From the IMG/VR virus record IMGVR_UViG_3300042870_000288, positions 1-30,602 of that record: a stretch of 30,602 nucleotides of DNA. One strand, 5' to 3'. A program made the translations under genes and the position numbers. Every line of letters starts with the position of its first letter. The first letter of the stretch is position 1. This stretch comes from a virus. The notes beneath the pieces are model-generated. The model was not told the DNA's origin and did no database searches. It saw only the letters and a list, made by a program, of their open reading frames with translations. Shown piece after piece: positions 1-30,602 of the stretch.

Positions 1-65
1 AACATAGTATAGAATAATAAAGCAATTGTTCCAAAGCTTAATGCTGCTGTTATATATTTTTTCAT
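1..65 (-). CDS. Partial membrane or secreted protein (C-terminus outside window)
   Basis: An ATG at 65 opens a frame that runs off the left edge, giving 21 residues that start MKKYITAALSFGTIALLF. The basic start followed by a hydrophobic stretch suggests a signal peptide or N-terminal membrane anchor. The start lies one base past the stop codon of the upstream minus-strand gene, as expected for the next cistron of the same operon. The rest of the protein is missing, so no function can be given. Confidence 0.55.
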   Translation of the reverse strand, partial: MKKYITAALSFGTIALLFYTM

Positions 66-66
66 T

Positions 67-321
67 TTAAACATTTTTAAGTCCACAATATAAATCTAAG
101 AAAGCCATTTCTCTTTCGGCTAACTTTTTACTCCAACGTTTTTTCTTACGGATGTACGCTACGCCCCAGTCTATCCATTCTTTACGTTGGTCATCTGTCA
201 TTGTCCATTGACAATACCAGTCATCTTTTCTACCAACAATATCATCATAGCTAACCTTATGGCCGGCTATGATGAACATTTGGTTTATAAGGTCTTCTGC
301 TAAACTAGTCTTTTGTTTCAT
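67..321 (-). CDS. Small conserved phage protein, 84 aa, unknown function
   Basis: Starts at ATG 321 and ends at TAA 67-69, overlapping the upstream zinc-ribbon gene by 17 nt. It has many Trp and Lys residues; the core WTMTDDQRKEWIDWG followed by a basic RKKKRW helix and a short acidic/hydrophobic tail looks like a compact helical protein. Small proteins of this style are common in the nucleotide-metabolism part of phage genomes, but I know no assigned role. No membrane segment or metal site is visible. Confidence 0.75.
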   Translation of the reverse strand: MKQKTSLAEDLINQMFIIAGHKVSYDDIVGRKDDWYCQWTMTDDQRKEWIDWGVAYIRKKKRWSKKLAEREMAFLDLYCGLKNV

Positions 322-535
322 AGTATAGTTCTCTAACTTTACTTCCTAATTCACTGTTATTGGGGGTCATAACAATAATAGATTCAGGTACAATAATGTG
401 ATTTCGTTCTTTAGTGCTGTTATAACATTTAACACATAGTTGCCCTAATCCCTCTATATATCCGTTTCTCATATCTATATGAGTGGATATGTCATATGCG
501 GTTTCAACACCGCATGATACACAATGTTCTTTCAT
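305..535 (-). CDS. Small zinc-ribbon protein, 76 aa
   Basis: Two CxxC pairs, CVSC near residue 5 and CVKC near residue 34, are spaced as in a zinc ribbon and probably bind one Zn ion. The C-terminal half is polar and ends at a TAG stop. Such mini zinc proteins in phages can bind nucleic acid or a host protein, but nothing here identifies a target. It overlaps the next cistron by 17 nt, so the two are probably translated together. Confidence 0.7.
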   Translation of the reverse strand: MKEHCVSCGVETAYDISTHIDMRNGYIEGLGQLCVKCYNSTKERNHIIVPESIIVMTPNNSELGSKVRELYYETKD

Positions 536-554
536 AGTTAAATAAATTAATAGT

Positions 555-670
555 TAATCCATCCATTTACCGTGAGTTTTCAAGTGCCAGAATCTATGTT
601 TTAGCACTTGTATAATAAGTTGCCATAAAGTGTCTGCTTCATAGCTCCCTTCTTTTACAATTAGTTTCAT
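555..670 (-). pseudogene. Small ORF interrupted by an apparent -1 frameshift
   Basis: From ATG 670 the frame reads MKLIVKEGSYEADTLWQL and continues to a TGA at 581-583 (29 aa). One base back, from about 600 on, another frame continues with an aromatic, protein-like tail (HRFWHLKTHGKWMD) to TAA 555-557. Joining the two gives a plausible 38-aa protein and fills an otherwise empty gap between the metallophosphoesterase and zinc-ribbon genes. The junction is in the run CTAAAC at 599-604; one extra A there would restore a single frame. Sequencing error, programmed frameshift and true decay are all possible. Confidence 0.4.
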
Positions 671-680
671 AATAAAGTTA

Positions 681-1370
681 TTAAAGTTCTAGAATATTTC
701 CAAAAGAAGTTAATCCTCTGTCAAATCTACCATCGTCTACACAAGCTGCGTTAGAAAAGACAGTTGGTGTCATTGAGAAAGTAGATATTCCTTGGTTATA
801 AACTCCATCCATGTTGTGAATGTGTCCAAAACATACAAATTTTAGTGTGTTTTGGAGAGATATACATCTCTTTAGAAGTGAGTAATCTCCACAGAATTCT
901 AGCTTACCATCTCTATCAAAAGATAGATCTCGTATACCTTTAGGGGGACCATGAACTATTAAGACTCCAGTGTCTTCTGGTATAGCTTCCCATACACGAT
1001 GGGTCTTATCTCTAGCTTTCATGAATGCCCATTCACCAAACGTAGGTGTTATAGGTGTACCATAGAACTTAACTCCGTTTATATTTACAAAGCTATCTTC
1101 CAAGTAGATGATACCGTTGACTTCAAAGTCTTGTTTGGTAATTCTTTTTCTTTCTATAGATGTATCATGATTACCTGCTACATATATTTTATATTTTACG
1201 GGTACATTCTTATACCATTCTATAAAGTCAGCTACTTCTATAGCGTTTCTATAAGTATCTTTGTAGTTACTACAGTCACCGCTATGGATCACTACATCAA
1301 TATCTTTGAACTTTTCATCTGGAAATCTACTGTGAAACCCGTGGGTATCACTGATGTGTAGTATTCTCAT
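681..1370 (-). CDS. Calcineurin-like metallophosphoesterase
   Basis: A 229-aa protein with the full set of metallophosphoesterase metal-binding motifs in order: DTH (D8, H10), GD (D32), GNHD (N67-D69), the VHGPP histidine (H140) and GHIH (H183, H185). The family hydrolyses phosphomono- or diester bonds using two metal ions, usually Mn or Fe. The protein is cytoplasmic with no signal peptide. It overlaps the dNMP kinase upstream by an ATGA junction, so the two are translationally coupled. Its substrate, whether nucleotide, 2',3'-cyclic phosphate or nucleic-acid end, cannot be read from sequence. Confidence 0.9.
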   Translation of the reverse strand: MRILHISDTHGFHSRFPDEKFKDIDVVIHSGDCSNYKDTYRNAIEVADFIEWYKNVPVKYKIYVAGNHDTSIERKRITKQDFEVNGIIYLEDSFVNINGVKFYGTPITPTFGEWAFMKARDKTHRVWEAIPEDTGVLIVHGPPKGIRDLSFDRDGKLEFCGDYSLLKRCISLQNTLKFVCFGHIHNMDGVYNQGISTFSMTPTVFSNAACVDDGRFDRGLTSFGNILEL

Positions 1371-2086
1371 AATATATTTTCTTTTTCTAAAATCATCTTT
1401 ACTGTTAGACTAAGAGCTTTAAGATCAGATACATTAGCTATTTTATAATCAAACTTCCAATCATCTAGTCCTGTTTCACTAGGATGATCATTGACAGGTT
1501 TAACACCTGGTCTATCTACACGGATTACTAATCCACCTTTATCTTTGATAGCTTGAGCTTCATTAGGAAAACGTGTATCTGTAATAATCCAGTTAGGCAT
1601 AGGGCCATCTTTATAACCACCTATTGGACCATCAGCCCATTGTACTTGTGTAGGAGTATATCCGGCCATAAGTGCATTTACCCATGCATTAGTATGTAGT
1701 CCATCTCTAATTGCATCAGTGCCTAATCTTTGTAAGAATTCTCTTACAGATATTAAATTATTAAACTCTATGTCTGCAAATACTGGTATAGAATTTAAAG
1801 GATTAGATGTAACTGTACCCCATTCAGGGCCTAGAAGAGTTGTTTTAAACTCTTGGTCTTCAAAACTTTCTACAGGAATACCTGTAAGTAAAGAAGCTAT
1901 GTCTTTAAGTTTACCTGCCCACTTCTTAATTTCCCAACCAGATCTTTCTTCTAACCACCATATATGATGTGGTGTTTTATTTAATACTCCTTTTAGAGGA
2001 ATATTAGTATCAGCTTGTAAATACTGAATTATAGTACCGACAGTGTCTTTCCCACTGCCGGCATATCCGTTGATTCCTATAATCAT
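1367..2086 (-). CDS. Deoxynucleoside monophosphate kinase
   Basis: A 239-aa P-loop kinase beginning MIIGINGYAGSGKDT, with Walker A at residues 7-15. Downstream blocks typical of phage dNMP kinases are visible: REFLQRLGTDAIR followed by NAWVNAL, then WIITDTRFPNEA and a VIRVDRPG strand with an HPSE segment. The family transfers phosphate from ATP to dNMPs, supplying dNDPs for phage DNA synthesis. It ends in TGA overlapping the phosphoesterase ATG. Most similar in layout to T4 gp1-type kinases; assignment is by motif only. Confidence 0.88.
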   Translation of the reverse strand: MIIGINGYAGSGKDTVGTIIQYLQADTNIPLKGVLNKTPHHIWWLEERSGWEIKKWAGKLKDIASLLTGIPVESFEDQEFKTTLLGPEWGTVTSNPLNSIPVFADIEFNNLISVREFLQRLGTDAIRDGLHTNAWVNALMAGYTPTQVQWADGPIGGYKDGPMPNWIITDTRFPNEAQAIKDKGGLVIRVDRPGVKPVNDHPSETGLDDWKFDYKIANVSDLKALSLTVKMILEKENIL

Positions 2087-2097
2087 GTTCTTGGGTT

Positions 2098-2439
2098 TTA
2101 ATCGTTAAAGTAAAAGTCAGGATGTCTTTCCTCTTCTAAAGCTTTAACTAAGTTATTATGTCCTTCTAAAGCTTCGTCATAAGTGCAGTATCTACGCTGA
2201 TATTCATTATGTTCTCCACCAAAAATCATAGACTCAAATAGTACAGGAGTAAAAGATTCCAAGGGACTGCCAAAGTTTAGGCCGTGATCAAAATGTAAAA
2301 ACACTGTAGATATTCTTTGTTCACCTATAAAGGTGTTACCTACATGTTTAGCTGATTCATTAAATTCACCTAGTTTAGGATATTCCCCTTCAGGTAGTCT
2401 AGTAACTGTTTTATCTTCGTTTAAATGATAGTAATTCAT
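2098..2439 (-). CDS. Conserved phage protein, 113 aa, unknown function
   Basis: Starts at ATG 2439, just after a T-rich stretch and the terminator of the DUF932-like gene. The blocks TVFLHFDHG, FESMIFGG and YQRRYCTYDEALEGH match a pattern I associate with a common small phage protein found beside replication genes. It is acidic with no membrane segment and ends HPDFYFND. No catalytic motif can be named. Only 11 nt separate it from the downstream kinase, so they share a transcript. Confidence 0.75.
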   Translation of the reverse strand: MNYYHLNEDKTVTRLPEGEYPKLGEFNESAKHVGNTFIGEQRISTVFLHFDHGLNFGSPLESFTPVLFESMIFGGEHNEYQRRYCTYDEALEGHNNLVKALEEERHPDFYFND

Positions 2440-2468
2440 TTCATTTTTTTTTTTAGTTTAAGTAATAA

Positions 2469-2497
2469 AAGCAGGAGGTTTTACTTCCTCCTGCTTG
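2469..2497 (-). terminator. Intrinsic terminator after the DUF932-like gene
   Basis: A perfect 9-bp stem, AGCAGGAGG (2470-2478) paired with CCTCCTGCT (2487-2495), has an 8-nt loop. On the minus strand it is followed by TTTTATTA. It sits 11 nt beyond the stop codon of the minus gene ending at 2506. Confidence 0.85.
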
Positions 2498-2505
2498 TTT
2501 ATAAA

Positions 2506-3336
2506 TTACATAAAAGTTACACCAAAGCTGTCTTCTGTTTGATCTACTAATTCAAAATCAGATTCTTCTTCTGATTCATCAGTATCATCTGGATCTATAT
2601 CAGGCATAGCATATGACTGTAGTTGTCCAAATTCATTAACAAAGAAAGTGTGTACTTCTTGATGATCGTTTAAGAACGTTAATGGATGAGATTCTTTTAG
2701 AGCTAGAGTTATATGATTATATAAGCTCCACGCTGAATTAACATCTGCGTTATAAACGTGAGAAGGGGTACCCATTTCTCTTTTAACTTGTGCTAACTGA
2801 GTTAATGTAAGTATCTCTTTATCAGCGTAGAGCTGACCAATTATACTACTCTGGTCTCTTTTAGAAAGAATAACTTGTTTAAGCATTTCTTTATCTGCAA
2901 TAAGATTATTGTAGTAGTGTGTAGCATTAGCTATCTGAAACTGTATAGATGATGTTACGTCTGCTAAAGCTGTACCGGTATGCTTACGTTTGTAATTACC
3001 TAGATCTCCAGATACTACACCGTTCATGCATATGAATACTTGTGCTCCAATAGCACACTTAAACTTCATCATTTTATTGTATGAGTTGCTCCAGGCAAAC
3101 ATCATACCCATATCTTTATCTGCAGCTGAATTTAGATGATAGATACCTTGTGCTATCTGTCCATCTAGACTACATTTATATAGTGATTTTGTAATTTCTA
3201 AACCTGCAGAAGCTAGTTCTTGCTTAGCTTGATCAATTACATATCCGTGAGGAATTACTGTATACGTCTTACCATGTGTAGGAAGAGCTGTATTTCTGAT
3301 GTGTTGTTCTGTTACGAACGTTGTTTTAATTGGCAT
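2506..3336 (-). CDS. DUF932-like phage/plasmid protein
   Basis: A 276-aa protein. The block FAWSNSYNKMMKFKCAIGA then QVFICMNGVVSGD resembles the RNSYDKS...GARVFVCDNG core of the DUF932 (TIGR03299) family found in phages and plasmids, whose biochemical function is unsettled. The C-terminal 35 residues are strongly acidic (DPDDTDESEEE), a feature also seen in single-strand DNA binding proteins. It lies directly upstream of a strong terminator and downstream of DNA polymerase, suggesting abundant expression and a role tied to replication. The family call is from remembered motif pattern. Confidence 0.65.
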   Translation of the reverse strand: MPIKTTFVTEQHIRNTALPTHGKTYTVIPHGYVIDQAKQELASAGLEITKSLYKCSLDGQIAQGIYHLNSAADKDMGMMFAWSNSYNKMMKFKCAIGAQVFICMNGVVSGDLGNYKRKHTGTALADVTSSIQFQIANATHYYNNLIADKEMLKQVILSKRDQSSIIGQLYADKEILTLTQLAQVKREMGTPSHVYNADVNSAWSLYNHITLALKESHPLTFLNDHQEVHTFFVNEFGQLQSYAMPDIDPDDTDESEEESDFELVDQTEDSFGVTFM

Positions 3337-3347
3337 TATTGTGGGGT

Positions 3348-5288
3348 TTAAAAGAGTGAAAGTTGTGTTGATGATCTCTGTGAGACCTTTTCTATTTGTT
3401 GTATTTGTTTATAGATCTCATCTAAGTAGTATGACTTGTTTATATCATACTCTGTAAATGGTTTATTTGGATCTATCTTATTGATTACAGTCTGCAGCCA
3501 TTGTCCTGCTTCAGTCTGTATTTCTCTACCGTCCTTGTTACATTTAACAAGTTTAGATCCCTTGTTAGAAATAAAGTATCTTATAATTTTCTGTAGTTTG
3601 TTTACATGAAGAGTGCTATCTTTTACGCTACGCTCTTCAAATACCCATCCACCTTTAGCTTTTACTCCAGCACAGTAGTTAAAAATATTATTATCTTGTG
3701 CTAGAAAGTCTTCAGGCATTACACCTTTGGTAAAGTATGCATATACAGCTTTAGGTACTACTAGAAAGCTTTTGTTTTTATGGAGAATAGATACTTTTTT
3801 CTTTTCTAATTCTTCCCACTCAAACTTACCTTTACATTTAGTCTTACCGTTTTTATATACAGCCATGTAATTATTAACGTCTGCTATAATAAGCTTACTG
3901 TATTCATCATGCTCTAGATTTAGCTGAGTCATAATCTCCCATTTACGACATATTTCGTGGTATTTATCCACTTTATCGTTAGGTATTAGTGTCTCAAGCC
4001 CATCAGTGTTTTGCATAAGAGGTACAGCTTCAGGTATCTGCTCACAGATCATCTCATAAAGCATACTTAAGCTGAGCTGACCGTTGATAGTAATCTGCAT
4101 AGTCATCTTAGGATCGTATAGGAAGCTATTCTGGTCACCTGTTAAACCATATGTACTGTTAAGAATAATCTTATATACATAGTTTTTAGGATCAGTCTTA
4201 GGGATCTTCTTACGCTCTTCAAAGAACCACTCATACAAGTCACCAAACTCTTTCTGTGGTAGGTGCTCAGGGTGAAACTTATTCTTGATAGCTAGATTAG
4301 GATAGTAACTAGTAACATCTGATGTCATAATAGTCCATCCTGGTTTAGCTTCATATACACCAGGATCTTTGGCCCCATGTAAACCACCTAAGCCATAGTC
4401 GGTTTTAACACCTTTATAGTTCATACTAAACTTAAATCCATCTTTAGTAGATGTAATCACTTTAGTACGGATGTAGTCTAATACTTTTTGGAACTCTGGC
4501 GTTTGAAACTTGATATAAGGAAGTACACACTCTGCTAAGATTATATAATCTCTTGGAGAGCGTAGCTGCTTAAGCTCAGACTTAGATATCCCAAGCTTCT
4601 GATGTAAGAAGTGAATGAATAATTCTTTAGATATACGGGGCTCTGATGCAGAATACAAATCAATATTATATTCTTTAGTAAGAGTTTGTCGTAACTGTAT
4701 CTGTTCTTTAGAATGCTCAAGTATTTCTCTTGTACTAAGAACATCATTATGACAATATTGTATAATCATCTCTAATTCTTCTGCAGTTTCTACAGGCTCA
4801 TGATGCAGGTGAGGCATTTCTTCTACATTCTCCCAATCCATGCTATACTGTATCCACTTAAGAGAGCTCATCTTGGCACGATTGTCCCAGTGATTCATCT
4901 TAAATAGATCTATTTGCCGGATCTTAAGTTTGTATAAAGGGTAGTCTGGAAATTCTCCTCTATCTGAGGTGGTTATAATCTTCTGTGCATAGTCATAGAT
5001 ATATTTGATAACAGCATCAGTGCTAAGCTGTAGCAGCCTTTTCTGGTTATCTAATATAGTTTGGCTAATCTGAGCATCAAAAGCTATACCGTTATAAGAT
5101 ATATGATACTGCTTCTGAGCTACACATGTGTTTAAAAATGCTATAAACTTAGGGAGATCATTTCTGTCTTTGTGTATAACAAATAGATGTTTGACAGAGT
5201 CATCCTTATAGTGTTGGAATACTGCTATGAAACAATTAGTAAGTGTTTCATAGTCCATAACCCAATGGGTCATTTGTTTTTCGCTCAT
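3348..5288 (-). CDS. DNA polymerase, family B, with 3'-5' exonuclease
   Basis: A 646-aa replicative polymerase. The N-terminal proofreading exonuclease shows Exo I (D12, E14 in MDYETL), Exo II (SYNGIAFD, N66 and D71) and Exo III (YCHND, Y178 and D182). The polymerase domain shows motif A SDVTSYYP (D324), motif B KIILNSTYG (K373-G381) and motif C as NTDG (D429) in place of the usual DTDS. It is shorter than cellular family B enzymes and close in size to phi29-type phage enzymes. It follows its own short leader downstream of a terminator, so it may have a separate promoter, though I see no clear -7 box. Together with the helicase, primase and SSB it would form the phage replisome. Confidence 0.93.
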   Translation of the reverse strand: MSEKQMTHWVMDYETLTNCFIAVFQHYKDDSVKHLFVIHKDRNDLPKFIAFLNTCVAQKQYHISYNGIAFDAQISQTILDNQKRLLQLSTDAVIKYIYDYAQKIITTSDRGEFPDYPLYKLKIRQIDLFKMNHWDNRAKMSSLKWIQYSMDWENVEEMPHLHHEPVETAEELEMIIQYCHNDVLSTREILEHSKEQIQLRQTLTKEYNIDLYSASEPRISKELFIHFLHQKLGISKSELKQLRSPRDYIILAECVLPYIKFQTPEFQKVLDYIRTKVITSTKDGFKFSMNYKGVKTDYGLGGLHGAKDPGVYEAKPGWTIMTSDVTSYYPNLAIKNKFHPEHLPQKEFGDLYEWFFEERKKIPKTDPKNYVYKIILNSTYGLTGDQNSFLYDPKMTMQITINGQLSLSMLYEMICEQIPEAVPLMQNTDGLETLIPNDKVDKYHEICRKWEIMTQLNLEHDEYSKLIIADVNNYMAVYKNGKTKCKGKFEWEELEKKKVSILHKNKSFLVVPKAVYAYFTKGVMPEDFLAQDNNIFNYCAGVKAKGGWVFEERSVKDSTLHVNKLQKIIRYFISNKGSKLVKCNKDGREIQTEAGQWLQTVINKIDPNKPFTEYDINKSYYLDEIYKQIQQIEKVSQRSSTQLSLF

Positions 5289-5331
5289 ATAGTTCTTGTT
5301 CAGTTAAGCTGTCCCCCCTAAAATAAGAAGC

Positions 5332-5360
5332 CAAAAAAAGGCAGATGGAATAACTGCCTC
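5332..5360 (-). terminator. Intrinsic terminator upstream of DNA polymerase
   Basis: On the minus strand AGGCAG, a 9-nt loop, then CTGCCT is followed by seven T residues (stem arms 5354-5359 and 5339-5344; T tract rc of 5333-5339). It lies 34 nt after the stop of the minus gene ending at 5394 and before the polymerase start at 5288. Confidence 0.82.
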
Positions 5361-5393
5361 TTAATGGTCGTCTTAAACTCTAAAAAAAACAAA

Positions 5394-5801
5394 TTAAACA
5401 GAAATAATACTACTTGGTTTTTCTGCTGCTTTAGGTTTAACTTCTAGATATTGATTGTAATCAAAACTATCAGCGTTTAAAGCTAGCATATTTATAATAT
5501 TTTTAATCTCGTCTGGTGACTCTACGTAGTATTCATAGTAAGTCTCAATAGTCTTACGCTCTTCTGCGTAGTCTTTACCATTAGATCTTTTACCAATCTT
5601 CATTGTTTGTGGATCTCCAAAGTCATTAAGCTTAGCTAACATGTGTAAAGACTGTTTTTTCTCTTTACCAATAAGAGCTAACACTTTAGCTTCAGGATCA
5701 AAAATGGCCTCGTTGTAAGGACTGTCTGGTGTAGCTGGAATCATCTTAAATGTTTTACCATTTGCCCATGTTCCAGTGATAAGAATCATTGATTTATTCA
5801 T
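5394..5801 (-). CDS. Conserved phage protein, 135 aa, unknown function
   Basis: I take ATG 5801 (MNKSMILITGTWANGK) rather than a TTG 21 nt upstream, because a good promoter -7 box lies at 5820-5827 and its transcript would start after the TTG. Blocks include FKMIPATPDSPYNEAIFDP, KVLALIGKEKKQSLHMLAKL and a tyrosine-rich YYEYYVES. It is soluble with no membrane segment. It has its own promoter and a strong terminator right behind it, suggesting a heavily expressed single-gene unit beside the polymerase. The function is not recognised. Confidence 0.75.
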   Translation of the reverse strand: MNKSMILITGTWANGKTFKMIPATPDSPYNEAIFDPEAKVLALIGKEKKQSLHMLAKLNDFGDPQTMKIGKRSNGKDYAEERKTIETYYEYYVESPDEIKNIINMLALNADSFDYNQYLEVKPKAAEKPSSIISV

Positions 5802-5819
5802 TGTTTGTTTTTTATAGTA

Positions 5820-5852
5820 CAAAATTACACTGTTTTCTTTAACATATCCAAA
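5820..5852 (-). promoter_or_regulatory. Bacteroidota-type promoter for the 135-aa gene
   Basis: On the minus strand TTTG (5849-5852) is followed by 21 nt and then TAATTTTG (5820-5827). This matches the Bacteroidota consensus of TTTG at -33 and TAnnTTTG at -7. The ATG at 5801 follows 18 nt later. Confidence 0.55.
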
Positions 5853-6385
5853 TCTACTACTGGAATTTTTAAAGTTTCTTTTTCTAAGTCACAAGGATCA
5901 CAAAGTTCACCTAATTCTTTAAGGGTAGTTGCTGATACATCTAGTATTTTAGCGTAGACGTCAAAATACTTTTCTGGAAATAAGTATGTTTCTATGTACT
6001 TATACTCACTGGAGTTGTCTCCGTAGTATGTTTTTATGGCCCTTTTAAGTACAGGTGAGAGCTTAGAATACTTACCTAATAGAAAGTTAAACCAATCTGC
6101 TTGATATATTTCAAAATCAAACACATATAGATTATACCCTTCTATATTGATAATATGACTAAATAAGGGGTTACTTAATAACATCTGAGCTTCAAACTTT
6201 TTAAAGCCTTCAGAATCTTCATTTTTGTAACTACATATTAGTTTCACATCTTCAGGTGCAATGCACTCATCTATTGATAAGTAAACACCTGTAGGTGTAA
6301 AGTTACTAGTCCTCTTTATTCCCAATGCAGGGAATAAAAAGGATCTAGACTTTTGGAAGTATTTAGTATATAAGCTCTCTATCAT
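5825..6385 (-). CDS. Hypothetical phage protein, 186 aa
   Basis: Starts at ATG 6385 (MIESLYTKYFQKSRSFL), 13 nt beyond the PD-(D/E)XK nuclease stop, and ends at TAA 5825-5827 inside the next promoter. Aromatic-rich soluble protein with blocks such as GVYLSIDECIAPEDVK, NLYVFDFEIY and YKYIETYLFPEKYFDVY, and a CDPCD pair near residue 163. It has a mixed alpha/beta look with no recognisable catalytic motif. A promoter-like box at 6402-6409 may give it a separate transcript. I do not recognise the family. Confidence 0.75.
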   Translation of the reverse strand: MIESLYTKYFQKSRSFLFPALGIKRTSNFTPTGVYLSIDECIAPEDVKLICSYKNEDSEGFKKFEAQMLLSNPLFSHIINIEGYNLYVFDFEIYQADWFNFLLGKYSKLSPVLKRAIKTYYGDNSSEYKYIETYLFPEKYFDVYAKILDVSATTLKELGELCDPCDLEKETLKIPVVDLDMLKKTV

Positions 6386-6398
6386 TTCTACTATTTGT

Positions 6399-7430
6399 TT
6401 ACAAAGTTACTGATCCTGTAGCAAAATCGTACGGAAGATCATATCTTTTATTCACATAGTGCCACTCTGCTTTATCCATAGTATCATTTAGTCTATTTAG
6501 CCAAACTTTTAAAGTTGGTTCTGAGACAGCAAATGCATATGTCTGGAACATTTTATCTATAACTACAAAGTTAAACTTTAACTCATAACCATTTATTTCA
6601 ATTAGTTCCTTATAAGTATTAGCTACTAAACTGCAATACATTACAGCTTGTAACCAGTAAGAATAGAACTCAATTGTTTCAGGAAAGTCTTTAAGCTCTT
6701 TGCTTGTGGTCTTAACATCATTGATATAAATAACTTTCTCATCATGATTGATTACTAAGTTATCAATTATTCCTTTAATACCAAAAGGTTTAGTTGTAGA
6801 TTCAGCTTGTAGAAGAATTTCATTATGAACTTCTATATTGTCAAACTGAGTTGTATTACACCCTATAAGTTTACATACACTTTGATCAGCTTTAACAAGC
6901 TCTACCGCTGACTTACAGAAATCAAATGTTTCTTGATCTATAAGTGTCTTATTACCTTTAGTTTTTAGGAAATCCCAATAGTTTATAGTTTCTGGAGATA
7001 TAATTTTATCTAGACGTTGCTGGTCTGTCTTTAATGCTTGAAAGTAATTCATATCTTTCATAACATCAAGTATAGCTCCATCAAAATGTTCTAGATTAGT
7101 TCTTGTATCACCGCTTAAAGAAAGTTCTTTAAAGTGGTTAAAAACTCTATCTACTACTGCTCTTACGCCATCCCCCGGTAATTTACCTGGGCTAACAATA
7201 AACTGGTCATTAAACTTTTCTGCTTCTAAAAGAAGTGCATGTATAATCTTACCTTGAACCAGATGCTGGTCTACTCTTTCTTCTTTAATTCCAAGTATAT
7301 ACATACTGTGAAATACTACAGGGTTCCATAATAGTTTATTTAAACTACTGTATGAGAAGTAAAACTTCTTACTGTAAAAATCATTTTCCATAACTTTTAC
7401 TGACTCTTCCATTATATTTTCTAGTTCCAT
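6399..7430 (-). CDS. PD-(D/E)XK nuclease (RecB/lambda-exonuclease-like)
   Basis: A 343-aa protein with the layout of phage PD-(D/E)XK exonucleases. SYSSLNKLLWNP near the start resembles the RecB-type S-x-SxL entry. It is followed by GKIIHALLL (G60, H64), GIIDNLVI (D223), the catalytic YINDVKTT strand (D238, K240) and QAVMY (Q261, Y265). The family digests or processes double-stranded DNA and usually feeds ssDNA to an annealing or recombinase partner. Here the Sak4-like ATPase and SSB in the same operon would be that partner. Several Met codons at the N-terminus leave the start uncertain by up to 14 residues. Confidence 0.85.
   Translation of the reverse strand: MELENIMEESVKVMENDFYSKKFYFSYSSLNKLLWNPVVFHSMYILGIKEERVDQHLVQGKIIHALLLEAEKFNDQFIVSPGKLPGDGVRAVVDRVFNHFKELSLSGDTRTNLEHFDGAILDVMKDMNYFQALKTDQQRLDKIISPETINYWDFLKTKGNKTLIDQETFDFCKSAVELVKADQSVCKLIGCNTTQFDNIEVHNEILLQAESTTKPFGIKGIIDNLVINHDEKVIYINDVKTTSKELKDFPETIEFYSYWLQAVMYCSLVANTYKELIEINGYELKFNFVVIDKMFQTYAFAVSEPTLKVWLNRLNDTMDKAEWHYVNKRYDLPYDFATGSVTL
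6402..6409 (-). promoter_or_regulatory. -7-type promoter box upstream of the 186-aa gene
   Basis: TAACTTTG on the minus strand matches TAnnTTTG and is 16 nt before ATG 6385. It is embedded in the last codons of the nuclease gene. A TTTG lies upstream but at 12 nt, which is too close for the usual 19-21 nt spacing. Confidence 0.4.
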
Positions 7431-7434
7431 GTTT

Positions 7435-7848
7435 TTAGTTTATTGAGTTATTTAATTCTTCAGCTCTTTTTTCTACTTCTTGTAACATAAGTGTGAGCAT
7501 CCACTTTTCTATCCTATCTCCAAATTTTGTAATGACAGCTTCTAAATGCTCATCATTCATTTCTGATACAGACATCCATTTACGTGGTTCATCACCGTTT
7601 ATACCGTATGATCCCCATATTGGAGCTGTTCTACATTTTTCAAAACCGTCTGTTAGATAAACAGTACCAGATCTGTCTACTAGATCAAGATCAACACCAC
7701 CATAACGTTGGTAAGCTGTACCTCCATCTAACATAGTTTGGTTATCACAGCCACATGTAACATAATCATGCCTGTGTATTGATACTAATACATCACCACA
7801 CTTTTTACATGTGGCGGTACTATATACAATCTGCTCTAATCCGTTCAT
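7435..7848 (-). CDS. Conserved phage zinc-binding-like protein, 137 aa
   Basis: I prefer ATG 7848 (MNGLEQIVYSTATCKKCGD), 4 nt after the upstream stop, over an ATG 45 nt further upstream that would overlap that gene. The N-terminus has CKKCG and then YVTCGCDN, a likely zinc site, followed by DGGTAYQRYGG and WGSYGINGDEP. This order of blocks (Cys cluster, DGG..Y, WGSYG) is one I know from a widespread family of small phage proteins of unknown role. The C-terminus is a helical acidic tail. It sits between the nuclease and another small Cys-containing phage protein in one operon. Confidence 0.78.
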   Translation of the reverse strand: MNGLEQIVYSTATCKKCGDVLVSIHRHDYVTCGCDNQTMLDGGTAYQRYGGVDLDLVDRSGTVYLTDGFEKCRTAPIWGSYGINGDEPRKWMSVSEMNDEHLEAVITKFGDRIEKWMLTLMLQEVEKRAEELNNSIN

Positions 7849-7852
7849 AACT

Positions 7853-8293
7853 TTAAGTTTTAGATTTCCAATTAGCCATGGCTCTATCACCATTAGCTAT
7901 TGCACAGCTTCTACATAATACACTAACCCAACCTGATGTAATACCAAGGTCTTCTTCAGAACTACAGTCCTGACATGTATGATCACACCAGTATTCTGCC
8001 ATCTTAATCATACCCTCTATAATTTCATCATGTCCATTTGTATAGAAGCGTAAGCCTCCAAACTTTTCTTTCATTTGTGTACAGGTTACTTGAGCTGGTT
8101 TATACTGCCCTTCTTTTGTATAAGAAACATGATGATCTATATACCATTGCATACAATCACATAGTTTATCTATAATTGGTAACCAGCCAGTAGGTACGCC
8201 ATACCAGTTTACTTTACCGGGGTTACCTTGGTAGTCTTCAAATATCTTTGGATACTTGGCTATTATTTCTTCTGTAGTTATCTGCTTGGCCAT
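7853..8293 (-). CDS. Conserved phage Cys-rich protein, 146 aa
   Basis: The blocks GVPTGWLPIIDKLCDCMQWY, QMKEKFGGLRFY and then WCDHTCQDC...VLCRSCA fit a common phage family. In that family a GxGWxxLIDxLC segment is followed by VKEKFGGLRFY and a C-terminal four-Cys zinc finger. It is probably a small structural zinc protein, with function unknown. Its start overlaps the preceding 68-aa gene by 16 nt, and the downstream gene begins 4 nt after its stop, so translation is coupled throughout. Confidence 0.8.
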   Translation of the reverse strand: MAKQITTEEIIAKYPKIFEDYQGNPGKVNWYGVPTGWLPIIDKLCDCMQWYIDHHVSYTKEGQYKPAQVTCTQMKEKFGGLRFYTNGHDEIIEGMIKMAEYWCDHTCQDCSSEEDLGITSGWVSVLCRSCAIANGDRAMANWKSKT

Positions 8294-8484
8294 AATCCTA
8301 GTTCTATTAGTTTAGCACTCATACGTTGCTGTGATCTAGTATCTACAGTTAGTGCTTCCTCATATTCAAGGAGAGCTACTAATTCTTTTATTAATTCGTT
8401 ACAGTTATTAAGCTTAGATGTAACTTGAGCTAATTCAGCTCTACAATCTTCAGCTATAAATGTATCTTTATGTATATCATTCAT
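8278..8484 (-). CDS. Small helical protein, 68 aa
   Basis: Starts at ATG 8484 and is dominated by a predicted amphipathic helix (LAQVTSKLNNCNELIKELVALL), then a short basic tail. It could form a coiled coil. No known motif. It lies in a run of small cistrons between the HNH nuclease and the PD-(D/E)XK nuclease. Confidence 0.65.
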   Translation of the reverse strand: MNDIHKDTFIAEDCRAELAQVTSKLNNCNELIKELVALLEYEEALTVDTRSQQRMSAKLIELGLWPSR

Positions 8485-8493
8485 ACTTTTTTT

Positions 8494-8649
8494 TTAATTT
8501 TCTATTGTTTCTGAAATTTCTTCAGGTAAATAAGCTAATAGGTTTTTCTTTGGACAAAATTCTAATAGTTCATAAATAGCTGATTCATCTCCCATTTCAA
8601 AGTCTTTTTTCATTTGAGCAATTACAGCTTCAATAAGTGGATCTTCCAT
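8494..8649 (-). CDS. Small conserved acidic phage protein, 51 aa
   Basis: Reading the minus strand from ATG 8649 to TAA 8494-8496 gives a 51-residue protein beginning MEDPLIEAVIAQMKKDFEMG and ending LPEEISETIEN. The pattern DPLIEAVI..., GDESAIYELLEF and AYLPEE is one I associate with a very widespread small phage protein, present in many tailed phages and unassigned in function. It begins one base past the stop of the HNH gene, and without it a 166-nt hole would be left in a tightly packed operon. Confidence 0.75.
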   Translation of the reverse strand: MEDPLIEAVIAQMKKDFEMGDESAIYELLEFCPKKNLLAYLPEEISETIEN

Positions 8650-8650
8650 A

Positions 8651-9031
8651 TTACTTTTGTTTTTCTAATTGTGTTTTATCATTATGACAAGTCTCACATA
8701 AAACTTGTAGATTATCTAGTTCACAGAACAATCTATCTACAAATCCTGGTAAGTCATTACTACAGTTTAAACTACCTGCTCCTACTATATGGTCAACGTT
8801 GATTTTCTTTTCAGGAAACCATTTGTGACAAACATTACATTCATATTCAAACTTCTGCCGTTTGTTAGGACCTTTATAGGCTCTACGAGCTTTCATTTTA
8901 CATTCAGTAATAGGTTTCCACCATCTAGACTTTTGTCTTAATCCGCTCCTTATAAAACTCCAGAATGCTGATTCTGTCATAGTACCAGCATTGCGTGTTT
9001 TGGCGGATCTTGGTTTGCTTTGTTTAGCCAT
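8651..9031 (-). CDS. HNH endonuclease
   Basis: A 126-aa protein with a basic N-terminal half (KSRWWKP, KARRAYKGPNKRQK) and a C-terminal HNH/treble-clef domain. The zinc pair CNVC (C65, C68) and the second pair CETC (C112, C115) flank the catalytic NVDHI (D80, H81). The closing LQVLCETCHNDKT contains H116, N117 and K119. Such enzymes nick or cut DNA; in phages they may be homing nucleases, or assist packaging or host DNA attack. A promoter-like box lies 16 nt upstream, so this may be a separately started gene and possibly an acquired cassette. Confidence 0.87.
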   Translation of the reverse strand: MAKQSKPRSAKTRNAGTMTESAFWSFIRSGLRQKSRWWKPITECKMKARRAYKGPNKRQKFEYECNVCHKWFPEKKINVDHIVGAGSLNCSNDLPGFVDRLFCELDNLQVLCETCHNDKTQLEKQK

Positions 9032-9047
9032 ATAATTTATTATACGT

Positions 9048-9055
9048 CAAAGATA
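9048..9055 (-). promoter_or_regulatory. -7-type promoter box upstream of the HNH gene
   Basis: TATCTTTG on the minus strand fits TAnnTTTG and ends 16 nt before ATG 9031, inside the only non-coding gap between primase and HNH. No TTG was found at the -33 position. Confidence 0.4.
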
Positions 9056-9066
9056 TACTAAGTATT

Positions 9067-10038
9067 TTAGCTATCTTCTAGTTTTTTATTGAGTAGTAGT
9101 ACCAATCTGTAATATACTTCTTTGGCACCATAGTCTTTAATAGAATCCGCAGGGTCTTTACTCATAGGTAAAGCTGTGTATTCTATTTCCGGGTATAGTT
9201 CTTTATACTTTTCCATTGCTTTGATGCCGGGCTCATCAAAGTCAAATATTATAACCACTTTTTTATAGTTCTTAATATACTGTTCCATGAGTTCTTTACG
9301 AATCATAGAGTTTTCAGAATCAGGAGCTACAATATCTATAGAGATCTTAAGACTCTTCAGAGCCATAACATCCTTTAAAGATGAAGTGATTACTAAGTAT
9401 TTATTGTTCTTGAGTTGTTCTGATCCCTGAACATAGTCTCCCACTTTTATAAACTTTTTATCTAAAGTTTTAGGTTGGTAGATTTTATATAGCGTACCGT
9501 CAGCTTTGAAGTAGCCGTAGAGATAGTTACCTCTAATGCATAGTTCTTTATCATCCTTAATCATACAATAAGAATCTAATGGTCTTACGTTATGCTCGGT
9601 GAGTAGCTTGGTTCCTATGTTAAACTGGGTCCAGAAATACTGATCTTGTGTTGACCATGATCTAAAGATATATTTAGACACTTTATATCTAGAAGACTGT
9701 TTAAATTCTTTTAGATCATAACCACCGTTATTATGTAGTACAAAATCATTGTAGTTTTCTACAATAAGTTGACACACTTTATGGTAAGAAAGAGATGTTA
9801 TTTCTTTTACTAGATCTATAGCAGATCCGCCTTTACCTGTTGAGAAATCTTTAAACTTGTATACTTGTTTATTATCTAGATAAATACACATACTAGGTGT
9901 ACGTTCTTTATCATTAAATATACTTTTGATCTTTATGTCTTGGCCACTTAGCTTTTCTTTTAGTTTGCAAAAGTGTTCAAAAATCCAGGGTACAGGGACA
10001 TCCTTGATATCATGTACTAAATTTTTAGTCTTGAACAT
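9067..10038 (-). CDS. DnaG-type primase-like protein (Toprim)
   Basis: A 323-aa protein. Residues 37-77 (IKSIFNDKERTPSM then YKFKDFSTGKGGSAIDLV) have the shape of the DnaG zinc-binding domain, but the zinc Cys residues are gone. The Toprim region is at about 213-300: ITSSLKDVMALKSL, VAPDSENS, then VVIIFDFDEPG with the DxD pair D266/D268. The usual Toprim glutamate is replaced by S219-S220. The expected role is synthesis of RNA primers for the family B polymerase, working with the DnaB-like helicase. It begins after the SSB terminator and may depend on read-through or an unseen promoter. Confidence 0.82.
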   Translation of the reverse strand: MFKTKNLVHDIKDVPVPWIFEHFCKLKEKLSGQDIKIKSIFNDKERTPSMCIYLDNKQVYKFKDFSTGKGGSAIDLVKEITSLSYHKVCQLIVENYNDFVLHNNGGYDLKEFKQSSRYKVSKYIFRSWSTQDQYFWTQFNIGTKLLTEHNVRPLDSYCMIKDDKELCIRGNYLYGYFKADGTLYKIYQPKTLDKKFIKVGDYVQGSEQLKNNKYLVITSSLKDVMALKSLKISIDIVAPDSENSMIRKELMEQYIKNYKKVVIIFDFDEPGIKAMEKYKELYPEIEYTALPMSKDPADSIKDYGAKEVYYRLVLLLNKKLEDS

Positions 10039-10059
10039 GTGATTTATTAATGTAGTTAA

Positions 10060-10090
10060 GAAAAAATAGAGGGAGGTAGAAACCTCCCTC
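10060..10090 (-). terminator. Strong intrinsic terminator after the SSB gene
   Basis: A 9-bp perfect stem, GAGGGAGGT (10069-10077) with ACCTCCCTC (10082-10090), has a 4-nt loop. On the minus strand it is followed by TATTTTTT. It starts 11 nt after the SSB stop codon. Confidence 0.9.
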
Positions 10091-10101
10091 GTTATTATTT
10101 A

Positions 10102-10725
10102 CTACATCTGAAAATCATCAGTAGTTGGTTCAAAGCTGTTAACTGGTTTGTTAACTAAACCTTTGAAGTGATACTGATTGTTCTTATCAAACTTATCCAA
10201 TTTAGATTCTTCTTTAGATACGAACTTATACTTAGGTAAAGACAATTTTGTAATAGTCTTACCATTGTATTCTTCTTCTGTACCTTTTAAGAACCAATAA
10301 ATATTGTGTCCTTTTAATACGTTTGTAGCTTCTGCTACCCACTGCTCAATAGATGTAACACTTGATTTAGCAGAGATGGCATCAATCTCAGTTCTAACAC
10401 CTAGTTCAGTTGCTATAACAACAATCTTGTTTAGGATGTCATTCTTATTGATATCATCAGAGTTAAATTGGTCTGTCCAAATAGTAGCTGATACACGTGA
10501 AGATGGTCCTTCATACTTTGCACCTTCTGGATTGTCTTTGTCAATAGCCCAGCCTTCAAAGCCGTCTGCTGCTTCACCTACTAATGTTAATTCTAAAACC
10601 TTTTTGTCTCCTTTGTTAGATGTTCTAACTTGTGAACTGTGGATGTGTGCATAAGCAACTCCTGGCTGTAATGACTTTAAAGTACCGCCACCTTGTTTTA
10701 CTTCTTGTCCTGTTGTACTAAACAT
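10102..10725 (-). CDS. Single-stranded DNA binding protein
   Basis: A 207-aa protein with OB-fold-like character. GVAYAHIHSSQVRTSNKGDKK resembles the first strands of phage SSBs, and the later block HNIYWFLKGTEEEYNGKTITKL looks like the closing strands. The tail ends acidic-aromatic (TTDDFQM), like the partner-binding tip of bacterial SSB. It lies between a RecA-like ATPase and the primase and is followed by the strongest terminator in the window, as expected for a protein needed in large amounts. It ends in TAG immediately followed by TAA. The call rests on context plus weak motif similarity. Confidence 0.72.
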   Translation of the reverse strand: MFSTTGQEVKQGGGTLKSLQPGVAYAHIHSSQVRTSNKGDKKVLELTLVGEAADGFEGWAIDKDNPEGAKYEGPSSRVSATIWTDQFNSDDINKNDILNKIVVIATELGVRTEIDAISAKSSVTSIEQWVAEATNVLKGHNIYWFLKGTEEEYNGKTITKLSLPKYKFVSKEESKLDKFDKNNQYHFKGLVNKPVNSFEPTTDDFQM

Positions 10726-10757
10726 GCTGTTTGAGTTTAATTGTTAAAATTGAGAAA

Positions 10758-11441
10758 TTAATTTTCGTATTCTGTTATAGACTTCTTTACAAAGTCTAGA
10801 TCATTAGCTATTTCAACGGTAGGAAACATACCTCTAGGGCTTTTACATGTATTCTCACCATTGTTTTGTGTTTCAAACACATAACGGATATTCCCGTCTT
10901 TATCTTTCTTTACTTTACCAAAGAGTACAATGCTAAATAAGCCTTCTAAGCTAAGCTTTTCATCAACCATTTTACCAATGGTCTTTGCCTTAAACTTACG
11001 TTTGCCTTCTAGATCTGTAGATTCTTCAGCGTGAGTCATAATGAAGATAGTTAAATCTTCTCTCAAGTCTTTAGGCATTCTTGCTATACGAGCTAAGTTT
11101 GCACCAATCTGAGTGAATTTTTCATAACCTTTCTCATCACTCCTATCAAAGAACTCAAAGCTGCTCATATACTGAAAGTCATCCACCACAATAGTTTTGA
11201 TTTCTGGACGTTTCTCACTGATGTATTTTAAGCATGCTTCAATCTGAGTTGGAGCTGAACCGGCATAAAGATTACCTGTAGGGTTGTCTTTACTCCAAGT
11301 TATGTATTTACCTTTCCACCCTTTAAAAGGTAGCGGTTTGTTTGCAACGTTAATAATAAACGTTTCTTTTGGGTCAAGCTGTTCTATAGCTGTAGATTTA
11401 CCTGAGCCACTCTCTGCAATAATAAGGATTCCTTGTGCCAT
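10758..11441 (-). CDS. RecA-fold ATPase, Sak4-like recombination protein
   Basis: A 227-aa single-domain ATPase: Walker A AESGSGKST (residues 9-17), Walker B TIVVDDFQY (D87, D88), and a sensor-type strand TIFIMTHAEE. Length and layout fit the phage AAA_24/Sak4 group, minimal RecA/Rad51-like single-strand annealing proteins that act with their neighbouring SSB. Here SSB is the very next gene and a PD-(D/E)XK exonuclease is in the same operon, which together would form a phage recombination system. The alternative is a helicase-loader-type ATPase. Confidence 0.8.
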   Translation of the reverse strand: MAQGILIIAESGSGKSTAIEQLDPKETFIINVANKPLPFKGWKGKYITWSKDNPTGNLYAGSAPTQIEACLKYISEKRPEIKTIVVDDFQYMSSFEFFDRSDEKGYEKFTQIGANLARIARMPKDLREDLTIFIMTHAEESTDLEGKRKFKAKTIGKMVDEKLSLEGLFSIVLFGKVKKDKDGNIRYVFETQNNGENTCKSPRGMFPTVEIANDLDFVKKSITEYEN

Positions 11442-11451
11442 ATGCTTTTTG

Positions 11452-11994
11452 TTATTTGTTACTCTTTATCAAATCATTTAACCACGTCTTAGAACTTACA
11501 GGCTTACCTGTTTGAATGGCGTAATAGTCTCTTATAGTCATTTCTGTATAAGGAGCATCTTCCATTGCACCAGGAGCTTTATAAGCTGCTATTGGGGGTT
11601 TAAATGAGGGTTTATCTGATATAGCTGAAGCACCGCTAATTGCTACTGAAGTAGTATTAACTATTCTTAGCTCTTCCAGGGGTACAAGATATGAACCTTT
11701 TTCATTTAATTCAAACTCTTCTTCAAAAGCTGAATTAGATGGGATTTTATAAACTGTACGCTCTGCGTCTAAAGGTTCTAAGTCTCTAGTAATTAATTCA
11801 AAGTAAAAACCTTTCTCTTTCTTGAATTCTGAAGCAAAGATTCCAACTACGTTACGGCCTTGTTTATCATAAAAAGCCATTTTCATATTGAAATCTGATC
11901 TAGGAATCTCTAGATTATCTATAAGTTTTTGATGATAATCTCTGATGTTTTCAAGCTTAACCTTTTTAAGCTCTTTGATTTCTTCTTGTGTCAT
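11452..11994 (-). CDS. Hypothetical protein, 180 aa
   Basis: I choose ATG 11994 (MTQEEIKELKKVKLENIRDY) over a TTG 45 nt upstream that would overlap the helicase gene. It has an N-terminal charged helix, a central beta-rich part with DKQGRNVVGIFASEF and KKEKGFYFEL, a proline/alanine linker (KPPIAAYKAPGA) and a C-terminal helix ending near TWLNDLIKSNK. No family is recognised. Its position between the DnaB-like helicase and the Sak4-like ATPase suggests a replication accessory role, for example loader or bridging factor, but no motif supports that. Confidence 0.72.
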   Translation of the reverse strand: MTQEEIKELKKVKLENIRDYHQKLIDNLEIPRSDFNMKMAFYDKQGRNVVGIFASEFKKEKGFYFELITRDLEPLDAERTVYKIPSNSAFEEEFELNEKGSYLVPLEELRIVNTTSVAISGASAISDKPSFKPPIAAYKAPGAMEDAPYTEMTIRDYYAIQTGKPVSSKTWLNDLIKSNK

Positions 11995-12022
11995 TTTGCA
12001 TTTTTTTGTGTTTTGTAAAATA

Positions 12023-13090
12023 TTAAAGTTCTTGTCCAACTTCTGCTGTTACATTTCTTCTACCTCCACCACCACTTCTTTCACTATATCTTTGGTATGC
12101 TGAGGCAGATCCTTCAGGTCTTAAAGCTTTAAACTCTGGTGCTTCCACCATCTGTTGACGTTGACCATCCATCTTTAAGAATATAAGGTTTTTATTGTCA
12201 TCACCGTTTCTAATTTTTAGTAGGTGCATAAATACATCCTCATCTTCCACTTGATAAGCATAGGGCCCGTACACTTTGATGTCTGCTTTAGAAGGTCTAC
12301 TTAGTGCAATAACCAAGTCTGATCCTTGCATAAGAGCATCACCGCCAAAGATATCACCGGATGTAGGATAGTTTCCAACAGTTCCGGGTGTTTTTCTAGT
12401 AGCTTCATCTATAGATCTGTTAAGCTGAGTTATCATGATAACGATGACAGGAATTTTATTCTTGAGTTTCATAAGCATTTCTGTAGTGTTATACAGCGTT
12501 GCTATTTTCTCTCTCTCATCTAAACGCTTCTTAATCAACCAACTGTGATCTATAGTTACAATCATAGGTTTACTACCACCTTCTAAATATGCTTCTTGTA
12601 TGGCTTCTTCCATGTCTGTATGAGTTAGTGATTCTGATATCACTTCTCTTATCAAACCGTAAGACTCCATTTCTTTACAGTGTTCTACATACTTATTAAT
12701 ATTATCTAGTGTAAATGTATCAAGTTGTCTTTTGGTACTTAGTATCACTCCATAATCTTGGGCCATTTCACCAGCAAACTGTCTTGCAGCATACTGCTCA
12801 TCGCCCATTTCGAACTGAAACTCTAAAATGTTAAATTTTTGATCAGGATTAAGCCTCCTAGCTTCTCTAAGCATTTGAGAAACGATCATAGTTTTACCAG
12901 CACCAGGTCTAGCACCAATAGTGAGCATAGATCCCCATTCTAAACCATTAACACCAGCTTCATTTAAGCTTGGCCATGGTGTTAGCAAGGACTTTATCTC
13001 ACCGTTTCTTCTTTTATTTATATACTTGAGACCTTTTTCTAGTACGTTAACGTAGCTTTTACGCCCATACTTCTTTTTTGGCTTATCCAT
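12023..13090 (-). CDS. DnaB-like replicative helicase
   Basis: A 355-aa RecA-fold helicase matching the C-terminal motor of DnaB. It has Walker A GARPGAGKT (59-67), the FEMGDEQYAAR block corresponding to the DnaB LEMS segment, Walker B MIVTIDHSWL (D181), ITQLNRSIDE (Q222) and LKIRNGDD near the end. The N-terminal primase-interacting domain of bacterial DnaB is absent, as in many phage helicases. It would unwind the fork 5'-3' as a hexamer ahead of the family B polymerase. The C-terminus ends in a Ser/Gly/Arg-rich tail. Confidence 0.9.
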   Translation of the reverse strand: MDKPKKKYGRKSYVNVLEKGLKYINKRRNGEIKSLLTPWPSLNEAGVNGLEWGSMLTIGARPGAGKTMIVSQMLREARRLNPDQKFNILEFQFEMGDEQYAARQFAGEMAQDYGVILSTKRQLDTFTLDNINKYVEHCKEMESYGLIREVISESLTHTDMEEAIQEAYLEGGSKPMIVTIDHSWLIKKRLDEREKIATLYNTTEMLMKLKNKIPVIVIMITQLNRSIDEATRKTPGTVGNYPTSGDIFGGDALMQGSDLVIALSRPSKADIKVYGPYAYQVEDEDVFMHLLKIRNGDDNKNLIFLKMDGQRQQMVEAPEFKALRPEGSASAYQRYSERSGGGGRRNVTAEVGQEL

Positions 13091-13098
13091 AAGTAGAA

Positions 13099-13302
13099 TT
13101 AATTAAATGTTTCGTGTACAATAGTTTTGAACTCATTTAAAGATTCTAACTTAGCTTCATAAAGCATGGTAGCTACCATATGTCCAACAATAGAAAATAA
13201 AACTTCTTTGTTTATACATTTAAACGTAGGCTGTATAGCACCAGGGGCATCTGGTAGTGAATTATAGACTTCTTCTAGTTTTTCTTCTTGTTCTTTTGTC
13301 AT
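13099..13302 (-). CDS. Small acidic-helical protein, 67 aa
   Basis: The most economical start is ATG 13302 (MTKEQEEKLEEVYNSLPDAP), which overlaps the upstream stop as ATGA. An ATG at 13335 would add 11 residues and a 37-nt overlap. It has a predicted N-terminal helix, a short linker and a hydrophobic helix (LFSIVGHMVATMLYEA). No family is recognised. It immediately precedes the helicase gene, 8 nt away. Confidence 0.65.
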   Translation of the reverse strand: MTKEQEEKLEEVYNSLPDAPGAIQPTFKCINKEVLFSIVGHMVATMLYEAKLESLNEFKTIVHETFN

Positions 13303-13484
13303 TGTAGTTTGAGTTTTTGGGTTGTAAATATACATAATTTCATTGTAACAATCAAAAGTATTTCTATAATAAAATACTTATAAAACGGTATCTCTATAAT
13401 AAATCTGTCAATTATTAACCAGTTTAAAATACTGAATAATATAGCTATCATAGTTTTGTTTATAGCTTTTTCATATTTTCCCAT
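13299..13484 (-). CDS. Small membrane protein, 61 aa
   Basis: A short Lys-containing N-terminus (MGKYEKAINKT) is followed by two hydrophobic segments, IAILFSILNWLIIDRFII and YKYFIIEILLIVTMKLCIF, with a basic C-terminus. This predicts a two-pass or hairpin inner-membrane protein. It ends in a TGA overlapping the next ATG. A membrane protein within the early replication operon could tether replication or modify the host membrane, but nothing specific is visible. Confidence 0.6.
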   Translation of the reverse strand: MGKYEKAINKTMIAILFSILNWLIIDRFIIEIPFYKYFIIEILLIVTMKLCIFTTQKLKLQ

Positions 13485-13488
13485 ATTT

Positions 13489-14067
13489 CTAGATGTTTTT
13501 TAATATTTCTGGATTGTCTATAATCATCTGACAATAGTCAGCTAATATAGATCTACTTAGTTTGGTCTTCATATCAGTCTTTTGTATAAAGTAACTGCTT
13601 GTAACCATAAATGAATAGTTTTCTTTATGCTTATTAAAGACATAAAAGTCTGTGGCATCTAATACTAGATCCCAATCATACTCAGGGTAGGTTTTAAAAA
13701 ACCATATAAACTTATCTTTAAGCTCTTGTACTGACTGTCTAGCTAACTCACCTGATGGTAGTTTCATAGCCGGGAATAACTCCCTGTACTCCTTGATCTT
13801 ATCTAAGAAGTTTTCACCTAGCACTGACGTAGCTACTTTCTTTTTAGTCTTTACTAGATAGGTTTCAAACTCATTAAGGATGTTTTGTGCAGTGTGGCTT
13901 AGTTTACCTTCTGCATCAATTAATCCCCTGCTTTGACATATAAGAGATTCAGCCTCTACATTTATAATAGCTGAAGGCTTAATCTTTTGCCGGCAGCAGT
14001 CCAAAAAATATACTTGATTCGGACTTAAATTGTTCTTGATCAAGGTCATCCATAATTGATGTGTCAT
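13489..14067 (-). CDS. Replication-operon protein, 192 aa, unknown function
   Basis: Starts at ATG 14067 (or ATG 14049) and overlaps the DnaA-like gene by up to 89 nt in another frame. The N-terminal part (NLSPNQVYFLDCCRQKIKPS, ending LSHTAQNIL) has a winged-helix look. The C-terminal part is helical and aromatic (KFIWFFKTYPEYDWDLVLDA). Position between a DnaA-type DNA-binding protein and the helicase makes an initiator-helper or helicase-loader role possible; this is inference. It ends in TAG. Confidence 0.7.
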   Translation of the reverse strand: MTHQLWMTLIKNNLSPNQVYFLDCCRQKIKPSAIINVEAESLICQSRGLIDAEGKLSHTAQNILNEFETYLVKTKKKVATSVLGENFLDKIKEYRELFPAMKLPSGELARQSVQELKDKFIWFFKTYPEYDWDLVLDATDFYVFNKHKENYSFMVTSSYFIQKTDMKTKLSRSILADYCQMIIDNPEILKNI

Positions 14068-14500
14068 TGTATTTTAGTTTTATAAGTTTAACTATTTGTA
14101 GGTATTTTTCTCTAAACTGGCTACACGTTTCAATAAGGTCATTAAAAGTGTTGGTATTGTGTAAAACAGTAGTGTGATCTCTATGTCCAAGATATTCACC
14201 TATATACGTAGTTGTGTATTTCATCATTCTTGCTATAGCACAGAAGATATTTCTTAGTTCAACTACTTCACGGTATCTACGATTAGATGAAAGTGGCACT
14301 TTGCTGTTAAGTTTTACTGGTAGAAAAGGATAGAATATCTCTTCTAAATTTTGAAGGCTGATGATGGGTAGATACTCATCATTATCTGTATTTATTTTTG
14401 TAACTACTAATGGATAGTAGCCCATCTTTTTAAAGAACTGGGCTTTAAAGTCATCAATTAGCTTTTTTTCAAGCTGTCTAGCATAAATCTTGGTTTCCAT
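13979..14500 (-). CDS. DnaA domain-IV-like DNA-binding protein
   Basis: A 173-aa protein whose middle matches the C-terminal DNA-binding domain of DnaA: RRYREVVELRNIFCAIARM then YIGEYLGHRDHTTVLH (residues 99-114), the classic GxRDHTTVxH signature. No Walker A or other AAA+ part is present, so it can recognise DNA but not form an ATP-driven initiator on its own. It is the first gene of the leftward block and faces the divergent control region, so it could bind the phage origin, regulate the divergent promoters, or interfere with host DnaA boxes. A host-type promoter box lies 20 nt upstream. Confidence 0.85.
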   Translation of the reverse strand: METKIYARQLEKKLIDDFKAQFFKKMGYYPLVVTKINTDNDEYLPIISLQNLEEIFYPFLPVKLNSKVPLSSNRRYREVVELRNIFCAIARMMKYTTTYIGEYLGHRDHTTVLHNTNTFNDLIETCSQFREKYLQIVKLIKLKYNDTSIMDDLDQEQFKSESSIFFGLLPAKD

Positions 14501-14520
14501 AAATTTCTAACGTTTATTAA

Positions 14521-14528
14521 CAAATGTA
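14521..14528 (-). promoter_or_regulatory. -7-type promoter box for the leftward replication operon
   Basis: TACATTTG on the minus strand matches TAnnTTTG exactly and ends 20 nt before ATG 14500. No good TTG was seen at -33. Confidence 0.55.
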
Positions 14529-14554
14529 GATTATTTCCTGAATATTTCGTATAT

Positions 14555-14588
14555 TAAAGTGTAGGGTTTATAGAAATCTTACACTTTA
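14555..14588. repeat. Perfect 9-bp inverted repeat, operator-like
   Basis: TAAAGTGTA (14555-14563) and TACACTTTA (14580-14588) are perfect inverted copies separated by 16 nt, so their centres are about 25 bp apart. The right arm directly abuts the plus-strand -7-like box at 14589. A dimeric regulator binding both arms would cover that promoter. No poly-T follows, so it is not a terminator. Confidence 0.6.
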
Positions 14589-14596
14589 TACGTTTA
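14589..14596 (+). promoter_or_regulatory. Possible -7-like box for the rightward block
   Basis: TACGTTTA differs from TAnnTTTG only at the last base and ends 19 nt before ATG 14616, the same spacing as the matching boxes elsewhere in the window. A weak upstream TTTA at 14567 stands where -33 would be. Confidence 0.35.
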
Positions 14597-14615
14597 TATA
14601 TAAATTATACATACC

Positions 14616-14891
14616 ATGGCTAAAAAATTTTATGCCCAAAAAGACTATCTAGGTTTCCCTATTCCAGGTACAATGATGTCTGTTGAAAGTCCACGTAACA
14701 TTCCTGCAGATACTATTAGTATCCCTGCTCAAGATGTTACAGCAGCTGGAGAACAGGTAGTTGTTAATCAACCTTCAGGACTACGTTACTTTGTACGTAG
14801 AGATTCTAAAGGTGAAATTATACCTAACACGTTGACTATCAGTCTAAAGAAACCAGCAGGTTCTGTTTATGAGTTCAAACTTTTAAAATAG
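14616..14891 (+). CDS. Small phage protein, 91 aa, first gene of the rightward block
   Basis: Starts MAKKFYAQKDYLGFPIPGT, then a beta-rich body (TISIPAQDV, EQVVVNQPSGLRYFVRRD) with no membrane segment or signal peptide. The abundant short strands suggest a small virion or decoration-type protein, but no family can be assigned with confidence. It ends at a TAG. If that TAG were read through, four more codons lead to a TGA that overlaps the next gene's ATG. Confidence 0.75.
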   Translation: MAKKFYAQKDYLGFPIPGTMMSVESPRNIPADTISIPAQDVTAAGEQVVVNQPSGLRYFVRRDSKGEIIPNTLTISLKKPAGSVYEFKLLK

Positions 14892-14899
14892 AAACCTAA

Positions 14900-15187
14900 A
14901 TGATCAAAGAGAACCCATCTATAGCAGCATTCAAGGTGTGGGTATTCCCAACCCTTGTATCTCTTGTTAGTTTGCTTATCTGGAATGATGTAAACGAGAT
15001 TAAGTCTGATGTTAAGTTGCTAATGGCCCAGTCTAATATAGACAAAACCAGGATAGATAACTTAGAACGTCAGATGTTTAAATCAGCTGGTTTTCCGGCA
15101 ACTCCTATTAAGCATCTTAATGATTATCAATCAATTGTAGCTATTCTGCCGGATAACAAATATAAAACAATAAAGTATGACTTTTAA
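14900..15187 (+). CDS. Single-pass membrane protein with coiled coil, 95 aa
   Basis: An N-terminal hydrophobic segment (FKVWVFPTLVSLVSLLIW) is followed by a heptad-like region (EIKSDVKLLMAQSNIDKTRIDNLERQM) and a polar tail. The TM-plus-coiled-coil layout resembles small phage lysis-cassette proteins such as XhlA-type holin partners. Its gene overlaps the next holin-like gene by 11 nt and is close to the GH19 lysin, which supports a lysis role but does not prove it. Confidence 0.65.
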   Translation: MIKENPSIAAFKVWVFPTLVSLVSLLIWNDVNEIKSDVKLLMAQSNIDKTRIDNLERQMFKSAGFPATPIKHLNDYQSIVAILPDNKYKTIKYDF

Positions 15188-15419
15188 ACAATGGGCTCTA
15201 GATCTTTTTAAAGATGAACGTGGTTCCACTTCTATTAAACCAGTAGTGGGTTTTATGTGTGCATTGTTTCTATGTGTAACACTAACAGCTAATAGCTTTT
15301 CTCATGGTGATATTAAACCTTCAGATGCTTTAGTTGACGCTGTAATGTATATCTGTATAGCAGCATTAATTGGTGATACAGGTGATAAGTTCTCATTTAA
15401 AAAGAAGTCAGATGAATAA
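15177..15419 (+). CDS. Two-pass membrane protein, holin candidate, 80 aa
   Basis: A short amphipathic start (MTFKQWALDLFKDERGST) is followed by TM1 (PVVGFMCALFLCVTL), a polar turn (SFSHGDIKPSD), TM2 (AVMYICIAALIGDTG) and a charged Lys-rich C-terminus. Size, two membrane spans and basic tail fit a class II holin, located a few hundred bases before the endolysin. It overlaps the next gene by 8 nt. Sequence similarity to a named holin family was not recognised. Confidence 0.6.
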   Translation: MTFKQWALDLFKDERGSTSIKPVVGFMCALFLCVTLTANSFSHGDIKPSDALVDAVMYICIAALIGDTGDKFSFKKKSDE

Positions 15420-16038
15420 GATATATTTTTTCATTATAGGTGTGCTAGTAGTCTTTGTTCTTTTACAGAATAAAGGTTGTGTAGGTGGAGGTGTTCAATC
15501 TGGATCTGATACTCTTGTAGTACATGATACTACTTGGTCAGTTAGAGATAGTTTGATTTTTTCTAAACCTAAGCCGGCTAAGATTATTCATGATAGTTTA
15601 TTCATTGAGGGTAAAACAGAATATCTAGCAGATACTAACTACGCTGCACTAAAAGTACAGTTTGATGATCTTGTTAGAAAATATACAGCATTAGCTATTT
15701 ATGCAGATAGCGTAAAGCTAGATACACTAGGCTATGTTACAGTGACAGATACAATTCAAGAAAACGGTATCAAAGGAAGATCCTGGAAATACAATTATAA
15801 AATACCTTTTGTTACCAAGACGGTAACAATTACTAATCAAGCTCCAGCTAAAACACAATTGTATGTTGGAGGTGGTGTAAGTACTACACAAACATTAGGA
15901 TTACAAGCTGCAGAAGCAGGTGTCATTCTGAAAACTAAATCAGATAAAATATACGGACTAAAAGCCGGATCTGATATAAATGGTAACATATCTTATGGCT
16001 TCCAGACTTACTGGAAGATCGGTAAAAAAAATAAATAA
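15412..16038 (+). CDS. Membrane-anchored periplasmic protein, spanin candidate, 208 aa
   Basis: I use ATG 15412 (MNKIYFFIIGVLVVFVLL), which overlaps the upstream stop and begins with a membrane anchor; an ATG 42 nt earlier would only add a polar stretch in front of it. After the anchor comes a long Asp/Thr-rich periplasmic part (DTLVVHDTTW, SVRDSL) and a C-terminal beta-rich part (LYVGGGVSTT, YGFQTYWKIGKK). The layout suits an inner-membrane spanin or a periplasm-spanning component. The beta-hairpin tail might contact the outer membrane. Function is inferred from position in the lysis region. Confidence 0.6.
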   Translation: MNKIYFFIIGVLVVFVLLQNKGCVGGGVQSGSDTLVVHDTTWSVRDSLIFSKPKPAKIIHDSLFIEGKTEYLADTNYAALKVQFDDLVRKYTALAIYADSVKLDTLGYVTVTDTIQENGIKGRSWKYNYKIPFVTKTVTITNQAPAKTQLYVGGGVSTTQTLGLQAAEAGVILKTKSDKIYGLKAGSDINGNISYGFQTYWKIGKKNK

Positions 16039-16039
16039 T

Positions 16040-16180
16040 ATGAAAAAGATTATTGCATTGATTAAGAAGTTTTTATTTGGTAGCAAGATTGAAAAAGCAG
16101 TAGCTGCTACTCAAGTTGCTAAAGAATTTAAAAAAACATCAGTAAAGATTAAGTCTGGTACTGCTAGTAAGAAGAAGTAA
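16040..16180 (+). CDS. Small basic peptide, 46 aa
   Basis: Starts at ATG 16040, one base after the preceding stop. An amphipathic, hydrophobic N-terminus (MKKIIALIKKFLFGSK) is followed by an Ala-rich and then strongly Lys-rich tail ending TASKKK. It could be a membrane-active or DNA-binding peptide, or a minor virion protein. It lies directly before the endolysin gene, so a lysis accessory role is possible. Confidence 0.55.
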   Translation: MKKIIALIKKFLFGSKIEKAVAATQVAKEFKKTSVKIKSGTASKKK

Positions 16181-16196
16181 TAAACACAAACTATAT

Positions 16197-16796
16197 ATGA
16201 ACTTAGAAAAACTAAAAGGACACATCCCGGATACTGTTATTGCACAGATCCCTGGTGTAATGGAAAATTTTGGTGTTAATACACCATTAAGATTGGCTCA
16301 TTTCTTAGCTCAATGTGGTCATGAATCAGGTGGATTTAGATTAACTCAAGAGAATCTTAACTATTCAGCTAAGGGTCTTATGGGTACATTCAAGAAATAC
16401 TTTCCTACACAAGCATTAGCTGATGCTTATGCTCGTCAACCACAAAAGATTGCTAATAAAGTATACGGTGGTCGTATGGGTAACGGTTTAGAAGCTTCAG
16501 GTGAAGGATTTAAATTCCGTGGAAGAGGTTACATTCAGTTAACTGGTAAACAAAATTATACAGCATTTGATCTAGCTGTAGAAGATGATATTCTTGCTAA
16601 TCCAGACTTAGTTTCTTCTAAGCATGCATTATCTTCTGCTGCTTGGTTCTGGAAAAAGAACGGTTTAAATTTAATTGCTGATACAGGATCTAGTGCAGAA
16701 GTAGTAACTAAAATTACTAAACGTGTTAATGGCGGTACTATTGGATTACCAGATCGTATTAAGCATTTTAAGGAATTCTATGAATTAATAACTTAA
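16197..16796 (+). CDS. Glycoside hydrolase family 19 endolysin
   Basis: A 199-aa single-domain enzyme with GH19 chitinase/lysozyme signatures. AHFLAQCGHESGGF carries the catalytic acid E43, and ENLNYSAKGL with E52 follows. FRGRGYIQLTGKQNY (the GRG-QLT motif) and TKRVNGG near the end complete the set. Phage GH19 enzymes cut the glycan strand of peptidoglycan. There is no signal peptide, so release should depend on a holin, of which there are candidates just upstream (15177) and further downstream (21504). The full-length domain fits a complete, functional lysin. Confidence 0.92.
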   Translation: MNLEKLKGHIPDTVIAQIPGVMENFGVNTPLRLAHFLAQCGHESGGFRLTQENLNYSAKGLMGTFKKYFPTQALADAYARQPQKIANKVYGGRMGNGLEASGEGFKFRGRGYIQLTGKQNYTAFDLAVEDDILANPDLVSSKHALSSAAWFWKKNGLNLIADTGSSAEVVTKITKRVNGGTIGLPDRIKHFKEFYELIT

Positions 16797-16804
16797 AAGC
16801 AAAT

Positions 16805-17845
16805 ATGAAAAATTTAATACAGTATGTAGGACAACCCGTAAAAAAACTTTTTAATTCAACAGAGTTTAGACTTTCAGTAAATACCATTATAGATGGTAAT
16901 GTTGATTTAAATAAGAGTACAAAATCAACTATATATGTTGATGGTACAAGAACAAGTGAAGGATATAACCGAACAGGTAATATTTTAACTCCTTTTAATA
17001 CTATAACAGATGCATATAATGCAGCAGTAGCTTCAGGTTATAATGATAGCAATCCTGCATTTATAGTATTGTTAAGTAACATTACTGAAAATGTAACTTT
17101 TACACAAGGTGGTATTTGGTTAACTAGTATTGGATCAGGAACACATGGTTCTTATAATATTACTGGTACTATTACATTTAATGGTAGTGCTAGTTCTACA
17201 TTTGAAAACCATTTTATGATGGCTAATGTAAGAATCATTGCACCATCTAATGGTAAGGGTATCTATTCTACAGGAACTAATCCTCAGAAAGTATTCTTAA
17301 AAGACATTTGGGTAGATGCATCTGGAACTACAGGTTCTGGTATTTATATAGACAACTCAGGATCAGGAAGCACATTACACTTAAACGATGCTCACTTAAC
17401 TCATAGTGGTACAGGAGATGTATATTGTGTAGATGCTAGAACTGGTGGATGTTACATGACAGATATTGAAACTAGTGGGTCTAACGTACAAGTTGTTAGA
17501 GTGGGGGCAACAGCTGTTGTAACTCTAGATAGCTCTGAAATAGATGCTACTGGAGATGCAGCAATTGAAGTGTATGGAGGAACTATTATTGTTACAAGAT
17601 CTATTATTAGTAATACTAAAGTTAATGGACATGGTATTGCATTAAATGTTTCAGGATCTATAGCTACTGTTGGTAATTGTTTATTTAATATCAATGCTTC
17701 AGGAGTTACAACAGGTAAAGCTGTATATGGTGTAGCAACAACTATTTTATTATACCAATACCTTTCGTTTTACCCAGGATCTAATACTGCTAAAACAGCT
17801 AGTCCAACATTAGTAGCAACAGCTTTATCAACTTCATTTACATAA
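16805..17845 (+). CDS. Parallel beta-helix protein, probable virion/tail fibre component
   Basis: A 346-aa protein with repeating Gly/Ser/Thr/Asn-rich short strands (WLTSIGSGTHGSYNITGT, VYCVDARTGG, IEVYGGTIIVTRS) typical of pectate-lyase-like right-handed beta-helices. The N-terminus (VGQPVKKLFNSTEFRLSV) is distinct and may be an attachment segment. The recurring pattern begins near the phrase IYVDGTRTSEGYN. Such proteins serve as tailspikes or fibres that bind or cut surface glycans. No catalytic residues can be picked out. There is no signal peptide, in contrast to the following genes. Confidence 0.7.
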   Translation: MKNLIQYVGQPVKKLFNSTEFRLSVNTIIDGNVDLNKSTKSTIYVDGTRTSEGYNRTGNILTPFNTITDAYNAAVASGYNDSNPAFIVLLSNITENVTFTQGGIWLTSIGSGTHGSYNITGTITFNGSASSTFENHFMMANVRIIAPSNGKGIYSTGTNPQKVFLKDIWVDASGTTGSGIYIDNSGSGSTLHLNDAHLTHSGTGDVYCVDARTGGCYMTDIETSGSNVQVVRVGATAVVTLDSSEIDATGDAAIEVYGGTIIVTRSIISNTKVNGHGIALNVSGSIATVGNCLFNINASGVTTGKAVYGVATTILLYQYLSFYPGSNTAKTASPTLVATALSTSFT

Positions 17846-17855
17846 AAACTAAGCA

Positions 17856-17981
17856 ATGGCTAAAGTTAAAGCAGGTGACTCAAAAAAAGTCACTTTTGGA
17901 AAAAGAAAAACAGGACGTTTACGTAAAAGTAGTGGTCCTAAAGCTAAAAAAGTTAGTAAATATAGGGGGCAAGGAAGGTAA
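17856..17981 (+). CDS. Small, very basic phage protein, 41 aa
   Basis: ATG 17856 to TAA 17979-17981 encodes a 41-aa protein that begins MAKVKAGDSKKVTFGKRKTG and ends KKVSKYRGQGR. About one third of the residues are Lys or Arg. The FGKRK...KKY/KYRGQGR pattern is one I associate with tiny conserved proteins of Bacteroidota phages, possibly DNA-binding or virion-internal. It lies 10 nt after the beta-helix gene and 32 nt before the next. A short inverted repeat (17875-17880 with 17888-17893) is embedded in the coding region. Confidence 0.7.
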   Translation: MAKVKAGDSKKVTFGKRKTGRLRKSSGPKAKKVSKYRGQGR

Positions 17982-18013
17982 TACTTACTTAGCTCTCTTT
18001 AATATATAAATAT

Positions 18014-18658
18014 ATGAGAGCACTTGTAATTAATTATGGCCAAAAGTTATATGAGATAATTGTAATAATATTATTCAGTTTAGCTTTTATATGGGTGATT
18101 TTTGCACTCATGTTTCAATTATTCTTTGTTTATCTTGAATTTTCTGGTAAAACAGAATTACAGAGAAATGTTATTAACTGGATTGAGTGGAGGATAGATG
18201 GCACCTTTAAAAATAATCCAGAAAATATCTGGTATGAAGAACCTAAGAAGATAACTATATCTTCAGTAAGTAATAAAGTGGTTGTAGGATCTTTAGCTGG
18301 TAATAGAAATTTAGAGTTTGGTTTAAAGAATATTTTAGAAGAAGTAGTTCAAGAAAAGGAATATGAACTAGATACAGCTGCTAGTCTTAAAATTACAGCA
18401 GAGATAATATATCTAGACGTATTAAAAACACAATCTAGTTTTTCAGTATTACATAATAATAAGGAGTCAGTTGTTATTAGACTTAGAGGATACCTATATA
18501 AAGATGGTAAACTTGAGAAAAAAATAACTGTTGAGGAATCTGCTGATGAGGTTAGCATGTCTGCTTTATTAATAGACGAAGGTGGTAAGTTTAACCAACA
18601 AAATTTAAGTTCAGCTCTAAAGAAAGCTTCTGTTTCATTGGTAAATAAACTATTATAA
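18014..18658 (+). CDS. Inner-membrane-anchored protein with CsgG/YajG-like domain
   Basis: A 214-aa protein. Residues about 12-42 form a long hydrophobic anchor (IIVIILFSLAFIWVIFALMF). The soluble part alternates helix and strand: LEFGLKNILEEVV, LKITAEIIYLDVL, VVIRLRGYLYKDGK, and a final helix LSSALKKASVSLVNKLL. This order, with a helix followed by three long strands and a terminal helix, resembles the fold shared by YajG, LpoB and CsgG-type envelope proteins. The match is by pattern, not a proven homology. It opens a run of secreted proteins and its stop overlaps the next start as TAATG. Confidence 0.6.
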   Translation: MRALVINYGQKLYEIIVIILFSLAFIWVIFALMFQLFFVYLEFSGKTELQRNVINWIEWRIDGTFKNNPENIWYEEPKKITISSVSNKVVVGSLAGNRNLEFGLKNILEEVVQEKEYELDTAASLKITAEIIYLDVLKTQSSFSVLHNNKESVVIRLRGYLYKDGKLEKKITVEESADEVSMSALLIDEGGKFNQQNLSSALKKASVSLVNKLL

Positions 18659-20781
18659 TGAGAAAATTTATTACAGTAATACTACTGTTTATTACAACAC
18701 TTTCGTTTAGTCAACAAAAGTTTAAAGCTGGTACATCTATAGGAGGAACTTCTCTTAATAGAGGAGAGACTTTTGACTATATCATTTATGGTAATGGAAT
18801 GAATAACAACACAACACGTCAGTTGTTGTTTGATATTATGTATGATCATGTGAATTTTGAGCTTGTATCTGTAGCTCACACTGGTACTGGAGGCAACGGT
18901 GGTATTCTTCCACAGGGATCTACTATTCAGTTATCATTTAATAACTATCCTAATTACACTTGGAACTCAGTAACATCTGGTTCTGCTGCTAATAACACTG
19001 CAAACGGTACTACTAACTATCAATATGCTAACTACACTTTTAATGGTGCAGGTGGGCTTAACGCTATTTTAAGAACTACTCTTTCATGGGCTACTAATTC
19101 AGCTATGCCTTATAATAGTTACAGTGATTTTATTAAGATTAAGTTTAGACTTAAAGCTGCTTCAACAGCATATACATTTAGTCCTATTAAGTTAAACTTT
19201 GTAGCAGGATGGAAAGCTGATGGCAGCTGGGATGCTACTATAATGGAAGCTCCTTTATCCACTGCAGTTACTATGAACCAAAACTTTGGAAAGTATGTAT
19301 CTGCTAAGGTTGATCTAAACTCTAATTTATTTAATCTATCTAACTTAAGAGTTTCTTTTAGAGATACTCTTACTAATACAGGGGTATTATTTCCCATTAC
19401 TTCTACAGGAGAGGTTGATATTAATCAAGCTTCTTTAGCAGATAATAAAGTGTATGAGGTTACTGTAATGCACGATATGGATAAGTTGTATACTATATAT
19501 GGTAATGCAATCACTATATCTGATTTTACTACAGCTCAGGGTGAATTTACTTCAATGGGACTGGACGGATCTAATGGCCAAAGTATCAAAACTGGACAGT
19601 CATTATATGCCGCAGACATTAATCGTAATAAAACGATAGATGGTGGAGATCTTCCCCAATTGCTTGCACAAGTGGCAGGTATAGATACATTGTTTATGCT
19701 CCCTAGTGGTTATACAGCAGGAACTGGAGGTTATATGTCTCTTCCTACATGGAATGCTTCTGATGCAACTACACTTGCTGGCCAAGTTGAATGGGCTTAT
19801 GTTACTCCAGGCACATCTTCTAGTACTCTTCGTATTGATATGAGAGAGTTTGCTAGTGGTGTAGCACCTAATACTATTAAAAGTGTACAGCTTTTTGATA
19901 TCTATACAGGACCTATTGAATATGTTTCTCAAGATGGAACTTGGGCCCAATACACTGTACCTTCTACACTTGTTAAAGCAAAAGATGGTACGTCTTTATA
20001 TGTATCTTCTATACGTAATGTTAACAATCAGAATGTTGATTATTCTTTAAGAGCTGAGTTTGAGTTTAATAGCTCTGTAAATGCATCTTGGGGAGCCATC
20101 ACTGCAGCTAACTGGAAGAATATTACTGTGCCAAAAACTTTCTTTAAGACTGGAACTCCTGGTACTAATGCTATTTTAGATCTGAAATATCTTTTATGGG
20201 GTGATGTGAATCGTTCACACTCGTCACAAGTTGTGACCAGTTCAAATGGGGTTAGTAGTGTACAAACAAATGCTGTTAATAGTTTAGTTACTAATAGTGC
20301 ATTTAGAACAATGTCTATACAAGCTAATACAACTGGTAACTCTATTTCAGCACCAACTAGTGTAAAAGAAATTGAAGTTAACCTTAATAATCTTACAGTT
20401 ACATCTAATACTATTGAGATTCCAGTAAGTGTAGATACTAGAGGAGCATCTGTTACCGGATTACAGTTTGAATTTACTTATGATCCAACTAAAATTAAGT
20501 TTGAAGAGCTATTAACCAATGTACCTAATACATGGTATGTGTTTGCAAAATCTAAGGACGGCAGAGTTAAGTTTGGTGCCTTAGATAAAAACAATTCTGA
20601 AGCTATATCTGGAGTCAAAGTTCCTTTTAAACTTAAGTTCACTACAATTGGCCAAGGTGTAGATATTGTTACATCTGTAAAAGTTAGTCAACTTATGGAC
20701 GCTGCAGATTCTAAAGGAAATCAGTTAGGAATAAGTCTTAACTCTACACAAATTAAGTTAACCGGTTATAATAACTTTTAA
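18658..20781 (+). CDS. Large secreted protein with cohesin-like and dockerin-like segments
   Basis: A 707-aa protein starting with a clear signal peptide (MRKFITVILLFITTLSFSQ, cut near residue 19). The N-terminal ~200 residues are beta-rich. Around residues 317-332 ADINRNKTIDGGDL matches a dockerin-type Ca-binding loop, and a second, weaker one (GDVNRSHSS) is near residue 515. The C-terminal ~140 residues (NTIEIPVSVDTRG, LQFEFTYDPTKIKFEEL, VPFKLKFTTIG) look like a cohesin domain. Cohesin/dockerin pairs join large extracellular complexes. Presence of both on one phage protein suggests self-assembly or binding to surface partners. No T9SS C-terminal domain is obvious. Confidence 0.75.
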   Translation: MRKFITVILLFITTLSFSQQKFKAGTSIGGTSLNRGETFDYIIYGNGMNNNTTRQLLFDIMYDHVNFELVSVAHTGTGGNGGILPQGSTIQLSFNNYPNYTWNSVTSGSAANNTANGTTNYQYANYTFNGAGGLNAILRTTLSWATNSAMPYNSYSDFIKIKFRLKAASTAYTFSPIKLNFVAGWKADGSWDATIMEAPLSTAVTMNQNFGKYVSAKVDLNSNLFNLSNLRVSFRDTLTNTGVLFPITSTGEVDINQASLADNKVYEVTVMHDMDKLYTIYGNAITISDFTTAQGEFTSMGLDGSNGQSIKTGQSLYAADINRNKTIDGGDLPQLLAQVAGIDTLFMLPSGYTAGTGGYMSLPTWNASDATTLAGQVEWAYVTPGTSSSTLRIDMREFASGVAPNTIKSVQLFDIYTGPIEYVSQDGTWAQYTVPSTLVKAKDGTSLYVSSIRNVNNQNVDYSLRAEFEFNSSVNASWGAITAANWKNITVPKTFFKTGTPGTNAILDLKYLLWGDVNRSHSSQVVTSSNGVSSVQTNAVNSLVTNSAFRTMSIQANTTGNSISAPTSVKEIEVNLNNLTVTSNTIEIPVSVDTRGASVTGLQFEFTYDPTKIKFEELLTNVPNTWYVFAKSKDGRVKFGALDKNNSEAISGVKVPFKLKFTTIGQGVDIVTSVKVSQLMDAADSKGNQLGISLNSTQIKLTGYNNF

Positions 20782-20782
20782 C

Positions 20783-21163
20783 ATGAAAGAAACAAATAAA
20801 CTATTAGCCATCTATTTGATAATCATAGGTATATTCGTAATATATTCTTGTACTAAAATAGAACTACCAGAACCAGCACCGCCTATTAATTTAGGTACTT
20901 TCTCTTTGTCTACAAAGATTAAATCTATTAGTCAAAGTGGTAATATTGTTACTGCTGAGTTTAATACAACTGAAGGAGCTAAATACTCTGTACAGATTGT
21001 ACCATTTGGTAAAGAAGAACCAGTTAAAAAAGAAGGCTTTACAGCTACAGACTCTATAACTAAAAAAGTATATAACTTGACTGGTTTGGCCAAACAAGAT
21101 TATGATCTTATTTTTATGGATGTAAATGGTAAAGAAGTTAAGTATCCAATAATTATAAAATAA
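20783..21163 (+). CDS. Small lipoprotein, 126 aa
   Basis: The N-terminus has a hydrophobic signal and a lipobox-like IYSC with Cys23 (LIIIGIFVIYSC), so the mature protein should be lipidated and held in the inner or outer membrane. A Pro-rich linker (ELPEPAPP) follows, then about 80 residues of beta-rich domain (IVTAEFNTTEG, YSVQIVPFG, VYNLTGL, YDLIFMDVNG) resembling a fibronectin-type III or Ig-like fold. It begins one base after the cohesin-like gene, suggesting a joint function at the cell envelope. Confidence 0.7.
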   Translation: MKETNKLLAIYLIIIGIFVIYSCTKIELPEPAPPINLGTFSLSTKIKSISQSGNIVTAEFNTTEGAKYSVQIVPFGKEEPVKKEGFTATDSITKKVYNLTGLAKQDYDLIFMDVNGKEVKYPIIIK

Positions 21164-21169
21164 CATATT

Positions 21170-21484
21170 ATGTCAGAAGAAGTAGAAAGTGCAAATGACG
21201 GAACATTTTCCGGATTAAAGAAAACCATCATTGGTGTAGTTACTACAGCAGTTATGGGATTAGGAACTTGGGGTGTAACCCAACTTACAGGTGGAGGTGA
21301 TGAACCAGCCCCTGTACAAGCAGCTCCAGTAATTAACATTACTAATTCACAAACTCAGCAACAAGCTGCAGGTGGAGGCGGTAAGACAGTTATTATTAAA
21401 GAAAAAGAAACTGTTAAAGAACCAGCTAAGCCTGTTAAGAAAAAAGAAGGTGATGAGTTTAAAGAAGAAGCTCCAAAGTGGTAA
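21170..21484 (+). CDS. Membrane protein with charged C-terminal tail, 104 aa
   Basis: A polar N-terminus (MSEEVESANDGTFSGLKK) leads to one hydrophobic segment (TIIGVVTTAVMGLGTWGV), then a Gly/Gln/Ala-rich low-complexity stretch and a Lys/Glu-rich tail (KEKETVKEPAKPVKKKEG). This resembles an inner-membrane protein with a flexible extension, TonB-like in style but without recognisable domains. It precedes the holin-like membrane protein by 19 nt. Confidence 0.6.
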   Translation: MSEEVESANDGTFSGLKKTIIGVVTTAVMGLGTWGVTQLTGGGDEPAPVQAAPVINITNSQTQQQAAGGGGKTVIIKEKETVKEPAKPVKKKEGDEFKEEAPKW

Positions 21485-21503
21485 TTATTAAACAAATATA
21501 AAT

Positions 21504-22112
21504 ATGGAAAACAACACACAAGGTAGTGGTTTTAAACAACTATTAGGAGACATGATGCAAAGACGCTGGTTTATTACAGCGTTAGTATTAGGTTCATTCA
21601 TGCTTATCATAGCAGGTATTTTTACAGCTATTACATATGGTACTGCTATTGCAGGAGAATGGAAAGAACTATTATTATTGTTACTAGGAGCTTTTATTGG
21701 CTCTTATGGTAAGATTATTGATTATTGGTTCTCTGATACAGACAAAGATAAAATGCTTGTACAGAAAATGGATGAAGAAGATGGAACTAGTCTTTCCCAT
21801 ACAAATGATATGAAAGACTCTCCTAAAGATCATACACCTTTAGTAGATCCTGCATTCTTAGCTGCTGCTGATAGAGCTAACGCTCAATCACAAGCTTCTA
21901 AAGCTGAAGCACCAGTTGTTTCTGCACCAGTTAAAAAAGGTGTAGAAATTGATGAAGATGGAGACGGTGTTATGGACGGTCTTGATTTTGATGGTGATGG
22001 TAAAATTGATGAGTACTTTGCACACCGTCAGTGTGAGCACGTTTGGGGTGATGCTGATGGGGATGGTATTGAAGAATGTCTTAAGTGTGGCAAGATAAAA
22101 GATATTGTTTAA
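21504..22112 (+). CDS. Two-TM protein with Ca-binding Asp repeats and Cys/His tail
   Basis: A 202-aa protein. Two membrane segments (RWFITALVLGSFMLIIAG and ELLLLLLGAFIGSYGKIID) are followed by a charged, Ala-rich linker. The C-terminal part has repeated DxDxDG loops (EIDEDGDGVMDG, LDFDGDGKID, DADGDGIEE), like EF-hand or thrombospondin type-3 calcium sites. These enclose H and C residues (CEH and CLKCG) that could hold zinc. The TM part resembles holin-like proteins of Bacteroidota phages. A metal-binding tail on such a protein is unusual and may sense or bridge envelope components. Confidence 0.68.
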   Translation: MENNTQGSGFKQLLGDMMQRRWFITALVLGSFMLIIAGIFTAITYGTAIAGEWKELLLLLLGAFIGSYGKIIDYWFSDTDKDKMLVQKMDEEDGTSLSHTNDMKDSPKDHTPLVDPAFLAAADRANAQSQASKAEAPVVSAPVKKGVEIDEDGDGVMDGLDFDGDGKIDEYFAHRQCEHVWGDADGDGIEECLKCGKIKDIV

Positions 22113-22136
22113 CTTAATTAACTAACATGGACCCTG

Positions 22137-22364
22137 ATGAACAGAAGACTAAAACTAAAGAGAGTAAACTCTTTCAAAGACATAAGCTTACTGCTAGCCA
22201 TGTTTTTTCTACCACTGGGATACGATTTGTTATTCAAGACACTCTTAAATGTTACTGGGAGCTTTTGGGTTACAGATATCATATTTTACTGCTTGTCAGG
22301 GGTGTTTTGGCTGCTTTACTGGGTATTATCGAAATACTCTAATAAATTAATAAGATATGAATAA
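22137..22364 (+). CDS. Small membrane protein, 75 aa
   Basis: Basic N-terminus (MNRRLKLKRVNSFKD) with two hydrophobic segments (ISLLLAMFFLPLGYDLLF and DIIFYCLSGVFWLLYWVL) and a basic tail, so probably an inner-membrane hairpin. Its stop overlaps the start of the CsgG-like gene by 8 nt, which favours this frame over the other frame open here from 22127. No family named. Confidence 0.62.
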   Translation: MNRRLKLKRVNSFKDISLLLAMFFLPLGYDLLFKTLLNVTGSFWVTDIIFYCLSGVFWLLYWVLSKYSNKLIRYE

Positions 22365-23088
22365 AAGACATTTTGTTTGGTTTATGTTTTTTTCCGGCAT
22401 GCTCCTAGTGGGGCATGCTGGTTTTTCTCAAGTTGCTAAAACTACTACTGAGAATTATAAAGCAGATTTTGAGAAAGCTATTGACATCAGTCAGTTTATG
22501 GATTATGAAGGTAAGCAAATCCCTATCCAGATTCTTAAAGCAGGTATTTCTGAAGAGATGTATGAACTCTATCCTGAGCTTAAAGAAAAGCGTGTAGGAT
22601 TAGGCGTTGCTAACATTTCTATGGAATACTTAGAGAATCTTAACAGGTTTAAGTTCACTGAAGATAAGACAGAGATTAAGAACAGAATGGTTAAGCAGTT
22701 TCAAGCTTCAGCTGCAGGTATCTCTGAGAATAAACTAGATGGCCGTGGTAAAATTAACTTAGCAGAATACTTTGTTACAATAGAATGCTATGACTATTCT
22801 ATATCAGAAGATGAATCTGTTTATATAAAAGGGGACACTAAACAACTATTAGTTACACGTATTGGTCTTCAAGTTAGATTTACTAATGCAGAAACTGGTA
22901 CAGTTATATCTGGATCTGGATTAGGTGAAGCTAAAAGTACTAAAGAAACTTCAGGATTATCTGACGCTAGTCTAGACCCTGTAAAGTTTAATCAATCTAC
23001 TATTTCAATAGCTACTAAAAAAGCTCTAGATATTGCTTGTGCAAGAATCCTTGACCGTATGGTTAAAAAAGGAATCTTTGAAAAGTAA
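22357..23088 (+). CDS. CsgG-like secreted envelope protein
   Basis: A 243-aa protein with a signal peptide (MNKRHFVWFMFFSGMLL, cut around residue 25 after GFS). No Cys follows, so unlike E. coli CsgG it is not a lipoprotein. The body follows the CsgG order: an early AxA..ENKLDGRGKINLAEYFV region resembling the GAxYLVxGSVTE strand, LLVTRIGLQVRFTNAETG (RLVDxxTGEV-like), VISGSGLGEA (SxxGxGE-like) and a C-terminal helix (ATKKALDIACARILDRMV). CsgG forms the outer-membrane pore that exports curli. Membrane-inserting hairpins cannot be seen with certainty. Its start and stop overlap both neighbours, so it is part of a tightly coupled set. Confidence 0.68.
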   Translation: MNKRHFVWFMFFSGMLLVGHAGFSQVAKTTTENYKADFEKAIDISQFMDYEGKQIPIQILKAGISEEMYELYPELKEKRVGLGVANISMEYLENLNRFKFTEDKTEIKNRMVKQFQASAAGISENKLDGRGKINLAEYFVTIECYDYSISEDESVYIKGDTKQLLVTRIGLQVRFTNAETGTVISGSGLGEAKSTKETSGLSDASLDPVKFNQSTISIATKKALDIACARILDRMVKKGIFEK

Positions 23089-24419
23089 TGAAAAAGTTTA
23101 TATTCAGCTTATTAATAGTAGTATTACTACCTATCTATGGGTATTCTCAAACTTTGGTACAAACATTTGTGGACCCTTGTACTAAGGTTGTTTCTACGTT
23201 TGTTATACCTATTACTGGTAGCACTGTTATTGTTTTTTATAACAAGTCTCGTATTTTTAGTAGAGCTGATGTTACAAGTGGCGTATTTAACAGTTGGCTT
23301 AATCAAGTTTATGAAGAATATAGAAAGTTATCTCCCTGTTCTGTGGCTCAGGCTACAGCAACTAGCACTCAGATTACAGCCAGTGCTGTTTCTGCTGCAG
23401 TAAGTGCTGCGGCCTCTGCGGCTGCTTCTACGGCAGCATCTTCAGCTGCGGCTAGTGCAGCTTCATCAGCAGCAAGTTCAGCCTCTAGTAGTGCTGCTTC
23501 ATCTGCAAGTTCATCTGCGTCTTCCTCAGCTAGTAGCTCTGCCTCTAGTTCAAGCAATTCTCAAGGATCGAGCTCAGAGTCTAGTAGCAGTAGCTCTAGT
23601 GGGGAAAGTTCTTCAAGTTCTGAATCATCTAGTTCAGAGTCTTCATCAAGTAGCTCAGAATCTAAGTCTGAGTCTAAATCTGAATCAAAAAGTTCATCAT
23701 CTAAGTCTGGGGGATCTAAATCTAAAGCTGCCGCTAAGGGTCCTGCTAAGATAAATCCTATATTATTTAACTCTGACTTTACTGGTGGGCAAAGTCTAGA
23801 TAATAGTTTCAGTATTATTATGACCGGTGGGATATCACAGTCTTCTATGACTGGGCAATCTTCCTGGGGAGTAACCGGCATGGTGTGGAGCAATCTTCAA
23901 CAGTTTGCTATTAGTAGTAGATATACATTGATGCATTTTGATGCAGGTAAACTTCAGGGTATATCTAACTTTGGTTTTACAGCAGCTTACGCTTTTGGTA
24001 CAAAGTTTGGTTTTGGTACATATGCGTACATAAAACCATTAGGAAAATGGGGCGTAACTGGTGTCAATTACACTTTGAGTTTTGCTGAAGCAGCGTACCA
24101 GCCGGACCCAATGATAGATGCATCTAGTCAAATTAGTTTAACTAGTTCTATTTTATTATTTTACACTAAACCATTTACAATAAGTAAAAGGTTATCTATA
24201 TCTCCTGATATATACTTATCAGGTAGTCCTTTAGTATACCTTAGTAAAGAAGGTAGTTTTACAGAGTCTTCTGATATGGGTATACTTACAGGTTTTGGTT
24301 TTGATTACTCTTTTACTAAAAGATTTAAGCTCAACATAGGACTCAAGACTAGTATTTCTACTAATCCTGAGATTCCAATGTTGCTCTTTGGGGTAGTTGG
24401 TTCAAAAATTAACTTATAA
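23088..24419 (+). CDS. Probable outer-membrane beta-barrel protein with Ser/Ala-rich linker
   Basis: A 443-aa protein. Residues 1-20 are a signal peptide (MKKFIFSLLIVVLLPIYGYS). Residues 21-90 form a small domain with Cys31 and Cys84 (VDPCTKVVSTFVIPI, KLSPCSVAQ) that may form a disulfide. Residues ~95-215 are a low-complexity linker. The last ~220 residues alternate aromatic/Gly strands (FAISSRYTLMHFDAG, FGFTAAYAFGTKFGFGTY, WGVTGVNYTLSFAEAAY) ending at a hydrophobic strand, like an outer-membrane barrel. It ends 11 nt inside the convergent VWA gene. Together with the CsgG-like neighbour this looks like an envelope complex. Confidence 0.68.
   Translation: MKKFIFSLLIVVLLPIYGYSQTLVQTFVDPCTKVVSTFVIPITGSTVIVFYNKSRIFSRADVTSGVFNSWLNQVYEEYRKLSPCSVAQATATSTQITASAVSAAVSAAASAAASTAASSAAASAASSAASSASSSAASSASSSASSSASSSASSSSNSQGSSSESSSSSSSGESSSSSESSSSESSSSSSESKSESKSESKSSSSKSGGSKSKAAAKGPAKINPILFNSDFTGGQSLDNSFSIIMTGGISQSSMTGQSSWGVTGMVWSNLQQFAISSRYTLMHFDAGKLQGISNFGFTAAYAFGTKFGFGTYAYIKPLGKWGVTGVNYTLSFAEAAYQPDPMIDASSQISLTSSILLFYTKPFTISKRLSISPDIYLSGSPLVYLSKEGSFTESSDMGILTGFGFDYSFTKRFKLNIGLKTSISTNPEIPMLLFGVVGSKINL
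23370..23735 (+). repeat. Low-complexity Ser/Ala, Ser/Glu, Ser/Lys-coding tract
   Basis: About 360 nt coding for a three-zone linker: Ala/Ser (residues ~100-157), Ser/Glu (~160-191) and Ser/Lys/Glu (~191-215). Serine codons are mixed (TCT, TCA, AGT, AGC), so the repeat is stronger in protein than in DNA, which suggests selection for the amino-acid pattern. Confidence 0.85.
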
Positions 24420-25935
24420 TATATCCATCTGTATTCACTTTATCAATTCTAGTACCGTTAAATACTACAACCTGATTTCGATTAGAATATTTCTCTATAA
24501 CATCAGAATCAAAGTAGTTAAAGCTTGATCCTTCTACTCCTATAAAGAAAGCCTTCTCAGAATAGATGTGACATCTGTCCTCTGCATCGGTAATAACTAA
24601 TGCATTCATATCATTCTTTACTATAGAATTAACTGCTACATCAATATTAGTACCGCCACAAGTATCAATCATAGATATACTTACTAAGTCATTCTTTGAT
24701 TTTACCAAGCGGGTATCAAATAAATAGATGTCATTAAGCATATTCATTTCTTTTAGCTTAGCTAATAGAGACTTAGAGAAGTCTATCTTGCTGATATTAT
24801 TACCATCTACATCTTGTACACCGCAGGTTGAGCTCATTGATCCTGATATATCTACATACACATCTATTTTACCTACTGATTTTGTTTCTTTGACCATTAG
24901 GTCTTCAGCAAATACTTTACGTAATTTAGGATGTAAAAATATGTAGTCTTCAAGTCCTGATATGTTATCAGCATTGAATAAGTCATCATACTTCACAATC
25001 TGTCTAGATGAAAAATACGATGCAGACTTATCAAGAAGTTTTTTAATCTTCTCTTTTAGTGAGCCTGTAGATAGTTTAATCTTAGCTAGACGTGCTTCAA
25101 TTTTTCTCATATAGTCAGGGCTAATTTTCCCCACTTCATCACTACCTTGTGTAGTGTTTGCATTTTGGAATAGTTTTTCTTGAACATCTTGTTCTAGATT
25201 ATCATCCATCATTTTACATGTTTCTTGAGCATCTTTCATCATTCTCTCTAACATGTTCTTAGATGTTTGACCATTGAACAGTTTATCTAAGGCTTTATCT
25301 ACGCCATCATTATCAAAGTCAGAGTTACCATTTAATCCTTTCTCTATATCATTTTTACTATCTGGGTCTACATACTCCATTTGAGTAAGTTGTAAAAGAT
25401 AGTACATCATCATGTTACGAGTGAATATACTAGACTTAAAGTTAGCATTCTCGGTCATGATTTTACCTACAGGGTTACTAGCTTTTTCTAAAAACTTATA
25501 CTTTGTATAGTTTTTATCATCTCTTTCTTCAAACTCCAACTTCTCCATCTTGTTGTAATACATCTTAAATACATCATACTTAAGATGTGATGGAAACTTG
25601 CTATAGTTTTCAGCAAGCTTAGCAGCAAATGCAGGAAAGTCAGGTTTTTTATCATCATCTATTTTAGCAAAAGCAGCAGTCTTAGAAAAGTTAGTATACT
25701 CTTCTTGTATCTTCTTTTGGTTATTTGAATATGCTTTTACTTGAGAGCCTACAATATTATCTATCTTACGTTCATCAATATAATGCACATAAGGTTTGAT
25801 TAAATCTGCTTTCTTATAGAAGTTTAGCTTGCTAAATAGACCTCCGTCTTCATTGTTGTAGTGAGACTGTATCTCACCTTTCTTTACTTTTTCAAGAATA
25901 GTATATACATTCTTGTATTGTTTTCCGTTAGCCAT
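24409..25935 (-). CDS. VWA-domain protein with MIDAS motif
   Basis: A 508-aa protein. The first ~350 residues are helical and charged (KKADLIKPYVHYIDERKID, NMLERMMKDAQETCKMM), with one Asp-rich stretch near residue 206. Residues ~355-500 are a von Willebrand A domain with a full MIDAS: DISGS (D362, S364, S366), CGGTNID (T429) and ITDAED (D450). It is paired with the MoxR-type ATPase directly upstream, the usual arrangement in which the ATPase remodels a metal-binding VWA partner or its target. It ends 11 nt inside the convergent barrel gene; no terminator is seen between the two opposing genes. Confidence 0.85.
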   Translation of the reverse strand: MANGKQYKNVYTILEKVKKGEIQSHYNNEDGGLFSKLNFYKKADLIKPYVHYIDERKIDNIVGSQVKAYSNNQKKIQEEYTNFSKTAAFAKIDDDKKPDFPAFAAKLAENYSKFPSHLKYDVFKMYYNKMEKLEFEERDDKNYTKYKFLEKASNPVGKIMTENANFKSSIFTRNMMMYYLLQLTQMEYVDPDSKNDIEKGLNGNSDFDNDGVDKALDKLFNGQTSKNMLERMMKDAQETCKMMDDNLEQDVQEKLFQNANTTQGSDEVGKISPDYMRKIEARLAKIKLSTGSLKEKIKKLLDKSASYFSSRQIVKYDDLFNADNISGLEDYIFLHPKLRKVFAEDLMVKETKSVGKIDVYVDISGSMSSTCGVQDVDGNNISKIDFSKSLLAKLKEMNMLNDIYLFDTRLVKSKNDLVSISMIDTCGGTNIDVAVNSIVKNDMNALVITDAEDRCHIYSEKAFFIGVEGSSFNYFDSDVIEKYSNRNQVVVFNGTRIDKVNTDGYIIS

Positions 25936-26022
25936 TGTTACCTTCTTTAAATTGTTTAAGGAGATCCTGAAGAGAAATTACAGATGACCCAAAGGCCGCC
26001 TGTAATTCTCCAAAGGTTACAT
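25928..26022 (-). pseudogene. Small ORF lacking an in-frame start codon
   Basis: Between the MoxR and VWA genes the minus strand encodes, from 26020 on, a protein-like frame VTFGELQAAFGSSVISLQ continuing DLLKQFKEGNNG to TAA 25928-25930. The stop overlaps the VWA start by 8 nt, as real coupled cistrons do elsewhere in the window. The nearest ATG (26020-26022) is one base out of frame and runs into TAA at once. One extra G after it would give MVTFGELQ... of 31 aa. It may be an indel error, a decayed gene, or use of a non-standard start. Confidence 0.4.
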
Positions 26023-26040
26023 TATTGTGAGGATCTCTGC

Positions 26041-27192
26041 TTAGAAAGGATTAGCAGCTTGTTGTAAAGTTGCATCAGCAAAGGTTTCAGCTTCTGATAC
26101 TAGTGTATCAAATTCTTCTGAAGTTTGGTAATCTTTACGAGCAGGATGATTCTGAATAATATACTGCATAGAAATCTCAATCTCTTCCACTTGGGTTTGA
26201 TCCATGATTCCTCTAGTTGTATATGTATTTACTAAACTTTCAATCTCTCCTACAGCTAGTTCAAGTTGTTCATTCGTGTTATAGCTGTGAAGCATTTCCA
26301 CTTTAGACATCACTGCTTTTACTTCTGGACTCATAAGTTTGTTCTGTAATTCAGAACCTGCTGATTGTCCAATCATAATTTGTGCAGTTTTTACAAGAGA
26401 TTTATCCAAGCTAATATCCCAAATATAGCTTACCGCTTTAGTTAGTTTAGGTACGAAAGTTAACGTACGATCTGAACTATGCTGGTAACCCACCTCAAGA
26501 TATTTCTCTAGTTTGTTAACTGGTACTTCTAAAGAGTCAATTTCTTGACTAGTAGGAATACCAATAGTAAACTTCTCACGATAGTCTCTTGCACCTTTAG
26601 TATAATACTTAACAAGCTCACCCGCAGATACACGGTTTACCGTCATCTTCAACATGAAACGATCCCAGAATGGAGAGTTTGCCTCTTCTTTAGGAATTTC
26701 ATTACATGTTGCAATGAATAGCTTCCACTTACATGGAATCTTTTGCTTACCGTTGAATAAGAACTTCTCATTCATTACACCTAACATAGCGTTACGTATA
26801 GCTGAACTAGCTTTATCCACCTCATTGATAATTACAATCTCTGCATCAGCAATTGGTGTGTTAAGATCATAAACATTATCGGTAAATAACTTACCTAGGT
26901 CAGGCATACCCTTGATCTCTGATGCTTTAGTACCTTCATCTGTTTCTAAGATGTAAATCTTATTAGCAAAATCTTGAGCTGTCATCTTGCCATCTTTATT
27001 AAGCCACGCTTTAGCATAGTCTAATACAGTTTTTGTTTTAGCAACACCTGGTTCACCTACTAGTAGACATGGTAGTCCAGTAGATTCTGCTAATGCTAGC
27101 ATTTTAAATACCTCTTCTTTATTAATTAGTGAGGTTTCAATAGTACGATTTTCCTGGGTTGTTCTTTTTGTAATTGATTTTACTTTTGACAT
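26041..27192 (-). CDS. MoxR-family AAA+ ATPase
   Basis: I use ATG 27192 (MSKVKSITKRTTQENR), which follows the upstream stop; an ATG 210 nt earlier would overlap that gene with no known domain. The 383-aa protein has Walker A GEPGVAKT (46-53), a Walker B-like VIINEVDKA (N123, E124, D126) in which the usual Asp before the Glu is Asn, sensor 1 ATCNE (161-165) and a DRF arginine finger (177-179). MoxR ATPases remodel or load metal into protein complexes with a VWA partner, which is encoded next. It is not the replicative helicase. Confidence 0.88.
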   Translation of the reverse strand: MSKVKSITKRTTQENRTIETSLINKEEVFKMLALAESTGLPCLLVGEPGVAKTKTVLDYAKAWLNKDGKMTAQDFANKIYILETDEGTKASEIKGMPDLGKLFTDNVYDLNTPIADAEIVIINEVDKASSAIRNAMLGVMNEKFLFNGKQKIPCKWKLFIATCNEIPKEEANSPFWDRFMLKMTVNRVSAGELVKYYTKGARDYREKFTIGIPTSQEIDSLEVPVNKLEKYLEVGYQHSSDRTLTFVPKLTKAVSYIWDISLDKSLVKTAQIMIGQSAGSELQNKLMSPEVKAVMSKVEMLHSYNTNEQLELAVGEIESLVNTYTTRGIMDQTQVEEIEISMQYIIQNHPARKDYQTSEEFDTLVSEAETFADATLQQAANPF

Positions 27193-27217
27193 ATTGTGTT
27201 TTTTTGTGGGTTGATTA

Positions 27218-27628
27218 CTAGAGGTTTGCAAAGGCTGTGAGTTCATCTGATTTTTCAGATAGGTTTGAGACACTACTCTCATCATTTGTATGTACTGACT
27301 TGCTGAGGTTAAATCTGTCTTCGCTTCTTGTTGGTACTTCTCCCAAAGTCTCACTAATAGGGGTTGTGTCAGCGGTACTGGTGGTTTGTCTAGTATTGGC
27401 ATTTGATGGTTTACTATTATTTGTTATCACGAAAACTCTTGCAATTGTATCTACATTTTGTAACTCAGGATGTTTCTGAATAACTTTAATATGCATATCT
27501 AATGCATTATACTTATCTTGGATGGAGCCGTAGCCTAAATCATCCTTTTTATACCAAGTGTAACCACTGTGTAATAATTCTACAATGTCTTGAACATCAA
27601 TAGATACTTCTTCTTTTTGAATAGCCAT
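27218..27628 (-). CDS. Hypothetical protein, 136 aa, Ser/Thr-rich C-terminus
   Basis: The N-terminal 70 residues (EEVSIDVQDIVELLHSGYTW, KYNALDMHIKVIQKHPEL) look like a compact helical domain. The last 60 are polar and low complexity, rich in Ser, Thr, Asn and Glu. It lies between UDG and the MoxR ATPase and ends in TAG followed at once by TAA. It could be an adaptor for the ATPase/VWA pair, judging only by position. Confidence 0.65.
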   Translation of the reverse strand: MAIQKEEVSIDVQDIVELLHSGYTWYKKDDLGYGSIQDKYNALDMHIKVIQKHPELQNVDTIARVFVITNNSKPSNANTRQTTSTADTTPISETLGEVPTRSEDRFNLSKSVHTNDESSVSNLSEKSDELTAFANL

Positions 27629-27649
27629 GTTAAGTTGTTTTTTTGTTTT

Positions 27650-28366
27650 TTACCAGTTAATTGTATGAGTTTTACCATTGTTAGCTTCTATAATCTCATT
27701 AGCTCTTAAGAATATATTCTTACAATCCCATGTTGTTTTTGTATAGGCTGCAGATGCAGGATGGGATGCTTTAAGAATATAATGATTAGGACCAATTATA
27801 GATTCTAGTTCTTGAGCCTTAGCTCCTAGTAGTACAAATATGAGACCTGAGTTAGTAAAGTTTAGCATGTCAAAGACATACATCACAAACTCATTCCATA
27901 TATTATAATGACTACCAATCTTGTCCACTTGACAAGTTAAAGCGGTGTTAAGTAGTAACACTCCTTGATTAGCCCATCTTGTTAGATTGGGATCTTGATA
28001 AGTTGGAAAGCCTTGATAGACAGTTTCTTCTATAGCCTCAAACATGTTACGAAGACTTGGTTGAGGTTTCATTGTGACTCCACAAGAAAATGCCATACCA
28101 TCTGCTACGCCAAGTTGTGGATATGGATCTTGTCCAATAAATACTATCTTAAGATCCTTTTCTGGACACTCTTCAAAAGCTTTAAATACATCTTTTAAAG
28201 GAGGTGTGAATCTTTTACCATCTTCTCTTTCATTATAAAGAGTTTGTAAGATTTTATCAAAGTCTGAACTCTGTATAAAACCTTTAAGTTTATTAGCCCA
28301 GCCTGATGGCTTAAGCTTTTCTATAAGTTTTTCTTTAATTTCTACCAGATTTATAGTTTGTTCCAT
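27650..28366 (-). CDS. ung: Uracil-DNA glycosylase, family 1
   Basis: I take ATG 28366 over the TTG at 28390. The 238-aa protein has the catalytic water-activating motif GQDPYP (78-83, D80) in place of the usual GQDPYH, the AFSCGV uracil-binding strand (F93), LLLNTALT (N140) and the SHPASAAY minor-groove loop with H202. Family 1 UDGs remove uracil from DNA. For the phage it may protect its own genome from deaminated C or from host dUMP incorporation. Its presence argues against uracil-substituted phage DNA. It is divergent from the plus gene at 28402 with only 35 nt between starts. Confidence 0.92.
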   Translation of the reverse strand: MEQTINLVEIKEKLIEKLKPSGWANKLKGFIQSSDFDKILQTLYNEREDGKRFTPPLKDVFKAFEECPEKDLKIVFIGQDPYPQLGVADGMAFSCGVTMKPQPSLRNMFEAIEETVYQGFPTYQDPNLTRWANQGVLLLNTALTCQVDKIGSHYNIWNEFVMYVFDMLNFTNSGLIFVLLGAKAQELESIIGPNHYILKASHPASAAYTKTTWDCKNIFLRANEIIEANNGKTHTINW

Positions 28367-28374
28367 ATTTTTTG

Positions 28375-28382
28375 TATATTTG
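28375..28382 (+). promoter_or_regulatory. -7-type promoter box for the plus-strand gene at 28402
   Basis: TATATTTG on the plus strand is an exact TAnnTTTG and ends 19 nt before ATG 28402. A TTTG at 28357-28360 lies 14 nt upstream, shorter than the usual 19-21 nt. Confidence 0.55.
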
Positions 28383-28401
28383 ATACTCAAAAACCCAAGT
28401 T

Positions 28402-28695
28402 ATGTCTAAAGTTACAATGATTAAAAATGATGCTGTCATCACTATTAGTATAGGATCAGCATTTCTACAGAAAGTCCAAAAAGTTTTAGTCCAACTTATC
28501 TCTGATAAATCAGAGGAAGAAATTGAAGACTATAAAAAAGCAATCCAAGATACTACTCTTGAAGAGCTTCCTGAACCTTGGATGGAAAATCTTTTAGTTA
28601 TTAATACATTACTTAGAACAATTGAAACTGAGGCTGTGAATTCAGGTCATACCTATGAGAAGGATGTAGAAGATGAAGATATTAATTTACAATAA
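28402..28695 (+). CDS. Small conserved phage protein, 97 aa, on the opposite strand
   Basis: A plus-strand gene in an otherwise minus-strand block. Starts MSKVTMIKNDAVITISIGS, has a helical middle (FLQKVQKVLVQLIS, EEEIEDYKKAI, ENLLVINTLLRTIE) and an acidic end (YEKDVEDEDINLQ). It has its own promoter box and converges on the next minus gene with a 14-nt tail overlap. The helical, acidic character would fit a chaperone-like or regulatory protein, but no family is recognised with confidence. Confidence 0.72.
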   Translation: MSKVTMIKNDAVITISIGSAFLQKVQKVLVQLISDKSEEEIEDYKKAIQDTTLEELPEPWMENLLVINTLLRTIETEAVNSGHTYEKDVEDEDINLQ

Positions 28696-29077
28696 ATCCA
28701 ACATCTTCTCCAATTTCCATAGCTGCTTGTATAGCTAATGATAGCTCGTCTTTAGAACAATCTGCAAAACTCTTTGCTAGAAAATATTCTTTACCTGCTA
28801 CGTTACGTGCAATACATAATCCAGCTCGGTCTTTTACTAATATTTTCATATTCTCTACAGTTTCACCAATATGCATACATAGATGTTTTATAATAACATG
28901 TAGTTTTGCAAGTTGAGGAAGCGTACCGTCATCGTGTGTCATCTCGTAGAACACTTCTACGATTTGACCATTAGGTATATGACCACAGAACACTTCAAAC
29001 TGTTTTGATTGGGCCAGAGTAGAAAACTCTAACTTCCCATCTTTTTTTATATACTTACCTGTAAAGTGAATACTCAT
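28682..29077 (-). CDS. NinB-like conserved phage protein, 131 aa
   Basis: Starts MSIHFTGKYIKKDGKLEF. The block DDGTLPQLAKLHVIIKHLC then GETVENMKILVKDRAGLC resembles the helical core of NinB/YbcN-type proteins, phage ssDNA-binding recombination factors, which have a TxxQxxxxHxxI pattern. It sits just downstream of an SF2 helicase, consistent with a recombination role. Assignment is tentative. Confidence 0.6.
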   Translation of the reverse strand: MSIHFTGKYIKKDGKLEFSTLAQSKQFEVFCGHIPNGQIVEVFYEMTHDDGTLPQLAKLHVIIKHLCMHIGETVENMKILVKDRAGLCIARNVAGKEYFLAKSFADCSKDELSLAIQAAMEIGEDVGFIVN

Positions 29078-29082
29078 AAATT

Positions 29083-30177
29083 TTAAGTTTCTACATCATG
29101 AAATGTTATTTTACTTGAGTCTAGATCTTTTAAAGCTTCGCTAACCCATCTTTCGTCTACGGTTCCTTTATAACACAGTATATGTATAATAGCTGTATCA
29201 TCAGGATTAAGTCTTAACAACCTACCAATACGTTGGTTGCTTTTACGCTCGTTACCATAGGCATGCATAATGATACCTGCTCTAAGATTAGGTATGTTTA
29301 TACCCTCATTAAGCTGTAGAACACAAGAAAGTTGATCTATATCATCGTTCTTAAATCTGAGAAGATTTTCTTCTGCATCAGGATTACTAGAATGATAAGA
29401 GTCTTTACATATTCTATCTGCTTGTAACTGCGTATTACAAAATACAATACACTTATCTTCTATCTCATTGAGTAGATATTTAGCATATTTTTCTTTTGTC
29501 TGAAAATCCATTAAGGTACGCATTCTCATTACAGAAGCTATCTGCTCTTGCTTTTTAGACTGGGCTTCCATAAGTCTTTTAGTCCAATACTCATAGTTCT
29601 TACGTTCAGATGTAAAGAATTCTTTATCTTTCATCTTAACAGGTATTACATTGTGTAAAGACAATGGCATCTTGTGTACTATAATTCTATAGTCGTTAAG
29701 AATATCATCATCTATTGCATCGTCAGTAATATACTTGAATACAATTGGACAGTAATGATTTACAATCATACCTTTCTCACTAGAACTGTGCCTAGGAGGC
29801 GTGCCAGTTAATCCTAATATTCTACCTTTAAAAAGACTAAGGAACTTACTATGACTAGATAGTAAACTATGACATTCGTCAAGTACTAATACATCATAAT
29901 CATTTGGATCTAGTTTATTAAGAGATAGATAGGTTATAAAATCTATATTAGCTCCTGATATACCAAACTTAATTCCGTCATCTTTCCAAGACTCAAATAT
30001 AGATAGCTTAGGTGCTACTACTAATGTTCTAAGATGAATGTTAGCTTCTCTCAGTTTATCTATATATTTCAAACCTATCAAGGTTTTACCAACACCCATT
30101 GATATAGCTAAACCACAACGTTTGCGTTTAATAGCTATATCAAGGGCTTCTTGCTGGATTTCTTCTCTCTTAGACAT
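29083..30177 (-). CDS. Superfamily 2 DEAD/SNF2-like helicase
   Basis: A 364-aa helicase: motif I SMGVGKT (26-32), motif II DECH (100-103), motif III TGTPP (124-128), and in the second RecA domain QLNEGINIPNLRAGI and motif VI SNQRIGRLLR. It is compact, without accessory domains, like small phage SF2 helicases (UvsW-type branch-migration or SNF2-type) that act in recombination-dependent replication. Its start overlaps the upstream stop by 8 nt. Confidence 0.9.
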   Translation of the reverse strand: MSKREEIQQEALDIAIKRKRCGLAISMGVGKTLIGLKYIDKLREANIHLRTLVVAPKLSIFESWKDDGIKFGISGANIDFITYLSLNKLDPNDYDVLVLDECHSLLSSHSKFLSLFKGRILGLTGTPPRHSSSEKGMIVNHYCPIVFKYITDDAIDDDILNDYRIIVHKMPLSLHNVIPVKMKDKEFFTSERKNYEYWTKRLMEAQSKKQEQIASVMRMRTLMDFQTKEKYAKYLLNEIEDKCIVFCNTQLQADRICKDSYHSSNPDAEENLLRFKNDDIDQLSCVLQLNEGINIPNLRAGIIMHAYGNERKSNQRIGRLLRLNPDDTAIIHILCYKGTVDERWVSEALKDLDSSKITFHDVET

Positions 30178-30454
30178 GTATGCCTTCTGTTTCTACATAA
30201 CAATGCTGTGAGCATATAGTAATAATTCTTATATTCTTACTACAATCTGCATCAGCTCTGCTAATAGTTTCTTTTAAATTGTTACCTACTACTGCTTGTA
30301 CAAAGCTTCCGCCTTGTAAAACATTATCTCTAGTCATCATTACAGATATCATTACATCAATAATGTGCTCAGATACTTGTTCATCATATCTATTTAAGAA
30401 ATGAATTACTGCTTCTCTGTATTTGTTTCTAGTTTCTTCCCACGTATTTTCCAT
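30170..30454 (-). CDS. Small conserved phage protein, 94 aa
   Basis: I use ATG 30454 (MENTWEETRNKYREAVIHFL) rather than an upstream TTG, which would overlap the HNH frame. The centre VMISVMMTRDNVLQGGSFVQAVV is a block I associate with a conserved small phage protein of unknown role. It is helical with two Cys near the end (ITICSQHCYV). Cotranscribed with the SF2 helicase. Confidence 0.72.
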   Translation of the reverse strand: MENTWEETRNKYREAVIHFLNRYDEQVSEHIIDVMISVMMTRDNVLQGGSFVQAVVGNNLKETISRADADCSKNIRIITICSQHCYVETEGIHV

Positions 30455-30455
30455 G

Positions 30456-30602
30456 TTATAATCTTGTTTCTGATAAATTAAGTTCTTTGGCTTCAATCGG
30501 ATGAAGCTCTATCCATGTGTGGCATGTTCTACATACCGGTAACCATGTAGCAATCTTTAGGTGATTTTCACCTCTACCTGCTTTATGATGTACTTCTGTA
30601 GC
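30456..30602 (-). CDS. HNH nuclease, C-terminal part (start outside window)
   Basis: Reading the minus strand in from the right edge gives 48 residues to TAA 30456-30458. TEVHHKAGRGENHL is an HH-type nuclease strand and WLPVCRTCHTWIELHP the closing zinc/His-containing block of small phage HNH proteins. It runs off the right edge, so its length and full set of motifs are unknown. Its stop is one base from the next ATG (30454). Confidence 0.72.
   Translation of the reverse strand, partial: ATEVHHKAGRGENHLKIATWLPVCRTCHTWIELHPIEAKELNLSETRL

Follow-up and report, generated by a model that had tools for sequence, protein, structure and literature searches.

The window analysed here, a 30.6-kb linear virus fragment from IMG/VR, contains a plus-strand block (14616-24419) flanked by two mostly minus-strand regions, the left of which carries replication genes. 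Within this block we found all eight plus-strand ORFs that the initial annotation had described, designated A to H (Table 1), and confirmed that they are consecutive and tightly packed, with successive intergenic gaps from A to H of -1, +1, +6, +19, +24, -8 and -1 nt. Each of the eight is under purifying selection relative to three relatives (dN/dS 0.05-0.35, lowest for G at 0.05), and all are real genes, beyond what chance would produce. PHROGs returned no functional match for any module protein, and no window protein scored above a curated NCBIfam cut-off. Given that the operon extends upstream through a lysis cassette, the envelope genes do not form an isolated block in this phage.

A repeat-rich, possibly beta-helical protein of 346 aa lies between the lysin and gene A; it has no match in Pfam or PHROG, was found in 3 of 83 loci and is probably an accessory insertion. 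Immediately 3' of the module, two genes labelled by inspection lie side by side, one for a protein of 508 aa in which a stretch, DVYVDISGSMSS, is VWA-like, the other for a MoxR-like AAA+ ATPase (453 aa); both are kept in about 22-27 related loci. An ORF that by inspection resembles uracil-DNA glycosylase is also kept next to the module in the window's clade.

Table 1. Genes of the module and its neighbours in the 30.6-kb window.
Feature	Position	Strand	Basis
Lysis cassette: small membrane proteins, holin-like, spanin-like, GH19-like endolysin	14616-16796	+	ORFs, spacing
Holin-like protein	15177-15419	+	label by inspection
Spanin-like protein	15415-16038	+	label by inspection
GH19-like endolysin	16197-16796	+	label by inspection
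Repeat-rich protein, 346 aa	16805-17845	+
A: membrane-anchored CsgG/YajG-like protein, 214 aa	18014-18658	+	N-terminal hydrophobic helix; profile-profile match to G family
B: secreted cohesin protein, 707 aa	18658-20781	+	Pfam Cohesin; signal peptide ending SFSQ
C: lipoprotein with Ig-like domain similar to T9SS C-terminal sorting domains, 126 aa	20783-21163	+	lipobox YSC
D: single-pass membrane protein, Gly/Pro/Lys-rich tail ending EEAPKW, 104 aa	21170-21484	+	topology by inspection
E: membrane protein (about 2 TM), 202 aa	21504-22112	+	prediction; family in loci
F: small membrane protein, 75 aa	22137-22364	+	predicted
G: secreted CsgG-fold protein, 243 aa	22357-23088	+	AF2, Foldseek, signal peptide ending HAGFSQ
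H: outer-membrane protein with signal peptide, 443 aa	23088-24419	+	AF2, Foldseek, strand amphipathicity
VWA-like protein and MoxR-like AAA+ ATPase	24409-27402	-	labels by inspection
Uracil-DNA glycosylase-like ORF	27650-28390	-	label by inspection

A protein search of IMG/VR with the window's G recovered 476 relatives, and a search with its homologue from Flavobacterium phage Immuto recovered 113, which may overlap the 476. We evaluated 160 viral loci, a figure that counts sequences and not independent events, and observed a core consisting of the CsgG-like pair A and G, the cohesin protein B, D and the barrel H that recurs in 141-160 of them. G was accompanied by a cohesin-family protein in 147 loci, by H in 146 and by D, near B and G, in 141, and a second CsgG-like protein is usual alongside it; gene order is conserved in related phages, which the initial annotation had proposed as a check. 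Sec-type signals were common (G, 155/160; B, 234/248; H, 146/148). In a relative of 132 kb, 8 of the 10 module genes begin with a signal-peptide-like N-terminus, as opposed to 4 of 146 genes elsewhere (p=3e-9), an enrichment beyond chance. The claim of an envelope-directed module is supported. The accompanying argument that ordinary lysis genes need no Sec signals was too strong, as spanins and SAR endolysins use Sec.

The cohesin domain claimed for B was borne out by a Pfam match above the cut-off (PF00963, residues 584-690, E 4.3e-7, 30.7 bits against 24.1). B also contains a dockerin-like calcium loop at about residues 319-332, ADINRNKTIDGGDL, a pattern present in 115 of 245 B-family members and in none of 245 shuffled sequences. 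Pfam Dockerin_1 (PF00404) has no match in the window at E<=0.01; it reaches this threshold in 27 of 42 related contigs and exceeds the cut-off in 4, and the dockerin region of one relative weakly matches the scaffoldin dockerin 4uyp_B (E 0.0099). Relatives of B are large and modular, and among 48 diverse members we detected Cohesin in 25, a T9SS sorting domain in 14 and a C-type lectin domain in 12. The presence of cohesin domains and a dockerin-like loop on one exported protein, along with the 4uyp_B similarity of a relative, recalls cellulosome scaffoldins; unlike with scaffoldins, no carbohydrate-degrading enzymes were recognised in the module, and cohesin-dockerin contacts here are putative.

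A T9SS sorting domain scored over the cut-off in 24 of 42 related contigs, nearly always exactly one in each; in the loci, between one and four genes separate its position from G, on the upstream side. These phage domains possess the canonical YPNP motif and match solved sorting domains, and Immuto gp015 combines a cohesin with a T9SS type A sorting domain (TIGR04183, E 9e-12). Occurring in related phages and thus out of sight of the initial annotation, they give the strongest indication of a role at the surface. T9SS cargo was reported for Cryophage as three variable genes, encoding an endoglucanase, a GH39 protein and a PA14-domain protein, and was called a unique occurrence by its authors (PMC7468147). 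Like Cryophage, the phages studied here encode proteins that carry a T9SS type A sorting domain and presumably rely on the host secretion system, but here the domain belongs to the conserved cohesin gene of one module in many phages, with a split lipoprotein version elsewhere.

That split version is the arrangement of the window, as a T9SS C-terminal sorting domain is absent from the window's B and, among the 42 contigs, from all those of the window's clade. Most loci without a fused sorting domain have C directly 3' of B, and C immediately follows B in 61 loci, mostly 1 nt apart. Profile-profile comparison related the C family to the phage T9SS sorting domains (prob 94%, E 1.9e-7), with a weak match to Pfam Por_Secre_tail (8 of 29 members at E<=0.05); DUF3244 also matches C, and the similarity to T9SS domains could be a generic resemblance among Ig-like folds. 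By our count, 75 loci have the fused domain, 68 have C, none has both and 17 have neither, with 12 of these 17 having fewer than six genes upstream of G. On these sequence patterns, a single function seems to be provided in two ways, by a domain fused to B or by a protein of its own. Because the split largely follows two big clades, the pattern may reflect a single event.

Closer inspection of G supported the CsgG-type fold that had been claimed for it. In a Foldseek search of the PDB with the AF2 model (pLDDT 75.7, 47 sequences), the best 23 matches were all CsgG (E from 2e-7), with TM-scores of only about 0.3-0.5, followed by GNA1162, PelC and LptE, which belong to the same fold class. Searching BFVD yielded one phage 'CsgG' match (E 1e-7), the remaining matches being weak. 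Pfam CsgG does not match the window's G and profile-profile comparison with CsgG was not significant (prob 4%, E 0.009), so it is the fold search that underlies the CsgG assignment. No significant sequence match in the PDB was obtained with the G profile, the A profile or B. A reached only E=0.023 against Pfam Lipoprotein_16; it matched the G family in profile-profile comparison with a probability of 88% (E 3e-6; unrelated controls, 0.1-0.5%), which identifies A and G as homologous, paralogous proteins by sequence comparison. In Immuto-type phages, the counterpart of A has a signal peptide and sits after H.

The initial annotation had associated G with the curli export pore, and a curli-type (T8SS) exporter in which G is a CsgG pore secreting a fibre subunit has precedent in the csgG/csgF modules of pelagiphages and of an OM43 phage (PMC7029224, PMC9599517, PMC9004378). 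The module resembles these in being phage-borne, multi-gene and envelope-directed, in its CsgG-fold protein and in being common to unrelated phages. The AF2 model of G, however, shows a single long hairpin (138-177), one further strand (183-197) and a low-confidence loop (198-212), with no counterpart of the second transmembrane beta-hairpin of CsgG; the first strand of the hairpin is not amphipathic and bears a charged, nearly invariant EDE stretch. G also has no lipobox, its first Cys being residue 144. As G lacks both the second membrane hairpin and the lipid anchor of CsgG, and as no CsgE, CsgF, CsgA or CsgB gene was recognised in the module, the pore assignment is unsupported, and on this evidence G has a CsgG-like fold without being a CsgG-type pore. 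The module further departs from curli and pelagiphage systems in its added 12-stranded barrel, cohesin proteins and T9SS cargo, and its G family is confined to viruses, whereas pelagiphage CsgG was traced to Alphaproteobacteria (PMC7029224, PMC9599517, PMC9004378). With the fold and the phage precedents in its favor, and these differences and the non-significant Pfam and profile results against it, we regard a curli-type exporter as quite improbable. A count of 41 G relatives as lipoproteins by lipobox was dropped, the pattern being loose and the window's G having no early Cys.

The outer-membrane barrel with a Ser-rich linker claimed for H likewise held up. Its AF2 model comprises a small N-terminal domain, a helix (83-129), a disordered Ser/Ala linker and a 12-stranded barrel (225-442), whose strands are more amphipathic than those of shuffled sequences (p=0.0005), and the two Cys of the N-terminal domain are invariant in 145 of 145 relatives. 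Foldseek identified FapF as the best solved match (E 1.4e-7), with NanC, OmpG and KdgM close behind. FapF, the export channel for Pseudomonas functional amyloid, combines a 12-stranded barrel with a disordered linker and a coiled coil (PMC5557850), and H is similar in its signal peptide, N-terminal helical region, disordered linker and 12-stranded barrel. It differs from FapF in showing no detectable sequence relation, in its extra N-terminal domain with two conserved Cys and in the lack of FapA-E partners, and other 12-stranded barrels fit H almost equally. The resemblance between H and FapF lies in architecture and fold, with membership at most putative, and may be generic to 12-stranded barrels. 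The resemblance to the porins NanC, OmpG and KdgM would also suit a role of H as a channel for uptake or permeability, supplying the infected cell with the aid of periplasmic helpers; this we consider very improbable, as it leaves the cohesin, dockerin-like, lectin and T9SS features and the inner-membrane parts unexplained.

The small membrane proteins are less uniform. The E family occurs in 86 of 160 loci and is absent from Immuto, and in some relatives a holin-like protein occupies the position of F. The C-terminus of E carries DxDGDG calcium-loop repeats followed by a CxxC motif, which is unusual for a phage membrane protein.

The module is virus-specific and essentially absent from bacteria. 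Matches were found in 2 of 84,980 bacterial and archaeal species genomes, one of which also accounts for the single match among 395 Bacteroidia genomes. Both matching contigs look viral by inspection, with a GH19-like lysin and, in one case, tail-collar-like genes as well. The phage-like contigs L166 and L167, the latter of 254 kb, were assigned to Bacteroidota MAGs used as species representatives. Among cultured phages, one matching group was recovered from 50,697 phage records, namely Immuto, with 52% identity in G. A study of Baltic Sea Flavobacterium phages (PMC7077304) does not mention Immuto.

The phages that carry the module are diverse. The major head protein encoded by the window-like contig G456 is of the Cellulophaga phi17:2 / gut crAss-like type. 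A tail sheath is present in both Immuto and contig G460, and the head proteins of Immuto are T4-like; those of G456 and Immuto share no similarity, so the module crosses phage lineages with unrelated capsid proteins. The Immuto module occupies 10.5-16.4 kb of the genome; the annotated genes for tail and head are found at about 82-159 kb, and those for lysis at 22 and 44-45 kb. Immuto also has a cluster of glycosyltransferase and sugar-modifying genes at 49.2-60.0 kb (L163 16173-26989), which could alter host surface glycans too.

These arrangements bear on whether the products are virion components that merely pass through the envelope, an option left by the initial annotation. The lectin- and carbohydrate-binding-type domains do recall tail fibres, as do the large, modular relatives of B, but Sec signals and T9SS sorting domains occur on the products, the head and tail genes recognised in Immuto, G460 and G456 are located elsewhere, and the module spans phages with unrelated capsids. 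As the products are exported and, in other phages, the module is separate from the genes for head and tail, a virion role is unlikely, and we give it only a slight chance. Envelope remodelling is favored over it because the products are exported, inner- and outer-membrane parts occur together, T9SS sorting is found in half of the cases and the domains are of adhesive type.

The main rival is an outer-membrane stage of lysis, because in the window's clade the module and the lysis cassette are neighbours. On this view, G, H and the inner-membrane proteins would work as an elaborate spanin system, opening the outer membrane once holin and endolysin have acted. The module continues the lysis cassette in the window and near relatives, 95 of 160 loci have a lysin family no more than 10 genes away, and F and a holin-like protein swap at one position. 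The cassette beside the module is, however, kept in the window's clade and not in Immuto or G460: the Immuto lysins and holin are about 6-30 kb off and the GH19-like lysin of G460 about 30 kb from the module. A lysis function would have no need for T9SS-exported cohesin or lectin proteins, and the window already has a separate spanin-like gene. We therefore judge this explanation unlikely.

The reading that we prefer, at slightly less than even confidence, is infection-time, virus-specific remodelling of the envelope of a Bacteroidota host, with a cohesin/dockerin scaffold exported to the surface. The module would be expressed within the infected Bacteroidota cell, with G as the periplasmic part, H in the outer membrane and A, D, E and F as inner-membrane components; these six proteins probably form one trans-envelope complex, a guess made from gene order. 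B would be the business end, Sec-exported and displayed on the host surface with its cohesin and dockerin-like loop. In one large phage group B would leave via the host T9SS through its fused sorting domain; in the window's group, where that domain is gone, anchoring or docking of B probably falls to C, the product of the next gene, and we infer that export may run through H as a FapF-like channel. An adhesive coat on the infected cell could arise by polymerisation, with copies of B binding one another, and lectin-bearing partners in other phages, through cohesin-dockerin contacts; its likeliest benefit would be exclusion of competing phages or holding cells together. Superinfection exclusion and aggregation, both proposed for pelagiphage curli (PMC9599517, PMC7029224), would fit by analogy. 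A more specific version, in which A and G, the small membrane proteins and a FapF-like barrel make up a virus-only, trans-envelope secretion and display machine that exports or docks a self-assembling scaffold whose T9SS-fused and lipid-anchored modes of fixing are interchangeable, is possible though doubtful.

We found no description of the module in the literature on Bacteroidota phages, and its combination of genes, its restriction to viruses and the fused or split sorting domain are absent from the literature searched. Hundreds of environmental phages of Bacteroidota retain the module, including some whose capsids are unrelated, and it almost never occurs in bacteria, which suggests that rebuilding the surface of the infected cell is a common phage strategy in Bacteroidota hosts and that phage use of the host T9SS is routine rather than exceptional. 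Because Immuto is a cultured Flavobacterium phage, the module is open to direct testing. Collectively, these data point to a multi-gene kit in many Bacteroidota viruses that probably supplies a trans-envelope complex and surface adhesins, a remodelling of the dying host that has hardly been described.
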